From NCBI GenBank assembly GCA_027488905.1, contig JAIYAT010000034.1:124001-188000 (forward strand): a stretch of DNA of 64,000 nt. The letters are read 5' to 3'. The notes beneath the pieces are model-generated. The model did not search any database, was not told where the DNA came from, and saw only the letters and a program-made list of their open reading frames with translations. Positions 1 through 64,000 of this stretch are shown here, piece by piece. Source of the stretch: Bacteroidota bacterium (lineage in GTDB: Bacteria; Bacteroidota; Bacteroidia; UKL13-3). The number at the start of each line of letters is the position of its first letter. Positions within the stretch are counted from its first letter, which is position 1. The position numbers were made by a program, and so were the translations under genes.

Positions 1-970
1 CCAACATGCGTTCCTGACTTTCAGAAAGCAATACTTCCCAATCTTTCATACCCGCTTGGCGCATAGGAACTTTGTCTAACCAAACTTTCATGCCTGTACC
101 ACTTTTTGCACTCATTTCGCTTGTAGAGCAAGTGATACCCGCTGCACCCATGTCTTGCATACCTACTACAGCCTCGGTAGTTTCTAACAACTCCATGGTA
201 GCTTCTAAGATAAGTTTCTCCCAGAAAGGATCGCCTACTTGCACAGAAGGAAGGTCTTTTGCAGAATCTTCTGTGATGTCTTTAGAAGCAAAAGCTGCAC
301 CGTGAATACCGTCTTTACCGGTAGCAGAACCATAAATATACACAGGATTTCCAATACCTTCTGCAATGGCCGAAACGGTTTTACCCACTTTGGCGATGCC
401 CACGCTCATGGCATTTACCAAGGGATTAATTTGGTAGCAATCGTCAAAATATACTTCGCCGCCAACGGTAGGAATACCAAATGCATTGCCATAATTGCCA
501 ATACCTTTTACCACACCTTTTACCAACCATTTGGTGCGCTCGTTTTCTATATTTCCGAAACGTAATGAATTCATTTGAGCAATTGGACGTGCGCCCATTG
601 AGAAAATATCGCGGTTAATGCCGCCCACACCAGTTGCTGCGCCTTGATAAGGCTCAATGGCACTCGGGTGGTTATGGCTTTCAATCTTAAAGCAACAAGC
701 CAATCCATCACCAATATCAATAAGGCCAGCATTTTCTTCGCCTGCTTTTGCTAGCATTTTTTCGCCTTCTTTAGGTAGCGTTTTGAGCCAAACAATAGAG
801 TTTTTATAAGAACAATGCTCGCTCCACATTACCGAGTAAATACTCATTTCTGTGAAAGTAGGTGTGCGACCTAAGATTTCTTTGATTTTATCAAATTCTT
901 CGGGGCGTAATCCTAATTGGGTGGCTTGTTCTAAAGTGGCAAGATTTCCTACGGGTTGCATCTGACTCAT
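1..970 (-). CDS. purL: Phosphoribosylformylglycinamidine synthase subunit PurL (5' part)
   Basis: Reading leftward from the ATG at 970, 323 codons run off the window edge, so only the N-terminal part is present. The product converts FGAR to FGAM with glutamine and ATP in purine synthesis. Visible family marks are [10 protein letters not shown] near residue 50, the segment [20 protein letters not shown] that binds substrate and metal, and [14 protein letters not shown] after it. These place it in the PurL/AIRS-like family, probably the small (about 740 residue) PurL of the PurLQS type, though the missing C-terminus means the large single-chain form is not formally excluded. No partner pur gene adjoins it; purK lies far away at 52.3 kb. 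The identification is firm. Confidence 0.95.
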
Positions 971-1062
971 GTTTGCTTAAATGAAAAGGCAAATTTGCAC
1001 TTTTCTTAAAGCATCGCCAAAAGTGTTAGGAAAATAATGGCCACCTTTAATTTCTAAAAACT

Positions 1063-1086
1063 GCTTTGGTTCAACCCGAAACCTAA
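1063..1086. repeat. Interspersed motif copy with long flank match
   Basis: Contains GGTTCAACCC (1068-1077), a variant of the GGTTYRAACC motif found throughout the window. The 24 bases here match 2824-2847 at 23 positions. The two copies lie just outside either end of the gene at 1143-2768, in the same orientation. The surrounding 971-1142 holds no gene that I can see. Confidence 0.6.
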
Positions 1087-1142
1087 CATAATAACAATTG
1101 CTTATGCACTATTCCAACTTTTATTGAATTGGTTTTACAACC

Positions 1143-2768
1143 CTACTCATTAAGTTCAGCGAAAATTAGGTTATTCCACCTATTCATTTCCTGTTCATTA
1201 TTACCACTATTGGTATCGAATTTATACTTCCACTGTCGTTTTCTTAATACCTCTTCGTGCTGTTTCACGATTTCTTTAAATGACGCATAACTACTTACCT
1301 TACTATTAATTAATTCTTTATACAAAAGATCACATTGTATTTTAGTTAGGTAAAAGTAATTTGAAATATAAGAAGCTGATTTGGCATCTCTTTCATAATT
1401 ATAGGTTGTACTTGCATAATCAAAAATGGGTTCAATTATAAAAATTACTGAATCTCCATAAACAATTTTATCGGCATATATAATCGTTTTGATTTTTGAA
1501 TCCATTGGCTTTTCAGGGTTGCCATTTATTATTTTGCTCCAATCTAAAGTCCACTCCTCATTGAAATAACTGATTTCTGTAAACTCCGACTTTACTTCAT
1601 TGCTTAGTTGTGGTGAACTTAATAATGTTGTTTCCTCAATTCCAATGTTAAAAATAGAATCCAATCTCCCTACGTGCTTCTTATCATTATCAAAAAGGTT
1701 TAAAGAGGAGCTTATTGCTGGGCGAGATAAAATGTTAAAATAGTCATTATTATATTCAATAAAATTTATAGGCATATCGTAAGGAATTGAATCCACAAAG
1801 CTGCCGATACTTCGTGTTTTCATTCTTTCCTTATTATAAACAAAGTCAAATCTTAACAACTGATTTGTAAACTTTGCATGCTTAAAGTAGGTATTTGAAC
1901 TTATTACCATGGTATCTGAAATAGAGGCATTTTCATTAATAGAAACTAAAGGGTAATTTTCTAGAAACCGCCAAGTCATGCTTATTTCCTCTAATTTTAA
2001 GGAATCTAAACGAATAATAGCGTAACCATTGTTTAGCTTATTTTTTGATCTAAAGTTTATACTTATTCTGTTGTCTCCTAATCTTTCATAGCCAAGTTTA
2101 TAGCCATCTAAAATTTTGTTTTTGGGCATTCTATAAGGCGACTCAAACTGTTTAGATGTATTTAACCCAAAAGGGTTTAATAAAATATACAATTTTGTAA
2201 TGCCAATAGAAAGAAAGTTTTTATTCAATTCTTCCTTAGGAAAAACCGCATCGCCATGCTTTAATTCGATGCTACTTAGTTTAGGTCCAGAAAAATTGAA
2301 ATTATAGGCACCAGATATGTGCTCCACTGGTTCAAGGTTTTCTTTTATGGTATAGGTATTTAAATAGGCAGCAAATGACTTACTGCCTTGCATCGTATTT
2401 TTGTAGGCAGTTAACAAACGATCTATTAGTTCTGCATCTGTAAAACCAATTATTGAAACCTCTTTAAGTTTTACATCCGTTTGAACAAGTTTAATGGTAT
2501 AACTTGTAATGTGATTGGTTACAACTACTTTATTTGATTTATAACCAACCATTGAAATGTATAGCGTGTCTGAAATTTTAATGGACTCTAATTTTATGTA
2601 AGCTTGCCCATAATCATCTGTTAGGCCGCCGCTTTTTCCAATGGTGATAGAGGCATAAGCAATTGGTTCATTGGTTAAAGAATCCAAAACATTGACTAAG
2701 ATTTTGCTTTGAGCTATACCAAAACCATAAATAAATAAAAAGGCGAGTAGCAAGGTTATTCTTTTCAT
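1143..2768 (-). CDS. Secreted carboxypeptidase-regulatory-like domain protein
   Basis: A 541-residue protein with a signal peptide of about 19 residues ending GFGIAQ. Residues about 22-100 form a carboxypeptidase D regulatory-like beta-sandwich (VNVLDSLTNEPIAYASITI, then the turn DDYGQAYIKL). This module is common in Bacteroidota outer-membrane and periplasmic proteins. The remaining roughly 440 residues are beta-rich and resemble the N-terminal part of larger DUF5686-type outer-membrane proteins, but the length is short for those and I see no clear barrel end. It likely sits in the periplasm or on the inner face of the outer membrane. It stands alone between two copies of a 24-bp motif and next to a decayed toxin-antitoxin locus. 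Function is unknown; only the N-terminal domain call is firm. Confidence 0.75.
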   Translation of the reverse strand: MKRITLLLAFLFIYGFGIAQSKILVNVLDSLTNEPIAYASITIGKSGGLTDDYGQAYIKLESIKISDTLYISMVGYKSNKVVVTNHITSYTIKLVQTDVKLKEVSIIGFTDAELIDRLLTAYKNTMQGSKSFAAYLNTYTIKENLEPVEHISGAYNFNFSGPKLSSIELKHGDAVFPKEELNKNFLSIGITKLYILLNPFGLNTSKQFESPYRMPKNKILDGYKLGYERLGDNRISINFRSKNKLNNGYAIIRLDSLKLEEISMTWRFLENYPLVSINENASISDTMVISSNTYFKHAKFTNQLLRFDFVYNKERMKTRSIGSFVDSIPYDMPINFIEYNNDYFNILSRPAISSSLNLFDNDKKHVGRLDSIFNIGIEETTLLSSPQLSNEVKSEFTEISYFNEEWTLDWSKIINGNPEKPMDSKIKTIIYADKIVYGDSVIFIIEPIFDYASTTYNYERDAKSASYISNYFYLTKIQCDLLYKELINSKVSSYASFKEIVKQHEEVLRKRQWKYKFDTNSGNNEQEMNRWNNLIFAELNE

Positions 2769-2823
2769 AGTTTTTAGGTTATACTAGGTAGTCAACGCTT
2801 CAAGATACTGGGTTGCTTAAGGC

Positions 2824-2847
2824 GCTTTGGTTCAACCCGAAAACTAA
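2824..2847. repeat. Interspersed motif copy with long flank match
   Basis: Second copy of the 24-bp sequence seen at 1063-1086, with one difference. It carries GGTTCAACCC at 2829-2838. It lies upstream of the gene at 1143-2768 and downstream of the toxin fragment. Confidence 0.6.
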
Positions 2848-2863
2848 ATTTATAAAAAAACTA

Positions 2864-2998
2864 CTACTTACTACCTTTTGTACTCTTTCTTTTGGTTATT
2901 TTTTTCTTTGGATTTTGATTGGTGTTAAATACAGCTAAAACTACAATTTGCATTTCGAAAACTTCATAGGGTTTAATAGAAGCTTGAAAGCCATTAAT
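2864..2998 (-). pseudogene. C-terminal remnant of a RelE/ParE-family toxin
   Basis: In the frame overlapping the end of the small antitoxin-like gene, 44 codons run to a TAG at 2864 with no usable start. The stretch YEVFEMQIVVLAVFNTNQNP looks like the final beta strands of RelE/ParE toxins, where IVVLAVFxTxxNP is typical. The roughly 60 N-terminal residues that should precede it are missing, because the antitoxin gene abuts directly. I infer an internal deletion that removed most of the toxin. A basic tail (KKKITKRKSTKGSK) follows. It should not be functional. Confidence 0.5.
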
Positions 2999-3140
2999 GA
3001 CTATTTTTTTGTTTTAAACGTTTGCGAACCTCTGTTAGGGAACTACCTTGAATTTTTCCTTTCTTAAATTGTTCAGAGCGTTTTAGAATCTCCTTTTGTT
3101 GCTCACTAGATAAGGCACTTTTAAGTGTAGTGGCATTCAT
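2994..3140 (-). CDS. Small antitoxin-like protein (addiction-module component)
   Basis: An ATG at 3140 opens 48 codons ending TAA at 2994. The sequence (SSEQQKEILKRSEQFKKGKI, then SLTEVRKRLKQ) matches the helical C-terminal half of short antitoxins paired with RelE/ParE toxins (PF09720-like). In those proteins a phrase such as EQxxELxxRxxxxxxGxxxxxSWEEVxxxL recurs. The protein is shorter than the usual 70-80 residues, so it may be truncated. The expected toxin gene follows at once but only its C-terminal end survives. It is therefore probably a leftover of a decayed type II toxin-antitoxin locus. Whether it is translated is unclear. Confidence 0.45.
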   Translation of the reverse strand: MNATTLKSALSSEQQKEILKRSEQFKKGKIQGSSLTEVRKRLKQKNSH

Positions 3141-3178
3141 CCTTTAAGTTTTTTATAAAGATAATAAAAATAACAACT

Positions 3179-5227
3179 TTAACTCTCCAACAAACGCCCT
3201 AATGACAATGCTACTTTCTCTGAATTAGGCAATATCTCTGCTTCTAATCCCATGTTTAGTGGAATGGCAGGTACATTTTTGGCGCCTAAGGTTGCTACAG
3301 GTGCATCTAGTGAGGTAAAACATTGTTGCATAATTCTAGCCGCTAAACTTTCGGCAAATGAATTAAGCAAGGGCTCTTCTGTTAATACCAAACACTTTCC
3401 ATGGGTTTTAACAGAAGCCATGATGGTTTCCTCATCTAAGGGCTGCAAGCTTCTTAAGTCGAGTACCTCAACTTTACCAGCATGCTGCTTAGCAGCGGCT
3501 AAAGCCCAATACACGCCCATGCCATACGTTACCACCACACAACTTTCTCCATTATCTATAGCTTCTTCACTTGCTTGTAAAACCTTATTGGCTTTCCCAA
3601 AAGGAAGGATATAATCTTCATCAGGCTCAACACACCTGGCCAATTCTGTCCCAGGATTCTTGCTCCAGTAAAGGCCTTTGTGTTCAAGCATGATGCAAGG
3701 ATTACCATCATAATAAGCAGCTTTCATTAAGCCTTTCATATCGGCTGCGTTACTTGGATAGGCAATTTTTATTCCTTTGAGTGTAAGCAATGTAGATTCT
3801 ATGCTGCCACTGTGATAAGGGCCACCACCACCATAAGCCCCAATAGGAATGCGAATCACTGCGCTCACTGGGTATTTGCCCATGGTGAGGTAATTGGATT
3901 TTGTAATTTCACAAACCAATTGGTTCATGCCTGTCCATATATAATCTGCAAACTGAATTTCAACGATTGGCTTTGCACCCACAGCACTCATGCCTGTGGT
4001 TGAACCAATAATATACGCTTCTTGAATGGGTGTATTAAAAACTCTATTATCACCATATTTTTGAGCAAGCGTGGCGGCTTCTCTAAACACACCACCTAGC
4101 CTAGCACCAACATCCTGTCCATAAAACAAACACTCAGGATGCTTGGCCATTAACTCGTCCACAGCATGTAAAGCGGCATCTACCATTACCACAGGTTCTT
4201 TGCCTTCGGGCTTTCTAATACCCACTTCTTCTGTGGCACCACTTGGTGTATAAATATGGTCGAGTGCAGTGCTTGGCTCTGGGTCGGCAGCGTTTACAGC
4301 CTGTTTAAACTGTTGTGCAACTTTATCTGCTTGTATTTCTTCAATTTCTCTAAGTTCTGTTTCTGGAATACCAATTTCCAACAAATGGTTTCTCAACTTT
4401 GGGGTTGGGTCATCCTTTAAATGCTTAGACATGTCATCCTCTGTGCGGTACCATTCCTTTCTTACTCCACTGGTATGATGGCCCAACAAAGGAACTTTGG
4501 CATGCAACAAAATTGGCGCTCTGTGTTCTCTAACATAATCAATGCACTGTAAAACAGCATTCCAAGATTTCAAGAAATCACTGCCATCCACTCTTAATCT
4601 TTGCAAGCCTTTGAAACCTGCAGCATATTCGTAGGCATCCATGGCACGCATTTCTGCACCGCTGGCACTAATGCCCCAATCATTGTCTTGAATTAGGTAA
4701 AAAATTGGCAACTTTTTCAACACAGCCATTTGAAAGGCCTCAGCTACTTCACCTTCTGTAACTGAACCATCGCCAAGGCTGCAAAGGATTACTGGGTTTT
4801 CCTCAGCTTCTAGTAAGCCCTGACTTTCTAAATAAGCAATACCATGTGCCATACCTGTGGCTGGAATGGCTTGCATGCCCGTGGCAGAGCTCGAATGAAG
4901 CATTTTTACAAATCCTGCTCGCTTAAGGTTAGGGTGACCATAATAAGTTCTACCCCCGGAAAATGGGTCTTCTGCTTTGCCTAATAATTGCAACATTAGC
5001 TCATAAGGGCTCATGCCCATCCCTAATAACATGCTCTCATCGCGGTAATAAGGAGCGGCATAATCATCACCTGTAAGTTGCATACCCACAGCTAGTTGGA
5101 TGGCTTCGTGGCCCCGACTGGTAGAGTGTACATATTTGGCAATTGGCCTATTGGCATCGTATATTTCTGCCATTGCACGCACCGAACACATGTGGGCATA
5201 GGCTTCCAGTAAGATTGCTTTGTCCAT
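3179..5227 (-). CDS. Alpha-beta fused 2-oxoacid dehydrogenase E1 component (branched-chain type)
   Basis: A 682-residue thiamine-diphosphate enzyme in which the E1 alpha and beta chains are fused. The alpha half (about 1-320) has the ThDP motif GDGSVTEGE at 152-160 ending with DND at 181-183, and the SxxRGHEA-type start at 38-42. The beta half (about 345-682) has YGQDVGARLGGVFREA and FNTPIQEAYIIGSTTGMSAV, typical of transketolase-like pyrimidine-binding domains. The enzyme decarboxylates a 2-oxoacid and passes the acyl group to an E2 lipoyl protein. Fused E1 of this kind is common in Bacteroidota and is usually called 2-oxoisovalerate dehydrogenase. No E2 or E3 gene adjoins it, so branched-chain versus pyruvate specificity rests on family resemblance only. 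Confidence 0.88.
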   Translation of the reverse strand: MDKAILLEAYAHMCSVRAMAEIYDANRPIAKYVHSTSRGHEAIQLAVGMQLTGDDYAAPYYRDESMLLGMGMSPYELMLQLLGKAEDPFSGGRTYYGHPNLKRAGFVKMLHSSSATGMQAIPATGMAHGIAYLESQGLLEAEENPVILCSLGDGSVTEGEVAEAFQMAVLKKLPIFYLIQDNDWGISASGAEMRAMDAYEYAAGFKGLQRLRVDGSDFLKSWNAVLQCIDYVREHRAPILLHAKVPLLGHHTSGVRKEWYRTEDDMSKHLKDDPTPKLRNHLLEIGIPETELREIEEIQADKVAQQFKQAVNAADPEPSTALDHIYTPSGATEEVGIRKPEGKEPVVMVDAALHAVDELMAKHPECLFYGQDVGARLGGVFREAATLAQKYGDNRVFNTPIQEAYIIGSTTGMSAVGAKPIVEIQFADYIWTGMNQLVCEITKSNYLTMGKYPVSAVIRIPIGAYGGGGPYHSGSIESTLLTLKGIKIAYPSNAADMKGLMKAAYYDGNPCIMLEHKGLYWSKNPGTELARCVEPDEDYILPFGKANKVLQASEEAIDNGESCVVVTYGMGVYWALAAAKQHAGKVEVLDLRSLQPLDEETIMASVKTHGKCLVLTEEPLLNSFAESLAARIMQQCFTSLDAPVATLGAKNVPAIPLNMGLEAEILPNSEKVALSLGRLLES

Positions 5228-5291
5228 AATTTATTGCTGCAAGTTTAGGTAAAAACCTCAATTACCTACTCAGAAATTATCCAATTACACC

Positions 5292-5299
5292 TAAGTTTG
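5292..5299 (+). promoter_or_regulatory. -7 box TAAGTTTG close to the usp start
   Basis: TAAGTTTG matches the Bacteroidota -7 consensus TAnnTTTG and ends four bases before the ATG at 5304. A transcript from it would begin at or within a few bases of the start codon, so the mRNA may be leaderless. No good -33 TTG was found at the usual spacing. Confidence 0.45.
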
Positions 5300-5303
5300 T
5301 AAA

Positions 5304-6170
5304 ATGCGTAATGAAGGAAATTCTTTTGCGAAAATTGCTATTGCCGTAGCATTCTCGCCAAGGTGCGAAGCCATGCTCGCCGAAGCCCGTTTGCTGCACC
5401 AACGATTTGGTGCACAAATGTTCTTTATTCATATAGGCAAAAAAAGCCTGCAAGAAGAACAATATTTAAAACATCTCTTACATAGGTTTGAGTTGGACAA
5501 AGGGAACAATCAGGTTGTTTGGGAGGAGGGTGAACCCGTTGAAACCATTATTGCCTTGACCCAACAATTAGATATTGACCTATTGGTGGCTGGTGCGTTA
5601 GAAAAAGAAAGTTTGATAAAATTTGTCTTAGGCGATATCTCAAGACAATTAAGTAGGAAGGTGAAATGCAGTATGCTATTACTTACTGAACCAAGCACGC
5701 ATCCCAAAGGCTTTAGCCATCTTGTGGTTGAGGGTACCGACCATCCTAAAACCGAAAACACCATTGCTGTGGCAGTAGAAATTGCTAATCAGTATTTAGC
5801 TGGAACAGTAAGCATCATTCAAGAATCTGATCCAGGCAAATTGGCCTTAATCCGCAGCGAAGAGCTTAAAGAAAATGAAGCGGAAGAAAGAAGGGAGCAA
5901 ATTTTAAAAGAAGAAGACGAAAAACTCGAAGAAATATTAAGGTGCACAGATTGTGGTAATTTAAAAGTGATTACCGAAAGAATTGAAGGAAAACCTGGCT
6001 ATGTGATTTCTAATTATGCTCGTCTTAAAAATGCTGATTTGTTAGTTGTAAACTCGCCCGACAAACAATTGAATTTATTGGATAGGGTTTTTCCGCATGA
6101 TATTGAATATGCATTGGCAGATTTACCTTGTAGCCTTTTGATTGTTCATCCAAAAGAAAAAGCCATTTGA
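5304..6170 (+). CDS. Tandem universal stress protein (Usp) family protein
   Basis: A 288-residue cytoplasmic protein made of two UspA-like alpha/beta domains, about 1-140 and 150-285. The first opens with IAIAVAFSPRCEAMLAEA and continues with QLDIDLLVAGALEKESLIKF, the usual Usp strand-helix pattern. The second ends with ADLLVVNSPDK and DLPCSLLIVHP. The classical nucleotide-binding G-2x-G-9x-G pattern is not obvious in either half. The gene is divergent from the E1 gene. Its stop overlaps the TTG start of the following cation/proton antiporter by four bases, which points to translational coupling and a shared role in ion or pH stress. A regulatory role for the antiporter is inference. Confidence 0.8.
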   Translation: MRNEGNSFAKIAIAVAFSPRCEAMLAEARLLHQRFGAQMFFIHIGKKSLQEEQYLKHLLHRFELDKGNNQVVWEEGEPVETIIALTQQLDIDLLVAGALEKESLIKFVLGDISRQLSRKVKCSMLLLTEPSTHPKGFSHLVVEGTDHPKTENTIAVAVEIANQYLAGTVSIIQESDPGKLALIRSEELKENEAEERREQILKEEDEKLEEILRCTDCGNLKVITERIEGKPGYVISNYARLKNADLLVVNSPDKQLNLLDRVFPHDIEYALADLPCSLLIVHPKEKAI

Positions 6171-7417
6171 AAACCTTAAGCCATTCTGAACTCATTGCCT
6201 TGCTGATAAGTCTAGGTTCTCTTTTAATCATATCTAGAATGATGGGTGAGTTTTTTAGACAGTTCAAAATTCCATTGGTAGTAGGTGAACTATTTGCAGG
6301 AATACTATTAGGCCCAACATTTCTGGGGAAGTATTTTCCAGAAATTAGTGCCTTTTTCTTTTCTAAAGAAGGAAATGTTCCAATAGCCATAAATGGTTTA
6401 ACCTCCTTATCTGTCATCATGTTATTATTTGTGGCAGGAATGGAAGTTGACTTATCTATCATAAGAAAGCAAGGTTCAACCGCCCTAAAAACAAGTGTGC
6501 TTGGGCTGATCCTACCCTTTGGATTAGGTTATTTAATTGCCTTCTATTTTACCCCTTTGTTTGGAAACAGCAATTATAGTGATAGAAATGTATTCTCTCT
6601 TTTCATTGGGACAGCCATGGCAGTTTCTGCCTTACCTATTATCGCAAGAACGCTAATGGATTTGGGAATATTTAAAACCAGAATAGGCATGATTATTATT
6701 GCTGCTGCAATGTTTGATGATATCATCGGCTGGATTTTGTTTTCAACCATCATTGGTATGATTAATGAACAATCAGAAAGTAATACCCTCTTAACATTTG
6801 GATTAACGGTTTTATACGCAATAGGAATGTTGACCATTGGGCGAATTTTAATTAATAAGTCTTTGCCTTGGGCAAAAAGAAACTTCAGTTGGCCCGGTGG
6901 ATTCTTAAGCATAAGCCTTGGTATTGCCTTTCTTGGAGCAGCATTTACAGAATCTATTGGAATTCATGCAATATTTGGAGCCTTTATTGCAGGAATCGCT
7001 TTTGGTGATTCGGTTCACCTACAAGAAAAAACCAGAGAAATTGTGAACCAATTTGTGACAAGTATTTTCGCCCCTTTGTTTTTTATTTCTATTGGGTTCA
7101 AGGTGGATTTTTTACTTAACTTCAATCTTCAAGTTGTTTCTATTGTATTGGTTTTAGCTATCATTTGTAAAATAGCTGGAGCAGGTTTAGGTGCGCTATG
7201 GGGAGGCTTAAGTAATCGAGAAAGTTTAGCAGTTGGATTTGGTATGAATGCACGAGGAGCTATGGAAATAATTTTAGCATTACTTGCACTTCAAGCCAAG
7301 TTAATTGGAGAAGAGCTATTCGTAGCCATCGTAATTATGGCTGTGGTTACAAGTGTAATGGCAGGCCCAATGCTGAGCTGGCTTTTAAAGGTTAAACCAT
7401 TTAATCAGGCAGTTTAA
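6167..7417 (+). CDS. CPA2-family cation/proton antiporter
   Basis: A 416-residue inner-membrane protein with about 12-13 hydrophobic segments, belonging to the Na+/H+ exchanger superfamily (PF00999, KefB/NapA branch). IPLVVGELFAGILLGP near residue 33 is the usual second helix. FDDIIGW in the middle carries the paired aspartates of this branch, which bind the transported cation and proton. GMNARGAMEI near residue 362 is also typical. There is no C-terminal TrkA-N domain, so the protein is short compared with Kef channels. Translation starts at TTG 6167 inside the usp stop (TTGA overlap). The ion exchanged is not evident from sequence. Confidence 0.88.
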   Translation: MKTLSHSELIALLISLGSLLIISRMMGEFFRQFKIPLVVGELFAGILLGPTFLGKYFPEISAFFFSKEGNVPIAINGLTSLSVIMLLFVAGMEVDLSIIRKQGSTALKTSVLGLILPFGLGYLIAFYFTPLFGNSNYSDRNVFSLFIGTAMAVSALPIIARTLMDLGIFKTRIGMIIIAAAMFDDIIGWILFSTIIGMINEQSESNTLLTFGLTVLYAIGMLTIGRILINKSLPWAKRNFSWPGGFLSISLGIAFLGAAFTESIGIHAIFGAFIAGIAFGDSVHLQEKTREIVNQFVTSIFAPLFFISIGFKVDFLLNFNLQVVSIVLVLAIICKIAGAGLGALWGGLSNRESLAVGFGMNARGAMEIILALLALQAKLIGEELFVAIVIMAVVTSVMAGPMLSWLLKVKPFNQAV

Positions 7418-7426
7418 TATTTTTTA

Positions 7427-8104
7427 ATGGGTAAAGACAAGTTAAGAAGATTTGCCGAGTTTAGTTCGTTTGAGAATTGCTTTGATTTCCCAAGGCATTT
7501 AAAAGGAAAGTGGCATTCAGATTATTTTAAAAACAAGCATCCAATTGTATTAGAATTAGGGTGTGGAAAGGGAGAATATACTGTTGCACTTTCTGAGGCA
7601 TTTCCCGAAAAAAACTTTATTGGTATCGAGCTTAAAAGCAATCGTATGTGGGTGGGTGCAAAAAAAGCCATAGAAACCAAAAGAAATAACGTGGCTTTTA
7701 TTAGAATGGTAATTGAAAAACTTGCCGAACATTTTGACAAAGGTGAGGTAAGTGAAATCTGGATTACCTTTCCCGACCCCTTTCCCAAAGACCGTCACGA
7801 TAAACATCGTCTTACCCATCAACGCTTCCTAAAAATATATAAAGAAGTAATCCATGACGATGGCGTTTTACATTTCAAAACAGACGACGATGGTCTCTTT
7901 GATTTTACCTGCGAATTGTTCGAGCAGCTTAGGATCAAACCGATACAACTAGATAGAGATGTGCATCTTTCTGAAACAGTTGATAGCTATGTAAAAAACA
8001 TTCGCACCCATTATGAAAATTTGTTTAGTGCGAAAGGAAGAAAAATAAAATACTTATCCTTTAAACTTCCCGCTCAATTGGTAGAACCGGTTAGCAAAGC
8101 TTGA
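7427..8104 (+). CDS. trmB: tRNA (guanine-46-N7)-methyltransferase TrmB
   Basis: A 225-residue SAM-dependent methyltransferase that makes m7G46 in tRNA variable loops. VLELGCGKGEYT (near residue 42) is the SAM-binding motif I. FPDPFPKDRHDKHRLTHQRF in the middle is the TrmB-specific signature with its catalytic and tRNA-contacting residues, and HFKTDDDGLF follows. It begins 10 bases after the antiporter stop. Its last 31 bases overlap the 3' end of the convergent S41 protease gene, so the two C-terminal ends are encoded on opposite strands of the same DNA. Identification is firm. Confidence 0.95.
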   Translation: MGKDKLRRFAEFSSFENCFDFPRHLKGKWHSDYFKNKHPIVLELGCGKGEYTVALSEAFPEKNFIGIELKSNRMWVGAKKAIETKRNNVAFIRMVIEKLAEHFDKGEVSEIWITFPDPFPKDRHDKHRLTHQRFLKIYKEVIHDDGVLHFKTDDDGLFDFTCELFEQLRIKPIQLDRDVHLSETVDSYVKNIRTHYENLFSAKGRKIKYLSFKLPAQLVEPVSKA

Positions 8105-9696
8105 TTTTGAGCAATTGCCTTAAGCGCATAAGCAATGGCTTTGTCTTCGGTTTGAACCACTGCAAAAAAGCCTTGGTCGCGCCAAATTTGCCTTGCTACC
8201 AACGCTTTTAACTGCAATTTGATAAACTTCTCAGAACGCTTTTTTTCTTCTTTGTTTGGACTTTGAACTTCATTCTTTACTACAAAAGCAATAAAATCTT
8301 CAAACACATTTTGAGAAATTTGATACCCATTTACATAACTTGTTAAGTCTTTTATAGCTGTTATTTCTTTTCTATGGGCATCTAGGTATTCGTAAGAAAA
8401 TTTGCCAATTAAGCCTTTAGAAATAACTCTCATTAAAAACTGCGAATTGTAACTCGTGTCTATGGCAACAAACTTATCAGGATAAATACCACCACCACCA
8501 AATACTGGTCTATTCAGTCTTTTGGTGAAGTAAGGCGTAGAGTCGAAAATGGTTTGTGAACCTTCACTTTCTAGTTCTCCATTGGCATAGCGTTCATACA
8601 ATTCATGATCATATTTGTCTTTATCAGTATAATCCTTTTGTATGCATCTACCGCTTGGCGTGTAATATCTAGACACTGTTAATCTAAGCGCAGAACCATC
8701 ACTTAATTCGTAAGGTTCTTGAACCAAGCCTTTGCCAAAACTCCTTCTTCCAATAACCATTCCTCTGTCCCAATCTTGTATGGCACCGCTCACAATTTCG
8801 CTGGCAGAGGCTGAGCCTTCATCTATAAGTACCACCAATTTACCTTTTTCAAATACCCCTTTTCGATCTGCGCTATATTCGGTTCTTGGTTTAGCCCTAC
8901 CTTGGGTATAAACAATTAATTTGGCGTCTTCCAAAAATTCATCTGCTAAATCAATAGCCGTTTTTAAATATCCGCCCGGGTTTCCTCTTAAATCTAAAAC
9001 TAGGTTTTGAAGATTCTGTGCTTTAAGTTCATTAAAGGCTGTCATAAACTCATCATGGGTATTCTCTGCAAACCTACTAACCTTGATGTACCCAGTTTCT
9101 TTGTCTAACATGCGCCACGCATCCACACTGTAAATCGGAATGGTGCCTCTAGTGATGGTAAATGGAATTAATTGCTTCTCACCTGGTCTATAAATTTGGA
9201 CTTTAACTTTTGAGCCGCCTTTACCTCTTAACAATTTAAAAACCTTTTCGGAAGTAATTCCATTTCCTGCTACTCCTATGCTGTCTACTTTAACAATTCT
9301 ATCCCCTGGTAAAATCCCCAATTCCTGCGCAGGGCCGCCATTAAGCGCAGAAACAACCATAATGGTATCATCAATGATGTTAAATTCAACGCCAATTCCT
9401 TCAAAATTTCCTTCCAATTGCTCATTGGCTACTTTCAATTCAGAAGCAGGAATATACACAGAATGTGGGTCTAGCGTATGAAGCATTTCATTAATCGTTT
9501 CTTCTTCTAAAACATCCTTATCAACTGTATCAACATAGGATTGGTCTATGATGGAGAGCAATTCGCTAAACTTGTCGCTTTTTCCTATAAAGGTTTGAAC
9601 CGAGCCTGCAGGTCTTAGAAAAATACCCATGGCTAATCCCATTGACAAAACCAAGGCATATATAAATGGCTGCCACTTATTGAATTTATTTGACAT
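8074..9696 (-). CDS. S41-family C-terminal processing peptidase (CtpA/Prc type)
   Basis: A 540-residue serine protease anchored by one N-terminal membrane helix (about 11-28) and facing the periplasm. A PDZ domain covers about 88-170 (GIGVEF, LPGDRIVKVDSIGV, LLRGKGGSKV). The protease core has LVLDLRGNPGGYL at 232-244, the nucleophile region DEGSASASEI at 292-301 and the lysine in RRSFGKGLVQ near 322, together the Ser-Lys dyad of the family. Such enzymes trim C-termini of envelope proteins. A C-terminal extension of about 130 residues follows. It overlaps trmB tail to tail and diverges from murQ. Residues 31-36 are encoded by a copy of the GGTTYRAACC motif (9592-9601). Confidence 0.93.
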   Translation of the reverse strand: MSNKFNKWQPFIYALVLSMGLAMGIFLRPAGSVQTFIGKSDKFSELLSIIDQSYVDTVDKDVLEEETINEMLHTLDPHSVYIPASELKVANEQLEGNFEGIGVEFNIIDDTIMVVSALNGGPAQELGILPGDRIVKVDSIGVAGNGITSEKVFKLLRGKGGSKVKVQIYRPGEKQLIPFTITRGTIPIYSVDAWRMLDKETGYIKVSRFAENTHDEFMTAFNELKAQNLQNLVLDLRGNPGGYLKTAIDLADEFLEDAKLIVYTQGRAKPRTEYSADRKGVFEKGKLVVLIDEGSASASEIVSGAIQDWDRGMVIGRRSFGKGLVQEPYELSDGSALRLTVSRYYTPSGRCIQKDYTDKDKYDHELYERYANGELESEGSQTIFDSTPYFTKRLNRPVFGGGGIYPDKFVAIDTSYNSQFLMRVISKGLIGKFSYEYLDAHRKEITAIKDLTSYVNGYQISQNVFEDFIAFVVKNEVQSPNKEEKKRSEKFIKLQLKALVARQIWRDQGFFAVVQTEDKAIAYALKAIAQNQALLTGSTN

Positions 9697-9747
9697 AACT
9701 TTGAAACGTTGCTGGCAAATATAAGTTTTGCAGTAAGTAGTACACCC

Positions 9748-10572
9748 ATGAATAAACAGAAGAAAATAATAAAAACTACTGAGGCCGACTCAAAATACAA
9801 TCACTTAGAAAAAATGTCTACTAAAGATTTGTTGCGTGGCATAAATGAGCAAGACTTAGGTGTACCTATAGCTGTGGGCAAGGCAATTCCCAAAATTGAG
9901 AAGGTAGTGAATGCTGCCTTCAAAAAGATGCAAGCAGGCGGACGATTGTTTTACCTAGGCGCAGGCACAAGTGGCAGATTGGGTATTGTAGATGCCAGTG
10001 AGTGTCCTCCTACCTTTGGCGTGCCGTTTGGCATGGTGATTGGCCTTATTGCAGGAGGAGACAAAGCCATTAGAAAGGCCGTTGAATTTGCAGAAGATGA
10101 CAACGAACAAGGTTGGATAGATTTGCAAAAGCATAAGATTTCTGACAAAGACTTTTTAATTGGTATTGCGGCAAGTGGAACTACTCCTTATGTGATTGGC
10201 GCCTTAGAAAAGGCAAATGCTGTTGGAATTGAAACTGCCTGCATTACCTGTAACAAACATTCTAAATTGGCGGCCACAGCAAAATACCCCATTGAGGTGG
10301 TGGTTGGACCAGAATTTGTAACAGGCAGCACACGCATGAAATCGGGTACCGCTCAAAAATTGGTATTAAATATGATTAGTACCTCCCTTATGATTAAACT
10401 AGGCAGAGTAAAAGGGAATAAAATGGTTGATATGCGCTTAAGCAATGAAAAATTAGTGAAAAGAGGAAATAAAATGCTTGCAGAAGAATTAGGAATTAGC
10501 GAAACAAAAGCAGCTAACTTACTAAAGAAACATGGCAATGTTAGAGCGGCTATAGAAGCATCACATAAATAA
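9748..10572 (+). CDS. murQ: N-acetylmuramic acid 6-phosphate etherase
   Basis: The product cleaves the lactyl ether of MurNAc-6-P to GlcNAc-6-P and lactate in peptidoglycan recycling. The SIS-fold signature GAGTSGRLGIVDASECPPTF and later GSTRMKSGTAQKLVLNMIS are diagnostic. I chose the ATG at 9748 (protein starting MNKQKKIIKTTEADS, 274 residues). The longer reading frame from 9709 adds 13 residues with no family resemblance and would crowd the divergent protease gene. The small membrane protein gene follows after two bases, which suggests one transcript. No anhMurNAc kinase or sugar importer is nearby. Confidence 0.95.
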   Translation: MNKQKKIIKTTEADSKYNHLEKMSTKDLLRGINEQDLGVPIAVGKAIPKIEKVVNAAFKKMQAGGRLFYLGAGTSGRLGIVDASECPPTFGVPFGMVIGLIAGGDKAIRKAVEFAEDDNEQGWIDLQKHKISDKDFLIGIAASGTTPYVIGALEKANAVGIETACITCNKHSKLAATAKYPIEVVVGPEFVTGSTRMKSGTAQKLVLNMISTSLMIKLGRVKGNKMVDMRLSNEKLVKRGNKMLAEELGISETKAANLLKKHGNVRAAIEASHK

Positions 10573-10574
10573 GC

Positions 10575-11009
10575 ATGGAATTAATCATTAAGATGCTAAC
10601 CGTTTTGCTTTGGAGCGGTTTTAAATTTGTGGTAGGCATAACCAGCGCATTGGTATTGGGTTTTAATACCTTTGAAGCCTTTATCTTGAGTGTTTCTGGT
10701 GGCATGATAGGCGTGGTAATTTACTTGTATTTATGGGATTCGATTTTAAAGGTATTCAGGCGTTATTATCCCAAAAAGAATAAGCCCATTAAGTTTAGTC
10801 CATTTAAGCGAAAGTTGGTTGTTTTCATCAAAAAGTACGAAGTATTTGGCATTGCCTTGCTAACACCTGTGTTATTTTCTATGCCTATTGGAACCATATT
10901 AGCCTCTGCCATTGAGCCTAATAAATGGCGCATCAAATTAATTATGCTTGGCGCCCTGTGTTTTTGGGCCTTGTTAATACTTGGCTTAAGGGGATTGATT
11001 CAGTTCTAG
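10575..11009 (+). CDS. Small integral membrane protein, unknown function
   Basis: A 144-residue hydrophobic protein with four likely membrane segments: about 5-30, 33-55, 94-112 and 120-141. A basic cytoplasmic stretch (RRYYPKKNKPIKFSPFKRK) lies between the second and third. The first half resembles small multidrug-export-like or DedA-like half proteins only in a general way, and I do not recognise a family. It begins two bases after murQ and is probably co-transcribed, so a link to cell-wall turnover is possible but not shown. The downstream 200 bases hold repeat hairpins. Confidence 0.65.
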   Translation: MELIIKMLTVLLWSGFKFVVGITSALVLGFNTFEAFILSVSGGMIGVVIYLYLWDSILKVFRRYYPKKNKPIKFSPFKRKLVVFIKKYEVFGIALLTPVLFSMPIGTILASAIEPNKWRIKLIMLGALCFWALLILGLRGLIQF

Positions 11010-11010
11010 T

Positions 11011-11193
11011 GCCTCGAATGCCGCTCCGTTAGGCTATTGGTTCCTAGCCTCAGGCAACTTGCAGAAAAACAATCCTGAAAGGATTGAATATCAATAAAAA
11101 AAGGTATATCTGAAAGTGGGCGACCCTGAAGGGGTCGAACCTTGCGTTTGAGTTAAGATAAAAATCAACACCTCGGCTGCCGCTCGGCTCACC
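11011..11193. repeat. Cluster of REP-like elements with two TGAAR-loop hairpins
   Basis: The gap between the membrane protein gene and the pseudouridine synthase gene contains four small elements. Two related sequences of type CCTCGnnTGCCGCTCnG occur at 11012-11028 and 11171-11187. Between them lie two perfect hairpins: AATCC-TGAAA-GGATT (11071-11085) and CGACCC-TGAAG-GGGTCG (11121-11137), each followed by GAA. The shared loop TGAAR with different stems is a sign of a structured repeat family rather than chance. No gene was seen here. Confidence 0.55.
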
Positions 11194-11211
11194 ATTAGGG
11201 TTACTTGGCTA

Positions 11212-12324
11212 CTACTTCTTCTGACTCATCAATTTCTGCTCTGCATTGTCTAGTTTATGTTTTTCTTCTTCCTCCTCGTAAGGCTTAAACTGCACATAGT
11301 GACGCCATTTTTCTAAGACGGCGGCAAAATCAGCTGGCAACTCACTGTCAAACATTAACTTCTTTTTTAGGATAGGATGAATAAATCCCAATGACTTTGC
11401 ATGCAAACCTTGCCGAGGCATTAGTGCAAAGCAATTTTCTACAAATTGTTTATACCGTGCAAAACTAGTTCCTTTCACCACATGGGCACCTCCATAAGTA
11501 TCATCCGAAAATATTGGATGGCCAATGCTTTTCAAATGCACCCTAATTTGATGGGTGCGGCCGGTTTCTAACCTACACTCTATTAAAGTTACATACTGCA
11601 AACGCTCAAGAACTTTATAATGCGTTACACTCCATTTCCCTTTTTCAGGGTCATCATACAACTGAAATACTTTTCTGTCTTTTGCACTTCTACCAATATA
11701 ACCAGTAATTGTGCCCTCCTCTTCCTCAAAATCGCCCCAAACCAAAGCTTGATAGGTGCGCTCAATGCTGTGGTCAAAAAACTGCTTAGCCAAATGTGTC
11801 ATGGCAATATCACTTTTAGCGATAACTAAAATGCCGCTTGTGTTTTTGTCAATGCGGTGAACAAGACCTGGGCGTACATTATTTTCTTTGGCGAAGGCTA
11901 AGTCTTTAAGATGCCAAGCAAGGGCGTTAACCAAAGTTCCACTCACATTGTTATACCCAGGATGGACAACCATCCCTGGATTTTTATTGACTAACATTAC
12001 CTGCTCGTCTTCATAAATAATGGTAATTGGAATATCCTCTGGAACGATCTCGGTATCCTTTGGTGGCGTTGGTAAAACAATAGAAATTACATCCAAAGGT
12101 TTTACCTTATAGCTAGATTTTACTGGCTTCTCATTAACAAGTATTGAACCTACGTCTGCCGCCGCCTGAATTTTAGTTCGGCTTGCATTCTCCATTCGGT
12201 TCATTAAGAATTTATCTATTCTTAACAAGCTTTGACCTTTGTCTACTACAATGCGAAAGTGTTCAAAGAGTTCTTGCTCTTGCTCTTCAAACTGCTGAAT
12301 TTCTTCTTCTGAATATTGCTCCAT
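11212..12324 (-). CDS. RluD-type 23S rRNA pseudouridine synthase (RluA family)
   Basis: A 370-residue enzyme that isomerises uridine to pseudouridine in RNA. An S4 RNA-binding domain covers roughly 30-100 (LLRIDKFLMNRMENASRTKI). The catalytic domain has GLVHRIDKNTSGILVIAK with the essential aspartate, and LETGRTHQIRVHLKSIGHP. A charged tail ends the protein. I chose the second ATG, at 12324: a TATCTTTG box (12338-12331) lies between the first ATG at 12345 and this one, and the S4 domain needs no more upstream residues. RluD is the usual member next to general housekeeping genes, but RluC or an RluA-like member cannot be excluded from motifs alone. Confidence 0.88.
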   Translation of the reverse strand: MEQYSEEEIQQFEEQEQELFEHFRIVVDKGQSLLRIDKFLMNRMENASRTKIQAAADVGSILVNEKPVKSSYKVKPLDVISIVLPTPPKDTEIVPEDIPITIIYEDEQVMLVNKNPGMVVHPGYNNVSGTLVNALAWHLKDLAFAKENNVRPGLVHRIDKNTSGILVIAKSDIAMTHLAKQFFDHSIERTYQALVWGDFEEEEGTITGYIGRSAKDRKVFQLYDDPEKGKWSVTHYKVLERLQYVTLIECRLETGRTHQIRVHLKSIGHPIFSDDTYGGAHVVKGTSFARYKQFVENCFALMPRQGLHAKSLGFIHPILKKKLMFDSELPADFAAVLEKWRHYVQFKPYEEEEEKHKLDNAEQKLMSQKK

Positions 12325-12330
12325 CCGGTC

Positions 12331-12338
12331 CAAAGATA
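12331..12338 (-). promoter_or_regulatory. -7 box TATCTTTG before the pseudouridine synthase gene
   Basis: The minus strand reads TATCTTTG, matching TAnnTTTG, and ends six bases before the chosen ATG at 12324. The upstream in-frame ATG at 12345 lies beyond the box and so would not be transcribed. Confidence 0.45.
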
Positions 12339-12350
12339 ACCACATAAAAC

Positions 12351-12420
12351 AAGAATAGGAGCCTAAGCTCCCATTCTTGTGTAATCAATCAAATCTTCAC
12401 TGTTTAATCAGAACAGTGAA
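12351..12420 (-). terminator. Two hairpins after the hypothetical gene
   Basis: Two inverted repeats follow the hypothetical gene on the minus strand. One has nine-base arms at 12396-12404 and 12412-12420 (TTCACTGTT/AACAGTGAA). The other has twelve-base arms with one mismatch at 12351-12362 and 12367-12378, followed on the minus strand by a short T-rich run. The second is the better terminator candidate. It sits just upstream of the pseudouridine synthase promoter. Confidence 0.5.
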
Positions 12421-12456
12421 TCCTTAAATATGGCAACAACTTTTAGGCAATGAAAC

Positions 12457-12807
12457 CTAGTTGTCAGTAACATTTAAGTCGAAACTTAGCAACGAACCTT
12501 CTTCCTTTGGTTCAATAGAAGGCTGAGACATCAAGGAAGGAGCCTCTTTAGCTTCTGGCTTTCTTGCTGCACTTGTTTTAGGCTTTGCTAATTCACCTAA
12601 ACCTGCCACTTCTATTTTATTTTCTTTAGCAAACATACCTAGGGCAATTGCTTGCTTAATTCCATTCACATCAACTTCTAACTCGAAATCGTCGTTAGAA
12701 ATGGCGCGCGGACTTACAGTGAAGCCTGTGCGTTGGTCTAAACAATAATCAATGACCAATTGAATGTTTTTACGTTTAACTAATAATACTGGTTTTTCTT
12801 CTAACAT
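12457..12807 (-). CDS. Hypothetical protein
   Basis: I do not recognise the family. The 116-residue product has a compact N-terminal part (about 1-70; LLVKRKNIQLVIDYCLDQRT, then a beta-like stretch) and a Pro/Ala/Lys/Glu-rich tail that is probably disordered. No signal peptide or membrane segment is visible, so it is cytoplasmic. The ATG at 12807 was chosen because AGGAGG stands about eight bases before it. That is a strong Shine-Dalgarno, unusual for Bacteroidota, where such sites are often weak. A longer frame from 12846 adds 13 unlikely residues. Hairpins follow and precede it, so it is probably a single-gene unit. Confidence 0.6.
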   Translation of the reverse strand: MLEEKPVLLVKRKNIQLVIDYCLDQRTGFTVSPRAISNDDFELEVDVNGIKQAIALGMFAKENKIEVAGLGELAKPKTSAARKPEAKEAPSLMSQPSIEPKEEGSLLSFDLNVTDN

Positions 12808-12946
12808 ACACTTTGTTCCTCCTAAATCTGGGCTGTAAAAATACAAAAAAGCATGGTTTTGGAAGATTAAGATTTTCCTAAATCATGGTAAACTTTCCCA
12901 TGCTTTTCAACCTCAGGCAAATAAAAGTTAATAAAAGGTGGAAAAG

Positions 12947-12974
12947 CCCAAAATGATACTAATTTCATTTTGGG
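12947..12974 (-). terminator. Hairpin terminator after the T9SS type-B protein gene
   Basis: Perfect ten-base arms (CCCAAAATGA at 12947-12956, TCATTTTGGG at 12965-12974) enclose an eight-base loop. The minus strand continues CTTTTCC. It lies 33 bases after the stop of the gene at 13007-15382. Confidence 0.6.
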
Positions 12975-13006
12975 AAGCAGCTAGTTTTATACTGCAAACC
13001 AACCAC

Positions 13007-15382
13007 TTACCTCAAAAGGGTGAAACTTCCAGAAGTGGATTTCTGAGTTCCTTCGTAACCTGTGTAGGAGATAATGTAAAAATACACATCCTCCTGAACT
13101 GGACTTCCTTTATAGGTGGCATCCCATTGGGCTAGCTTGTCTTTACTTTCGAAAACGGTTTCGCCCCAACGGTTATAAATCCTTACTTCTAAATCCTTTA
13201 CAAAAACTGGCACCCATTGGAATTTGTCGTTCAGTCCATCCCCATTTGCTGTAAAAGCATTAGGCACGTATAAATTTGGGGGCTGGTATAATTCTATGGT
13301 ATTTGAAACACTATATGCATCAAAAAAGGGCGCATTGGTTAAACCATTTTGCTCTTTAGCGTATATATAATAATAAAATAATCCCTCATTAAAATTCAGC
13401 TCTTCGTCCAAATACCTTAAAGATGAATTTGCATTACCAACTTTTGCGTAAGGAGTTGCTGGGTCGGCTCGCATAATTCTGTATTCTTCCACACCACCAC
13501 TCCAGCCCTCATAAGCATTGAAGCTCAAAGCGTTCTTAAACTTCTGAGCAGTTCCTTTCAAAACCATTGAGCAGGCAATTTTACCTTGTGGACCCATATT
13601 TTCGCAGGTATCAAGCATCACCAAATGGTAACAATAACTGGTATTTGCCACATCCACAGCCGTATCTAAGAAAGTGGTATCAGTTATAGATTCAAATACT
13701 TTTAAGGTTTCAAAAGACGGATTTCCATTGGTAGTTTTATACAAAAAGTATTTGGCAAAGTCTCTCTCTGGTGTTTGAGGCCAATTGATTTCAATGGCTT
13801 TATTGTTTTCTACGCTTACAAATTTCAGAAACTGCTTTTGCGGGATAAACTCCAATTGTTCAAAGGTTCCTAGTGTGTCGCTGGTTTGACCCAAATCTCC
13901 ACATTGGTTCACCCCAACCATATAGTAGGTATAGTTTATTTTGTGATAGTCTGGGGTGTTTGGGTCAAAAATTAACCTTGACACCTTGTTATATAAAGTA
14001 TCAATAATCTGATAATTAGCATTATTAATACCTCTAAAAACCAAATAATAAGCAAAAAACGGGTCTTTGGGTTCGCTAGAATCTCCAAGGTAAACGGTAG
14101 TCTCTTTAAAATTTGCCAAAGTCATGCACAATAAATCAGTAGATGGAACCTTGGGCATTGGCGTAAACTTTACATAAAATTTAGTTTCAACACTTCTTGC
14201 TATTGGGCAGCCGTTGTCTTTTAGGTTTACATAAAAAGGAACTGGCGCAATGTCCTCCAATTCGCAAGTACCTTTCCAGCAAACAGTGGTTTGAACCGAT
14301 TTTACACCAGCAACAAGACTATCAAACACTGGTCGAGATGTAATGCTAGAATCTAAATCACCCATGCGAACACTCAAATAAACAGAGTCTTCTATATCTA
14401 TTCCTCTAATTTTAAAACAAACCTCTTCATACACTGGTATCCGAACGGTATCTTCTAAAATCAATTGGTCGTTAAAGGTAGTTACACTGCTCAAAGGTGG
14501 ATTATTAGGGCAAATGGTTACGCTAAATTGAAGCTCCAAACGTACTTCGCCAATCTTTACCCCAAACCGAAATTCCTCCACGAGAATACTAGCCACATAA
14601 ACACCAGGCGTACTAGGATTGCATTTTATTAAACCTGTGGTCTCATTAATTTCTAGCGGCAAACTCCCTTGTATTGGACCGGCATTAGAATAACCTGGCT
14701 TGTAAACTACAGATGAATATGGTCCTGGCCTTGCAATAACCGAAGTAGGCTGGTCTCTATTTAAATCTCCATTTAGAGGATTGATAAAACTATATTTAAG
14801 CACATCTCCGTCATCATCCACAAAATTCATGTTGTATTCGAAAAGATTACTTACACAAAGCAAGGTAACTGGATTGTTGATATACCGTGGTGAACTATTT
14901 TTAACTGTTTTTAAATTTGGAACCTCCGTGTACAAAGCCATTGAAGCATCATTTGGATTGATAATATTATTGATAATGCCATTCCTGCAGCATCTTTGCC
15001 ATGATAAATAATAGCCGTTGTTGCTATTGTAAACATTTGAATTTAAAGTAACATTTTTTGAGTAGGTTGCTATATGCGTACAACCAGTAATGATATTTGC
15101 ACAGTTTTCACCCGTAAAACTTAAAGTATCATCATTGTTACTAAAAAAATTGAGGGAAAACTCAGCTTTTTTGGCATTGGTGCCTTTTTCGAAAATACCC
15201 ACCGTTATTGGATCATCAAAATATGCCCCAGGATTACCATTCTCACAATCTCTTAACACCTTTACACGAATGGTATAACTATCGCCTCCATTCCACTTTA
15301 ACTCTATCATTCCGCCCACCAAATGCGTGGCTCCTACCGATATGGAGCAAAATATTAATACATAAAATAGGGCGGTTTTCAT
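13007..15382 (-). CDS. Secreted protein with T9SS type-B (gliding-motility-associated) C-terminal domain
   Basis: A 791-residue secreted protein. I chose the ATG at 15382, which starts a clean signal peptide (MKTALFYVLIFCSISVGA); nine further residues upstream would spoil it. The central part contains beta-sandwich and fibronectin-like segments, with cysteine pairs early on (for example CCRNGIINN). The final 85 residues are the CHU_C/TIGR04131 domain: YVPNAFTANGDGLNDKF, VRIYNRWGETVFES, and the closing SGSFTLLR. That domain directs export through the type IX system and, for type B, surface attachment or release. It stands alone, with a hairpin terminator after it. Its specific role (adhesin or other) is not shown. 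Confidence 0.85.
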   Translation of the reverse strand: MKTALFYVLIFCSISVGATHLVGGMIELKWNGGDSYTIRVKVLRDCENGNPGAYFDDPITVGIFEKGTNAKKAEFSLNFFSNNDDTLSFTGENCANIITGCTHIATYSKNVTLNSNVYNSNNGYYLSWQRCCRNGIINNIINPNDASMALYTEVPNLKTVKNSSPRYINNPVTLLCVSNLFEYNMNFVDDDGDVLKYSFINPLNGDLNRDQPTSVIARPGPYSSVVYKPGYSNAGPIQGSLPLEINETTGLIKCNPSTPGVYVASILVEEFRFGVKIGEVRLELQFSVTICPNNPPLSSVTTFNDQLILEDTVRIPVYEEVCFKIRGIDIEDSVYLSVRMGDLDSSITSRPVFDSLVAGVKSVQTTVCWKGTCELEDIAPVPFYVNLKDNGCPIARSVETKFYVKFTPMPKVPSTDLLCMTLANFKETTVYLGDSSEPKDPFFAYYLVFRGINNANYQIIDTLYNKVSRLIFDPNTPDYHKINYTYYMVGVNQCGDLGQTSDTLGTFEQLEFIPQKQFLKFVSVENNKAIEINWPQTPERDFAKYFLYKTTNGNPSFETLKVFESITDTTFLDTAVDVANTSYCYHLVMLDTCENMGPQGKIACSMVLKGTAQKFKNALSFNAYEGWSGGVEEYRIMRADPATPYAKVGNANSSLRYLDEELNFNEGLFYYYIYAKEQNGLTNAPFFDAYSVSNTIELYQPPNLYVPNAFTANGDGLNDKFQWVPVFVKDLEVRIYNRWGETVFESKDKLAQWDATYKGSPVQEDVYFYIISYTGYEGTQKSTSGSFTLLR

Positions 15383-15515
15383 CAAAACAAACTTATGAAC
15401 TTGAGGCAATTAATTTCGAATATCAGTTTTTTTTACTATTTACTTACTATATATTCTCAATAAGGATTTAATTCTCATAAAGTTTTTATTCGTATCCCTT
15501 AAATTGCAAGTCTAA

Positions 15516-15932
15516 ATGAATCTAAATAAAACCCGTTTCGAAACACTGCTAAGAGTTAGGCCAGATGACATTGACATGAATATCCATGTGCACAGCAGTA
15601 AATACATAGATTATGTGCTTGCCGCCAGATATGACCAAATGGAACGCTGCTATAAAATGCCTATCCAAGAATTTATGAAACATGGTTACGGTTGGGTAGT
15701 GCGCAATACCTTCATCGAATTTAAACGTCCTTTGGGTTTAGGGGATGAATTAATTGTTGAAACGCACATCGACGAATTTTACAAGGACGGGGTTAAAGTA
15801 AACTTCAGAATTCTTAGGGCAGACAACCGCAAAGAATCTTGCACAGGTTATTTTAACTATACCATGATTTTAATAAGCAATGGCAGAGCTGCCCAAATTC
15901 CAGATTGGATTATTGAACGCTATTCCATTTAA
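15516..15932 (+). CDS. Hotdog-fold acyl-CoA thioesterase (4HBT family)
   Basis: A 138-residue cytoplasmic protein of the 4-hydroxybenzoyl-CoA thioesterase/YbgC type. The sequence RVRPDDIDMNIHVHSSKYID near the N-terminus replaces the usual D-x-D-x-x-G-H-V-N-N-x-x-Y motif with the catalytic aspartate still present. Later segments VVRNTFIEFKRPLGLGDELI and GYFNYTMILI follow the hotdog pattern. It hydrolyses an acyl-CoA or acyl-ACP thioester; the substrate is unknown. It precedes a lipoprotein gene by 52 bases but need not be functionally linked. Confidence 0.8.
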   Translation: MNLNKTRFETLLRVRPDDIDMNIHVHSSKYIDYVLAARYDQMERCYKMPIQEFMKHGYGWVVRNTFIEFKRPLGLGDELIVETHIDEFYKDGVKVNFRILRADNRKESCTGYFNYTMILISNGRAAQIPDWIIERYSI

Positions 15933-15984
15933 CAACAAGTATCAATACATTTGCGTTTAATCGTCTGAACCAAACTCATTAAAA

Positions 15985-17397
15985 TTGAAAAGATTAATCC
16001 CTATAGTGCTAATCCTTCTTCTAATTGGAGGCCTACAAAGCTGCCGCAAGCAGGATATATTTACAAAAGATAGGGTCAACCTAAGCTTTTCTACTGATAC
16101 AGTATTTTTCGATACCATTTTTTCTAAATTGGGCGAAAATCCAAATTCACCGCGCTCGGTTACACTTCAGGTGCGGGTAAGCAATCCAAATAAAGAAGCT
16201 GTAAAAACAAATATTTCTTTGGTTGGCAATTTCTATGGCATCTTTAAACTCAATGTAGATGGAAGAAGCGGAAATTCCTTCAACGAAATTGAAATACGTG
16301 GTGAAGACAGTATTTATATTTTTGTACAAGCCTATATTAACCAAGTAGGTAGTAATACCCCATTTATTGTTGCCGATCAAATTCTGTTTGAAACCAATGG
16401 CAACAAACAAGATGTTGACCTTGTGGCTTGGACACAAGATGCCAATTACTTTCAAAATGAAGTGCTGGATTGCAATGCTGGCAATCTACTATGGACCAAC
16501 GAAAAGCCTTATGTCATTTATGATTCCATTCTCATTCCAAAAGGCTGCACACTCACCATTGAAGCAGGTACACGAATTCATAATTATAATAATTCTGCCA
16601 TTCTTATTCAAGGCTCTTTGGTAGTAAATGGAACCGTAGATAAGCCTGTTATTTTTGAAGGAAGCAGGCTTGATGATGATTACAAGGAACTGGCAGGACA
16701 ATGGATTGGCTTAAGATTTTTACCCGGTAGCAGCGGCAATAAAATTACAGGTGCTATTATCAAAAATGGATACATAGGCATAGAAGTAGACTCAATGCCC
16801 AGCGCAGGTACCTTTGGTTTAGAAGTTAAAGAAACCATTGTTAGAAACATGAGTGCAGTTGGCATGTTAAACTATACCGCCAAGGTAAAAATGGAAAACT
16901 GCTTGGTAAGCAATTGTGGCCTATTTACCTTTATTGGAGAACTTGGCGGAACCTATGAATTGCTTCACAATACATTTTCTGCACAAAGCCAAAATGCTGG
17001 AAGAAAAGACCCAGGTTTTTACCTTTCCAATGCGCCAGGCAGAAATGAAGATGGCAACATTATATACAAGTTCCCCTTGTCATTTATCCTTCAAAACAAC
17101 ATCATTTATGGCAGTTTAGACGATGAGCTACTCGTATTTGAAGACCCAGATGGAGTGCCAGTTCAAACCAAACGCATTGAGGCTTGCTTAATCAAAACAA
17201 AGAATTTTAACTTAGCCATTAATGGAAATATCCTTAACCGCGATCCAAAATTTAAGAATGTCTCAAAATTCGATTACGAACCCGAACCAACTTCGCCTTG
17301 CAAAAATACAGGCATTGCTGTGGGCGTTTTTTTTGATTTAAAAGGAAGAAGCAGAAATGCTGTAAACCCATGGATTGGCGCTTACGAGGTGCAATAA
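15985..17397 (+). CDS. Beta-helix lipoprotein (choice-of-anchor type)
   Basis: A 470-residue lipoprotein: a hydrophobic N-terminus ends in the lipobox LQSC with the cysteine at position 20. Residues about 30-150 look like an Ig-like sandwich (LQVRVSNPNKEAVKTNISLV). From about 180 on, repeated short strands (ILIPKGCTLTIEAGTRIHNY, then ILIQGSLVVNGT) form a right-handed parallel beta-helix. The end, PCKNTGIAVGVFFDLKGRSR and GAYEV, is the closing element seen in choice-of-anchor-Q beta-helix proteins. Likely on the outer membrane and possibly carbohydrate-binding. Translation starts at TTG 15985; no in-frame ATG is available upstream. Confidence 0.78.
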   Translation: MKRLIPIVLILLLIGGLQSCRKQDIFTKDRVNLSFSTDTVFFDTIFSKLGENPNSPRSVTLQVRVSNPNKEAVKTNISLVGNFYGIFKLNVDGRSGNSFNEIEIRGEDSIYIFVQAYINQVGSNTPFIVADQILFETNGNKQDVDLVAWTQDANYFQNEVLDCNAGNLLWTNEKPYVIYDSILIPKGCTLTIEAGTRIHNYNNSAILIQGSLVVNGTVDKPVIFEGSRLDDDYKELAGQWIGLRFLPGSSGNKITGAIIKNGYIGIEVDSMPSAGTFGLEVKETIVRNMSAVGMLNYTAKVKMENCLVSNCGLFTFIGELGGTYELLHNTFSAQSQNAGRKDPGFYLSNAPGRNEDGNIIYKFPLSFILQNNIIYGSLDDELLVFEDPDGVPVQTKRIEACLIKTKNFNLAINGNILNRDPKFKNVSKFDYEPEPTSPCKNTGIAVGVFFDLKGRSRNAVNPWIGAYEVQ

Positions 17398-17400
17398 TTC

Positions 17401-17410
17401 GGTTTGAACC
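17401..17410. repeat. Intergenic GGTTYRAACC motif copy
   Basis: An exact copy (GGTTTGAACC) flanked by TTC and AAA, lying 24 bases upstream of the btuB-type promoter. Its presence outside coding sequence argues that the motif is maintained at DNA level. Confidence 0.7.
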
Positions 17411-17433
17411 AAACCCAATTTGCAAAAGTTTTT

Positions 17434-17464
17434 GTTGCAATAGAAAAATCTCTGACTATTTTTG
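17434..17464 (+). promoter_or_regulatory. Promoter of the cobalamin uptake operon
   Basis: TTG at 17434-17436 and TATTTTTG at 17457-17464 are separated by 20 bases, matching the Bacteroidota TTG/TAnnTTTG promoter. It lies directly upstream of the cobalamin riboswitch, so the leader is transcribed in full. Confidence 0.6.
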
Positions 17465-17473
17465 TCATGCTTT

Positions 17474-17650
17474 CGGTTACACAATTACGGTTGTGTATGA
17501 AAAGGGAATCGAGTGAAAATCTTGAACAGTACCCGCTGCTGTAAGCACCAGCTGACCTTGTCAGCAAATTTTATCCTCTCTTTGCCACTGTCCTGATTTA
17601 CAGGGATGGGAAGGCCGGTAAAATTGGTGTAAGTCAGAAGACCTGCCATA
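17474..17650 (+). ncRNA. Cobalamin (AdoCbl-type) riboswitch
   Basis: The leader contains the conserved blocks in order: an AAAGGGAAT-type strand, GTGAAAATC, ACCCGCTGCTGTAA (17531-17544), CCACTG (17585-17590), GGGATGGGAAGGCC (17603-17616), and the B12 box AAGTCAGAAGACCTGCC (17631-17647). Together these are diagnostic. The receptor ATG is at 17697. Just before it a short inverted repeat (GACTCT and AGAGTT) could hide the start region when B12 is bound. Cobalamin would thus shut down the uptake genes that follow. Confidence 0.93.
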
Positions 17651-17696
17651 GCAAATAACAATCAATTGACTCTCGGGAAAAAGAGTTGGCTGAACT

Positions 17697-19658
17697 ATGG
17701 TAAAAAAACAACTACAATACAAGGCTATAGGCCTATTATGTTTTACACTTTTGTGTATCCAACCACTGTGGGCAAATCCTTTGGTTCAAACCGACACCAG
17801 CAAAGTATTGCCTGCGGTAAAAATTGTTGGACTAAGGTACCCTAATTTTTTTGCGGGCAGTAAATTTCAATTGCTTGACAGCACAATTTTGCTTCATTTC
17901 CAACAACAAAGCTTGGCTCAAGTTTTAGGCAGTCAGAGCCAAGTATTTATAAAAAATTATGGCCCTGCAGCTTTGGCCACCGCTTCGTTTAGAGGCGGAA
18001 ACGCCAACCATACACCAGTTCTTTGGAATGGTTTTGCTTTGCAAAGTCCGCTAAATGGGCAAACAGATTTAGCTTTGTTACCAAGCTTTTTGTTGGAAGG
18101 CATTGCCTTGCAATATGGAAGTCCGGCGGTACTATTTGGCTCTGGTGCCATTGGAGGAAGCATTCATATACAAACCCAAAACAAATTGCTTGAAGGGAAC
18201 CACCTCAAATTGATGACAGGCATTGGCAGTTTTGGCTTGAATACCCTTGGCGCTAAAGTGCAATTGCAGCTTGGAAAATGGAAGAACAACTTGGGGTTTT
18301 ATCGTCAACAAGGGCAAAATGATTTTACCTTTCATAAGGCAAACTTGTTGCAACCTGGCAACTCACAAATTTCAGCAGAGGTTTCTAGGGCAAGTCATGC
18401 AAATTTTAAACAATATGCCTACTTGCATGAAATAAATGGTTTGATTGGAAAATATCATGAAGTTGGGCTAAGACTTTGGTGGCAAGAAGCGCAAAGAAAC
18501 TTACCTGAATTCTCGCTTAACCCTATGGCCAACGCCACTCAGCATGACAAGCAATTGCGGTTAATGGGTGAGTATAAATTTAAGAAGCAACAGTATGAAC
18601 TGCAAAGCAGAACAGGCTTCTTTAAAGATGATATTGTCTACAATGATTTATTAAACGGTTTGAGCCAAACCAAGGGCATACAATTAACGCAGTTTATAGA
18701 TCAGTTTTGGCATGGTAAAAAAATAGATGTTCTCTTAAGCGGCATGAGCCAAGGCTTGCAAGGCAATGGAAGTTTATTTCAGAATGGCAACTTCTATACC
18801 ATTGAAGCAACACAAGTAAGAAATGCCATTTTTGGTTCAATAAAACACAATGCTTTTACCTCCAAGTTGCAGCAGCAAATTAGTTTAAGAAGTGAATGGG
18901 TAGATGGGAAACGCGTTCCATTGATGCCCTCTTACGGTGTGCAATGGTTTATCCATAAAAGTTTAACTGTTTTAGCAAATGCCTCGAGAAGTTATAGACT
19001 TCCTACCTTTAATGATTTGTATTGGCCGCAGATGGGAAATCCTGGGTTGCAAGCAGAAGATGGAATAAGTTATGAACTGAGTATTCGAAACAAGTTTGAC
19101 CTACTTAAATCAATAAATTACAGTCATACCATAACAACTTATCACAAAGAAATCAGCAATTGGATTTTATGGGTACCCGTTTCTGGTAACTTAAGTAAGC
19201 CCATGAATGTACACCAAGTGATAAGCAAAGGCATAGAATGGCAATGGCAAATTGGGATGTTACTTGGTAAATCCAAATTGCATTTAGGCGGGTTGCTTGA
19301 TGTAACACAGGCCACACCGGTGAGCAGCAAGTTGGGTGCAGATTCATCACTTTACAAACAATTGATTTTTACACCAAGAATAAAACAACAAGTACAAGCA
19401 GGATTAAATTTTAAGAGGTTAACAATTTTATATACTTGGAATTATATAGGCAATAGATTTACCAGCTCAGACAACCAAAGCTGGTTAGCTCCCTATCAGT
19501 TACACAGTATTGCAGCTAGTTATGGTTTGAACCTAAAAAAACATGTTTTAAGTTTACAAGTAAGCATACAAAACCTTTTGAATGAAACCTATCAAATCAT
19601 GGTAAACAGACCCATGCCTTTAAGAAATTTTCAACTCACCTTACAATATCAATTATGA
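17697..19658 (+). CDS. TonB-dependent outer-membrane cobalamin receptor (BtuB-like)
   Basis: A 653-residue outer-membrane receptor with a signal peptide ending about PLWA. Residues about 60-170 form the plug domain (FRGGNANHTPVLWNGF, then LEGIALQYGSPAVLFGSGAI). The rest is a 22-strand beta-barrel. Placement behind a cobalamin riboswitch, and ahead of a DUF4465 protein and a propeller lipoprotein, supports cobalamin as the ligand. This fits the BtuB/BtuG arrangement known from Bacteroides. It has no N-terminal carboxypeptidase-like domain, unlike SusC. Its stop overlaps the next gene by four bases (ATGA), so translation is probably coupled. No ABC importer (BtuCDF) lies in the window. Confidence 0.87.
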   Translation: MVKKQLQYKAIGLLCFTLLCIQPLWANPLVQTDTSKVLPAVKIVGLRYPNFFAGSKFQLLDSTILLHFQQQSLAQVLGSQSQVFIKNYGPAALATASFRGGNANHTPVLWNGFALQSPLNGQTDLALLPSFLLEGIALQYGSPAVLFGSGAIGGSIHIQTQNKLLEGNHLKLMTGIGSFGLNTLGAKVQLQLGKWKNNLGFYRQQGQNDFTFHKANLLQPGNSQISAEVSRASHANFKQYAYLHEINGLIGKYHEVGLRLWWQEAQRNLPEFSLNPMANATQHDKQLRLMGEYKFKKQQYELQSRTGFFKDDIVYNDLLNGLSQTKGIQLTQFIDQFWHGKKIDVLLSGMSQGLQGNGSLFQNGNFYTIEATQVRNAIFGSIKHNAFTSKLQQQISLRSEWVDGKRVPLMPSYGVQWFIHKSLTVLANASRSYRLPTFNDLYWPQMGNPGLQAEDGISYELSIRNKFDLLKSINYSHTITTYHKEISNWILWVPVSGNLSKPMNVHQVISKGIEWQWQIGMLLGKSKLHLGGLLDVTQATPVSSKLGADSSLYKQLIFTPRIKQQVQAGLNFKRLTILYTWNYIGNRFTSSDNQSWLAPYQLHSIAASYGLNLKKHVLSLQVSIQNLLNETYQIMVNRPMPLRNFQLTLQYQL

Positions 19659-20599
19659 CAAAAACAATTACCACACTATTGAGCATTGCCTTGCTCATTT
19701 GTACCCAAGCTTTCGCACAAATCTCCGACTTTGAAGACATTACTTTACCTGCCAAAGGTTATTACAATGGCAACGATTGGAAGGGCGGTTTTAACAGTGG
19801 ACCCAATTTCTTTGTGAATGAATACGACACGGCCTTTGGCTTTGAAAGCTGGGGAGGCTTTGCTGTATCAAATATCAAAGATTCTACTACCAAAGGATTC
19901 ATGAATCAATATGCAAGTGTTGCTGGTGGTGGCTATCAATCTGAGCAGTATGCAGTGGCTTATGGAGATGCTAAGGTGCGCACGAATGCGAGCTCTCCGC
20001 TTACAGGTTTCTTTATAAGCAATACTACCTATGCCTATTATGATATGAAAGACGGAAGTCAGTTCTCTAAGAAATTTGGTGGAGCCAGCGGCAACGACCC
20101 AGATTTTCTTAAGGTGATTATTAGCGGCTGGAAAAACGGCGGAAACCCTGCGGATACTGCCATTGAGTTTTACCTTGCAGATTATAGAAACAGCGATAAT
20201 TCTAAGGATTATATTATTAAATCGTGGACCTATGTTGACTTAAGTGCACTTGGTATGGTGGACAGTTTAGGTTTTAACTTTGCCTCTTCAGACACTGGAG
20301 ATTTTGGCATTAACACGCCTATTTACTTTTGTATGGACAGGTTGGAACAGGTTTCGGTTGGATTAAACGATAACAAGCAAGCCTTAGCTGTAACGGTTTA
20401 TCCAAATCCTGCTGCCGAAAACTTAAAAGTTGATGTTGCAGCCAATGAAGTTAGCCTTAAAATTTACAACTTACAAGGAAGCCTTGTAGCTACTTCTATT
20501 GGCAAAGAAATCAATGTAGGAGAGCTAACTTCGGGTGTATATTTGCTTTTGGTTCAAACCGAAAAAGGAAACTATAGCCAAAAAATAATTAAACAATAA
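19655..20599 (+). CDS. DUF4465 protein with T9SS type-A sorting domain, BtuH-like
   Basis: A 314-residue secreted protein with a type I signal peptide (…LLICTQAFAQ). DFEDITLPAKGYYNGNDWKG, later AVSNIKDSTTKGF and AVAYG, mark DUF4465. Proteins of this kind lie in B12 operons of Bacteroidota, and surface B12-binding proteins called BtuH are known there. My link of this one to BtuH is inference from domain and context. The last 75 residues (VTVYPNPAAENLKVDV, LKIYNLQGSLV, ending in KIIKQ) form a type-A T9SS domain. The protein would reach the surface by type IX secretion instead of as a lipoprotein. It overlaps both neighbours (ATGA and TAATG). Confidence 0.8.
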   Translation: MTKTITTLLSIALLICTQAFAQISDFEDITLPAKGYYNGNDWKGGFNSGPNFFVNEYDTAFGFESWGGFAVSNIKDSTTKGFMNQYASVAGGGYQSEQYAVAYGDAKVRTNASSPLTGFFISNTTYAYYDMKDGSQFSKKFGGASGNDPDFLKVIISGWKNGGNPADTAIEFYLADYRNSDNSKDYIIKSWTYVDLSALGMVDSLGFNFASSDTGDFGINTPIYFCMDRLEQVSVGLNDNKQALAVTVYPNPAAENLKVDVAANEVSLKIYNLQGSLVATSIGKEINVGELTSGVYLLLVQTEKGNYSQKIIKQ

Positions 20600-21669
20600 T
20601 GGTGCTAACAACTGCACAAAAAAATAAATTAACATACTTAAGTCTGCTACTTTTAGTAGGCTTAAGTTTGGTATTTAGTGCTTGTGATAAAACACCAAGT
20701 GTAACACCCAAAGCAGTTCCGGGCGATAGTTTAAGCCAAGGCATGCTTATAGGTAGCGAAGGAAATTTTCAATGGGGAAATGCAGCATTAAGCTTTAAGG
20801 ATAACAAAACAGGAACACTTTATGAAGATGTTTACAGAACAGTAAACCAAAAACCTTTAGGTGATGTATTGCAATCCATGTGCATTTGGGGAGACAAGAT
20901 TTACTTGGTGCTTAACAATTCTGGGAAAATTGAAATCATTAACAAGCATAGTTTTAAATCGGAAGGCAGCATTGTGGGACTGCGTTCTCCAAGGTTTATG
21001 TTACCCATCAATGCACAAACGGCTTATGTGAGTGATTTGTATGATAACCATATTGCAATTGTAAACTTAAATACCCTTCAAGTGAGCGGCAAAATTGCTT
21101 GCCGCGGCTGGACAGAGGAGATGTTAAAGTATGGAGAAAAAGTTTTTGTTTGCAATAAATATCAAAGCCACTTGTATGTTATAGACACCAAAACCAATAT
21201 GCTTTCTGACAGCATTCTTATTGGGTATGGCGCCATTAGTTTGGTCTTAGACAAAAACAATAAGCTTTGGGTATTGACCACAGGAAATGAAACTGGCAAC
21301 AACAAAGTTGAGCCTCAATTGCACTGTTTATCTCTTACACAAAATAGCATTGAAAAAACCATTGGATTAGGCATGGGGAACCTGCCCATTAAACTTTTGA
21401 TGAATGAAACAAAAGACATGTTGTTTTGGTTGGTCAAAGATGTTTGGAGCATGCCTATTAATGGCAGCACAAAGCCAATTGCTGCCTTTATTCCATCTAG
21501 TGGAAGAACATTTTATGGATTGGGATATGATAGTTATCAAAAACAAATTTTGATAACAGATGCTAAAGACTATGTTCAAAAAAGTGAGATATTGATTTAT
21601 GATGAAAATGGCAAGTACATCAAAAGTTTTAGAGCAGGTATTAATACATCTTCATTCTTGATAAAATGA
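20599..21669 (+). CDS. Surface beta-propeller lipoprotein, BtuG-like (DUF5074/YncE type)
   Basis: A 356-residue lipoprotein whose hydrophobic N-terminus ends in the lipobox FSAC (cysteine 29). The remainder repeats blades such as IYLVLNNSGKIEIINKHSFK and AYVSDLYDNHIAIVNLNTL, typical of YncE/DUF5074 seven-bladed propellers. In Bacteroides, BtuG is a propeller lipoprotein that captures B12 with very high affinity and hands it to BtuB. The operon position here supports the same role, but B12 binding is inferred. Start ATG 20599 overlaps the previous stop by one base, and its own stop overlaps the next small gene (ATGA). Confidence 0.82.
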   Translation: MVLTTAQKNKLTYLSLLLLVGLSLVFSACDKTPSVTPKAVPGDSLSQGMLIGSEGNFQWGNAALSFKDNKTGTLYEDVYRTVNQKPLGDVLQSMCIWGDKIYLVLNNSGKIEIINKHSFKSEGSIVGLRSPRFMLPINAQTAYVSDLYDNHIAIVNLNTLQVSGKIACRGWTEEMLKYGEKVFVCNKYQSHLYVIDTKTNMLSDSILIGYGAISLVLDKNNKLWVLTTGNETGNNKVEPQLHCLSLTQNSIEKTIGLGMGNLPIKLLMNETKDMLFWLVKDVWSMPINGSTKPIAAFIPSSGRTFYGLGYDSYQKQILITDAKDYVQKSEILIYDENGKYIKSFRAGINTSSFLIK

Positions 21670-21845
21670 GCAGGGTTGAACCTACAGATACAAATAAACC
21701 AATAAAGAAAAATGAGTTGGTGCAAGGGGTGCACTACTATTTTGAAAATGGCTTTATGGTATTTACAGCTGCCTATCACTTAGCGCGTGGATACTGTTGC
21801 ACCAATGGTTGCAGGCATTGCCCCTATAAAAGTAAAAAGGCTTAA
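21666..21845 (+). CDS. DUF5522 small cysteine-rich protein
   Basis: A 59-residue protein translated from an ATG that overlaps the propeller gene stop (ATGA). The second half contains HLARGYCCTNGCRHCPY, which is the DUF5522 signature: four cysteines and a histidine arranged as if to bind a metal. The family is widespread in Bacteroidota and its function is unknown. Being translationally coupled to the cobalamin uptake genes ties this copy to the B12 riboswitch, though it may be chance. Its last four bases overlap the 3' end of the convergent Omp85-type gene. The YRAACC-type variant GGGTTGAACC (21673-21682) lies at its start. Confidence 0.8.
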   Translation: MSRVEPTDTNKPIKKNELVQGVHYYFENGFMVFTAAYHLARGYCCTNGCRHCPYKSKKA

Positions 21846-22987
21846 AAAGCTTCTAACATGGTGAAGTAAAAACCTCTAATCTTTCCTTCACCAAAGCCTA
21901 GGTCAAGGCGAGCACTCATTTTCTCCTTACGAATAATAAGTCCCCTTATTCCTATCCCATAATTAGGTTTTACATTTTGGTTAAGATTTTTTATTTCACT
22001 TCCAACATTACCAGCACCAACAAATGCGGCCCCATTTAATGGGCCCCAAATTTTAAACCTAAATTCACTTTGAAGGGTAATCATATGGTTATCTCTATAT
22101 CTGCCTTGATAATACCCGCGCATGTAGTTTTCGCTGCCAATTGTTCCCATTTGTCTGTAAGGCACCTCTCCAGCGTTAAAAGCGGCTACCCCTTGAAGTG
22201 CAAAAACATTCTCCCTACCTACTGGAAAGTACTTGCGTAAATCAATTGAAATGGCATCAAACCTGAAATCTGAAAAACGATTATGATAAAAAAAGAAGTT
22301 GCTTAATTCTAAATAAGCTCCCTGATTTGGAGAATACACATTATTTCTATTGTCGAATGCTAATGCTAAACCAGCACCAAAAACATCATAACCATTAATG
22401 CCATAAACCTTACTTTCTGGTGCTTCGCTTTGCTCAGAAAATTTAATGTTATATAATTTTTCATAAATTATTTGGGGCCCTAAAAAAAGGTTTCTAATAA
22501 TTTGCCTTGTTAATCTTACATTAATTTTGTGTTGGTTAAAATCATAATTCTCAGACGAATCAGAAGTAAGGCTTCCAATTCCCCAATACCTCTCATTAAA
22601 ATCATTAAAAACATATTGAGCTTTTAGGTTGTACTTATTGTTTTTAAAATACACATCAGCAAATGGTCGCAGATTAAATTGCCTTTTAGATGTATAACTC
22701 GTATTAAGTTTAACTAATGAAGGGCGAGTTGAACTGTCTTCATAAATCTTAAAAACATAGCCAGCACTTACCCCTAATTTAATGCCTGTCTCAGGAGAAA
22801 CACCCCACATAGGAATAACAAAGAAGTATTTGCTTTTTGGTTTTACAGAATCACCTTCTACAATTTTATAAACCTTATCCACCAGCCTCTCCAACTTACT
22901 TTTCTGCTGTGCGTATAGGTTCAAACCAAAAAAAGTTACGAAAAAACCAAGTAACAGAATGTATTTATTAACTCTCAAATTCAGCAT
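21842..22987 (-). CDS. Omp85/BamA-like outer-membrane barrel protein without POTRA domains
   Basis: A 381-residue protein with a signal peptide ending about LNLYAQQ. From about residue 50 it is a 16-strand-type barrel of the bacterial surface antigen family (PF01103): YFFVIPMWGVSPETGIKLGV, then FDNRNNVYSPNQGAYLEL, and near the end YGIGIRGLIIRKEKMSARLD. It finishes with an aromatic residue (MLEAF), the usual barrel end signal. POTRA repeats are absent, so it resembles the short patatin/TamA-like barrels seen in Bacteroidota and not BamA itself. It follows asnS with a one-base overlap (TAATG) and is probably co-transcribed with it. Substrate is unknown. Confidence 0.8.
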   Translation of the reverse strand: MLNLRVNKYILLLGFFVTFFGLNLYAQQKSKLERLVDKVYKIVEGDSVKPKSKYFFVIPMWGVSPETGIKLGVSAGYVFKIYEDSSTRPSLVKLNTSYTSKRQFNLRPFADVYFKNNKYNLKAQYVFNDFNERYWGIGSLTSDSSENYDFNQHKINVRLTRQIIRNLFLGPQIIYEKLYNIKFSEQSEAPESKVYGINGYDVFGAGLALAFDNRNNVYSPNQGAYLELSNFFFYHNRFSDFRFDAISIDLRKYFPVGRENVFALQGVAAFNAGEVPYRQMGTIGSENYMRGYYQGRYRDNHMITLQSEFRFKIWGPLNGAAFVGAGNVGSEIKNLNQNVKPNYGIGIRGLIIRKEKMSARLDLGFGEGKIRGFYFTMLEAF

Positions 22988-24510
22988 TAAGGAAGCAACC
23001 TTCCATACATTCTAGGGAACGGAATACTCTCTCTTACATGTGGTAATTTGCACAACCAGGTAACCAATCGCTCCAAGCCAAGGCCAAAGCCAGCATGTGG
23101 CACAGTGCCATATCTGCGCAAATCCAAATACCATTCAAATGCCTCCATAGGCAATTGGTGTTCATTAATTTTATCGGTTAGCAATTGCACATCGGTCTCA
23201 CGTTCGCCACCCCCAACAATTTCTCCGTATCCTTCAGGAGCCAATACATCTACCCCTCTTGCAAATTTATCATTATCTGGATCGCGTTTTAAATAGAAGG
23301 CTTTCACTTCATGCGGCCAGTTATAAACCATAATTGGCACATCAAACAAACGAGTAATTACGGTTTCATCACTGCCACCCAAATCACTGCCATACTTAAA
23401 GTTTCTAGCACTATTTAACCACTGAGGAATGTTTCTGGCTTGCTCTTCTAAATCTCCTAACTCATGTTTTAATTTATCAACTTGAGCTTGGTTAAAGCCA
23501 ATTTCGCCTTTCTTCATGCCAGGCGTTTTAATCTTTTCTTCGCGCTCGGCAATTTCAGTTTCTACCGCAGTTATTCTGGTTTGAACCAAAGCCAAATCAG
23601 ACTCTAAGGTAAGAATAGAATTTTTTCCATTTACATCTTGTTCCCCTTTGATGATGCGAACAGCTTCATCATAGGTAAGGCGAGGGAAAGGTTTAACAAT
23701 ATTTTTTAACACCTCAGTATCCCTATCAATTATAGCTAACTCCTTTTCACAATTTGTAAGCACTTTGCCCACCACAAATCGTAAGAAGTTTTCGATGAGG
23801 TCCATGTTATCAAAAATATCATAGAACATCATTTCGGGTTCTATCATCCAAAACTCGCTTAAGTGGCGGCGGGTTTTGGATTTTTCGGCTCTAAAGGTGG
23901 GGCCGAAAGTATAAATTTTTCCCATGGCAAAGGCCATTGCTTCACCGTAGAGTTGTCCACTCTGACTTAAATAAGCAGGGTCTCCATAAAAATCTGTTTC
24001 AAAAAGATTGCTGGTTCCTTCGCAGGCATTTCCAGTAAACAAAGGAGCGTCCATTTGTACAAAACCTTCTTGTTGAAAAAACTCATGAATGGAGAAGATA
24101 ATTTGGTTACGGATTTTCATGATGGCCCATTGACGTTGCGAGCGCAACCACAAGTGGCGTTTGTCCATTAAGAAATCTACCCCATGCTCTTTTTTAGCAA
24201 TTGGGTAATCTAATGCCTCCCCAATGGTTGTGAGCTCAGTAACTTGAATTTCGAAGCCTCCCATTTGGCGTTCGTCTTTTACCACTTTACCTGTGAGGGT
24301 AAGAGACGACTCCAAGCTAATACTTCTAGCAGCTTCAAAATTAGATTCATTAACTGTATCTGCGCTCACCACACATTGGCACCAGCCAGTACCATCTCTT
24401 AGCACAATGAAAACAAGTCCTTTGCTTTCTCTTTTATTGCTAGCCCAGCCAGATAAAGTAACCAACTGGCCTTCATGGCTTTCTAAATCTTTGATTAAAT
24501 ATTTTTGCAC
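22987..24510 (-). CDS. asnS: Asparaginyl-tRNA synthetase
   Basis: A 507-residue class II synthetase that charges tRNA-Asn. The N-terminal OB-fold (about 1-110, LSGWASNKRESKGLVFIVLR) binds the anticodon. Class II motif 2 is FGPTFRAEKSKTRRHLSEFW with IEPEMMF, characteristic of AsnRS, and motif 3 is GFGLGLERLV. Between motifs 2 and 3 (about 290-365) lies a charged, coiled-coil-like insert, which makes it longer than the usual 430-470. A direct asnS route implies this organism need not make Asn-tRNA only by amidation. Start ATG is at 24510. A motif copy at 23578-23587 falls within the coiled insert. Confidence 0.95.
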   Translation of the reverse strand: MQKYLIKDLESHEGQLVTLSGWASNKRESKGLVFIVLRDGTGWCQCVVSADTVNESNFEAARSISLESSLTLTGKVVKDERQMGGFEIQVTELTTIGEALDYPIAKKEHGVDFLMDKRHLWLRSQRQWAIMKIRNQIIFSIHEFFQQEGFVQMDAPLFTGNACEGTSNLFETDFYGDPAYLSQSGQLYGEAMAFAMGKIYTFGPTFRAEKSKTRRHLSEFWMIEPEMMFYDIFDNMDLIENFLRFVVGKVLTNCEKELAIIDRDTEVLKNIVKPFPRLTYDEAVRIIKGEQDVNGKNSILTLESDLALVQTRITAVETEIAEREEKIKTPGMKKGEIGFNQAQVDKLKHELGDLEEQARNIPQWLNSARNFKYGSDLGGSDETVITRLFDVPIMVYNWPHEVKAFYLKRDPDNDKFARGVDVLAPEGYGEIVGGGERETDVQLLTDKINEHQLPMEAFEWYLDLRRYGTVPHAGFGLGLERLVTWLCKLPHVRESIPFPRMYGRLLP

Positions 24511-24646
24511 AACAAAATACTCCTATTGTAATTTAATTTGAGGTGCAAAAATAACTAAATGAAGCCGCAACACAAAGACAAAAAAGCATGCTAAATAATG
24601 ACTTCCTTAACTAATTGAGTTGTTTGAAAAATTATAATAGTGAAAA

Positions 24647-24693
24647 ATTATTCCCGAAAAATGAAAGTTGAACTTTCATATTTCGGGAATAAT
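24647..24693. repeat. Long palindrome, upstream copy
   Basis: Arms of 23 bases (24647-24669 and 24671-24693) around a single central G, with one mismatch. The centre is GAAAGTTGAACTTTC, framed by CCCGAAA and TTTCGGG. It nearly repeats the palindrome at 25897-25945. It lies immediately before the -7 box and start of the ATPase gene, so it could serve as an operator, a terminal repeat, or both. Confidence 0.85.
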
Positions 24694-24695
24694 AA

Positions 24696-24703
24696 TAACT
24701 TTG
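24696..24703 (+). promoter_or_regulatory. -7 box TAACTTTG of the AAA_14 ATPase gene
   Basis: TAACTTTG fits TAnnTTTG and ends four bases before the ATG at 24708, implying a leaderless or nearly leaderless mRNA. The upstream palindrome occupies where the -33 element would lie. Confidence 0.5.
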
Positions 24704-24707
24704 TAGT

Positions 24708-25889
24708 ATGATAACTAGAGCTTTGCAAAAAAAGATAGAACAACTTTTAAAAGAGTTTCCTGCTGTAGGAATCATAGGTCCAAGGCAATGTGGTAAAACA
24801 ACTGTTGCCCAACTTATACAAAAGAAGACTGCTTTAAAAACAGGAGTTTATTTTGATTTGGAGAGCCCACAAGACCTCAGAAAATTTGAGAATCCAGAAT
24901 TATTTTTAACTGCCCATCAAGACAACCAAGTTATTATAGATGAGGTTCAAAGAATGCCAACACTTTTTGCGTTGCTGCGTTCTTTAATTGATAAAAAGCG
25001 TAAGTCAGGCAGATTTATCTTATTGGGTTCTGCAAGTCCGGAGTTTATTCATGGGAGTTCAGAAACATTAGCAGGAAGAATATTTTATGTAGAGGCCACC
25101 CCATTTTTGCTAACAGAACTGCCTAATAAACCTAAAATATTAGAAAAACATTGGTTTAGGGGAGGGTTTCCGAATGCTTGGCAAGCCAAAACCGATGATG
25201 CCTTTACAAGATGGATGAATGGATTTGCAAGAACTTTTATTGAGCGCGACTTAAATCAACTTTTCGGTATTAGTTTTTCGCCTCAACTCATGTTTAAGTT
25301 ATGGCGCATGTTGGCACATCACCATGGAGGCATTTGGAACGCACAATCTTTTTCAAAAGGATTGGATGTTAGCTCGATTACTGTAAATCGTTACCTCGAT
25401 TATTTGCAAGGCGCATTTATGGTGAGGAAATTAATGCCTTACCATAAAAACACTTCCAAAAGATTGGTTAAAAGCCCAAAGGTTTACATAAGAGACAGCG
25501 GATTGCTACACTACCTGCTCGATATTCATCATATGAAAAACTTGCTTTATCATCCCATGTTAGGCTATTCTTGGGAAGGTTATGTCATTGAACAAATTAT
25601 TTCACAACTACCCGATTCGGTTCAACCCTACTATTATAGAACACATGATGGTGCAGAGGTTGACCTAATCTTGGTAAAAGGAATTAAACCAATTGCCAGC
25701 ATAGAAATAAAATATTCAGAGCAACCTTCGCTTAGCAGAGGTTTTACTGAAAGCATTAAAGAATTAGAAACCAAATATAATTATTTCATTATCCAAAGTT
25801 CTGATGCAGAATGGTCCATAAATAAAAATATTTCTGCCATTGGATTAAGAGAATTTCTAGAGGTAAAACTTCCTAAAATTTGTAAATAA
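24708..25889 (+). CDS. AAA_14/DUF4143 family ATPase
   Basis: A 393-residue cytoplasmic protein. Walker A is GPRQCGKTT (24-32) and Walker B is QVIIDEVQRMP, typical of AAA_14. A winged-helix-like middle (HGGIWNAQSFSKGLDVSSIT) and a C-terminal DUF4143 domain follow. DUF4143 contains a PD-(D/E)XK-like core: HDGAEVDLILVKG, then SIEIKYS. Members are widespread, patchy and often transferred horizontally; their cellular role is not established. The gene stands alone, leaderless, and is framed by two almost identical long palindromes at 24647-24693 and 25897-25945. That suggests a discrete 1.3-kb unit. It contains the motif variant GGTTCAACCC at 25619. Confidence 0.85.
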   Translation: MITRALQKKIEQLLKEFPAVGIIGPRQCGKTTVAQLIQKKTALKTGVYFDLESPQDLRKFENPELFLTAHQDNQVIIDEVQRMPTLFALLRSLIDKKRKSGRFILLGSASPEFIHGSSETLAGRIFYVEATPFLLTELPNKPKILEKHWFRGGFPNAWQAKTDDAFTRWMNGFARTFIERDLNQLFGISFSPQLMFKLWRMLAHHHGGIWNAQSFSKGLDVSSITVNRYLDYLQGAFMVRKLMPYHKNTSKRLVKSPKVYIRDSGLLHYLLDIHHMKNLLYHPMLGYSWEGYVIEQIISQLPDSVQPYYYRTHDGAEVDLILVKGIKPIASIEIKYSEQPSLSRGFTESIKELETKYNYFIIQSSDAEWSINKNISAIGLREFLEVKLPKICK

Positions 25890-25896
25890 TTTTAAA

Positions 25897-25945
25897 AATT
25901 AACCCCGAAATATGAAAGTTGAACTTTCATATTTCGGGGTTAATT
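25897..25945. repeat. Long perfect palindrome, downstream copy
   Basis: Arms of 24 bases (25897-25920 and 25922-25945), perfectly complementary around one central G. The inner sequence matches the upstream palindrome from AACTTTCATATTTCGGG outward. It begins seven bases after the ATPase stop. It lacks the one-sided T-run of an ordinary terminator, although a bidirectional terminator is possible because metH ends nearby on the other strand. Confidence 0.88.
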
Positions 25946-25978
25946 ACAAGTATAAATTTGGATCAAGCCAACAACAAA

Positions 25979-28645
25979 CTACTCATAACCAAGGTTTGGA
26001 GCTAACCATTTTTCTACATATTCAATAGATTCACCTTTGCGCTTAGCATATTCTTCTACTTGGTCTTTTTGAATTTTACCCACTGCAAAATACTTGCTCT
26101 CTGGATGTGCAAAATAAAATCCGCTAACCGCTGCCGTTGGATACATGGCAAAATTTTCGGTAAGGGTTATTCCTACCTTATCTTCCACCTTTAGCAAATC
26201 AAACAACTTACGCTTCTCGGTATGGTCTGGGCAAGCAGGATATCCTGGCGCTGGACGAATGCTATCATACTTTTCTCGAATGATATCATCGTTGCTCAAC
26301 TGCTCATCTTTGGCAAAACCCCATAATTCTTTACGTACCAATTCGTGCATTTTCTCTGCCATTGCCTCAGCCAACCTATCTGCCACAGCCTTTATCATAA
26401 TGCTGTTATAATCGTCATGATCTTTTTCAAAGGCTTCAATCAATGGCTCAATGCCAATGCCTGCCGTTACAGCAAAAAAGCCAATATGGTCTTTCTTACC
26501 TGTCTCTGCTGGTGCCACATAATCTGCCAAACAATGGTAGGGTTGGTCGGCAGCTTTTTCATTTTGTTGGCGCAAAAAGCTAAAGGTTTGTGTGCCATTT
26601 TCGGTTTGAACCAACACATCGTCGCCCTGCGCGTTTGCTTCATAAAATCCTACCACTGCTTTGGCAGTAAGCAGTTTTTCTGCAATTACTTTATCCAACA
26701 AATTATTCGCATCCTTAAACAATTTTGTAGCCTCAACTCCTACTACCTTATCATCTAAAATAGCTGGGTATCTTCCGGCTAATTCCCATGTTAAAAAGAA
26801 AGGCGTCCAATCAATGCGTTCACGTAACTTCTCTAATGGAAAATCTTCAAACACCTTGGTTCCCAAAAAACCAGGTGTAACCAAGTTGTCAAAACTTAGT
26901 TTGGGTTTATGAGCCCTTGCCTTTTCAAGTGTTACAAAATTTTTGTCCTTGCGTCTGTTTTTATAATCAATCCTAAATTGTTCGTACTCGGCTTTATACT
27001 TTGCAGTAGCAGGGGCAATTAAATCTGGACTGATAAAATTTTGCGCTACAGGTACACTCTTACTGGCATCTAATACGTGAATAACCGGACCGCTATACAC
27101 TGGGTCTATCTTAACAGCAGTATGCGCTCTAGAAGTGGTAGCGCCACCAATCAACAATGGTATTTTCATACCAAGGCGTTCCATCTCTTTGGCCACATAC
27201 ACCATTTCGTCTAAGCTTGGCGTAATTAAACCACTTAAACCTATCACTTGCACATTTTCGCGGATAGCAGCTTCAAGTATTTTCTCTGCTGGCACCATTA
27301 CGCCAATGTCTATGATTTCAAAGTTGTTACAAGCCAATACCACACCCACGATATTCTTTCCAATATCATGCACATCACCTTTTACCGTAGCCATAAGGAT
27401 TTTACCTTGAGAGGTGCTTTTGTCTCCAGACTTGCGCTTTTCTTCTTCCATATATGGCATTAGATAGGCAACAGCTTTTTTCATTACCCTTGCGCTCTTT
27501 ACCACTTGCGGAAGAAACATTTTTCCTGAACCAAACAAATCTCCAACAATATTCATACCCGCCATCAGCGGACCTTCAATTACCTCTAACGGTCGGGCAA
27601 ATTGCTTACGCGCTTCTTCGGTATCCTCATCAATAAATTCAACAATTCCTTTTACCAAAGCATAACTCAATCTTTCCGCCACTGGTGCGTTGCGCCACTC
27701 AAGGTCGATTACCTTTTCTTTTCCTTTACCCTTTACCTTTTCTGCATATTCTAACAAGCGCTCGGTGGCATCATCTTTTCTATCCAATAAAACATCTTCT
27801 ACATACTCCAAAAGGTCTTTGTCTATTTGGTCGTATACTTCAAGTTGACTCGGATTTACGATTCCCATAGTCATGCCATTTTGGATGCCATGGTACAAGA
27901 AAGCTGAGTGCATGGCTTCACGCACTTTGTCGTTGCCCCTAAAAGAGAAAGACACATTACTTACACCACCGCTAATTTTGGCGCCAGGTAGATTTTCTAC
28001 AATCCACTTGCTCCCTCTAAAATAGTCTATGGCATTTCTGCGATGCTCCTCCATGCCTGTTGCTACTGGAAAAATATTTGGGTCAAAAATGATATCGCCT
28101 GCAGGAAACTTAACAGTTTCTGTTAGTATTTTATATGCCCGCTCTGCAATTTCAATACGTCTTTCAAAGTTGTCTGCCTGACCAACCTCATCAAAAAGCA
28201 TCACAATTACAGCAGCGCCAAAACGCTTGATGGTTCTAGCTTGCTGAATAAACTCGGCTTCGCCACCTTTGAGAGAAATAGAATTAACTACACATTTTCC
28301 TTGCACGCATTTTAAACCTGCTTCAATAATTTCCCATTTAGAGGAATCTATCATCACGGGTACTCGAGAAATATCAGGCTCGGAGGCAATAAGGTTAAGG
28401 AAACGCGTCATAGCTTCTACCCCATCAATCATTCCCTCGTCCATGTTAATATCGATGATTTGTGCTCCACCCTCTACTTGCTCGCGTGCAACGGCAAGAG
28501 CAGCATCAAAATTACCTTCTTTGATGAGGCGCAAAAACATTTTAGACCCAGTAACATTGGTTCGCTCACCAACATTAACAAAATTAGTTTCTTTAGTAAT
28601 TACGAGTGGCTCTAGGCCGCTTAGTTTTAGTGTAAAATCGTTCAT
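25979..28645 (-). CDS. metH: Cobalamin-dependent methionine synthase, C-terminal chain
   Basis: An 888-residue protein holding the pterin-binding, cobalamin-binding and reactivation domains of MetH. It transfers a methyl group from methyltetrahydrofolate through B12 to homocysteine bound by the partner chain. [17 protein letters not shown] opens the folate domain. GDVHDIGKN (424-431, histidine 426) is the lower-ligand motif for cobalamin. [16 protein letters not shown] near the end binds SAM for reactivation. I chose the ATG at 28645 ([10 protein letters not shown]); seven extra codons upstream come from the GGTCTATGG-type repeat. Split MetH is common in Bacteroidota, so the division need not be damage. 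The homocysteine-binding chain is at 29092-30096. Confidence 0.95.
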
Positions 28646-28650
28646 TGTTA

Positions 28651-28685
28651 GTTGTCCATAGACCATGGTCGATAGACCATAGCCA
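28651..28685. repeat. GGTCTATGG-type repeat before the metH C-chain
   Basis: This 35-bp stretch matches 30100-30134 at 31 positions in the same orientation. It contains the hairpin ATGGTC-GATA-GACCAT (28665-28680). It ends five bases upstream of the metH C-chain start codon, so it forms that gene's 5' leader. Confidence 0.75.
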
Positions 28686-28695
28686 TTTTACTTTA

Positions 28696-29043
28696 TTATA
28701 ATTTTGACTTTAATGATTGTTGCATTTTTATGAGTGTTTCGCATTCATTGTAAATATTTTTGAAATCCTCATCTGAAATAATTTTCCTAGTTTGTGCAAT
28801 ATAAATACAACACACTACTTCAATACATGACCTAATTGAAAAACTTAAAAACCTAGCAAACTCTGGATTACTCTGCCCTTGAGACCCTTCTCCAATATTT
28901 AAAACAATTGAATCAGATGCCCTTTTAATTTGAGAGCTTAAAATGTATAACTCTTCCTTTGGAAACTTTTTCGTAACCGCGTCAACCAATTCAACCAGTT
29001 GCATTGATTTTTTCCAAACTTCTAAATTCTCGAATTTAAACAT
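28696..29043 (-). CDS. Four-helix bundle protein (23S rRNA intervening-sequence type)
   Basis: A 115-residue all-helical protein of the TIGR02436/IVP family: FENLEVWKKSMQLVELV at the start, then QIKRASDSIVLNIGEGSQGQ, the family's most conserved part, and FARFLSFSIRSCIEVV. Relatives were first described in 23S rRNA intervening sequences and now appear throughout Bacteroidota as lone genes flanked by short repeats; they form pentamers or bundles of unknown function. Here the gene sits between the two metH chains, with GGTCTATGG-type repeats on both sides. It therefore looks like a small mobile passenger placed into the operon. It keeps the operon's orientation and an intact frame. Confidence 0.85.
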   Translation of the reverse strand: MFKFENLEVWKKSMQLVELVDAVTKKFPKEELYILSSQIKRASDSIVLNIGEGSQGQSNPEFARFLSFSIRSCIEVVCCIYIAQTRKIISDEDFKNIYNECETLIKMQQSLKSKL

Positions 29044-29078
29044 CTCTTGCTTATCTTTTTCAACTTATTCCATTTTGC

Positions 29079-29108
29079 TATGGTCTATGGTCTATCGACC
29101 ATTGACTA
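29079..29108. repeat. GGTCTATGG-type repeat after the metH N-chain
   Basis: Contains two direct CTATGGT units and the stem ATGGTC-TATC-GACCAT. The last codons and the TAG of the metH N-chain (ending LLVNGR) lie inside it, so the repeat supplies that gene's stop codon. Confidence 0.7.
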
Positions 29109-30096
29109 ACAGCTTTCTCGGTTCATACCTCCCTGCCATTTCAGCAATTGCCTTGATATGATCTGGAGTAGTGCCGCAGCAACCGCCAAGGATGTTAACT
29201 AAACCTTCTTGGCAGAAGACTTCTACTTGCGCTGCCATTTGCGCAGGAGATTCGTCGTATTGGCCAAATTCATTAGGCAAACCCGCATTTGGATAAGCAC
29301 TTACAAAGAATGGGGCATTGTTATTTAATACTTGCAAGTATGGACGCAAAGCGCTTGCACCCAAAGCGCAGTTTAAACCTATGCTTAACAAAGGCATGTG
29401 TTGCATGCTTATCAAAAATGCTTCGGTGGTTTGACCCGAGAGAGTTCTGCCCGAAGCGTCGGTGATGGTTCCAGAAATCATGATGGGATAGGTTTTTCCA
29501 ATTTCCTCAAATAACTCATCTACTGCAAACAAGGCGGCTTTTGCATTAAGAGTATCAAAAATGGTTTCAATTAAAATAATGTCTACTCCACCTTCAATAA
29601 GTTTACGCGCTTGGTGCTTATAAGCAGCTACCAATTCATCAAATAAAATGGCTCGGTAACCAGGGTCGTTTACATCCGGACTAATAGAAAGGGTTCTGTT
29701 GGTTGGGCCCATCGCACCTGCCACAAAGCGAGGCTTATTTGGATTAAGTGCTGTAACTTCATCAGCTACTTCTCGGGCAATTTTGGCACTTTCAAAGTTA
29801 ATCATATCTACCCATTCCTGACCCAAATCATAATCGTTTTGGGCAATAGTGGTACCGCTGAAGGTATTGGTTTCAATGATATCCGCACCTGCGTTAAAAT
29901 ATTGGCGGTGGATGGCCTTGATAACATCTGGACGAGTAAAGCTCAATAAGTCGTTATTGCCTTTGAGGGGCTTTGAATGGCTCTTCAAAGCTTCATTTCT
30001 AAAATCTTCCTCCTCTAGGTTATACCGTTGTATCATGGTGCCCATGGCTCCATCGAGGATGAGAATGCGTTGGTTTAGTATTTCGTGTAAGTTCAT
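29092..30096 (-). CDS. metH: Methionine synthase homocysteine-binding chain (MetH N-terminal part)
   Basis: A 334-residue homocysteine S-methyltransferase domain protein. [20 protein letters not shown] starts the barrel. IGLNCALGA and [15 protein letters not shown] carry the three cysteines that bind zinc and activate homocysteine. It works with the larger chain at 25979-28645. I chose the ATG at 30096 (MNLHEILNQ), because the longer frame begins inside the upstream repeat. Its stop codon is supplied by another repeat copy, so the C-terminal few residues may differ from relatives. It follows the SAM-I riboswitch and should be shut off when SAM is plentiful. Confidence 0.92.
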
Positions 30097-30099
30097 ATT

Positions 30100-30134
30100 G
30101 TTGTCGATAGTCCATAGTCGATAGACCATAGCAA
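30100..30134. repeat. GGTCTATGG-type repeat before the metH N-chain
   Basis: Matches 28651-28685 at 31 of 35 positions in the same orientation and ends three bases from the metH N-chain start codon. A shorter related block lies at 30154-30181 (ATGGACTATGGGCCATGG followed by TCTATGGAC). Confidence 0.75.
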
Positions 30135-30230
30135 GCTAGGGTCAACCAAAAACAATGGACTATGGGCCATGGTCTATGGACTTTCCAAGAAAGTTTTGCT
30201 GTTGTGTTTGAGTTTACCTTGCGGTCTCAT

Positions 30231-30345
30231 TCACTTATCAGCATTCAGAGGGAACCCCCGAAATAGGTATTGGCACTATTCAATTTATTTGAAACTTGCC
30301 AAGACATCATAGGGCCTATTCCCTCCGTCTTTCTGGATAAGTGAG
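30231..30345 (-). ncRNA. SAM-I (S-box) riboswitch
   Basis: On the minus strand the leader reads CACTTATCCAGA, then CGGAGGGAATAGGCCC and TATGATG, then TTGGCAAG, later GTGCCAAT, then CCTCTGAATGCTGATAAGTG. This is the order and spacing of the S-box aptamer, with the P1 helix closed by CACTTATC and GATAAGTG. It lies about 135 bases before the metH N-chain start and should repress the methionine synthase genes at high SAM. No clear terminator was identified between it and the repeats. Confidence 0.92.
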
Positions 30346-30552
30346 GCAAATGTAGTAAATATGAAATTAAATACAAGAAAAAGAAGCAACTGCTTGAGGC
30401 TAGCCATTGGCCGTTTTTAATAAAAGAAATTGAGCGCTTAGCCTTGGTTTACCAACGAAAAAAAGTTATGATGATGGATGCCTATTAAAAGCTAGACAAA
30501 TAATAAACTAACAATAATTCAGCACTTTAGCTGTAAATCAAAATAATAGCCA

Positions 30553-30560
30553 TACCTTTG
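30553..30560 (+). promoter_or_regulatory. -7 box TACCTTTG of the DEAD-box helicase gene
   Basis: TACCTTTG fits TAnnTTTG and lies 23 bases before the TTG start at 30584. The preceding 30346-30552 holds no gene or other structure that I recognise. Confidence 0.4.
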
Positions 30561-30583
30561 CGGTTCAATTTTAATAACGTACT

Positions 30584-32572
30584 TTGAAAAATTTTAGTGA
30601 ACTCGGCGTCGAGCAGTCTATCCTGAATGCGATTCAGGAAATGGGTTTTGAGAACCCAACGCCAATTCAGGAACAGACGATTCCTGTATTTTTGGAAACC
30701 GAAAGAGACATACTCGGTTTAGCCCAGACGGGCACAGGTAAAACGGCAGCATTCGGCCTGCCGGTATTGCAGTTGATTAATCCTGCTGCAAAACACATCC
30801 AATCTTTGGTTATTTGTCCAACACGCGAACTTTGCATGCAAATTTCTCGCGACCTTGCTAGTTACAGCAAACACAAGCCTGGCATCAACATCGTAGCAGT
30901 TTACGGTGGAGCCAGTATCGAAAAACAAATTAATGACATTAGACGTGGCGCCCACATTATTGTGGCAACTCCAGGCAGGTTAATGGATTTAATGAAACGT
31001 AAGGCTATCAGTATTAACGAAGTTAACTTTGTTGTACTTGATGAAGCCGATGAAATGTTGAACATGGGTTTTGAAGAAGATGTTGAGTACATCTTGGGTC
31101 ATACCCCAGAACAGAAACGCGTTTGTCTTTTTAGTGCAACAATGCCTAAAGAAATTCGCAGAATTGCCAACCGCTACATGAAAGATCCTGAAGAGATCAG
31201 CGTAGGTAAATCAAACTCTGGAAATGTAAACATCACCCACCAGTATGCCACTGTGCATGCAAAAGATAAATATGCAGCGCTTAAGCGTTATGTAGATTTT
31301 CATTCAGACAACTTGTATTGCATTATCTTTTGTACTACTAAAATAGAAACGCAAGACATTAGCGATAAACTTATTAAGGATGGTTACAATGCAGATTGCT
31401 TGCATGGCGATTTGAGCCAAGGCCAACGTGAGAAAGTAATGAATCGCTTTAGACACCACACCGTAAAGATTCTTTTGGCTACCGACGTGGCAGCTAGAGG
31501 AATTGATGTGACAGGTTTAACTCATGTAATCCATTACCATTTACCTGACGAAATTGAAAACTATACTCATAGAAGTGGTAGAACAGGTAGAGCTGGAAAC
31601 TTAGGTATCTCTTTCACTTTATTGCACATGCGTGAAGGTGGCAGGTTAAAAGACATCGAACGTTTGAGTAACATCAAGTTCGAAAAAATTATGATTCCTA
31701 GTGCCATGGAAGTTCGCGACAAGAAATTGTTGGCATTTACTGATACCATCATTAATACTGAGATTGAAGAAAGTGTTTTTGATGAAAAGGTAATGGCTGG
31801 CTTGAACCCATTAAGAGAATTGGATAAGGAAGAATTATTAAAGAAAATCTTATCACTTGAATTACGCAGATTCTCTGTAGATTTTGCAAATGAGCCTGAT
31901 TTAAACATCAACCCGATGGATCGCGGTGAGCGCGGTTCTGCAAGGGAAGGTGGTAGAAGTCGCGGACCAAGAATATTTGTTAGTTTAGGTAAAAAAGATG
32001 GTTTTGACATTAGAAGTTTTAAAGACTGGGTAGCTGAAACAGCAGGCGTTTCTTGGAAAGACCTGCATGTAGATGTGAGCGGTGTGTACAGCTTTGTAGA
32101 TGCAAAACCAGACCAAGCAGAAAGAATTATTACAGCCTTAAACGGAGGAACTTTCAAAGACAGACCTGTAAGAGCAGAACTAAGCGGTGATACCAGAAGT
32201 GGCGGAAGCTATGGTGGTGGAGGCGACGAAGGCAGAAGCCCTAGAAGAAGCTCAGGAGGAAGAAGAAGCGAAGGCGGAAGTTATGGTGGTGCTCGCAGAA
32301 GCGAAGGCAGAAGCAGCGACAGCAGAGGTTCTGACAGCAGAGGTGGTGAAAACCGCTATGGCAGAAGCAGCGAGGGCAGAAGTTCTGATAGCAGAAGCTC
32401 AGATACAAGAAGTAGCGATAGCAGAGGTTCTGATAGCAGAGGAAGCGAAGAAAGAAGGCCAAGAAGAAGCAGCTCTGGCGACAGAGAAGGCGGAAGTTTT
32501 GGTGGCAGAAAAAGTAGCTTTGGCAGCGACTCATCATCTGGTGAAAGAAAACCTAGAAGAAGAAGTTTCTAG
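30584..32572 (+). CDS. DEAD-box ATP-dependent RNA helicase (DeaD/CsdA type)
   Basis: A 662-residue RNA helicase. Q motif FENPTPIQEQTIP precedes Walker A AQTGTGKT (47-54); DEAD is at 151-154, SAT follows in LFSATMPKE, and HRSGRTGRAG closes the second RecA domain. Residues about 465-540 form a DbpA/CsdA-like RNA-binding domain (IFVSLGKKDGFDIRSFKDWV). The last 120 residues are an arginine/serine/glycine-rich disordered tail built of SDSRGSD-like repeats. Such proteins act in ribosome assembly and mRNA decay, often in the cold. Translation begins at TTG 30584, since a stop lies just upstream in frame. A strong terminator follows. Confidence 0.93.
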   Translation: MKNFSELGVEQSILNAIQEMGFENPTPIQEQTIPVFLETERDILGLAQTGTGKTAAFGLPVLQLINPAAKHIQSLVICPTRELCMQISRDLASYSKHKPGINIVAVYGGASIEKQINDIRRGAHIIVATPGRLMDLMKRKAISINEVNFVVLDEADEMLNMGFEEDVEYILGHTPEQKRVCLFSATMPKEIRRIANRYMKDPEEISVGKSNSGNVNITHQYATVHAKDKYAALKRYVDFHSDNLYCIIFCTTKIETQDISDKLIKDGYNADCLHGDLSQGQREKVMNRFRHHTVKILLATDVAARGIDVTGLTHVIHYHLPDEIENYTHRSGRTGRAGNLGISFTLLHMREGGRLKDIERLSNIKFEKIMIPSAMEVRDKKLLAFTDTIINTEIEESVFDEKVMAGLNPLRELDKEELLKKILSLELRRFSVDFANEPDLNINPMDRGERGSAREGGRSRGPRIFVSLGKKDGFDIRSFKDWVAETAGVSWKDLHVDVSGVYSFVDAKPDQAERIITALNGGTFKDRPVRAELSGDTRSGGSYGGGGDEGRSPRRSSGGRRSEGGSYGGARRSEGRSSDSRGSDSRGGENRYGRSSEGRSSDSRSSDTRSSDSRGSDSRGSEERRPRRSSSGDREGGSFGGRKSSFGSDSSSGERKPRRRSF

Positions 32573-32592
32573 TTAACTTTTGATTCCATATT

Positions 32593-32629
32593 AAAAAGCA
32601 TACCTGTGAAAATGGGTATGCTTTTTTTT
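32593..32629 (+). terminator. Rho-independent terminator after the helicase gene
   Basis: Twelve-base arms AAAAAGCATACC (32593-32604) and GGTATGCTTTTT (32615-32626) enclose a ten-base loop, followed by a run of T. It is the clearest terminator in the window. Confidence 0.85.
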
Positions 32630-32699
32630 AGGGCGACAAGTTTGGCACTTTGAATGGTATTTTCTTAGAAAACTACTGAAATAATTAATTTTATTTTGT

Positions 32700-33626
32700 T
32701 TGCTTTGCGACACAAAAAAAGCGTTGGCACTTAAGACTCCCATATTATTTCTAATTTTTAACAGGCCAGATACTACACAAAAGGTCTTTGAACAGATTGC
32801 AAAGCAAAAACCTGAAAGACTTTATATTGCAGCAGACGGGCCTCGTGATTTAAAAAAAGGTGAGCTACAATTATGTGAGGCTACAAGGAAAATTGTTGAA
32901 TCCATTACCTGGCCTTGCGAGGTGAAAAGGCTTTATAGGGAAAATAATCTTGGTTGTAAAATAGCTGTAAGCAGCGCTATAACATGGTTTTTCGAAAATG
33001 AGGAAGAAGGCATAATACTTGAGGACGACTGTTTGCCGCATCAAGACTTTTTTAGCTTTTGTGAAGTCATGTTAGCTAGATACAGGCATACAGAAAAGAT
33101 AATGCACATATCTGGAAATAATTTTCAGGATGGAGTTAGGCATGGAGAAGGAAGCTATTACTTTTCTTCCTATGCCCACATTTGGGGCTGGGCAACTTGG
33201 AAAAGGGCTTGGAATAAGTATTCAATTGGGTTGACCCTAGAAGAATCAACAGCAATTATTGAAGTTAAATTTAAGCACTACTTAGAAAGAAAATATTGGA
33301 AAATGGTAGCTGCAAAAATTCAGTCAGGTGAATTTAACACTTGGGATTATCAATGGGCATTTACCTTATGGAAACATGAAGGTCTTGCCATTATTCCAAA
33401 TGTAAACCTGATAAGCAATATTGGTTTTGGAGCATCATCAACGCATTTAGCAGATAAAGACCATATTTTCTCAAATATGAGTTTTTCCCAAATGGGAGAA
33501 TTAACTTTTAATGATGAACTAATAATTAATGAAAAGGCAGATAAGATAACTACCAAAAAAATGTTTATTCCTCCGCTTTATAAAATCATTTGGATGAAAT
33601 TAAAAGGCAAACTTGGAATAAGTTAA
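32700..33626 (+). CDS. Glycosyltransferase-like protein (HlpA/nucleotide-diphospho-sugar transferase type)
   Basis: A protein of up to 308 residues with a GT-A-like fold. TPILFLIFNRPDTTQKVFEQ opens the nucleotide-binding strand. GIILEDDCLPHQDFF supplies the acidic DxD-like metal site. HISGNNFQDG and FSSYAHIWGWATWKRAW are typical of the HlpA-like family next to surface polysaccharide genes. It transfers a sugar of unknown kind. Only TTG codons are available as starts (32700 or 32724); the second gives a protein starting just before the first strand and is equally likely. The gene ends six bases before the convergent methyltransferase gene, so the two may form a small glycan-modifying pair. Confidence 0.78.
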   Translation: MLCDTKKALALKTPILFLIFNRPDTTQKVFEQIAKQKPERLYIAADGPRDLKKGELQLCEATRKIVESITWPCEVKRLYRENNLGCKIAVSSAITWFFENEEEGIILEDDCLPHQDFFSFCEVMLARYRHTEKIMHISGNNFQDGVRHGEGSYYFSSYAHIWGWATWKRAWNKYSIGLTLEESTAIIEVKFKHYLERKYWKMVAAKIQSGEFNTWDYQWAFTLWKHEGLAIIPNVNLISNIGFGASSTHLADKDHIFSNMSFSQMGELTFNDELIINEKADKITTKKMFIPPLYKIIWMKLKGKLGIS

Positions 33627-33632
33627 TAAGCT

Positions 33633-34436
33633 TTACAATATTTCTATTATGGCAAAATAGCCAAGGGTTTTGTTAGCAACAGTTAATTTTACTTTATCAG
33701 AGAAAGCATTTACAAATTCATCTACTGCTGTTTTGGCGCCGGTTGAGAACCAATCATAGTCATCAACAATTATATAACTGCCCTTATCCATTCTACCCAA
33801 TAAAAATTCTAAAGCAATTTTTATTGGTTCATAAAAATCAAAATCTACATAAGCAAAGCATACTTTTTTAGGCAGGTTATCATATTTGATAGTATTCTCT
33901 ATAAAACCAGCAACAACCTTTGTTCTATTTTCTGAGAACTCAATGGCCTTTAGCCTAGAACTTACCATATTTAGTCCGCAAGCCATAGTACCTTGATAAG
34001 CCTCCATTGAGCCCAAATTAAAAATATCATCTTTTAACAAATCCTTTTCTGTAGGTTTTGGAAGGCCTTCAAAAGAATCAAAAAGCCACAGGTTCTTACC
34101 TTTAAGTGAATTAATTTCATTCGCCATTAAGGTGGAAGTGCTGCCCTGTGCAACACCAAATTCACATATATCACCTTCATTTTTAAGTGATAGGTTCAAA
34201 CAATGTAAAATACTTAATGCCTCTGAAATATTTGTTCCAATTAGTTGATGTAACAATTCAATTCTGGTTTCATTCAAAGGAAACTTATAATTATGATAGT
34301 GTTCAAAAAGAAAAACTGCTTCTTCTATGAGTTTCCTGTATTTTTCATTTAATACTATTGGATTTATTGAAGTATTTGAATACTTATAAAAGTCTATCCC
34401 TAGCTTATTAACGATTTTTCTTACCCCCAACTTCAT
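33633..34436 (-). CDS. TylF/MycF-family methyltransferase
   Basis: A 267-residue SAM-dependent methyltransferase. ICEFGVAQGSTSTLMA is the SAM-binding glycine loop, LWLFDSFEGLPKPTEKD is the family's signature, and CFAYVDFDFYEPIKIALEFL with IIVDDYDWF carries the metal-binding aspartates expected in TylF/MycF enzymes. These O-methylate sugars in macrolides and, in many bacteria, cell-surface glycans. It faces a glycosyltransferase gene tail to tail, which favours a surface-sugar role here. No antibiotic cluster is present. Substrate is not predictable from sequence. Confidence 0.85.
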   Translation of the reverse strand: MKLGVRKIVNKLGIDFYKYSNTSINPIVLNEKYRKLIEEAVFLFEHYHNYKFPLNETRIELLHQLIGTNISEALSILHCLNLSLKNEGDICEFGVAQGSTSTLMANEINSLKGKNLWLFDSFEGLPKPTEKDLLKDDIFNLGSMEAYQGTMACGLNMVSSRLKAIEFSENRTKVVAGFIENTIKYDNLPKKVCFAYVDFDFYEPIKIALEFLLGRMDKGSYIIVDDYDWFSTGAKTAVDEFVNAFSDKVKLTVANKTLGYFAIIEIL

Positions 34437-34564
34437 TTTTGTAATTTTGGCTCAAATAAATCAAATTTTAAGAATTAATTAGAAAATAAAATCAAAAATT
34501 AACATTAGAACCTGCCCATTATAAATTTTATTTGTAGTTTAGTATGAGTATAGCCTCAATTAAC

Positions 34565-37500
34565 ATGAGAAAATCAATCTATTATATTTATAGCTTTATA
34601 ATTCTATTTTCAATACTTTGTTCATCCAAAATAAACGCACAAACCGTTAATTGGGGCTTAAATATTGGAGGAACAGGATTTGATTTTGCACGTTTTACAA
34701 TAGTTGATGACTCCAATAATTTCTATGTACTAGGGATGTTTAACAATTCTGTTACCATTGATAGTGCTGGAAATCCTAAGGTAATGGTAAGTGCTGGTCA
34801 AAGAGACTACTTTCTAATTAAATATAATTGCAATAGGGTTCAACAATGGAGGGTTAGGGTTGGCGGCACTGGCCAGGAAGGGGGAGCTTTTGCAGGTTAT
34901 GGTTTAGCCCTTTCAAAATCTGGTAACATATTTATTTCAGGGTCTTTTTCTGGAACTTGTAATTTTGTATCATCCAATGGAAATGTCTTTTCTAGCAAAA
35001 CCTCATCAGGTGCTGATGATATCTTCACCGCAAAACTAAATAACAACGGGATTTTCCAATGGGTTATTGACCATGGGAGTTCGGGTTGGGATGAGGCAGG
35101 TTCTATTGCTGTAGATGACAATGAGAATGTTTATACATTGGGGTTTTTTAGCGGCACCTGCACCTTTAAATCTGTTGGAGCTGGTCCAACTTTAAATAGA
35201 GTTTCATTTGGGAGTACTGATGTTTTTATAACTAAGCATAATAGCAATGGTTCTTTAATTTATGCAACTGCTGGAGGTTCTACTGCACAAGATATGGCTA
35301 CCAATGCCAGGGCCGATAAATATGGAAATTTATATGTAACAGGGATTTTTTCTTGCTGTTCTGGTGGTAATGGAACTTTTGGAAATTACACCATCGGAAA
35401 TGCAAATAGCTGGGGAGGCTTTGTTGCAAAACTTAATTCTGCTGGTCAATATGTTTGGATAAAACATATGGGCTCTGCTGCTGATGAGGCATTTATTAAT
35501 CTTGAAATAGACCACAAAAATGATAAAATATATGCAGTTGGTCATTTTAATGCAACTACCACTATCACTTCTACACCGCCATTAAGCGCCGTAACTTTAA
35601 CACCAAATGGTGGCTCTGATATTTTATTAACCAAATTTGACTCAAGTGGTGGCCTATTATGGGCCAATAAATATGGTGGCACAGGAAATGATATTGGATG
35701 GGGAATTGATATTGGAAATGACGGAAACCCAATAATTGGCGGAGAGTTTGCAAATACCTTTACATTTGGTAGCACAAACCTCACTGCAACTGGGGGGATG
35801 AATGCAATGGCAGGAAAAGTGAATGCAAACAATGGCATTCCAATGACTGCAGGAAGAGTTTCTGGTAATGGATTAACTTATTGCCGTGGATTAAGCCATA
35901 ATAAATCTGGAAATGTTGTTTTAACAGGTTATTTTACACAAACTACAAACGCAGGTGCATCTGTTTTAAATAGTGCTGGAGCAGAAGATGCCTTTATCGC
36001 CTCCTACCAATTTACAGATACTACCATCATTGCGGCAAACGCTACCGTGCTCAACTGCGGTGATAGTATCAGAATTTATGCAACTAACAAAACTGAAGAC
36101 AAGTTTCGTTGGTTCAGAAATGATACACTAGTCCTGGTTACTGATAGCAATTTTTATTATGCAAAAAGAGGTGGAACTTACTTTGTTGTTAATACCAACA
36201 ATTGCGCTGTTCCCGACTCCTCAAATAAAATTACGCTTACTGGTGTTGGCTTTATTTCAAATGTGGTTTCAAATTTAAATGCCTGTAAAGGTGATTCTGT
36301 TCAACTGAGTTTTTCCTCTAATGGAAGTTCTTTTGCTTGGAGTCCGGCCAATTTGTTTAGCAACCCAAATATACTCAATCCAAAGTTTAGGGCCGATACC
36401 AGCAGATATCTTTACCTTGTTGCAAGTACAGGAGTATGCCAAAAACGCGACTCATTTTTTGTGACAATTAACCAAGTTAACCTAAGCATCGCTCCTATTT
36501 CCTCCATTTGCCTTGGAGATAGCATTCGATTGGTAGCTTCTGGAGCTAACAGCTATGCTTGGAGTCCAAAGCTTTATATAAATGATACTACTCTTTCGAA
36601 CCCTTTTGTTAAACCTACAGCAAACCAATACTTCAAAGTTAAAGGTATAACCAATTCATGCTCCCGTATTGATAGCATTCTAGTTGTGGTAAACAGTGCG
36701 TTGGCAATTGCCGACCCGGATACAGCTATTTGTTTGGGCGACACATTACAAATGCTTTCAGTGGTTAATAATTTAAACATTCGTTGGACACCAAACTATA
36801 ATATTAACTCCGACACCTCACAGTTTCCGAAGATTTGGCCTAGAGCAGATACAAGTTATATCCTACGTGTTACCAATAATGGTTGCATCGCCAGAGACAC
36901 CATCAGAATTAGGGTCAAACCGCTACCAAATGTTATTGCTAGCGCAGATACCAGCATTTGCGCAGGAGATACCATCAATATTAGTGCATCTGGAGCTATT
37001 ACTTATCTTTGGTCTCCAAATTTAAACCTAGCTGGTGCAACACTTGCCAATCCAAAAGTATTTCCAACGATTTCTCAAACCTACAGGGTAGTTGGCAGCA
37101 ACAATGGTTGCTCTGCCATAGATAGTCTGCGAGTAAGTGTTACTCAAATTAGTGTGAACCTACCCACTGATACACTATTGTGCAGTGGAGATACTATTCA
37201 ATTAACAAGCAGCTATATTGGCTCAAACATTGCATGGAGTCCAGCGTATAATATTTCTAACACAACACTTTCAAGTCCTCGTGTTTGGCCAAAGCAAGAC
37301 ACTACCTATTATTTGCAAGTTATAAATGGTACCTGCGCTGCTAGGGATTCTATTCGCGTAAAAATTGTTAATGTACCCAATGTTGATGCTGGAAGCAACC
37401 TTGATATTTGCCAAGGCTCTACTGTTAACCTTTTGGCAAGTGGCGCAAATACTTACCATTGGTGGCCTAATCTTAATATTAACGATACTACTCTTAGAAA

Positions 37501-38806
37501 TCCTATTGTTAGCACACCCATTAGCCGAACCTATTATGTTTTGGGTAAAGTTGGTAATTGTGCTGCCATAGACTCTATAGCTATCAATTTTATTCCAGTT
37601 GCCTCTAATGCCGGTAACGACACTTTAATTTGCCCTGGAGATACCATTTCACTAAGAGGTGCTGGTACACCAAGCCTTGGTAATTGGATACCTAACTGGA
37701 ATATGTCTGACCCAAGTGTGTTGAACCCAAAAGTTTGGCCAAGTAAAGACACAGCCTATGTTTTATCCATTAGCAATAGTGGTTGTAGAGCCAATGATAC
37801 TGTCAGGATTAGACTAAGACCACTACCCTTATTAAATGCTGGTTCAAACCAAACCATTTGTATTGGAGATTCCATAACCCTTAATGCAAGTGGCGCATTG
37901 ATATACCAATGGTTAAACAATTACAACATTAGCGATGTAAATATTGCTAATCCGAAGGTATACCCAATGGTGGATACAAGTTATGTTTTAAGAGGATTAA
38001 TAGACTTTTGCCCAACAACAGATACCGTTCAAATTACGGTACTCGAATATCCAATTGTGGATGCTGGTCCAGACCAAACCATTTGCCATTACGAAACTAC
38101 TGATCTTGCGGGACAAGTAAGTCAAGCCACAAGTTTTATGTGGCGGAGTGACCCAAGCCTTAATGATGCAGCTATTTTAAACCCTACAGTTTATCCAAAA
38201 CAAAATACCACCTCCTATGTGTTAAACGCAAATAACCAAACCTGTGTTTCTAGGGATACTGTTACCATATTTGTTGCCCCTTTATTAAATGCGGCCATTT
38301 CTGCAAATCCTAAAAAGGGAGATGTTCCTTTGAATGTAGTTTTTACCAATCAAAGTTCTGCAACAGGAAAATACTTTGTGTGGGAGTTAGGAGATGGTAG
38401 TAGAATTAACACAAAAGATGTGTTGCACACCTTTAACCAATCAGGAAAATTTTCGGTATTAATGATTGTTGAGGATAGCATAGGCTGTGTGGATTCTGCC
38501 ACTGTTGAGATTGAAGCGCTAGAACTAGAAGACCTAGAAATGCCAAATGTATTTACCCCACAAGGTGATGGCATTAATGAAACCTTTGGGCCTGTATATA
38601 TAGGCAACTTTGAGTACCTCAAACTTTATATTTACTCACGCTGGGGAGAATTGTTATATGAAACCTATATACCAGGAGGCACTTGGTGGGATGGAACCTA
38701 CAAAGACGCTCCTTGCCCAGATGGTGTATATTTTTACATTTTGGAAGCAAAATCTAAGGCAGGAAATTTTTATGAAAGGCATGGAACGGTAACGCTTTTG
38801 CGCTAG
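34565..38806 (+). CDS. Giant secreted repeat protein with T9SS type-B C-terminal domain
   Basis: A 1413-residue secreted protein. The ATG at 34565 starts a clean signal peptide ending KINAQ; a longer frame from 34544 adds seven residues. Residues about 25-480 are SBBP-like propeller repeats (NNFYVLGMFNNSVTI, NIFISGSFSGTC, NVYTLGFFSGTC). About 490-1260 hold nine to ten Ig-like modules of some 80 residues, each with C-x-GDxI, a W-x-P turn and a closing CxxxDSI. Modules alternate between two types. A PKD-like domain (FTNQSSATGKYFVWELGDGS) follows. The end (MPNVFTPQGDGINETFGPVY … GTVTLLR) is the gliding-motility-associated CHU_C domain for type IX export. Probably an adhesin or surface-layer component. 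Confidence 0.88.
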   Translation: MRKSIYYIYSFIILFSILCSSKINAQTVNWGLNIGGTGFDFARFTIVDDSNNFYVLGMFNNSVTIDSAGNPKVMVSAGQRDYFLIKYNCNRVQQWRVRVGGTGQEGGAFAGYGLALSKSGNIFISGSFSGTCNFVSSNGNVFSSKTSSGADDIFTAKLNNNGIFQWVIDHGSSGWDEAGSIAVDDNENVYTLGFFSGTCTFKSVGAGPTLNRVSFGSTDVFITKHNSNGSLIYATAGGSTAQDMATNARADKYGNLYVTGIFSCCSGGNGTFGNYTIGNANSWGGFVAKLNSAGQYVWIKHMGSAADEAFINLEIDHKNDKIYAVGHFNATTTITSTPPLSAVTLTPNGGSDILLTKFDSSGGLLWANKYGGTGNDIGWGIDIGNDGNPIIGGEFANTFTFGSTNLTATGGMNAMAGKVNANNGIPMTAGRVSGNGLTYCRGLSHNKSGNVVLTGYFTQTTNAGASVLNSAGAEDAFIASYQFTDTTIIAANATVLNCGDSIRIYATNKTEDKFRWFRNDTLVLVTDSNFYYAKRGGTYFVVNTNNCAVPDSSNKITLTGVGFISNVVSNLNACKGDSVQLSFSSNGSSFAWSPANLFSNPNILNPKFRADTSRYLYLVASTGVCQKRDSFFVTINQVNLSIAPISSICLGDSIRLVASGANSYAWSPKLYINDTTLSNPFVKPTANQYFKVKGITNSCSRIDSILVVVNSALAIADPDTAICLGDTLQMLSVVNNLNIRWTPNYNINSDTSQFPKIWPRADTSYILRVTNNGCIARDTIRIRVKPLPNVIASADTSICAGDTINISASGAITYLWSPNLNLAGATLANPKVFPTISQTYRVVGSNNGCSAIDSLRVSVTQISVNLPTDTLLCSGDTIQLTSSYIGSNIAWSPAYNISNTTLSSPRVWPKQDTTYYLQVINGTCAARDSIRVKIVNVPNVDAGSNLDICQGSTVNLLASGANTYHWWPNLNINDTTLRNPIVSTPISRTYYVLGKVGNCAAIDSIAINFIPVASNAGNDTLICPGDTISLRGAGTPSLGNWIPNWNMSDPSVLNPKVWPSKDTAYVLSISNSGCRANDTVRIRLRPLPLLNAGSNQTICIGDSITLNASGALIYQWLNNYNISDVNIANPKVYPMVDTSYVLRGLIDFCPTTDTVQITVLEYPIVDAGPDQTICHYETTDLAGQVSQATSFMWRSDPSLNDAAILNPTVYPKQNTTSYVLNANNQTCVSRDTVTIFVAPLLNAAISANPKKGDVPLNVVFTNQSSATGKYFVWELGDGSRINTKDVLHTFNQSGKFSVLMIVEDSIGCVDSATVEIEALELEDLEMPNVFTPQGDGINETFGPVYIGNFEYLKLYIYSRWGELLYETYIPGGTWWDGTYKDAPCPDGVYFYILEAKSKAGNFYERHGTVTLLR

Positions 38807-38836
38807 GTTGGAGGAAGTATTAATAAATTAACTCAC

Positions 38837-41800
38837 TTACTCCTTTATCCAACGGTAAACTTTAGTTTGGTTTTGACCCGATACCTTTAACAAATACAAG
38901 CCCGGTTTAAACATACTTATATCCCAAGATTGCTGTAGGTTATTTCCATTTCTAGCTATCATTCCAGTGTCTAAGATTCTACCTTCTGCATCAAAAATCT
39001 GAAATTTATATTCCTCTAGCTGCTGAACTTGTGCCATAAAGGTTAATACCTTGCTGCTCGGGTTTGGAAACAGTACTGCACTTAATAGGTTATTGCTTTT
39101 ACTTAACCCAATCGAATTGATATCAACCATTAGGCTGTCTTCTTCTGAACATATACCACCAACTCTTGATACTTTTACCCTTGCGTTTGAAGCAGCTGCA
39201 TTCCAATGTACCTTTACCATACTTGAATCGCTTCGGCCTAATATAGTTCCACCCAATACATTCCAATTATAGGTATAACCAACCGATAAGGCAACTTGAT
39301 AAGTTACGGTATCACCTAGCTTCACCTTATCATTTCCAGTAATATTTAAACCTATATAATTTGGATCAGCAAAAACAAAGAAACTAAAGCTATCTGCACA
39401 TTGCTGATAGGATTGTTTGATGCTTGAACGATAACTTCTGCTATTTGGATACACTAAATAGTTTGTGAAACTACCTGTTTGGTAATTGCTATTCGAATCT
39501 AGTTTCCATTGTATATTTAATAAAGAATTAAACGCAGTATTTGAAAGTACTTTTAATTCTAGCGTATCGCGCACGCATTGGTTACTGCTGGCAGGTGAGA
39601 GTTTTAGGGGTTCAACATAGGCAGTTACCGAGCTGTCGAAACACGACATGCCATCTTTAGTAATTTTTAAACGATGCACAAAAACCCCTTCGCTTTTGGT
39701 AATAAACAGCTTGGTTTGGTTGATGGAATTATCCCATTGAAATTGATATCCATTGCTTAGGGTTGGCTCTAATACCAAAGAATCTAATCCAGTGGCGCAT
39801 TTTGTAACAGCGTTTCCTTGTTTAATTTTAACCTTGTTCATAAACAAAAGATTGATGGTATCTGAATAAAAACAAGTTTGATCTGCATTGCTTGCTTCTA
39901 TATAATATTTTCCATCTTGTGTGATTGGATAAAACAATTGATTCTGAGAAATTGGACCTGTTGCGCCAAGCTTATACCAAGTGTTAGAAATAAACACTGG
40001 ATCAATAGGAATATATAGCACACTGTCGTTACAAATAGCCAATTTTTCTGGCAAAGGGTCAAAGGCAAGGCAGTTAGCAATTTCTATGGTTTGCTTAACG
40101 GTATCATAATAACCAACAGAATCTCTAGTTATCATAGAAACAACATATTTACCAGGTGAACCATATGTTTTGCTTGGAAAATTGCCAGCATAATCTACAA
40201 CTCCATCAGATTCGTAATCCCAATAAATACGCTCAAAGAAGAAGGTATCATTCTTCAAACAAACATTCGGTGAGCCTGCTCTAAAGCTATACCCTGTTGG
40301 GCAAGTGCTGCCACTAGCAGGAATGGGCCGCGTTGGATTTGCTAGCACATATATTGAATCAAATGGGTAACCTAACATTTTTAACCTAAACGAATTTTTA
40401 GGCGACAATATCGTTTGGTTAAAATCCAATGGGCGATTTGGACCATAAGGTAAATTTTTGGTGTTTGGATTAAAATAAAAAATTGAATCAATAAACTTTA
40501 TAGGTTCATTTACCTTAAAAGCTTTCTTGTTTGTTTCTGTCCTAAAGGCGCTCACATATCCAATGGTTAGGTGCTTAACGCTTTCAAAATAATCTCCATT
40601 TTGTAATTGCCCATAAAAATATACGCGGTGAATATCGTTGCCGCTAAGCGTATTATTTGCAGAATTTGTTTGATATTGATGTGATAGGTGATTAAGGTTG
40701 ATAGAAGGATCCATTACGGCTGCACCTGGTTGAATAAATTGAGGAGGAAAACTTCTGGTTACATCATAACAAAAATAACTTGTATCCCATTTATCACTTA
40801 GCACGCGACCCTGACCCAATGGAAAGGTTTGAATACTTTTTAAACTTATGGCATTGTTTTCTTGCTTGTATACATAATGTGTTCTTGCATAAGCATACTG
40901 ACCTTTTACAATCAAATAGTTTTTGCTTTGGAAATTTACCAAAGTATCTTTTTGGTTATAGCGAAACGAATCTACTTCTATAGTGCCATCACCCCAATCT
41001 ATGACAGCATGTTTAATTCCAATAGGTATGTTTCTACTAAATTTTGGCTTAATTACATCTCCTTTTCCATACAATCTGCTCCATTGCTCTGAGGTATTGG
41101 TTGTAGCGTTAAAAGCAATAGTGGTATCCTGCCCTGCTAAAAAACCATTCTTTCCATAGATGGAATATCCAGACTGTTTGCTTAAGTTAAACTTTAAATC
41201 TATAGGAGTAAATTCAAGTGCATTATTATACCACATAGTGTCGGTAACAATAGATGGACCGGTGCACCCAACGTTATTACATCCAGTTCCAATAATAAAT
41301 CCTATAGACACCTTACCTTTCTTTTGATCATAAGGCATCCATGTATAAGCAGAACTGTTGCTTGGGATATAGTGGGTTTTAAGTATATCTTGACCAGGGC
41401 GAACCCAACTGGTCATTGGATTAAAATTATAGTTATTATTAAAGGGAGGAAAAACATTGCCGCCAGGGGTTACAGCCCCAGTAGCAGGGTGTGTGCCATC
41501 AAAGCCAACAAAGCCATCTAAGGCACAAGGCGTCAAATCATTTCTATCCAACAAAGAATCATAGTTTAAAAGTATAAAGGTGCGCAAAGGGGCAGGTGGC
41601 CAAAAATGGGTTAAATCTATTTTTGTTGCCCCGTACAATAAACCTGGGCCTAGCTCTCTTTCGAAGGTAATGCCGCACAAATCTGGCTTTCCTGTAATGA
41701 GCAAAACACTGTCGGTACTCGTGCATCCCAATTCACCAGAAATACTTAGGGTTGCTTTGTATGCAGCTGGAATGCTGCGGTTAAAAAAGTACTCATACAA

Positions 41801-43681
41801 ATCCTTAAATAAAGAAGTTGCAGGCAAAGCAGTATTGCCTCTATAATTTGCTCTAAGGGTACCATCAGGCAAAATTCCTGAAAGGGGTGGATTTAGAAAT
41901 CCTGCTGTATCAACAGAGGTGCCCGCTGGAATAAAATAACCATGAAATCCTTTGTAGGCAGCAATGGGATCTGGAATCATTTGTTGCAATACGATGGCAG
42001 TATTTGGCTGCAAATCGGCAGGAAAAAGTCCAAGCATGGTATCTATTCTTGCCCCATTATTTCCAACAGCAAATTGTGCAATGCCCCAATTGGCTTGATC
42101 CAATGGATGCACAAGTTTTTTACCACCGGGTGTAACTTGAGAAACGTTTTTTGTCCAGCCAGTAGCGCTTGAATCAAATGGAGGGAAATCGAATCCAGAT
42201 TTATGCCAACGTAATAAATTTGTATAGGTTTGGTATTGATGAATAGGCAAGGTGTCTGTAGAATTGTTGCAGTAAACCCTTCCTGTATAAGTTTGTCCTT
42301 TATGTTTGAACCGAGGAAGGGTTCTGTTGATATGATCGATGGCAGAAATATAAGGAGGCAATCCATTGCCAGAAGCACTTGGATTTGGAACAGAAAAGGA
42401 GGTACAAGTTGGTGCAAATGCATTGTCGAAATTCCACTTATGAAAAACTGCCCCGCCATGCGTATTGGTAGAGGCATTGGAAAATTCTATTGGGAAGTTC
42501 CCCTCGATTTGGGCCTTCTGGGTAGCTTTTATGCTACCCAATGGTGTATTATTTTCAATGGCAACTTTTACCCCTAAAACCTTTAAGCCATAACCAAACA
42601 AATTTTCAGGCTTTACTTTCTTTAGGGTATCCAAAACATTGCTGCCAAAAAGTAACCAATGTGCGGGCAAGCTATCTACTTTTGCACCGCCATTATACAC
42701 ATACCTGCTTGCATTCATCAATTGATTTGGTTCAAACCGAAACCCTTTAACAGTATATATACTTGGAGAACTAGCAATATTTAAAGGGTCGGTATTAATT
42801 GTGTCGATGCGCGAATACCATGGGAAAATTCTATTAGGCTTGCCCGGACATTGAATAATGAGTCGTGGGAAAACATTGGTGCTGGTATTATATCTGTAGC
42901 TTGGCTTCTCTTGATTTGTGACAAAATCGCTACCAGGAGGATTTGCGGCAGGGTCTGCAAAGTGCCACATAAAAGAAGCTCCAGCAATATCTGTTGGCAA
43001 ACCGCCTTGATTTTGGAGGCTAACCGGAGTGCCGCTGCAAATTTTTGAAACTTGCTGGGTGCTGTTTGGGTCTAAACTTAAGATGATTGACACATGGGTT
43101 GACCAATTGGCTGGCGCTTTTACGCCTGTTGCCGCAGAAGTATCTAGCGAAATGGTATCGATGCAATTGCCGCTGTTATGCCAAACAATCAGTTGTGGCA
43201 AAAAAACTCCTGTGCGCGTGTAGCTTTTTGAGAAGTTAGACCACATAAGTGTATCAGCGGGTGCAGCAGGATTGGCAGAAGAAAAACTGCTGCCATCGCC
43301 AAAAACCCACCTAAACCGAGTGATACCAGCGTCTTTAAATTTGATAGCATTGTAAAACATATAAGTGCTGGTATCGCAATTTTTCTGCCCTTGTACCGTA
43401 AACGAAATCTTTTTAGGACCATTTATAAGCACGCTAGCATAAGCCTCACAATTGTTATTTGCCGTAGCTCTTACTGTGTAAAAACCAGGTTTAGAAACAC
43501 TGATAGACATACCTGTGCTTCCATTGCTCCAAACATAACTAGCAAACCCAGGGCTTGCTTGCAAGGTAACAGAAGCACCACTGCATAAATATTGTTGTGG
43601 GGCATTAATTGAAACTGAACATTGAGACCAGCCGTATCCTGCAAGTAAAAGCAAAATAAAAAGGGTAGAATAATTTTTCAT
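38837..43681 (-). CDS. Giant secreted PKD-domain protein with T9SS type-A sorting domain
   Basis: A 1614-residue protein with a signal peptide ending AGYGWSQ. Early modules include an Ig-like domain (CSGASVTLQASPGFASYVWS) and PKD-like segments (FRWVFGDGSSFSSANP, later MWHFADPAANPPGSDFV and HKWNFDNAFAP). Further beta-rich modules follow, including FFERIYWDYESDGVVDYAGN. The final 75 residues (VLFPNPSSKVLTFMAQ, FQIFDAEGRILD, LLKVSGQNQTKVYRWIKE) are a type-A T9SS sorting domain. The protein would be exported to the surface or medium. It lies tail to tail with the other giant secreted protein, 30 bases apart. I see no catalytic domain, so adhesion or matrix function is inference. Confidence 0.85.
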   Translation of the reverse strand: MKNYSTLFILLLLAGYGWSQCSVSINAPQQYLCSGASVTLQASPGFASYVWSNGSTGMSISVSKPGFYTVRATANNNCEAYASVLINGPKKISFTVQGQKNCDTSTYMFYNAIKFKDAGITRFRWVFGDGSSFSSANPAAPADTLMWSNFSKSYTRTGVFLPQLIVWHNSGNCIDTISLDTSAATGVKAPANWSTHVSIILSLDPNSTQQVSKICSGTPVSLQNQGGLPTDIAGASFMWHFADPAANPPGSDFVTNQEKPSYRYNTSTNVFPRLIIQCPGKPNRIFPWYSRIDTINTDPLNIASSPSIYTVKGFRFEPNQLMNASRYVYNGGAKVDSLPAHWLLFGSNVLDTLKKVKPENLFGYGLKVLGVKVAIENNTPLGSIKATQKAQIEGNFPIEFSNASTNTHGGAVFHKWNFDNAFAPTCTSFSVPNPSASGNGLPPYISAIDHINRTLPRFKHKGQTYTGRVYCNNSTDTLPIHQYQTYTNLLRWHKSGFDFPPFDSSATGWTKNVSQVTPGGKKLVHPLDQANWGIAQFAVGNNGARIDTMLGLFPADLQPNTAIVLQQMIPDPIAAYKGFHGYFIPAGTSVDTAGFLNPPLSGILPDGTLRANYRGNTALPATSLFKDLYEYFFNRSIPAAYKATLSISGELGCTSTDSVLLITGKPDLCGITFERELGPGLLYGATKIDLTHFWPPAPLRTFILLNYDSLLDRNDLTPCALDGFVGFDGTHPATGAVTPGGNVFPPFNNNYNFNPMTSWVRPGQDILKTHYIPSNSSAYTWMPYDQKKGKVSIGFIIGTGCNNVGCTGPSIVTDTMWYNNALEFTPIDLKFNLSKQSGYSIYGKNGFLAGQDTTIAFNATTNTSEQWSRLYGKGDVIKPKFSRNIPIGIKHAVIDWGDGTIEVDSFRYNQKDTLVNFQSKNYLIVKGQYAYARTHYVYKQENNAISLKSIQTFPLGQGRVLSDKWDTSYFCYDVTRSFPPQFIQPGAAVMDPSINLNHLSHQYQTNSANNTLSGNDIHRVYFYGQLQNGDYFESVKHLTIGYVSAFRTETNKKAFKVNEPIKFIDSIFYFNPNTKNLPYGPNRPLDFNQTILSPKNSFRLKMLGYPFDSIYVLANPTRPIPASGSTCPTGYSFRAGSPNVCLKNDTFFFERIYWDYESDGVVDYAGNFPSKTYGSPGKYVVSMITRDSVGYYDTVKQTIEIANCLAFDPLPEKLAICNDSVLYIPIDPVFISNTWYKLGATGPISQNQLFYPITQDGKYYIEASNADQTCFYSDTINLLFMNKVKIKQGNAVTKCATGLDSLVLEPTLSNGYQFQWDNSINQTKLFITKSEGVFVHRLKITKDGMSCFDSSVTAYVEPLKLSPASSNQCVRDTLELKVLSNTAFNSLLNIQWKLDSNSNYQTGSFTNYLVYPNSRSYRSSIKQSYQQCADSFSFFVFADPNYIGLNITGNDKVKLGDTVTYQVALSVGYTYNWNVLGGTILGRSDSSMVKVHWNAAASNARVKVSRVGGICSEEDSLMVDINSIGLSKSNNLLSAVLFPNPSSKVLTFMAQVQQLEEYKFQIFDAEGRILDTGMIARNGNNLQQSWDISMFKPGLYLLKVSGQNQTKVYRWIKE

Positions 43682-43823
43682 GCAACTAATTTTATCAAAC
43701 TTAATAGCAAAATAGGAAAACTCATTCGTGTGAAACTTTTTAAAGCATAAATTAACAATCTCTTAAAACCATTGATTTTCCCCACAACTTGTCTTAAACT
43801 AAACTCTTTGCTACCTTGCCTGC

Positions 43824-44309
43824 ATGAATGAGCAAGATATTTGGCAGGCTTTAGAAAGTGTGATGGATCCAGAAATTCCAACTATTTCAATGGTGGACAT
43901 GGGTATTATAACTGGCGTTAAAACCAATGATACATTTAGCAAGGCTTTTGTTGAAATGACCCCTACTTTTAGTGGCTGCCCAGCCATTAAACAAATGGAG
44001 CAAATGGTGAAGGATAAGTTAGTAGAAATTGGTTTTGAAGAGGTAGAGGTAAGAACCACTTTTAACAAACCTTGGAACAGCAACCTCATCACTGAAAAAG
44101 GCAGGCAACACCTTAAAAAACATGGCTTGGCTCCACCCCCAAAACACCTTGGTGAAATTACCCAAGAACTTCTAGAAAACATAGAATGCCCCTTTTGTGG
44201 TAGCAGAAATGTAGACTTAAAAACGCCTTTTGGACCAACACTTTGCCGCAGCTTGCATTATTGCAACAATTGTTTGCAAGCATTTGAGCAGTTTAAACCG
44301 GTTGTGTAA
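43824..44309 (+). CDS. paaD: PaaD-like protein (MIP18/DUF59 plus zinc ribbon)
   Basis: A 161-residue protein. Residues about 1-95 form a DUF59/MIP18 domain with VMDPEIPTISMVDMGII and the conserved FSGCPAIKQMEQ. The C-terminus is a zinc ribbon, CPFCGSRNVDL, then FGPTLCRSLHYCNNCLQAF, exactly the PaaD pattern. PaaD is thought to help assemble iron centres for the phenylacetyl-CoA epoxidase. None of paaA, B, C or E is adjacent; the next gene is a PAP2 phosphatase two bases on. The genes may lie elsewhere, or the protein may serve general Fe-S assembly. Family identity is firm, role here is not. Confidence 0.88.
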   Translation: MNEQDIWQALESVMDPEIPTISMVDMGIITGVKTNDTFSKAFVEMTPTFSGCPAIKQMEQMVKDKLVEIGFEEVEVRTTFNKPWNSNLITEKGRQHLKKHGLAPPPKHLGEITQELLENIECPFCGSRNVDLKTPFGPTLCRSLHYCNNCLQAFEQFKPVV

Positions 44310-44311
44310 GC

Positions 44312-45109
44312 ATGCATAACCAACAAAAGCTAAGGTTTAGTTTGACCCAACTTTTGGTTTCGGCTGGCATTAGCTTGGCATTTTTACCGCTGGTGAGTTG
44401 GCTATATTCCCCTGAATTTTCTGCTATTAAACCCAGTTCCTTCTCGGCAAGCCTTAGCTTAGGCATTAGCAATTCTGCGGGTATCATAGGCACTTTTATT
44501 GGGGTATTGATAACAGCTATTTTATATACTTTAAATGAGCAATCTTGGAAAGATAAGTTAAGGGTTTTTACCAAAGCAGTTTTAGGCTTGAGTACAGTAA
44601 TTGTATTGTTTGCCGCCCTCAACGAAAAACTCACTAAACCTTTGCTCAAAGCAGAAAGACCAAGCCATCAATACATGCTAAAAGCCATTGAATCGCAACC
44701 CATAATAGATTCACTTTACCAACTTACTAAGCAAGAACGTGTGGCATGGTTTGAAGCTCAAGTGCTGCTGCACAAAGAAAAATTGCAAAGTATAGACCCA
44801 AAAGTTTTGGCGCATTGGGTAGAAGAAGGGGGTTATTCTTTCCCAAGTGGACATACCTTTAATGCTTTTTTGTTGGCCATGATTTTTGCTTTTGGTATTG
44901 CACACAACAACAAGAAACCTGAGTGGCGCGCTATTTTTCCTGCACCCTTTGTATGGGCAACAGCTGTTGGTGTTTCAAGGTTATCCTTAGGCGTACATAC
45001 CGTTTATGATGTGATAGCAGGTGCTTTTCTAGGGATTGCCTTTGGCGCTGCGTTATTATGGCTGAACCAAACAAGAAATCTTATTACGCATAAGAAGTTT
45101 AGGGAATAA
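44312..45109 (+). CDS. PAP2-family phosphatase
   Basis: A 265-residue inner-membrane phosphatase with about five or six hydrophobic segments. The three PAP2 motifs are present: KPLLKAERPSH (motif 1), YSFPSGHTFNA (motif 2), and SRLSLGVHTVYDVIAG (motif 3), giving the catalytic histidines. Family members dephosphorylate lipids such as undecaprenyl-PP or phosphatidylglycerol phosphate. A long loop between motifs 1 and 2 (about 120-165) is not typical and may define specificity. It begins two bases after paaD. Its last 11 bases overlap the 3' end of the convergent gene at 45099. Confidence 0.88.
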   Translation: MHNQQKLRFSLTQLLVSAGISLAFLPLVSWLYSPEFSAIKPSSFSASLSLGISNSAGIIGTFIGVLITAILYTLNEQSWKDKLRVFTKAVLGLSTVIVLFAALNEKLTKPLLKAERPSHQYMLKAIESQPIIDSLYQLTKQERVAWFEAQVLLHKEKLQSIDPKVLAHWVEEGGYSFPSGHTFNAFLLAMIFAFGIAHNNKKPEWRAIFPAPFVWATAVGVSRLSLGVHTVYDVIAGAFLGIAFGAALLWLNQTRNLITHKKFRE

Positions 45110-46586
45110 GTTCTTTATCAAACCAAAAGTATCCGAAATTCGTTTCTCCTCCTTTGCTGTTATAGCTAACACGAACTGGCACTAGATTTCTATAATGAGC
45201 CATAAACAATCGCTCCTTTTCGTTCCATTTAGTTGTTGTAAATTGCTTGGGTAATAACGTTTGGTCTAGCAACATGAGGCTAGATATATTGTTGCCACTA
45301 TAAAACATGGCCCTAGCTACTGATGGCACTGTACCTTCATTAGAATTAGTTTTGTTATTTAGAAAAGTTTTATTTGCTCCTACTTTTAAGGTCAATACAT
45401 TCTTTGAACTCCGATGCCTATAATAAATTTCATATTTGTTTACCTTAATCCCTAAGGCAGTTAACTGCTTTTTATCTAAGCTAATGGCATGTTTTAACAA
45501 GCTATCAAATAATAAAACATCTAACTTAAAACTTTCGTTAACTTTTTGCAAAGAATCATTAAAATGCTTTTGCCTTTGTGTGTAAGCTTTTTCAAAGAAA
45601 TGAGCATATTGTTGCGCTACCATAACGCTATTCTCGGGCGACAGGGCGCTTAAAAAGGCTTCATTAGGTTTGTACCAAAAGGTAACTGTTTGGTCTTTCT
45701 TGCCATAGATATTGGCTTTGCCTATTAGTTGCACTTCTACTGGAACCAATAGTGCTTTAAAATAATCTAAATATAAATCTTCGTTGGTTACCGAAATTTG
45801 ATAGTCTAACAAAAACTGCCTTTTATCGCCCTCTTGGTAACTGCTTCCATTCTTATTATCTGCTGCATCTATCCTTTGCTCAACCACCATAGGATAAGCT
45901 GGCAATAAAAATTTCGACAAAGAGTCTAGCTCCTTTTCTTTAAACCTTGTATGACACGTATTAGTATAGCCGCCTCCAGTTTTATCAATGTAAAGGTAAA
46001 ATACGCACTTGATAGGTGCTTTAGGTAACAGTTCCCTTTGGATATAAATGCTGTCTTTTAAATTGGTATAATATAACTCGCAATTATTGGTATAGATATG
46101 TAGGTTCTTCAACTCGTTTTCACTTAGCACCAAAGCACCCACCTCACTTAACCCTGCTAAAGCCATTGCTAAAGGCTTGGGTCTAAAAAGGCTTGGGTCT
46201 GGTGCTGGTTTTGTTTCAGGTTGAACCAAAGGCGCTGGAGACTGCATAAGTTGAGGCTTAACATAAGGAATATTAAACACCTTTTCTTTTGTTAATGCTG
46301 AAGCATTACTTAAACCATTTACACCTTTGTTAGTCTCTCTTTTGTTTATTATCACAGGCTTTTCCTGAGTGTTTTTTTCTTGATTCCAAGGCATAGAATA
46401 TAAACCGGGCAAAACAATAAGTACCCATAAAAAATAATACCAAGGACTTTTCTTAATGGCAGAATTGTTACGCATCTTGGCTTTGGCCATGGCCAAAGCA
46501 TCTTCTGCATCTAGCGCTATCGGATCAACCCGAAAACTGCTAAACATTTCATCCAATATCTGGTCTTCTTTGTTTTTATTTTCCAT
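45099..46586 (-). CDS. Putative membrane anti-sigma-type partner of the adjacent ECF sigma factor
   Basis: A 495-residue protein with a cytoplasmic N-terminus of about 45 residues, one membrane helix (about 47-63, YYFLWVLIVLPGLYSM) and a large periplasmic part. This layout and the position right after an ECF sigma gene (11-base overlap) are those of Bacteroidota anti-sigma proteins, but no classic FecR or zinc anti-sigma motif is visible. The periplasmic part, about 430 residues, is rich in charged residues and has no domain I recognise; NNCELYYTNLKDSIYIQREL and similar lines suggest beta-sheet repeats. Assignment as anti-sigma is inference from context. Confidence 0.6.
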   Translation of the reverse strand: MENKNKEDQILDEMFSSFRVDPIALDAEDALAMAKAKMRNNSAIKKSPWYYFLWVLIVLPGLYSMPWNQEKNTQEKPVIINKRETNKGVNGLSNASALTKEKVFNIPYVKPQLMQSPAPLVQPETKPAPDPSLFRPKPLAMALAGLSEVGALVLSENELKNLHIYTNNCELYYTNLKDSIYIQRELLPKAPIKCVFYLYIDKTGGGYTNTCHTRFKEKELDSLSKFLLPAYPMVVEQRIDAADNKNGSSYQEGDKRQFLLDYQISVTNEDLYLDYFKALLVPVEVQLIGKANIYGKKDQTVTFWYKPNEAFLSALSPENSVMVAQQYAHFFEKAYTQRQKHFNDSLQKVNESFKLDVLLFDSLLKHAISLDKKQLTALGIKVNKYEIYYRHRSSKNVLTLKVGANKTFLNNKTNSNEGTVPSVARAMFYSGNNISSLMLLDQTLLPKQFTTTKWNEKERLFMAHYRNLVPVRVSYNSKGGETNFGYFWFDKELIP

Positions 46587-47118
46587 GGGTATGTTCTTTA
46601 TGCGTTAAAAGATTTTGATATCTCTCATTATCTTGCTTTACTAAGGCCTTTAAGTATTGCCTTGCTTTATACAATTTTGCCTTCACTTGTGCCTCACTCA
46701 TGCGCACTATGACAGATATCTCTGCATAAGAAAATCCGGATAACTCAAACAAGCAAACAAGCTCACGCTCCTTATCATCAAGCTTTAACAGGAGCTTTCT
46801 TAACTCATAGTGTTTTGCTTCTAAAGGCGCAGTGGCAAAATGTTCTAATGCGGTTTCATCTTCTGGTAGGCGGCTGGCTATCCCCCTTTTTTTTGAACGC
46901 AATTGTTTAAAATAGATATTCCTTGCAATGCTAAATAAATAAGGTAAAAACTTATCAGACTCACGCAAGTTGTCAAAACCTTCCAAAGCCTGCAATACCA
47001 CTTCGCTAATGATGTCTTTGGCTTCTTCCTTATCCCAAACAAAAGACTGCACATACCTGCATAATTGTAAATGCAGTGGTTTGTACATCGTCATAAATTC
47101 GGTTTCTTTGCTTTTCAA
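46576..47118 (-). CDS. ECF-family RNA polymerase sigma factor
   Basis: A 180-residue sigma-70 family protein. Region 2 has FVWDKEEAKDIISEVVLQAL and YLFSIARNIYFKQLRSKKRG, for core binding and -10 recognition. Region 4 has ERELVCLFELSGFSYAEISV followed by VRMSEAQVKAKLYKARQYLK, the helix-turn-helix. The size and absence of region 3 place it in the ECF class. It is followed by a membrane protein that overlaps it by 11 bases and is the likely regulator. Translation starts at TTG 47118 or at an ATG nine codons in (MTMYKPLHL). Targets are unknown. Confidence 0.9.
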   Translation of the reverse strand: MKSKETEFMTMYKPLHLQLCRYVQSFVWDKEEAKDIISEVVLQALEGFDNLRESDKFLPYLFSIARNIYFKQLRSKKRGIASRLPEDETALEHFATAPLEAKHYELRKLLLKLDDKERELVCLFELSGFSYAEISVIVRMSEAQVKAKLYKARQYLKALVKQDNERYQNLLTHKEHTHGK

Positions 47119-47225
47119 GTTGATTATCTTTACAAACTAATAGTACCTTCTAAAGGTAAAAAGTTATTGAAAAACATAAAATAATTTACAACTCATTGGG
47201 AAGCAGCAATAAGAATATTGAAACC

Positions 47226-48278
47226 ATGTCCAAAAAGAAAATACTCTATGGGGTGCCTGGCGAGGGAATGGGCCATGCTACGCGTAGCAAGGTAATCATC
47301 ACTTGGTTGCTTGCGCAAGGCCACGAGGTGAAAGTGCTTGCCAGCAGCAGGGCGTTTACTTTTCTTAACAAAAGCTTCCCAGGTAATGTTATGGAAATTG
47401 AAGGACTTCACCTTAGCTATAAAAATGCCGCTGTCTCTGTATTTGGCTCCTTTTGGATCAACTTTAAACGCATTCATAAACTCCTTGGTTCAAACCTGAT
47501 AAAATTTGTAAAGCTCTCTCATAATTATAGACCAGACCTTGTTATCACAGACTTTGAAAGTTTTGCTCACTTGTTTGGTTGGGTGCATCAAATTCCAATG
47601 ATATGCATTGATAATATTCAGGTAAACAACCGCTGTTCGTTGGATATTGAGATTCCTGCATCAGAAAAATTTAACCTTTGGTTGGCACAAGAAATAACTG
47701 CTTCTAAAGTGCCTGCCTCAAAAACCTTCTTAATTAGCGCCTTTTTTAAGGCTGCTATTGTTAAACCAGATACCATTATTGTTCCGCCAATTATTAGAGA
47801 AATCATAGAAAAAACAACACCTCATCAAGCAGAACATATCCTTATGTATCAAACTTCTGCCTCCTTAAAAAATGTAGAAACAGTACTTCACCAATTTCCA
47901 AATCAACCCTTTATTGTTTACGGTTTGAACCGAGAGGAAGTGAAGCAAAACATTCGGTTCAAACCTTTTAGTGAAGAGGAGTTTATAACTGATTTGGCCA
48001 GTTCTAAAGCGGTAATTGCCAATGGTGGATTCTCATTTATATGTGAAGCGGTTTACCTTAAAAAACCCATCTACTCCTTCCCTGTTCAAGGACAATTTGA
48101 ACAATTTATTAATGCGGCTTACCTACAAAAACTTGGCTTTGGGAAACATGCCAAGGATTTAAATACAAAGGACCTAAGGGCTTTTTTCGAAACACTTAAT
48201 AGCTATCAAATAAATTTATCAAACTATTCTCAGCAAGGGAACCAAGTTGTTTTTGAGACGCTGAAACAACTTCTCTAA
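47226..48278 (+). CDS. Glycosyltransferase (MJ1255/GT-B-like family)
   Basis: A 350-residue glycosyltransferase of the UDP-GlcNAc-transferase-like, GT-B type. YGVPGEGMGHATRSKVIITW at the start is the glycine-rich loop, and GHEVKVLASS follows. The C-terminal half carries SSKAVIANGGFSFICEAVYL and KPIYSFPVQGQFEQFINAAY, the typical donor-sugar binding site. I chose the ATG at 47226; an upstream TTG at 47196 would add ten unlikely residues. The gene is divergent from the sigma factor gene and not in an obvious operon. Two exact GGTTYRAACC copies, 24 bases apart (47922 and 47956), lie in its middle, in different frames. Acceptor is unknown. Confidence 0.82.
   Translation: MSKKKILYGVPGEGMGHATRSKVIITWLLAQGHEVKVLASSRAFTFLNKSFPGNVMEIEGLHLSYKNAAVSVFGSFWINFKRIHKLLGSNLIKFVKLSHNYRPDLVITDFESFAHLFGWVHQIPMICIDNIQVNNRCSLDIEIPASEKFNLWLAQEITASKVPASKTFLISAFFKAAIVKPDTIIVPPIIREIIEKTTPHQAEHILMYQTSASLKNVETVLHQFPNQPFIVYGLNREEVKQNIRFKPFSEEEFITDLASSKAVIANGGFSFICEAVYLKKPIYSFPVQGQFEQFINAAYLQKLGFGKHAKDLNTKDLRAFFETLNSYQINLSNYSQQGNQVVFETLKQLL
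47922..47965. repeat. Two adjacent GGTTYRAACC motif copies in opposite orientation
   Basis: GGTTTGAACC at 47922-47931 and GGTTCAAACC at 47956-47965, each preceded by CGGTT or TTCGGTT. They encode Gly-Leu-Asn and Arg-Phe-Lys respectively, in different codon phases. They give the densest local cluster in the window. Confidence 0.7.
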
Positions 48279-48368
48279 ATTTCGCATCTTGAATTCTTAA
48301 GTTCGTCCTGATTGGCTATCAATAGCTGTTTTTGAACTGCACCTTTGTTTCATCAAAAACACAAAATC

Positions 48369-48755
48369 ATGAAAAAGTTAAGTCAATTCTTTTGTATTGC
48401 GCTACTTACCCTTGCTTCTTTTGCAAATGCAACTCATCCCAATCAGGAAAATGACAGGGCTCAATCTCAAAATCATTACACCATTCAAACCCCTGGGTTT
48501 ACAAGTTCTATTAGCTACGATGGAGATGCCTTGCTAAAATTTAGTTATTTTAATTTATCAGGCGAACCCATTAAATTTCAATTGTTGCAAACGGGAACTT
48601 CCCTTTTATTCGCTAAATATAAATCAATTTCTGTGACTGAAGGCTTTGACTTAGCGCAACTTCCTGCAGGTGTTTATACCATCAGGTTGGTTCAAGGCGA
48701 GCAAATCATCGAAAGAAATATCACAAAGAAAACGCAAGCCATTATATTTGAATAA
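48369..48755 (+). CDS. Small secreted protein, DUF3244/sorting-domain-like
   Basis: A 128-residue secreted protein starting at the ATG at 48369 (a longer frame from 48345 is unlikely), with signal peptide ending about ASFANA. The mature part is beta-sandwich-like: LKFSYFNLSGEPIKFQLLQT, then FDLAQLPAGVYTIRLVQGEQ, resembling DUF3244 and the T9SS type-A fold, but without the usual terminal lysine. Such domains normally close larger proteins; here it is alone. Its stop (TAATG overlap by one base) adjoins the histidine kinase gene, so it opens the four-gene sensor operon and may be its periplasmic signal or target. That role is inferred. Confidence 0.6.
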   Translation: MKKLSQFFCIALLTLASFANATHPNQENDRAQSQNHYTIQTPGFTSSISYDGDALLKFSYFNLSGEPIKFQLLQTGTSLLFAKYKSISVTEGFDLAQLPAGVYTIRLVQGEQIIERNITKKTQAIIFE

Positions 48756-49801
48756 TGAGTGAGGAAGGAAATTCGGTTGCCCTTAAAAAACCAGTTGCGT
48801 TTTATGTGCTTTCGCTGGTAATTTATGTGCTGGTTTCTGAGCTTATTTATAACCTCATGGGTTTTCTGTTCTTTACAGAAAATCTTGTGGCCAACTTTCG
48901 TCAGGCTGCTTTAACCTTAGGCTTTATTTTCATTCTCAATCATTTCTTTGAAAAGTCTTTAGAAGTATTAACCCCTTGGTTCGAAAATCCTATTAAAAGG
49001 TTCAGAAAGCAATCCTTTCTATTGGCTTGGGTTAGCCCATTGTTGGTGCTAAGTTTCTTTACCTATGTTGCTTACCTTAGAATGAATTATTTAACTGAAG
49101 AAACCTATATACAATACAGGGTTTTAATCATTAACTATTTCATTTATGCCTTTGTGATGCAGCTTAATGTTGCCTTTGATTTGGGAAATTATTTCATAGG
49201 TCAATGGCAAGCTTCACGCGTGCAACAAGCTACTTTTGAAAAGGAAAAAGCGCAGTTCAATTTAGAGTTATTGCGCAACCAAATCAATCCGCATTTTTTG
49301 TTTAATAACCTTAATACACTCTCTTCTCTTATTTACGAAAATCAAGATAAGGCTGCTGGTTTTGTGCGTATGCTTTCTAAGGTTTACAGAAACATTTTAG
49401 AATATAAAAACAAGGAAACTGTAAGTGTAAGCGATGAGCTTAGTTTCTTTGATACTTATTGGCAACTCCTACAAATTAGGTTTAAAGACATGATGTTTGT
49501 GGAGGTTCGGGTTGAACCAAACCTTCATGCAAAAAAAATGATTCCACTTACATTGCAATTGCTTATAGAAAATGCCATTAAACATAATGTGGTTTCTACC
49601 CAACAACCCCTGCAAATTCAAATTTATACTGAGAAAGAAATGTTAGTGGTAAGTAATCCAATTCAAAAGAAAGAATCTCTTGATTACTCGAGTGGTTTAG
49701 GTTTAAAAATTATTAGCAACCGTTATGCTTTTATCAGCGATAAACAATTTGAAGTAATCAATGATGGTATAAACTTTACAATAAAAATTCCACTCCTATG
49801 A
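48755..49801 (+). CDS. LytS-type sensor histidine kinase
   Basis: A 348-residue membrane histidine kinase. Four hydrophobic segments (about 15-38, 50-65, 88-108, 122-140) form the N-terminal domain, with almost no periplasmic loops. FEKEKAQFNLELLRNQINPH leads to the phosphorylated histidine (180) in NPHFLFNNLNTLSS. PLTLQLLIENAIKHNVV and SGLGLKIISNRY follow as the ATP-binding part. It hands phosphate to the LytTR regulator, whose gene overlaps its stop by four bases (ATGA). The stimulus is unknown. It is followed by genes for the regulator and a five-module lipoprotein. The motif variant GGGTTGAACC lies at 49509. Confidence 0.88.
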   Translation: MSEEGNSVALKKPVAFYVLSLVIYVLVSELIYNLMGFLFFTENLVANFRQAALTLGFIFILNHFFEKSLEVLTPWFENPIKRFRKQSFLLAWVSPLLVLSFFTYVAYLRMNYLTEETYIQYRVLIINYFIYAFVMQLNVAFDLGNYFIGQWQASRVQQATFEKEKAQFNLELLRNQINPHFLFNNLNTLSSLIYENQDKAAGFVRMLSKVYRNILEYKNKETVSVSDELSFFDTYWQLLQIRFKDMMFVEVRVEPNLHAKKMIPLTLQLLIENAIKHNVVSTQQPLQIQIYTEKEMLVVSNPIQKKESLDYSSGLGLKIISNRYAFISDKQFEVINDGINFTIKIPLL

Positions 49802-50559
49802 AAGCGATTATCATTGAAGACGAACCACATGCCAGAGCAGAACTCAAAAGACTGCTCCTGCAAATAGATGATGCGGTTGAAATTGTAGCCGAGATAGAAT
49901 CTGTAAGCGCTGCGATTGCATTTTTAAAGCAATCTTCTGCTTATGATGTTATTTTTTTAGACATTCAACTTTCAGACGGACTAAGCTTCGACATTTTTAA
50001 TGCAGTTAAAGTGGATAAACCCATCATATTTACAACGGCATATAACGAGTTTGCCATTAAGGCATTTGAGCTGAATAGCGTCGACTACCTTCTTAAACCC
50101 ATAGAACCCGAAAACCTTGAAAAGGCTTTGCTAAAACTCAAACGCATTCAACCCAATCAAGCTGCCCAAAGCTACAGCGGAGAGCAATTGAGAGAACTAC
50201 TTGGCTTGGCTAAAAAGGAAAGTAAAAGCAGGTTTCTCATTAAAATTGGCGACCAATTTAAACACATTTCTACCGATGAAATTGCCTACTTTTTTGCTGA
50301 AAGAAATACCATTTACTTGGTTACAAAAGCTAATACCAAATACATTGTAGATTACAAATTGGATGAACTTGAAGAAAAACTAGATTCAAAATTCTTCTTT
50401 AGAATTACCAGGAGTTTTATCATAAACATTCAATCTATTACCAAAGTACACAAATATTTTAATAGCCGACTTTTAATTGAAGTTACCCCAGCGGTGGAAG
50501 AACAACTTTTGGTGAGCCGAATTAAAGTAGATGCCTTTTTAGCCTGGATGGACCAATGA
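49798..50559 (+). CDS. LytTR-family response regulator
   Basis: A 253-residue two-component regulator. The receiver domain (about 1-120) contains the phospho-acceptor D55 in VIFLDIQLSDG, with acidic residues IIEDEP near the start and SVDYLLKPIEPENL at its end. The LytTR DNA-binding domain (about 145-250) shows FLIKIGDQFKHISTDEIAYF, and FRITRSFIINIQSITKVHKY. LytTR regulators bind direct repeats upstream of their targets. The gene overlaps the kinase (ATGA) and the next lipoprotein gene (ATGA), so the three are translated together and the lipoprotein is probably under its control or feeds the same system. Confidence 0.9.
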   Translation: MKAIIIEDEPHARAELKRLLLQIDDAVEIVAEIESVSAAIAFLKQSSAYDVIFLDIQLSDGLSFDIFNAVKVDKPIIFTTAYNEFAIKAFELNSVDYLLKPIEPENLEKALLKLKRIQPNQAAQSYSGEQLRELLGLAKKESKSRFLIKIGDQFKHISTDEIAYFFAERNTIYLVTKANTKYIVDYKLDELEEKLDSKFFFRITRSFIINIQSITKVHKYFNSRLLIEVTPAVEEQLLVSRIKVDAFLAWMDQ

Positions 50560-52304
50560 AAAGAATCAAACAACTTATATTTTTATTGGTTGCTGTAATT
50601 TGCTTTACGGCTTGCGAACACAAGCGTGTGGAGCTGCAAAGTATTCCGAGCAATACGCCTGAAGGTGCTTCTATTTATGCAACGGGCAACTTTAACAATT
50701 GGAATCCTGCCGACCCTGACTACAAACTTCAGCTTGACCCTGTTACGCAAACTTGGTTCACAGAAATTCCACTAGGTTTTGGAAAAATAAGTTACAAATT
50801 TACAAGAGGTGATTGGAGCTCTGTAGAAACGGATAGCTGCGGCGGAGATACCGATAACCGAATGCTACTTTCTGATGCTGTTGATTTGCCAAACGATTGG
50901 GTAAGTGGTTGGAAAGACCTATCTCCTATTTACTGCAATAAGCTAACTATTGTATTGGATTCGATTCCAAGAAATACACCTATAAACAGCGCCATTTACT
51001 TATCGGGTAACATCAACTATTGGATGTTGGGTCAAGCCGCTTTTAAATTTACCAAAGGAGAAGACAACAAGTACTACTTAACTGTGCCTCGCCGCGAAGA
51101 CAGATTGATTTTTAAACTTAACCGCGGCTCTTGGGAAAGCATTGAAGTGGATAAAAATAACAGAGATATTGAATCGCGTGAAATTGTATTTGGAGACAAA
51201 GACACGGTGCACATTAGCATGCGCAATTGGATAGATTTACCTTACCAAGAAAGCATCACAAAAACTTTAGTCATTACCAAACTGCCCAACTTAAATGGTT
51301 TCCAAAAGATTTACTTATCTGGCAGTTTTAATAATTGGCATCCAAAAGATGAAAACTACACGTTTAAAAAGGATGCCAATGGTTTGTATTATATCAATTT
51401 TACCTTTTCTAGCAAAGATGTTGCCTACTATAAAGTAACGCTTGGTGGTTGGGAAAATAGAGAGCTGAAAGCAAATGGTGCTGAAATGAATAACCGCATA
51501 TTGCTTAAAACCGACCCAGATACACAATTTATAAAAATTGAAAACTGTGCTGTTAAAAGGGAATTACCTAAAAGTTTTAATGCGATTGAAACAGCAGTGA
51601 ACAAAACGATAGAAACCTTTGCGCTACCTACCGTCCCTATCAAACCTGATTATACAGGAAAAACACCTGTACGCAAAATTCTATTTATGATAGATAAAAT
51701 GCCTGAAATGAGGCAAAAAGAGGAAGGTGTATTTTTAGCTGGCGATTTCAATAATTGGCAAACCGATCTACCTGCTTTTGAATTTAAAGAACTTAAAAAT
51801 GGTAAACGGTATTACTTCCTTAAACTTTACGATAACAAAGACCATTATTACAAAATTACACGTGGCGATTGGGGCAAAGAAGAAGCTGATATTTATAGAA
51901 ACAAAATGGGTAATAAGCACATCCCTGCAGGCACTAAAGACGACACCATTCACGTATCTATTAAAAATTGGGTAGACTATTTACCTGCTAGAAAATTAAC
52001 CCTAATTATTACCGCTTTGCCACAAAATACTCCCGTGAACACTGCCATTTATTTAACGGGCGACTTTAATGGCTGGTTGCCTAACATGGAACAATTTAGA
52101 TTTAAAAACAGCAATGGCCAATGGCTTTTAACAATACCCTATTTTAGCGAAGAGTTTAACGAATTTAAAATAACACGTGGCGATTGGAACAATGAATTTT
52201 CTTCTGCGAGAGGTCGGGTTTTGCCGAACCAATCTTTTAGACGCAGCCTCAATAGAGACACCTTGTTTCTTAAAGTAGAAGGTTGGAAAGACTTAAGTCG
52301 CTAA
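50556..52304 (+). CDS. Lipoprotein of five tandem glycogen-binding-like (early-set) modules
   Basis: A 582-residue lipoprotein with lipobox FTAC (Cys20). Five modules of about 100-110 residues follow. Each starts with a phrase such as IPRNTPINSAIYLSG, has NFNNW or DFNNW (first, third and fourth copies GNFNNWNP, GSFNNWHP, GDFNNWQT; GDFNGWLP in the fifth), then KxTRGDW, and ends with a D-T-x-x-x-x-I-x-x-W stretch. This is the E-set/CBM48-like fold found in AMPK and isoamylase N-termini, so binding of an alpha-glucan is plausible. The second module reads GNINYWML. It sits on the outer or inner membrane. The gene overlaps the response regulator by four bases. No enzyme domain is present. Confidence 0.82.
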   Translation: MKRIKQLIFLLVAVICFTACEHKRVELQSIPSNTPEGASIYATGNFNNWNPADPDYKLQLDPVTQTWFTEIPLGFGKISYKFTRGDWSSVETDSCGGDTDNRMLLSDAVDLPNDWVSGWKDLSPIYCNKLTIVLDSIPRNTPINSAIYLSGNINYWMLGQAAFKFTKGEDNKYYLTVPRREDRLIFKLNRGSWESIEVDKNNRDIESREIVFGDKDTVHISMRNWIDLPYQESITKTLVITKLPNLNGFQKIYLSGSFNNWHPKDENYTFKKDANGLYYINFTFSSKDVAYYKVTLGGWENRELKANGAEMNNRILLKTDPDTQFIKIENCAVKRELPKSFNAIETAVNKTIETFALPTVPIKPDYTGKTPVRKILFMIDKMPEMRQKEEGVFLAGDFNNWQTDLPAFEFKELKNGKRYYFLKLYDNKDHYYKITRGDWGKEEADIYRNKMGNKHIPAGTKDDTIHVSIKNWVDYLPARKLTLIITALPQNTPVNTAIYLTGDFNGWLPNMEQFRFKNSNGQWLLTIPYFSEEFNEFKITRGDWNNEFSSARGRVLPNQSFRRSLNRDTLFLKVEGWKDLSR

Positions 52305-53458
52305 TCTTTTACAAAAACCAAATGCTTGCTAACATAAGCTGCCTTTTCTAGCAATTCTAGCAAGTTAGGCGCCATTAAACAAACATGCCCCATTTTGCGC
52401 ATGGGCTTACTTTCTTTCTTTGCATACAAATGCACATACACGCCAGGAAGTTTGGATACTTCGTGCAGCTTATCTAGTTTATAGCTGCCAGAAAAGTCTT
52501 TTGCACCCAATAAATTAAGCATGGCAGCAGGTTGAATTAGTTCTGTTGAACCAAGTGGTAAGCCCAAAAGTATTCTGGTGAGTTGCTCAAATTGCGAAGT
52601 ATAGCAAGCCTCTATGGTGTGATGACCGCTGTTATGTGCCCTTGGAGCTACTTCGTTTACAAACAAATTTCCTTCTGGGTCTAAAAACATTTCTACCGCA
52701 AACAAACCGGGGCTGTTAAATGCTGCAACCACCTCCCTGGCTATCTGCTCTGCCTTTTCTTCGATGATGGAGCCAACTCTGGCCGGACTTAACAGCAAGG
52801 TTACCAAATTGGCTTCTGGGTCGAACTCCATTTCAATGCTTGGGTAAGACACCATGTTACCTTCGCGGTCTCTGGCCACAATAACTGCCAGTTCTTTTTC
52901 GCAGGGCACAAATGCTTCTAACAAACAAGGGCCTTCAAACGGAATAGGTTCAAGCCGATTTATAACATCATATTTACTTAGAATTGCTACCCCTTTGCCA
53001 TCATAACCCCCTTTGCGTGTTTTGGCCACAAATTTTTGTCCGGGTAATTTTTCTATGGCTTCAAACCATTCTGTTTCGGTTTGAACCAAAAAGAATGCGC
53101 CAGTAGGAATTTGATGATCGAAGTAAAATTGCTTTTGTAGGCCCTTGTCTTGAATGATTTTCAATACACTTGGACTAGGTATGATTTCTTTTCCTTCTGC
53201 CGCTAGTGCCAATAAAACATCGGTATTAACGTGTTCAATTTCCCAGGTAAGTACATCGCTTATGGCAGCAAGCGCACGAATTTTGGCTTCGTCCATAAGA
53301 CTGCCTTCAATGAAGGTATCGCAAATAGGAGCGCAAGGGCAATCCTTATCATTTTCTAGAATGTTAAAAGAAACATTTAAGCGCAAAGTTTCTTCAATCA
53401 TCATGCGGCCCAACTGACCACCACCTAAAACACCAATTCGCTTTTTTAAGGGATTCAT
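52301..53458 (-). CDS. purK: N5-carboxyaminoimidazole ribonucleotide synthase
   Basis: A 385-residue ATP-grasp enzyme that carboxylates AIR to N5-CAIR with ATP and bicarbonate. IGVLGGGQLGRMMIEE is the N-terminal loop. FVAKTRKGGYDGKGVAIL and EAFVPCEKELAVIVARD are ATP-grasp parts, and NEVAPRAHNSGHHTIEACYT is the PurK signature. The purine pathway also contains purL at the window's left end. purE is not in the window. It overlaps the five-module lipoprotein gene tail to tail by four bases. An exact GGTTYRAACC copy (53078) encodes Val-Gln-Thr within it. Confidence 0.95.
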   Translation of the reverse strand: MNPLKKRIGVLGGGQLGRMMIEETLRLNVSFNILENDKDCPCAPICDTFIEGSLMDEAKIRALAAISDVLTWEIEHVNTDVLLALAAEGKEIIPSPSVLKIIQDKGLQKQFYFDHQIPTGAFFLVQTETEWFEAIEKLPGQKFVAKTRKGGYDGKGVAILSKYDVINRLEPIPFEGPCLLEAFVPCEKELAVIVARDREGNMVSYPSIEMEFDPEANLVTLLLSPARVGSIIEEKAEQIAREVVAAFNSPGLFAVEMFLDPEGNLFVNEVAPRAHNSGHHTIEACYTSQFEQLTRILLGLPLGSTELIQPAAMLNLLGAKDFSGSYKLDKLHEVSKLPGVYVHLYAKKESKPMRKMGHVCLMAPNLLELLEKAAYVSKHLVFVKD

Positions 53459-53553
53459 TGAGGCAAATTTGGGCTTATTGGGGCAAAGAAAAAAATATAA
53501 GAACTGTTTGTGTATTTTATATATTTGATAGACACATTTAAAAACACAAACCT

Positions 53554-53775
53554 ATGGGAGGAGTTAAAGGAAAAGTTAGATCCATTATCGTGGATAAAGC
53601 CCCAAATGCAGATTCTGTTACCATGAAAGCTGAGTTAGGATTTCAAAGCGGTGGTTACACAGCTTTAACAGATGCCCTTAACCTAGAATTTGGCACAACC
53701 TTGACAGAAGCGCAAGTAGATGCCCAAAACACAGTAGGCGATGTTATTATCCTAGTGGAAAATAACATGCCTTAA
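53554..53775 (+). CDS. Acyl-carrier-protein-like small protein with altered DSL motif
   Basis: A 73-residue protein I align by eye to acyl carrier proteins: KVRSIIVDKA begins helix I, VTMKAELGFQS leads to a serine (32) where ACPs have LGADSL, then TALTDALNLEFGTTLTE equals ELVMALEEEFxxxIPD, and NTVGDVIILVEN equals TVGDxxDYIE. The serine that would hold phosphopantetheine is present but the following leucine is replaced by glycine (QSGG). The loop before helix II is four residues shorter than in E. coli ACP. It has its own terminator and a TATATTTG box upstream (53520-53527). Whether it is modified is unknown. Possibly an unusual carrier or an ACP-fold relic. Confidence 0.55.
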   Translation: MGGVKGKVRSIIVDKAPNADSVTMKAELGFQSGGYTALTDALNLEFGTTLTEAQVDAQNTVGDVIILVENNMP

Positions 53776-53782
53776 CAAGCAC

Positions 53783-53830
53783 AAAAAGCCTATACCATTC
53801 TGAGTGTCTTAGGATGGTTTAGGCTTTTGT
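53783..53830 (+). terminator. Terminator after the ACP-like gene
   Basis: AAAAGCCTA-T-ACCAT and ATGGT-T-TAGGCTTTT form a long, slightly interrupted stem with a loop of about 15 bases, ending in T-rich sequence just after the ACP-like stop. Confidence 0.65.
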
Positions 53831-53960
53831 TAGGTTTAAATTCAACACCCTAGCGCGGCTTCACGATACACCAAGCAGGCACATAAGCAGTTTAGAGCAA
53901 GAGTTTAGAGCAAGAGTGTGAGCGTCTTGGAAAAGGGAAACACAAAGGGGATACCCATTA

Positions 53961-54224
53961 GGTGGGAAGCTACTATACAAATGGTGGGAAGCTACTCCAC
54001 AAGAGGTGCGGTGCTACTATACAAGAGGTGCGAAGCTACTCCATAAGAGGTGCGAAGCTACTCCATAAGAGGTGCGAAGCTACTCCATAAGAGGTGCGAA
54101 GCTACTCCACAAGAGGTGCGAAGCTACTCCACATGAGGTGCGGTGCTACTCCATAAGAGGTGCGAAGCTACTCCATAAAAGGTGCGAAGCTACTCCATAA
54201 AAGGTGCGAAGCTAATCTATAAGA
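53961..54224. repeat. 22-bp tandem repeat array, 12 contiguous copies
   Basis: Twelve head-to-tail units of exactly 22 bp, core GGTGCGAAGCTACTCC followed by a six-base A-rich part (mostly AYAAGA). Units 4-6 are identical and the others differ at one to five bases. The outermost units are more diverged. Short AGAGCAAG words flank both ends (53895-53920, 54230-54236). Twenty-two is not a multiple of three and stops occur in each direction, so it is not a coding repeat. There are no spacers, so it is not CRISPR. The rest of 53831-54345 shows nothing else clear. Confidence 0.95.
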
Positions 54225-54518
54225 GGTATAGAGCAAGCATGAAGAGAGAGATGCTAAAATCTTCTTTATCACCCAATTTGGGTAGTTGAGAAACGTTATT
54301 GGTAAACTGCATAAGTATTTAATTTCTGAACCTAAAATAATCAAATGCTAACTTTCAATAAAACGATAATTTCTATCGGCAATTAAACCAATTTTGACAT
54401 TATTTAGGTAATTTGCTTCGCATATAAGAGAGTTAGCAGCAAGGCAACGAGACCCCCTACTCCTCAAAACTTCACGGACAAATTTGAACTGACAACAATT
54501 TTTTAGAAAAATATTTGC

Positions 54519-54561
54519 GTAGTCAAATAACTACACTTATATTTGTAGCCAAGTAACTTCA
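54519..54561 (+). promoter_or_regulatory. ArsR-operon promoter with two direct repeats
   Basis: GTAGTCAAATAACTACA (54519-54535) and GTAGCCAAGTAACTTCA (54545-54561) match at 13 of 17 positions and flank the -7 box TATATTTG (54538-54545). Together they cover the transcription start and look like an operator for the adjoining ArsR repressor; binding is inferred. Confidence 0.5.
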
Positions 54562-54563
54562 CA

Positions 54564-54884
54564 ATGGAATTAAGACGAGATGTTTTTCAGGCAATTGCAG
54601 ACCCGACAAGAAGAGCAATACTTCTGTTGTTGACAACACAGTCAATGACGGCAGGTGCAATCGCTTCCAACTTTGACACTGCAAGGCCTACTGTATCAAA
54701 ACACTTACAAATCTTGACAGAGTGTGAACTTCTAAAACAGGAACAGCAAGGCAGAGAAATTTATTATCATTTCAATCCGAACAAAATGAAAGAAATAGCC
54801 GACTTCATTGAACCATTCCGACAAATGTGGGACACTAAGTTTAATAAACTGGAAGCAGTTATGAAAAAATATAAAAGCAAGTAA
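54564..54884 (+). CDS. ArsR-family transcriptional regulator
   Basis: A 106-residue winged-helix protein. [20 protein letters not shown] is the typical dimer and first-helix region, and [20 protein letters not shown] is the recognition helix-turn-helix. The usual metal-binding CxC pattern of arsenic or cadmium sensors is absent (no cysteine pair in helix 3), so it belongs to the metal-free branch that pairs with SRPBCC proteins. Two 17-bp direct repeats flank its promoter and suggest self-repression. The following gene begins one base after the stop, so the two are one unit. Confidence 0.9.
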
Positions 54885-54885
54885 A

Positions 54886-55350
54886 ATGGAACAAAAAACA
54901 AAAATCAATGCCGAAGACGGAAGACAAGAATTAGTAATTACAAGAGAGTTTGACCTTCCTTTGGACTTGCTTTTTAAAGCCTATACGGAGGCTGAACTAA
55001 TTGAGCAATGGATGGGAACAAAAGTGATTAAACTTGAAAATAAAAATCACGGTAGTTACCAGTTTGAAACTTCATACAACGGAAATGTAGTATTTAAAGC
55101 CAATGGGACAATCCACGCATTTATTCCAAATCAAAAAATCATTAGGACATTTGAAATGGAAAATGCATCTATTGGTGTTCAGCTTGAATTCTTGGAATTT
55201 GAACAACTGACTCACGACACAAGTAAACTGACAATCCAAATTATTTACAAATCAGAGAAGCACAGAGAAGAACAACTGAAACTACCGTTTGCCAATGGTT
55301 TAAATATGGCACATAGTAGACTACAAGAAATTTTAATCAACTCAAAATAA
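54886..55350 (+). CDS. SRPBCC (AHSA1-like) domain protein
   Basis: A 154-residue Bet v1-fold protein. The start, LVITREFDLPLDLLFKAYTE with AELIEQWMG, is the AHSA1/CalC-type signature, and later KFANG-like (LKLPFANGLNMAHSRLQEIL) ends the long C-terminal helix. These proteins bind hydrophobic ligands and in many bacteria are encoded directly after a metal-free ArsR repressor, exactly as here, one base apart. The ligand is unknown. It is followed after five bases by a DoxX-like membrane protein. Confidence 0.85.
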   Translation: MEQKTKINAEDGRQELVITREFDLPLDLLFKAYTEAELIEQWMGTKVIKLENKNHGSYQFETSYNGNVVFKANGTIHAFIPNQKIIRTFEMENASIGVQLEFLEFEQLTHDTSKLTIQIIYKSEKHREEQLKLPFANGLNMAHSRLQEILINSK

Positions 55351-55355
55351 TTGCA

Positions 55356-55748
55356 ATGACAAATTTAAAATCAAAAAAAATTGCCTTCTGGATAGTTACT
55401 GTTTTACTATGCTTAGGAATGTTGGGAGGTGGATTGGCACAACTATTTAAAGCAAAACCCAATGTTGAAGGTGTTGTAGCATTGGGTTACCCAATTTACC
55501 TACTCACAATCTTGGGCGTTTGGAAACTTCTTGCCGTTTTCACAATTCTAATTCCAAAATATACATTATTAAAAGAATGGGCATACGCAGGATTATTTTT
55601 CCTTTTATCAGGTGGTGTTATTTCACATTTGGCAAGTGGTGAATCCGTTATTAAAGCATTGCCTGTCTTTGTTTTTTTGTGTCTTACTGTTGCATCTTGG
55701 TATTTGAGACCAGCAGAAAGAAAAATTATAATCAATAACAAATACTAA
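55356..55748 (+). CDS. DoxX-like membrane protein
   Basis: A 130-residue inner-membrane protein with four hydrophobic helices (about 8-28, 44-68, 72-92, 98-117). FWIVTVLLCLGMLGGGLAQL and VALGYPIYLLTILGVWKLLA match the DoxX-like/DUF6632-type family often found with ArsR-SRPBCC pairs. Function in these operons is unknown; a role in a detoxification or redox response is only suggested. It is closely spaced with genes on both sides and on the same transcript. Confidence 0.75.
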   Translation: MTNLKSKKIAFWIVTVLLCLGMLGGGLAQLFKAKPNVEGVVALGYPIYLLTILGVWKLLAVFTILIPKYTLLKEWAYAGLFFLLSGGVISHLASGESVIKALPVFVFLCLTVASWYLRPAERKIIINNKY

Positions 55749-55753
55749 AAATT

Positions 55754-56215
55754 ATGGCTTACACGGTAGACTTTATTAATATAAACGAAACAGGGTTAGA
55801 ATCTTCTCCATTTGCCAAAGCTCTTGCCGGATTGCGAGCTAACGAAGCCCGCTATTTCAAAAATAAATACAATCAAGAGTTTATTGTGACACCTGCTACC
55901 AAAAGCAAAGATGCATTGAACTGGGTGAATAAGATTCTGAAAGAAGAACGAAACATAATCATTGATTCGAAGCCATTAGAAACTACAAGCTTATTGGTAG
56001 AAGGAATAAAATGGATTTATGTGTTTTACGAAAATGGACTTTCAATAAATGTTCTTTATTCTCTCGACAAACAAGGAAAAAGAGCCGTGGGGTTTAAGCT
56101 TTCAGAAGGTATGGAAATTCCAAACGAGTTAGGAAAATTCAAATTTGCAAGACAAAAATCAAAACTCGCTGGAACAATACGTGGTTCATTCTTTGTAATT
56201 AAAGGAGAATATTAA
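55754..56215 (+). CDS. Hypothetical protein, last gene of the ArsR unit
   Basis: A 153-residue cytoplasmic protein of unknown family. The C-terminal part (GKFKFARQKSKLAGTIRGSF) is basic, and the N-terminal part alternates helix and strand. SSPFAKALAGLRANEARYFK near the start is notable. It follows the DoxX-like gene by five bases, so it is probably expressed from the ArsR-controlled promoter. It is the gene next to the first clear folded repeat. Confidence 0.6.
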   Translation: MAYTVDFININETGLESSPFAKALAGLRANEARYFKNKYNQEFIVTPATKSKDALNWVNKILKEERNIIIDSKPLETTSLLVEGIKWIYVFYENGLSINVLYSLDKQGKRAVGFKLSEGMEIPNELGKFKFARQKSKLAGTIRGSFFVIKGEY

Positions 56216-56245
56216 ATTCGATGACTCACAGACCAAATGCCCTGC

Positions 56246-56377
56246 TGCTAACAGCGGTTTGGCGTAATGGCGGGTGACGTGCTTCGTAGAAACATTTTTG
56301 CTATATTTGAAGTGTGTGCTTCGTATGAACATTTGTGGTGAAAATCCGCCACTACGCCAAGCCGCAAACCGTTAGGC
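56246..56377. repeat. attC-like folded repeat, family 1 (best copy)
   Basis: Begins TGCTAAC (56246-56252) and ends GTTAGGC (56371-56377). The outer arms pair closely: AGCGGTTTGGCGTAATGGCGG against CCGCCACTACGCCAAGCCGC, with AAACC left as an unpaired bulge on one side. The loop region holds two direct copies of GTGCTTCGTAKRAACATTT. Short complementary ends, a stem with one-sided extra bases and a long variable loop are the plan of attC sites, though the first base of the left end does not fit RYYYAAC. Confidence 0.6.
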
Positions 56378-56424
56378 TATACTTTTTAAAGAACGCTAAA
56401 ATTGCGCTGTACGGATTTTAATAA

Positions 56425-56432
56425 TATATTTG
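56425..56432 (+). promoter_or_regulatory. -7 box TATATTTG of the antitoxin-PIN pair
   Basis: TATATTTG lies 19 bases before the antitoxin ATG at 56452, right after the folded repeat, so the pair can be expressed wherever the unit is inserted. Confidence 0.45.
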
Positions 56433-56451
56433 TACGTATAATTATTTTTAT

Positions 56452-56703
56452 ATGGACACAAAATTAACATTAAAACTAAATCAAGAAATAATTGAAAAGG
56501 CGAAAATCTATGCTTCGCAAAAAAAAGTCAGTTTATCAAGAATAATAGAAAATTACTTAAACTCATTGACTAACGATTTTAAAAATGATAGTTCAGTCGA
56601 AATTTCTCCATTTGTAAAAAGTTTGAGTTCAGGAAAAAAAATACCTGCTGACCTAGATTATAAGAAAGAATATTCTGAACGTCTAATGAACAAATACAAA
56701 TGA
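56452..56703 (+). CDS. DUF6364-type antitoxin
   Basis: An 83-residue antitoxin-like protein. The N-terminal part (KLTLKLNQEIIEKAKIYASQ, then KVSLSRIIENYLNSLT) is a ribbon-helix-helix of DUF6364, the family usually next to PIN toxins. The basic, helical C-terminus (YKKEYSERLMNKYK) would cover the toxin. Its stop overlaps the PIN toxin start by four bases (ATGA), the normal coupling of such pairs. It should repress its own promoter. Confidence 0.82.
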   Translation: MDTKLTLKLNQEIIEKAKIYASQKKVSLSRIIENYLNSLTNDFKNDSSVEISPFVKSLSSGKKIPADLDYKKEYSERLMNKYK

Positions 56704-57122
56704 GCAAAAGAGTTTATTTAGACACTAATATTATGCTTGATTTACTTGGTGAAAGAGAACCCTATTATAATTCAATTACTCAAATAGCTACATTGGCAGA
56801 TCAAAAAAAACTACAGTTAATAGCTTCTCCAATTTCTTTTGCCACAGTAAATTATTTTCTTTCAAAGTATGAAGGCGTTTCTATTGCAAAAGAAAAACTA
56901 AGGAAATTTAAAGTGCTTTGCGAAATTTCTAAAATTGATGAAACTATTGTTGAAAAAGGACTAAACTCAAATTTTGAGGATTTTGAAGATTCGTTACAAT
57001 ACTTTTGCGCAGTCGATTCAGGTTGTGAAATAATAATAACAAGAAATGCAAAGGATTATAAAAATTCTTTGCTTCCTATTATGTCAGCAGAAGAATTCAT
57101 AATAAGTATAGCTTCAAAGTAG
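56700..57122 (+). CDS. PIN-domain toxin (VapC-like)
   Basis: A 140-residue PIN-domain protein, likely a ribonuclease toxin. VYLDTNIMLDLLGEREPYYN at the start supplies the first catalytic aspartate (D8); an acidic region EDFEDSLQYFCA and ITRNAKDYK give the others of the PIN fold. The preceding overlapping gene is the antitoxin. The pair forms its own repeat-bounded unit. Such pairs are common in cassette arrays and can stabilise them. Confidence 0.85.
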   Translation: MSKRVYLDTNIMLDLLGEREPYYNSITQIATLADQKKLQLIASPISFATVNYFLSKYEGVSIAKEKLRKFKVLCEISKIDETIVEKGLNSNFEDFEDSLQYFCAVDSGCEIIITRNAKDYKNSLLPIMSAEEFIISIASK

Positions 57123-57129
57123 CAAAACT

Positions 57130-57272
57130 TCGCACAGGCGTTTGGACGCACTAAGGGCATTTGAATAAAGGGGAAAAGAAACGGCAGAAAAGTTTATTTT
57201 TGGGGTAAACTGCTAGGGCGAAATTTTTGCTAACTACACACCCTTACTGAGCTAAGCATGTAAAAGTTAGGC
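57130..57272. repeat. attC-like folded repeat, family 2 (degenerate left end)
   Basis: Shares AGGCGTTTGRACGCACTAAGG, AAAGTTTATT, TTGGGGTAAA and GCTARGGCGAA with the repeat at 57900-58037. It ends GTTAGGC (57266-57272). The left end reads CGCAC where the other copy has GCTAAC. An internal TGCTAACT at 57228 can pair with AGTTAGGC at the end. Confidence 0.5.
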
Positions 57273-57340
57273 GAGAATTAAATGATTTTTCTTAAGGTTG
57301 AAACTCGATAAATAATTTATATATGTTTCTGAAAATACTT

Positions 57341-57348
57341 TAAATTTG
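57341..57348 (+). promoter_or_regulatory. -7 box TAAATTTG of the RelE/ParE pair
   Basis: TAAATTTG lies 16 bases before the antitoxin ATG at 57365, downstream of the folded repeat. The rest of 57273-57340 holds nothing else clear. Confidence 0.4.
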
Positions 57349-57364
57349 GATTAATAAGAAAGCA

Positions 57365-57601
57365 ATGAAAGCACTAGAATTAAAAGCAGAATTAATAAGT
57401 AAAATTAATGATATCAATGATGCAGGTATTATTGAGGAAATAAAAATGCTATTAGATTTTGAGTTGGAAGAAAAAGTATTTGAATTGAGCGATAAACAGA
57501 AGTCTCATATCAGAAAGGCTAAATTAGAGTATTTAAATTCAGAAATTTTAGATGAGAAAGCAGCAGATGGAGAAATAGATAAATGGCTCGGCGAAAAATA
57601 G
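57365..57601 (+). CDS. Antitoxin of a RelE/ParE-type pair
   Basis: A 78-residue helical protein. KALELKAELISKINDINDAG and then FELSDKQKSHIRKAKLEYLN followed by EIDKWLGEK are typical of antitoxins encoded just before RelE/ParE toxins in Bacteroidota. The C-terminal half has the same EQ/KxKxxIxxA plan as the degenerate gene at 2994-3140. It overlaps the toxin gene by 19 bases, an arrangement that couples their translation. Confidence 0.78.
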   Translation: MKALELKAELISKINDINDAGIIEEIKMLLDFELEEKVFELSDKQKSHIRKAKLEYLNSEILDEKAADGEIDKWLGEK

Positions 57602-57879
57602 TTTGGACAAAGTCTGCAAATCAAGACCGTTTAGAAATTCTATCATATTGGATAGAAAGAAATTCATCAAAGACTTATAGTCTTCGATTAAACAAAATGA
57701 TAAAAGAATCCATAAAAATAGCCGCCCATTATCCTGAGTCTGGAAGGAAAACTGATGAAGGAAGCACTAGAGTAAAAATAGTTCGAGACTATTTAATATT
57801 TTATGATTTCAACCCTAAAGAAATAATAGTATTATCCATTTGGGATGCAAATCGAAATGACCAAATAAAACCTTATTAA
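57583..57879 (+). CDS. RelE/ParE-family toxin
   Basis: A 98-residue toxin of the RelE/ParE superfamily. IVWTKSANQDRLEILSYWIE and KTYSLRLNKMIKESIKIAAH form the helical part, and YPESGRKTDEGSTRVKIVRD followed by YLIFYDFNPKEIIVLSIWDA gives the beta sheet and C-terminal active region. Whether it cuts mRNA or targets gyrase cannot be read from sequence. It is intact, unlike the fragment at 2864-2998. Confidence 0.85.
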   Translation: MARRKIVWTKSANQDRLEILSYWIERNSSKTYSLRLNKMIKESIKIAAHYPESGRKTDEGSTRVKIVRDYLIFYDFNPKEIIVLSIWDANRNDQIKPY

Positions 57880-57899
57880 TTACAGAATATCTTAATCCT

Positions 57900-58037
57900 C
57901 GCTAACAGGCGTTTGAACGCACTAAGGACTTGAAACTTTTAAGGAAAAAGAAAAGGTATAAAAGTTTATTATTGGGGTAAAGTGCTAAGGCGAATAAGTG
58001 CTAACCATTCCCTAACTGCTCCAAACGCCCAAACGTA
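57900..58037. repeat. attC-like folded repeat, family 2 (intact ends)
   Basis: Starts CGCTAAC and continues AGGCGTTTGAACGCACTAAGG. The right arm CCTAACTGCTCCAAACGCC pairs with it, followed by CAAAC and GTAAGC. The arms pair as in family 1, with CAAAC as the one-sided extra bases. Sequence between the arms is shared with 57130-57272 and AT-rich. Confidence 0.55.
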
Positions 58038-58129
58038 AGCTGCAACCCTATTACGACACAACAACAACGACATATTTTGACAAACAAAGACAAGAAACAG
58101 ATTTTTATAACTAAACGCAACGACAAAAA

Positions 58130-58594
58130 ATGAACGGTAAAATACAAGCTGTAACACAAAACTACCTTGAAGAACTGAAAAAAGTAGTTGATTCAAGCGG
58201 ACTATTTCCATCTGAATATTTAGACGATATGATATTCGACTACTTGAACAATGCAGACACACAAGACATTTGGTTTACCTACATTGACAGCAACATACCG
58301 ACAGCAATCGCTTATTGTGTTCCTGAAAAATTGACAAATGGAACATATAATTTATTGGCAATTGGTGTATCACAAAACTCTCAAAGAAATGGAGTGGCGA
58401 CCGAAATGATGCGCTACATTGAACAACAACTTAAACAAAAAGACGGAAGAATACTCATTGTAGAAACATCAAGTGACGATGCTCAAATTGGTGCAAGAAA
58501 ATTTTACGAAAAAATTGGTTATACGCAAATGGCTGTAATCAAAGACTTTTGGAATGACGGAGAAGACAAAATCGTTTTTTGGAAGAAGTTATAA
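58130..58594 (+). CDS. GNAT-family N-acetyltransferase
   Basis: A 154-residue acetyltransferase. NLLAIGVSQNSQRNGVATEM is the acetyl-CoA-binding region (the Q/R-x-x-G-x-A turn appears as QRNGVA), and VETSSDDAQIGARKFYEKIG with YTQMAVIKDFW is the closing part. The acyl acceptor is unknown. It has no antibiotic-resistance subfamily motif that I can identify. It forms a single-gene unit between folded repeats at 57900-58037 and 58632-58764, which fits a gene cassette. The 92 bases before its start show no clear TAnnTTTG box. Confidence 0.82.
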   Translation: MNGKIQAVTQNYLEELKKVVDSSGLFPSEYLDDMIFDYLNNADTQDIWFTYIDSNIPTAIAYCVPEKLTNGTYNLLAIGVSQNSQRNGVATEMMRYIEQQLKQKDGRILIVETSSDDAQIGARKFYEKIGYTQMAVIKDFWNDGEDKIVFWKKL

Positions 58595-58631
58595 TGCGAA
58601 CACCTAAAACGACAGCGAAAAGAAGGGCAGT

Positions 58632-58764
58632 AGGGAACAGCGGTTTTGAATAATGGGGGCTGAAGTGCTTCGTAGAAACATTTGTGCCAGGTTCAACAAC
58701 AGTATTACTATTGAGCTTTTGTTCTAAAAATCCGCCAAATCGCTAAGCTGCGTAACTTTAGGCG
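58632..58764. repeat. attC-like folded repeat, family 1 (degenerate ends)
   Basis: Shares about 45 bases with the copy at 56246-56377 (AACAGCGGTTTTG, GGCTGAAGTGCTTCGTAG, AAACATTTGTGC) and the inner AAAATCCGCCA of the right arm. The ends are altered: AGGGAAC replaces GCTAAC and TTTAGGC replaces GTTAGGC. It may be an inactive relic. Confidence 0.5.
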
Positions 58765-58816
58765 TAATGCTATCAGCGACCGTCCAAACAAAAACCGACA
58801 GGCAAAAAACTATCTT

Positions 58817-58824
58817 TATATTTG
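58817..58824 (+). promoter_or_regulatory. -7 box TATATTTG of the AraC gene
   Basis: TATATTTG lies 10 bases before the AraC-family ATG at 58835, just after the last folded repeat. Confidence 0.45.
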
Positions 58825-58834
58825 GAGAAAAACA

Positions 58835-59710
58835 ATGGCTGACGAAATTAAGAAACTTAAATTTAAACGAAACAGTGACCTTCAAGTAGAGGTTGTTCCA
58901 TTGGATACTTTGACAACTGTAAGCAAAGACCAATTAGTAAAGCCACATCGTACAAACTTTTATCATATTTTTTTATTTGACAACTGCCAACTTACTCATT
59001 ATGTTGACTTCACCCCAATTAAAATAGAACCTTACACTTTGTTGTTTATTGACAAAGACCGTGTGCATCAGTTTGACAAATTGTTGAATTACCAAGGGCA
59101 AGTACTAGTATTTACTGAGGACTTTTTTTGCACTACTGAAAATGACATCAGATTTTTGAAAAGCAGCATATTATTCAATGACCTTGCAGACAAGCCAACA
59201 ATCAAATTGAATAAACTTGATTTTGAAAAATATACCAATATTTGCGAAAGTATTACGGAAGAATTGAGCCTGCCTGCCGACAATACAAAACATATTTTAT
59301 TAAAAAATCTACTTCATAACTTTTTGCTTCTTGCCGACAGAGAAAAACGCAAGCAAGGATTCACAGAATTAAAAAAAGGGGCTGACCTAGATTATACATT
59401 ACTTTTTCGTGACCTATTAGAAAGCAACTACCTTAAATTAAAAAGTGTAAACGATTACGCTAAACTTATTTGCATTTCAGAGAAGCGATTAGGACAAGCA
59501 ACTGCAAAAGTTTTAGGCAAGTCACCAAAGGAAATTATTAACGATAGAATACTTTTAGAAACTAAACGGCTTTTGGTTCACACCTATTTATCCATAAAAG
59601 AAATTGGACAAGAGCTGGGTTTTGAAGACCCTGCCTATTTTGTCCGTTACTTCAAAAAAAACACGGAGACTACACCTGTAGAATTTAGAGAAACTTACCT
59701 CAAAAAATAG
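58835..59710 (+). CDS. AraC-family transcriptional regulator
   Basis: A 291-residue regulator. The N-terminal cupin-like domain (about 30-160) has YHIFLFDNCQLTHYVDFTPI and TLLFIDKDRVHQF, as in many AraC/XylS sensors. The C-terminal part (about 190-290) has the two helix-turn-helices: LKSVNDYAKLICISEKRLGQ with KVLGKSPKEIINDRILLETK, then SIKEIGQELGFEDPAYFVRY and FKKNTETTPVEFRE. It probably controls the SnoaL-like gene after it, which lies about 100 bases downstream. The ligand is unknown. Confidence 0.9.
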   Translation: MADEIKKLKFKRNSDLQVEVVPLDTLTTVSKDQLVKPHRTNFYHIFLFDNCQLTHYVDFTPIKIEPYTLLFIDKDRVHQFDKLLNYQGQVLVFTEDFFCTTENDIRFLKSSILFNDLADKPTIKLNKLDFEKYTNICESITEELSLPADNTKHILLKNLLHNFLLLADREKRKQGFTELKKGADLDYTLLFRDLLESNYLKLKSVNDYAKLICISEKRLGQATAKVLGKSPKEIINDRILLETKRLLVHTYLSIKEIGQELGFEDPAYFVRYFKKNTETTPVEFRETYLKK

Positions 59711-59808
59711 CATTCCTAAAAGTGCCATACAAAGGCTGATTTGTCCATTGAGCAAAAATGGAAACAGCTTCATCTTTGTGCCATTATTAATCATTCAAAA
59801 TTTTAAAA

Positions 59809-60219
59809 ATGGACAAAAATAAAGATGCGTTGACAGCCTTTTACAAAAAAGCGTTAACCGTAAACACAGAAACAACATCAACTGCTGTATTGACAGAAGT
59901 TTTAGCAGATGATTTTCTTTCAAGCGGTTCGGTAGATAGCAAAGGAAAACCAGCTTTAATCGGACAAGTTGAATTCTTTTGGAAATTAATTCCAGACTTA
60001 AAATGGGAACCACAAGACATTGCCAACGATGGTAACAAATATGTAGTTCGTAGTTTGGTAAGCGGCACACCTAATGGCGATTTTATGGGAACTCCAACAG
60101 ACGGTACAAAATCATTCAAAATAATGTCAATTGATTTTCACACAGTGGTTGATGGTAAACTAACATCTGTTTATCATTTAGAAGACTGGGGAACTGCAAT
60201 TGCTCAATTAAAATCTTAA
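59809..60219 (+). CDS. SnoaL-like ester cyclase/NTF2-fold protein
   Basis: A 136-residue NTF2-fold protein. LADDFLSSGSVDSKGKPALI, then QVEFFWKLIPDLKWEPQDIA, and VRSLVSGTPNGDFMG are the SnoaL/ester cyclase pattern. No catalytic residues can be picked with certainty, and many relatives are small binding proteins. It lies after the AraC gene and is followed by a PEBP lipoprotein after 19 bases, so it probably belongs to one small operon under AraC control. Confidence 0.78.
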   Translation: MDKNKDALTAFYKKALTVNTETTSTAVLTEVLADDFLSSGSVDSKGKPALIGQVEFFWKLIPDLKWEPQDIANDGNKYVVRSLVSGTPNGDFMGTPTDGTKSFKIMSIDFHTVVDGKLTSVYHLEDWGTAIAQLKS

Positions 60220-60238
60220 TAATAAAAATTCGAAGAAA

Positions 60239-60835
60239 ATGAAAAAAATAATTCTAGGCTTACTAGCCATCGCGTCATTCACATTTATTGCTTGTGATAA
60301 AGATGAGGACAACACTCCAAAAACATTCACTTTAAAAAGTGCTGATATAACAACTGTTTTTGGTGCTGACAATTTTGGTCCAGGACAAAATGGTTGCACT
60401 GGGGCAAACAAATCACCACAGCTAACTTGGGAAAATGCTCCCAGCGGCACTAAAAGCTTTGCTATTACAATGATAGATTTAAATGCTTTTGGCCCAAATA
60501 TTCCTTTTGACCATTGGTTGTTAATTAACATTCCGACTACAAATAGTTCATTGGTTAAAGACGCTGGAAATGCTTCGGGGGCAAACCTTCCACTAGGTTC
60601 CAGCCATACGCCAAATGGAGCTTATCCAGATTTTGTATCAAATCCAGATTTCGTTAAATCATATGCTGGGGTTTGTCCGAATGTTGGAAACACCAATCAA
60701 TATGAAATTACGGTTTATGCTTTAAATGTTGCCGCTTTAAATGTACCAGCTAATGCAACATCTAAAGAGGTAAAAGCTGCTATTAAAGCGACAACCATTT
60801 CATCAGCAAAAATGAGCGTAACCGCATCAAGGTAA
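60239..60835 (+). CDS. YbhB/YbcL-type PEBP lipoprotein
   Basis: A 198-residue lipoprotein: hydrophobic N-terminus then FIACDKD lipobox (Cys19). FTLKSADITTVFGADNFGPG and TGANKSPQLTWENAPSGTKS are the phosphatidylethanolamine-binding-like family start. FDHWLLINIPTTNSSLVKDA, then SHTPNGAYPDFVSNP, and YEITVYALNVAALNVPANAT follow the YbhB pattern. Ligand-binding histidine and aspartate are visible (FDHWL). Such proteins bind small ligands and their role is unknown. It is separated by three bases from the next membrane protein gene. Confidence 0.85.
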   Translation: MKKIILGLLAIASFTFIACDKDEDNTPKTFTLKSADITTVFGADNFGPGQNGCTGANKSPQLTWENAPSGTKSFAITMIDLNAFGPNIPFDHWLLINIPTTNSSLVKDAGNASGANLPLGSSHTPNGAYPDFVSNPDFVKSYAGVCPNVGNTNQYEITVYALNVAALNVPANATSKEVKAAIKATTISSAKMSVTASR

Positions 60836-60838
60836 ATT

Positions 60839-61252
60839 ATGGCGAACTCAAATTTAAGACATGACAAAATCCCAATATGGATTAATATAATTTCTATAAT
60901 TGTAATAGCAATTTTAGTTTTTCAAATGTATGCTTGTTACTTTAATCCAAGTTTGGCTTATGGAACATTTGAAAACATAGACGCAAATCAACAAGCAATC
61001 TTAACATTAGCGGGACGAAATTTTGTAATGATAGTAGTTACTTTATTAGCCTTAAAATCTCAAAATGCAATGTTCTTAACTTTTACCTTCATAATGAACT
61101 TCGCAAGGGAATTTTATGACATGCTTTTGGTTGGCTACCTAAACCATTTTTCGATGCAAGGAATAGGAATGATGGCAACCTTTTTAATCTTTTTAATTCC
61201 TTACGTTTTTGCGCTAAAAAAATTGAAACTATTGACTTCTAAAAACGACTAA
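60839..61252 (+). CDS. Hypothetical four-helix membrane protein
   Basis: A 137-residue inner-membrane protein with four hydrophobic helices (about 14-32, 52-72, 75-95, 105-125). The start IWINIISIIVIAILVFQMYA and the middle FVMIVVTLLALKSQNAMFLT show nothing diagnostic. It follows the PEBP lipoprotein by three bases and is therefore its operon partner. I do not recognise the family. Confidence 0.6.
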   Translation: MANSNLRHDKIPIWINIISIIVIAILVFQMYACYFNPSLAYGTFENIDANQQAILTLAGRNFVMIVVTLLALKSQNAMFLTFTFIMNFAREFYDMLLVGYLNHFSMQGIGMMATFLIFLIPYVFALKKLKLLTSKND

Positions 61253-61268
61253 GATATTTCTAACATTA

Positions 61269-61305
61269 TAAAAGTGTTTTCTATCCTAGGATGGGAAACA
61301 CTTTT
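61269..61305 (+). terminator. Terminator after the AraC-linked operon
   Basis: AAAAGTGTTTTC and GGAAACACTTTTT form a stem of 12 pairs with one G-T pair, with a loop of about 12 bases containing CCTAGG, ending in T. It marks the right end of the accessory block. Confidence 0.8.
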
Positions 61306-61361
61306 TGCTTTTATATAAAAGACAAAAAAGTTAAAATGCCTAATATGGGTTTTGATTTAGG

Positions 61362-61390
61362 CTTGCAGACACGGATGCCTGCACATGTGC
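61362..61390. repeat. REP-like hairpin
   Basis: GCAGACACGGATGCCTGC folds as an imperfect hairpin, then CACATGTGC, itself a short palindrome. Such GC-rich islands in an AT-rich gap look like a REP-type element. It lies between the accessory block and bshA. Confidence 0.4.
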
Positions 61391-61414
61391 AAATTAAAAC
61401 CATCATCAAAAATA

Positions 61415-61424
61415 GGTTCAAACC
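61415..61424. repeat. Intergenic GGTTYRAACC motif copy
   Basis: An exact copy (GGTTCAAACC) followed by GAAACC, 15 bases beyond the bshA stop. It is the first exact copy after 53087, as the accessory region lacks any. Confidence 0.7.
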
Positions 61425-61439
61425 GAAACCTTTAGCTAA

Positions 61440-62585
61440 CTATTGACTTATAGCTTTAGGTTGATTTGCTAGCACCTTTTCATAAAATGCCTCATACAAT
61501 GGCACTATTTGGTTGATGTCAAATAACTCAGCGCGCTTTTTAGCATTCTCTTTAAATTGAGCCAAACGTGTTTCATCTTCTAACAAATAAATTGCCTTTT
61601 CTGCCATAGTAGCCACATCACCTACATTGCACAAAAAGCCAGTTTCTCCGTCTACATTTAATTCAGGAATACCTCCTGCGTTACTTGAAATTACGGGTAA
61701 CTCACAAGCCATGGCCTCTAAAGCGGCTAAACCAAAACTTTCTGTTTCGCTTGGCATTAAAAATAAATCGCAAACCGAAAGAATTTCTTGCACCTGATTC
61801 TGTTTCCCTAAAAAGGTAACTGCATGGTACAAATCCAATTCCCTGCATAGCATTTCAATGTTAAGTCGCTCTGGACCATCTCCTACCAACAATAACTTAG
61901 AAGGGATTCTTTTATACACTTCTGCAAATACTTTTATCGCATCATCAATACGTTTTACTTTTCTAAAATTTGATGTATGAACCAATAATTTCTCTCCGCT
62001 AGGTGCAATTGCCTTCTTAAAATGGTCATGGTCTTTTTTGCTGAACCTTTCTAAATCAATAAAATTTGGAATTACTTCTATGTGCCTCGAAACTTTAAAT
62101 TGACTTATAGTATCATCCTTTAAAGATTGAGAAACAGTGGTAACCCCATCAGACATATTGATGCTGTAACATACCACAGGCCCAAAACTAGGATCTTTTC
62201 CTACCAAAGTAATGTCTGTTCCATGAAGGGTAGTAATTACAGGAATATTTATACCATCCAATGCTAGGATGTTTTTGGCTAAAATAGCAGCTGAGGCATG
62301 CGGAATTGCATAATGAACATGTAACAAATCTAGCTTTTCAAATTTTACTACATCCACTAAATGACTAGTTAAAGCTGTTTCATAGGGAGGAAAATCAAAA
62401 AGCGGATAATTAGAAACATAAACTTCATGATAAAAGGTGTTTCCTGTAAAAAAATCTAAACGAGCCGGCTGTTTATAGGTAATAAAATGAACTTTATGGC
62501 CACGCAAAGCTAATGCCTTTCCGAGTTCTGTAGCCACCACGCCACTTCCACCGTAGGTAGGATAACAAACTATTCCAATATTCAT
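61440..62585 (-). CDS. bshA: N-acetyl-alpha-D-glucosaminyl L-malate synthase BshA
   Basis: A 381-residue GT4-family glycosyltransferase that joins UDP-GlcNAc to L-malate, the first step of bacillithiol synthesis. [20 protein letters not shown] at the start and [20 protein letters not shown] are BshA signatures. [19 protein letters not shown] and [20 protein letters not shown] are the GT4 donor-binding parts. Bacillithiol is the low-molecular-weight thiol in many Bacteroidota. bshB and bshC are not in the window. It is divergent from thiL. Confidence 0.94.
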
Positions 62586-62621
62586 GCGTAATCTTTCCTA
62601 ATTAAGTTCCAAAGGTGAGAA

Positions 62622-62654
62622 TTTGTTTTTACATTTATGTTAACACTACATTTG
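62622..62654 (+). promoter_or_regulatory. Promoter of thiL
   Basis: TTTG (62622-62625) and TACATTTG (62647-62654) are 21 bases apart. The -7 box ends four bases before the thiL ATG at 62659, so the mRNA should be leaderless or nearly so. Confidence 0.5.
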
Positions 62655-62658
62655 TTGC

Positions 62659-63693
62659 ATGTTTGAAAATGCATCAAGAACCGAAATAAGCACTTTAGGC
62701 GAGTTTAAGTTAATAGACCACCTCACAAAAAATATCACGCTTCGCAATAATACACTCAAGGGGGTAGGTGATGACGCTGCCGTTATTGAACACGAAAATG
62801 GGCTCTGTACTTTGGTTAGCACAGACCTTTTGGTAGAAGGTGTTCACTTTGACCTTAGCTATTTCCCACTTAAACATTTGGGATACAAAGCAGTGGCTGT
62901 GAACCTAAGTGATATTTATGCCATGAATGGCCGTCCGAAACAAATTACAATGGCATTGGCTTTGTCTAGTAAATTTTCTTTAGAAGCAGTAGAAGAACTA
63001 TACGAAGGCATTTACCTTGCCTGCGAAAAATACCAAGTAGATTTAGTTGGCGGAGATACAAGCACCTCTAAGCACGGACTAACAATTTGCATTACAGCCA
63101 TAGGGGAAGCTAATAAGGAGGAAATTGCTTACCGCAATGGTGCTTCGGCAAACGAATTGTTGGTGGTGAGTGGCGACTTAGGTGGAGCATACGCCGGATA
63201 TCAGCTTTTAGAAAGAGAAAAAAGAGTTTTTTTAGATAATCCAGCGGCTCAGCCAGATTTAACAGGACACGATTATATTTTAGAGCGACAACTTAAGCCT
63301 GAACCAAGAAAAGATATCATAGATGTTTTGAAAAATCTTCAAATCAAACCTACTAGCATGATTGATGTAAGCGATGGACTTGCTAGCGAATGTTTCCATT
63401 TGGCTTCACAATCCATGCTTGGACTCACTTTGTATGAAGAAAAAATTCCGATAGACCCAACCACCTACAATTTTGCAAGAGAACTGGATCTAGACCCTAC
63501 GCTTTTTGCCTTAAGCGGCGGCGAGGATTATGAATTGCTATTTACCATCAACCAAAGCGATTTTGAAAAAATTGAACATCACCCAGATTTCACCATTATT
63601 GGCCATATGAATGAACTCACAGAGGGAATTAAAATGGTAAGTAAGAGTGGAAATATTCACGATCTTAAGGCGCAAGGGTGGACCGCCTTTTAG
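62659..63693 (+). CDS. thiL: Thiamine-monophosphate kinase
   Basis: A 344-residue enzyme that phosphorylates TMP to thiamine diphosphate, the cofactor of the fused E1 enzyme in this window. GVGDDAAVIE near the start, LVSTDLLVEGVHFDLSYFP with HLGYKAVAVNLSDIYAMNG, and LVGGDTSTSKHGLTICITAI are the ThiL/AIRS-like parts. SMIDVSDGLASECFHLA and ALSGGEDYELLFTI follow. It has a close promoter box and probably stands alone. No other thiamine gene is nearby. Confidence 0.95.
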   Translation: MFENASRTEISTLGEFKLIDHLTKNITLRNNTLKGVGDDAAVIEHENGLCTLVSTDLLVEGVHFDLSYFPLKHLGYKAVAVNLSDIYAMNGRPKQITMALALSSKFSLEAVEELYEGIYLACEKYQVDLVGGDTSTSKHGLTICITAIGEANKEEIAYRNGASANELLVVSGDLGGAYAGYQLLEREKRVFLDNPAAQPDLTGHDYILERQLKPEPRKDIIDVLKNLQIKPTSMIDVSDGLASECFHLASQSMLGLTLYEEKIPIDPTTYNFARELDLDPTLFALSGGEDYELLFTINQSDFEKIEHHPDFTIIGHMNELTEGIKMVSKSGNIHDLKAQGWTAF

Positions 63694-63754
63694 TAGATTA
63701 ATAATACTTTTTTAACCTAAATAATTGTTGGCTTTTCCTTTTCTTTGCCTAGTT

Positions 63755-64000
63755 ATGAGGGCCATTTTATCATTTATCCTATTACTTATTGCCAGTAACC
63801 TGTTTTCGCAAGTTTTGCCAACCTTTGGCAATTCTAGAACAGGAAGTACAGGCATGCAATTTTTAAAAATTGCGCCAGATGCAAGAACCACAGCTTTGGG
63901 AGGGGCAGCAGTAGGAATTTCTAATGACCCAACTGCCATGTTTTGGAACCCCGCTGGCATTTCAAGAGGTGATACTGGTAAATTTGAGGTAGCCTTAAGT
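63755..64000 (+). CDS. PorV/PorQ-family outer-membrane protein (5' part)
   Basis: The frame opens at ATG 63755 and runs off the right end, giving the first 82 residues. A signal peptide ends about LFSQ. FLKIAPDARTTALGGAAVGI, then NDPTAMFWNPAGIS, is the start motif of PorV/PorQ and UPF0164-type FadL-like barrels, which in Bacteroidota belong to or resemble type IX secretion components. That fits the several T9SS cargo genes in the window. PorV versus PorQ versus a paralogue cannot be settled from this fragment. A TTTCTTTG-like box lies seven bases before the start. Confidence 0.75.
   Translation, partial: MRAILSFILLLIASNLFSQVLPTFGNSRTGSTGMQFLKIAPDARTTALGGAAVGISNDPTAMFWNPAGISRGDTGKFEVALS

What the first reader, a model, noticed from the sequence alone, without database searches (positions are those of the whole stretch)
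24647..25945. A lone AAA_14/DUF4143 ATPase gene framed by two near-identical ~47-49-bp palindromes
The upstream palindrome (23-base arms, one mismatch) and the downstream one (24-base arms, perfect) share their inner 17 bases per arm but differ in the outer bases: GGGAATAAT upstream, GGGGTTAATT downstream. The unit between outer ends is 1299 bp and holds one gene with a box overlapping the first palindrome. I see no target duplication and no transposase. It may be a small transposable unit moved in trans, or an autoregulated gene with a repeated operator that also ends transcription. DUF4143 proteins have a PD-(D/E)XK-like core and unexplained patchy spread.
Basis: partly seen in the sequence, partly recalled or inferred. 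Interest (0 to 1): 0.62.

Follow-up and report, generated by a model that had tools for sequence, protein, structure and literature searches.

The report
ATPase-nuclease that reads its own promoter
A very common but unexplained bacterial ATPase-nuclease, often listed as a candidate virus-defence protein, appears to recognise a matching palindrome at its own promoter using a readable amino-acid-to-base code; here a second copy of the palindrome sits just after the gene.

Summary
Window 24647-24693 and 25897-25945 are the only strong palindromes found in the window and flank one AAA_14/DUF4143 gene. They are probably not transposon ends. Each is a gene-specific form of a 37-bp dyad found at the promoters of this family: 146 of 164 clade-A and 44 of 63 clade-B genes carry it, in Bacteroidota and, by record titles, many other phyla. 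It overlaps apparently leaderless promoters. Variable dyad bases covary with two protein sites: the start of a winged-helix recognition helix (residues 222-224) and a loop beside the PD-(D/E)XK active site (313-314). In clade A residue 314 predicts base 3 (Asp C, Asn/Gln A, His G, small T) in 125 of 129 tips, and 26 of 28 inferred class changes went with the predicted base. Clade B points to the same residues, with the same inner but a different outer code. Three of five base predictions held clearly at 29 held-out loci. So the protein very probably binds its own palindrome and autoregulates. The downstream copy looks like a second operator; recombination between copies deletes the gene. The family is PADLOC's PDC-S01, a widespread untested defence candidate. 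Binding is inferred; repression and cleavage are untested.

The parts
24647..24693 (.). Upstream palindrome (23-base arms, one mismatch)
24652..24688 (.). 37-bp family dyad (operator) inside the upstream palindrome: TCCCGAAAAATGAAAGTTGAACTTTCATATTTCGGGA, starting at -56 from the ATG
   Evidence: family position
24696..24703 (+). Bacteroidota-type -7 box TAACTTTG (TANNTTTG), starting at -12, so the transcript is probably leaderless
   Evidence: consensus recalled
24708..25889 (+). AAA+ ATPase / winged helix / PD-(D/E)XK protein (AAA_14-DUF4143, PADLOC PDC-S01), 393 aa
24759..25118 (+). AAA_14 domain (residues 18-137); Walker A K30, Walker B D78-E79 and R124
25371..25379 (+). Codons of residues 222-224, start of the predicted winged-helix recognition helix; covary with dyad bases 12-14
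25242..25718 (+). DUF4143 match (residues 179-337: winged helix plus nuclease core)
25644..25649 (+). Codons of residues 313-314, loop before the active-site strand; covary with outer dyad bases (3 and 6 in clade A, 3-5 in clade B)
25656..25712 (+). Active-site segment of the PD-(D/E)XK domain: E317, D319, E333, K335 (E290 lies at 25575-25577)
25897..25945 (.). Downstream palindrome (24-base perfect arms)
25903..25939 (.). Second 37-bp dyad: CCCCGAAATATGAAAGTTGAACTTTCATATTTCGGGG, 13 nt after the stop codon
22987..24510 (-). asnS, divergent neighbour; marks the conserved site of the unit in the genus
   Evidence: named by recall from its sequence
25979..28666 (-). metH C-terminal part, convergent neighbour
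   Evidence: named by recall from its sequence

Best explanation
The gene encodes an AAA+ ATPase with a winged helix and a PD-(D/E)XK nuclease domain, which binds, presumably as a dimer, a 37-bp dyad specific to itself. The winged helix reads inner bases (about 11-14) and a loop beside the nuclease active site reads outer bases (about 3-6). The upstream dyad lies over the core promoter of an apparently leaderless gene, so binding should shut RNA polymerase out and make the gene self-limiting. In this clade a second dyad just after the stop codon is another binding site, perhaps for looping or cooperative binding. Because the two copies are direct repeats, recombination between them can delete the gene cleanly and leave one dyad. 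Shown by sequence: the dyad, its place, the covariation, and remnants at sites that lack the gene. Inferred: binding, dimerisation, repression, looping. Not shown: whether the nuclease cuts the dyad or another target. My guess is that the bound form is held inactive and is released by a trigger such as invading DNA.
For: Dyad above 99% of 1111 control windows in 146 of 164 clade-A genes and above the control maximum in 123; spacer of 27 nt in 68 loci against 1-5 for each of twelve other spacers. Clade B: 44 of 63. Promoter overlap: TA..TTTG at -12/-13 in 29 of 43 Bacteroidia loci of the -54 to -60 register against 9 of 2643 control windows; TTGAC in the dyad centre in 7 of 16 mixed-phylum loci of the -48 to -53 register, 6 with TA...T 15-19 nt on; SD-like motifs in 0 of 127. 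Clade-A covariation peaks at residues 313/314 and 213/222/223/224. Residue 314: D with C 42 of 42, N/Q with A 18 of 18, H with G 6 of 6, A with T 39 of 39 (symmetric pairs). Inferred class changes with the predicted base: 26 of 28 for residue 314 (1 against, 1 undetermined), 19 of 26 for 224 (3 against, 4 undetermined), 12 of 22 for 313 (4 against, 6 undetermined). Replicate in clade B: K224 with G at base 13 29 of 29, D222/K224 with G at base 14 27 of 27, V223 with T at base 12 20 of 20. Held-out half-sites: base 6 39 of 44, base 13 43 of 48, base 14 45 of 48. 0 of 57 paralogue pairs within genomes share all nine compared bases; 76 pairs of proteins at least 75% identical differ at a median of 0. 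Bases 3, 4, 5 and 15 differ between upstream and downstream copies in 0, 1, 0 and 0 of 31 loci.
Against: No binding, expression or cleavage data. 18 of 164 clade-A and 19 of 63 clade-B genes lack a recognisable dyad; in four distant DUF4143 genes of this genome the best symmetric 37-mers pair only 13, 8, 12 and 10 of 18 (no control run). The outer code is not the same in clade B: Thr314 goes with T in clade A but, with Lys313, with G in clade B, and base 6 there does not peak at residue 313. In the window itself four of five coded bases fit, but Ser223 usually goes with T at base 12 and here stands with G. Held-out base 12 was no better than the commonest base (30 of 54 against 29), base 3 modestly better (45 of 54 against 39), and one gene entered twice contradicts base 3. 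Bases 11 and 12, inferred to be read, differ between copies in 11 and 9 of 31 twin loci. Near-invariant nuclease residues are not expected of a pure repressor.
Confidence: 0.8

Rival explanations
1. A minimal mobile element: the palindromes are its ends and the protein is its own transposase or homing nuclease, cutting at the dyads and moving the gene.
For: Twin dyads lie tightly at the gene's ends in this clade (-2 to 13 nt after the stop); nuclease and ATPase residues are near-invariant; a nuclease-domain loop covaries with the dyad; three sites without the gene keep one dyad; two genus members (G310, G337) have neither gene nor dyad at asnS; relatives are widespread and occur on 384 plasmid records.
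Against: Ten close copies in the genus share one site, and two groups in other genera share flanks among themselves. Five sites without the gene carry remnants, so they are losses. Most members have no downstream dyad (38 of 164 scored, some weak). Both recognition sites stay intact around the gene, unlike a homing nuclease target.
Confidence: 0.12
2. The palindromes act as DNA or RNA hairpins (cruciform, terminator, processing site) and their sequence does not matter.
For: Symmetry extends about 3 bp beyond the 37-bp dyad; in this locus the outer bases differ symmetrically between the copies, and at bases 1-2 9 of 24 differing pairs are compensatory; the downstream copy lies between convergent genes.
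Against: Of all 124 pairs that differ between upstream and downstream copies only 12 are compensatory; bases 5, 7 and 8 are nearly fixed in clade A; base identities follow protein residues. The upstream copy lies before the inferred start of transcription.
Confidence: 0.05
3. The dyad is bound by an unrelated host regulator and the covariation reflects shared ancestry only.
For: The mutual information was only partly corrected for relatedness (weights, APC). When base 3 and residue 314 were reconstructed separately, 15 branches carried both changes, out of 28 residue and 27 base changes.
Against: The dyad geometry occurs across many phyla with different promoter elements; 26 of 28 inferred switches of residue 314 show the predicted base; clade B gives the same residues; paralogues in one genome have different dyads.
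Confidence: 0.03

Closest known systems
PADLOC PDC-S01 (phage defence candidate, AAA_14-DUF4143)
   Same: The window protein matches its models (best 2.1e-86). [quoted passage not shown]
   Different: The passages I read give no DNA target, operator or regulation. This copy sits between housekeeping genes.
Self-regulating restriction/TA regulators (C proteins, antitoxins; recalled)
   Same: A DNA-binding protein acts on a palindromic operator in its own promoter.
   Different: There the regulator is a small separate protein; here the ATPase-nuclease itself appears to read the operator, partly with its nuclease domain.
AAV Rep-type initiators (recalled; listing only)
   Same: Nuclease plus ATPase that binds palindromic ends and its own promoter.
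   Different: HUH nuclease and viral replication origin (recalled); I saw no sign of replication or transposition here.
Archaeal ATPases PAB2304 (2qen) and SSO1545 (2fna)
   Same: Closest solved folds over residues 1-272 and 1-271 (Z 16.5 and 15.5, rmsd 3.0 and 3.1 over 248 residues).
   Different: 18% identity, and the match does not cover the nuclease domain.
McrC, Hjc, Can2, type II restriction enzymes
   Same: The C-terminal domain aligns with their PD-(D/E)XK fold (McrC 6ut7 Z 8.7, rmsd 2.4 over 104; Can2 8.0-8.2; Hjc 4tkd 7.5; BsaWI 7.1).
   Different: Low identity and middling Z; Foldseek alone found nothing at E <= 0.001 (best 6.3e-3, McrBC).
RAYT/REP palindrome systems (recalled; listing)
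   Same: A gene with palindromes near its ends.
   Different: REPs are dispersed in many copies; this palindrome occurs only twice, at its own gene.

Membership tests
AAA_14 / DUF4143 (Pfam) | Both domain models over their cut-offs | tested here: met
   144.8 against 28.1 bits and 87.1 against 27 bits
PADLOC PDC-S01 | Match to the family models | tested here: met
   seven PDC-S01 models, best 2.1e-86
PADLOC PDC-S01 | Anti-phage activity | not testable with these tools
   No experiment; validation said to be pending for most PDCs
PD-(D/E)XK nucleases | Fold and E...E-x-D...E-x-K residues | tested here: met
   Fold (Z 6-9 with many PD-(D/E)XK entries; the top row, 2czr at 10.9, is a TBP-interacting protein); residues in 173-175 of 175 clade-A rows and 43 of 44 clade-B rows
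Autoregulated operator systems | Dyad over the gene's own promoter | tested here: met
Autoregulated operator systems | The gene's own protein binds the dyad | tested here: inconclusive
   Strong covariation evidence but no binding assay
Transposable element | Different insertion sites in close relatives | tested here: not met
   ten close copies in the genus share one site; two groups in other genera share flanks
Transposable element | Pre-insertion empty site without the ends | tested here: inconclusive
   five sites are losses with remnants; G310 and G337 have neither gene nor dyad at asnS but other neighbours, so they cannot be compared
Homing endonuclease | The gene interrupts its own recognition site | tested here: not met
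   Two intact dyads flank the gene
RAYT/REP | Dispersed palindromes in the genome | tested here: not met
   two sites only
STAND / archaeal AAA+-wHTH ATPases | Shared AAA+-winged-helix fold | tested here: inconclusive
   2qen and 2fna first, NLR/CED-4 next; a shared fold is not membership

The most novel reading that the evidence does not exclude
DUF4143/PDC-S01 proteins are a very large set of mutually orthogonal, ATP-dependent, sequence-specific nucleases whose recognition site is the dyad at their own promoter. The nuclease loop that reads the outer bases places the active site on that dyad, so they nick or cut their own operator, or incoming copies of it, when the ATPase is triggered. Their specificity can be read from about six residues.
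Probability: 0.3. Interest if true: 0.92.

Novelty: new variant of a known kind. Interest (0 to 1): 0.78.

Why it matters
PDC-S01 is counted among the commonest candidate defence genes (29,494 in Bacteria and 9,986 in Archaea in PMC12988326, passages read); I found no reported target for it. This work gives it a DNA site, a residue-to-base code with independent support, and a likely mode of control, all testable with a gel shift and two point mutants. It also suggests that a nuclease domain takes part in operator reading, which ties regulation to the effector itself. The code would help predict the operator of uncharacterised members and tell intact from decayed copies.

Tried and rejected
Transposable unit: looked for other insertion sites and for empty sites; found remnants at five of the sites that lack the gene. 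Two further sites (G310, G337) have neither gene nor dyad and stay unexplained. Hairpin model: rejected because copies differ mostly by one-arm changes. Broad regulon: the own-genome search found no other site. One dyad without a clade-A gene (L243/L258) lies about 1.5 kb from a clade-B gene. Two viral-contig matches to the strict dyad lie inside the same coding frame and look like chance. Rfam was not searched, because the upstream dyad lies before the inferred transcript. Sequence search of solved structures gave no full-length relative. Tblastn of phage records gave 12 distant matches, not followed.

Literature: 'DUF4143' is in one paper (one section of it read). The eleven 'AAA_14' papers look unrelated from the listing. 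'PF13635/PF13173/COG1373' gave eight papers, listing only. Searches listed no report of this operator. Passages of two further papers were read. This covers open-licence PMC papers only.

Analysis caveats and dropped rows: the dyad matrix was trained on the loci it then scored, and control windows come from those loci. Clade labels come from the better of two tblastn queries. Covariation used only loci with a dyad: 146 of 164 and 44 of 63. The twin comparison kept 31 of 38 scored downstream loci; seven were dropped by hand or by position. The held-out test used 8 of 36 viral loci (the most similar; a ninth was a duplicate), 14 of 384 plasmid records chosen for variety, and 7 pattern hits. The paralogue groups were listed by hand. 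The regular expression had a wrong spacer, so it printed no 'box' lines; its palindrome and hit lines stand. The 'summed' row is an artefact of the correction and was not used. One search had the wrong orientation for L035 and L037; one search replaces it.

Full report
WHAT IS THERE. The two palindromes are real and are the only strong ones found in the window. Between them lies one gene, 24708-25889 (+), coding for a 393-aa protein with AAA_14 and DUF4143 domains; it matches PADLOC's PDC-S01 models. The palindrome was found nowhere else in the genome. The genome has six DUF4143 genes. One of them, 33% identical, also has twin palindromes of quite different sequence, the first hint that the palindrome belongs to the gene.

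RELATIVES. I collected 209 loci with this gene from unnamed class, family and own genomes and from 80 contigs with titles from many phyla, the best 80 of 533; 201 proteins are distinct. Upstream palindromes are significant in 142 of 201 (41 of 80 in the titled set), against 5 of 193, 6 of 188 and 4 of 201 control stretches; downstream ones in 45 of 200. In clade A they resolve into a 37-bp dyad, CCNNGNAAAT-(17)-ATTTNCNNGG. A spacer of 27 between CCNNG and CNNGG occurs in 68 of 164 loci, each of twelve other spacers in 1-5. With a matrix, 146 of 164 exceed 99% of 1111 control windows and 123 exceed all of them. Clade B keeps the same geometry with other letters in 44 of 63. In an independent check a degenerate dyad pattern matched in 13 of 395 genomes, at 21 distinct sites by my count of the listing; the backwards control matched at one place. 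Twenty of the 21 lie beside a DUF4143 gene or a fragment of one.

PROMOTER POSITION. Dyads start mainly at -37, -49 to -51 or -56 to -58 from the start codon (94 of 146). In the -54 to -60 register the Bacteroidota -7 box TANNTTTG (recalled consensus) sits at -12/-13 in 29 of 43 Bacteroidia loci, against 9 of 2643 control windows. In the -34 to -41 register it is seen in 6 of 21 Bacteroidia and 0 of 35 mixed loci. In the -48 to -53 register, among 16 mixed-phylum loci, TTGAC lies in the dyad centre in 7, and 6 of these have TA...T 15-19 nt on. No Shine-Dalgarno-like motif appears in 127 loci. So the dyad covers or abuts core elements of an apparently leaderless promoter, best seen in two of three registers. 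The window fits: TAACTTTG at 24696-24703, dyad at 24652-24688.

THE CODE. In clade A, mutual information between symmetric dyad letters and protein columns (146 proteins, effective number 118) peaks at few residues: 314 for bases 3 and (weakly) 4, 313 for base 6, 213 and 223 for base 11, 223 for base 12, 224 and 222 for bases 13-14; bases 10, 15 and 16 give no such peak. Residues 223-235 form a predicted helix, the recognition helix of a winged helix by my reading. Residues 313-314 sit in the loop before E317-x-D319. The pairings make chemical sense: residue 314, Asp with C 42 of 42, Asn/Gln with A 18 of 18, His with G 6 of 6, Ala with T 39 of 39; residue 224, Lys with G 15 of 15 and Pro with A 46 of 48; residue 223, His with G 16 of 16 and Val with T 9 of 9 (symmetric pairs only). 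The window fits at bases 3, 6, 13 and 14, not at 12. On a tree built without these columns residue 314 changed class 28 times by parsimony: 26 changes go with the predicted base, one does not, one is undetermined; reconstructed separately, 15 branches carry both a residue and a base change. For residue 224 it is 19 of 26 (3 against, 4 undetermined), for 313 12 of 22 (4 against, 6 undetermined). Clade B, analysed separately, puts 314 first for base 3, 313 for bases 4 and 5, 223 for base 12, and 224 and 222 for base 14; base 6 does not peak at 313. The inner code is the same: K224 with G 29 of 29, N224 with G 9 of 9 and P224 with A 4 of 4 at base 13; D222/K224 with G 27 of 27 at base 14; V223 with T 20 of 20. 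The outer code differs: Lys313-Thr314 goes with GG, where clade A pairs Thr314 with T.

HELD-OUT TEST. The code from the 146 loci was applied to 29 new loci (viral contigs, named plasmids, pattern hits; two entries are one gene and two others share one dyad). 27 had a dyad, found with the tested bases blanked in the matrix (symmetry still counted). Half-sites right: base 6 39 of 44, base 13 43 of 48, base 14 45 of 48, base 3 45 of 54, base 12 30 of 54; always guessing the commonest base gives 9, 28, 33, 39 and 29. Bases 6, 13 and 14 are clear wins, base 3 a modest one because most held-out loci share one letter, and base 12 fails.

SPECIFICITY. In 21 genomes with two or more dyads, none of 57 paralogue pairs shares all nine compared bases (median 4 differences, range 1-8), while 76 pairs of proteins at least 75% identical differ at a median of 0. 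This is what mutually insulated self-regulators would show.

THE SECOND COPY. A downstream dyad was scored in 38 of 164 clade-A loci (2 of 164 internal control windows). In the window's clade it begins -2 to 13 nt after the stop; some of the weaker of the 38 are probably chance. Other members have two dyads in tandem upstream, 51-53 bp apart in eleven of the 23 loci with more than one. In 31 twin loci the copies differ at 124 pairs, of which 12 are compensatory; bases 3, 4, 5, 6, 13, 14 and 15 differ in 0, 1, 0, 3, 5, 4 and 0 loci, but bases 11 and 12 in 11 and 9. So the copies mostly keep what the protein should read.

GAIN AND LOSS. Ten close copies in the genus (76-100% identical) share one site: nine beside asnS, the tenth, on a short contig, by its flank. 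Five species lack the gene there but keep traces: G327, sister of the window's genome on the asnS tree, keeps one dyad whose left half matches the upstream copy and right half the downstream copy; G288 and G330 also keep one dyad; G335 keeps a match to residues 362-391 and the downstream dyad; G125 keeps part of one arm. The asnS tree leaves the relevant group unresolved, but by eye the flanks of G288 resemble G318's and those of G335 resemble G333's, so several of these losses look independent. Direct-repeat recombination between the copies explains the three clean ones. G310 and G337 have neither gene nor dyad at asnS. I saw no fresh insertion.

THE ENZYME. The AlphaFold model is confident (mean pLDDT 93.3). 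Residues 1-272 match archaeal ATPases 2qen (Z 16.5) and 2fna (Z 15.5), then NLR/CED-4 proteins. The C-terminal domain alone (mean pLDDT 84.6, weaker at its start) aligns with PD-(D/E)XK nucleases: McrC, Can2, Hjc, restriction enzymes, NucC (Z about 6-9); the top row, 2czr at Z 10.9, is a TBP-interacting protein, and Foldseek alone had no match at E <= 0.001. K30, R124, E317 and K335 are invariant in 175 clade-A rows (146 plus the 29 held-out entries); E290, D319 and E333 are kept in 174, 173 and 173. A pure repressor would not need them, so a catalytic function besides autoregulation is likely. In T. thermophilus HB27 a DUF4143 gene (TT_P0211) rose 6.6-fold with plasmid DNA in an Argonaute-positive strain (PMC4406477, one section read), which would fit an inducible gene but is indirect.

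VERDICT. Most likely an ATPase-nuclease that binds and represses its own promoter through a private dyad, with a second dyad after the gene in this clade. Binding is well supported by sequence alone; repression is inferred from position; the job of the nuclease is open. It works like a self-regulating operator system; membership in a defence system rests on HMM match only.

Noticed in passing
window 25979-30129: metH seems split into two reading frames (25979-28666 and 29092-30129, both -) with a 115-aa frame (28696-29043) between that resembles four-helix-bundle/23S-intervening proteins (labels recalled, not searched).
   Followed up: no
L265 1823-2087 (G310): Three further copies of the gene's dyad follow the stop codon in an 88-nt tandem repeat whose dyad centres differ.
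   Followed up: partly
L258 1602-1638 (G001): A clade-A dyad without a clade-A gene, next to a repressor-like frame (by eye) and about 1.5 kb upstream of a clade-B DUF4143 gene.
   Followed up: partly
L259 1544-1951 (G437): A decayed DUF4143 C-terminal fragment followed by a dyad that is still largely symmetric.
   Followed up: partly
L080 (G114:C62:62979-66910): Two DUF4143 genes, one nearer to each clade, lie head to tail on the same strand (hits).
   Followed up: no
own genome, L033: A second DUF4143 gene with its own perfect twin palindromes of different sequence.
   Followed up: yes
L361 1001-2179 (Spirosoma linguale pSLIN02): This member is annotated as an ArsR-family transcriptional regulator, although it is a relative of the window protein with a perfect dyad.
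   Followed up: partly
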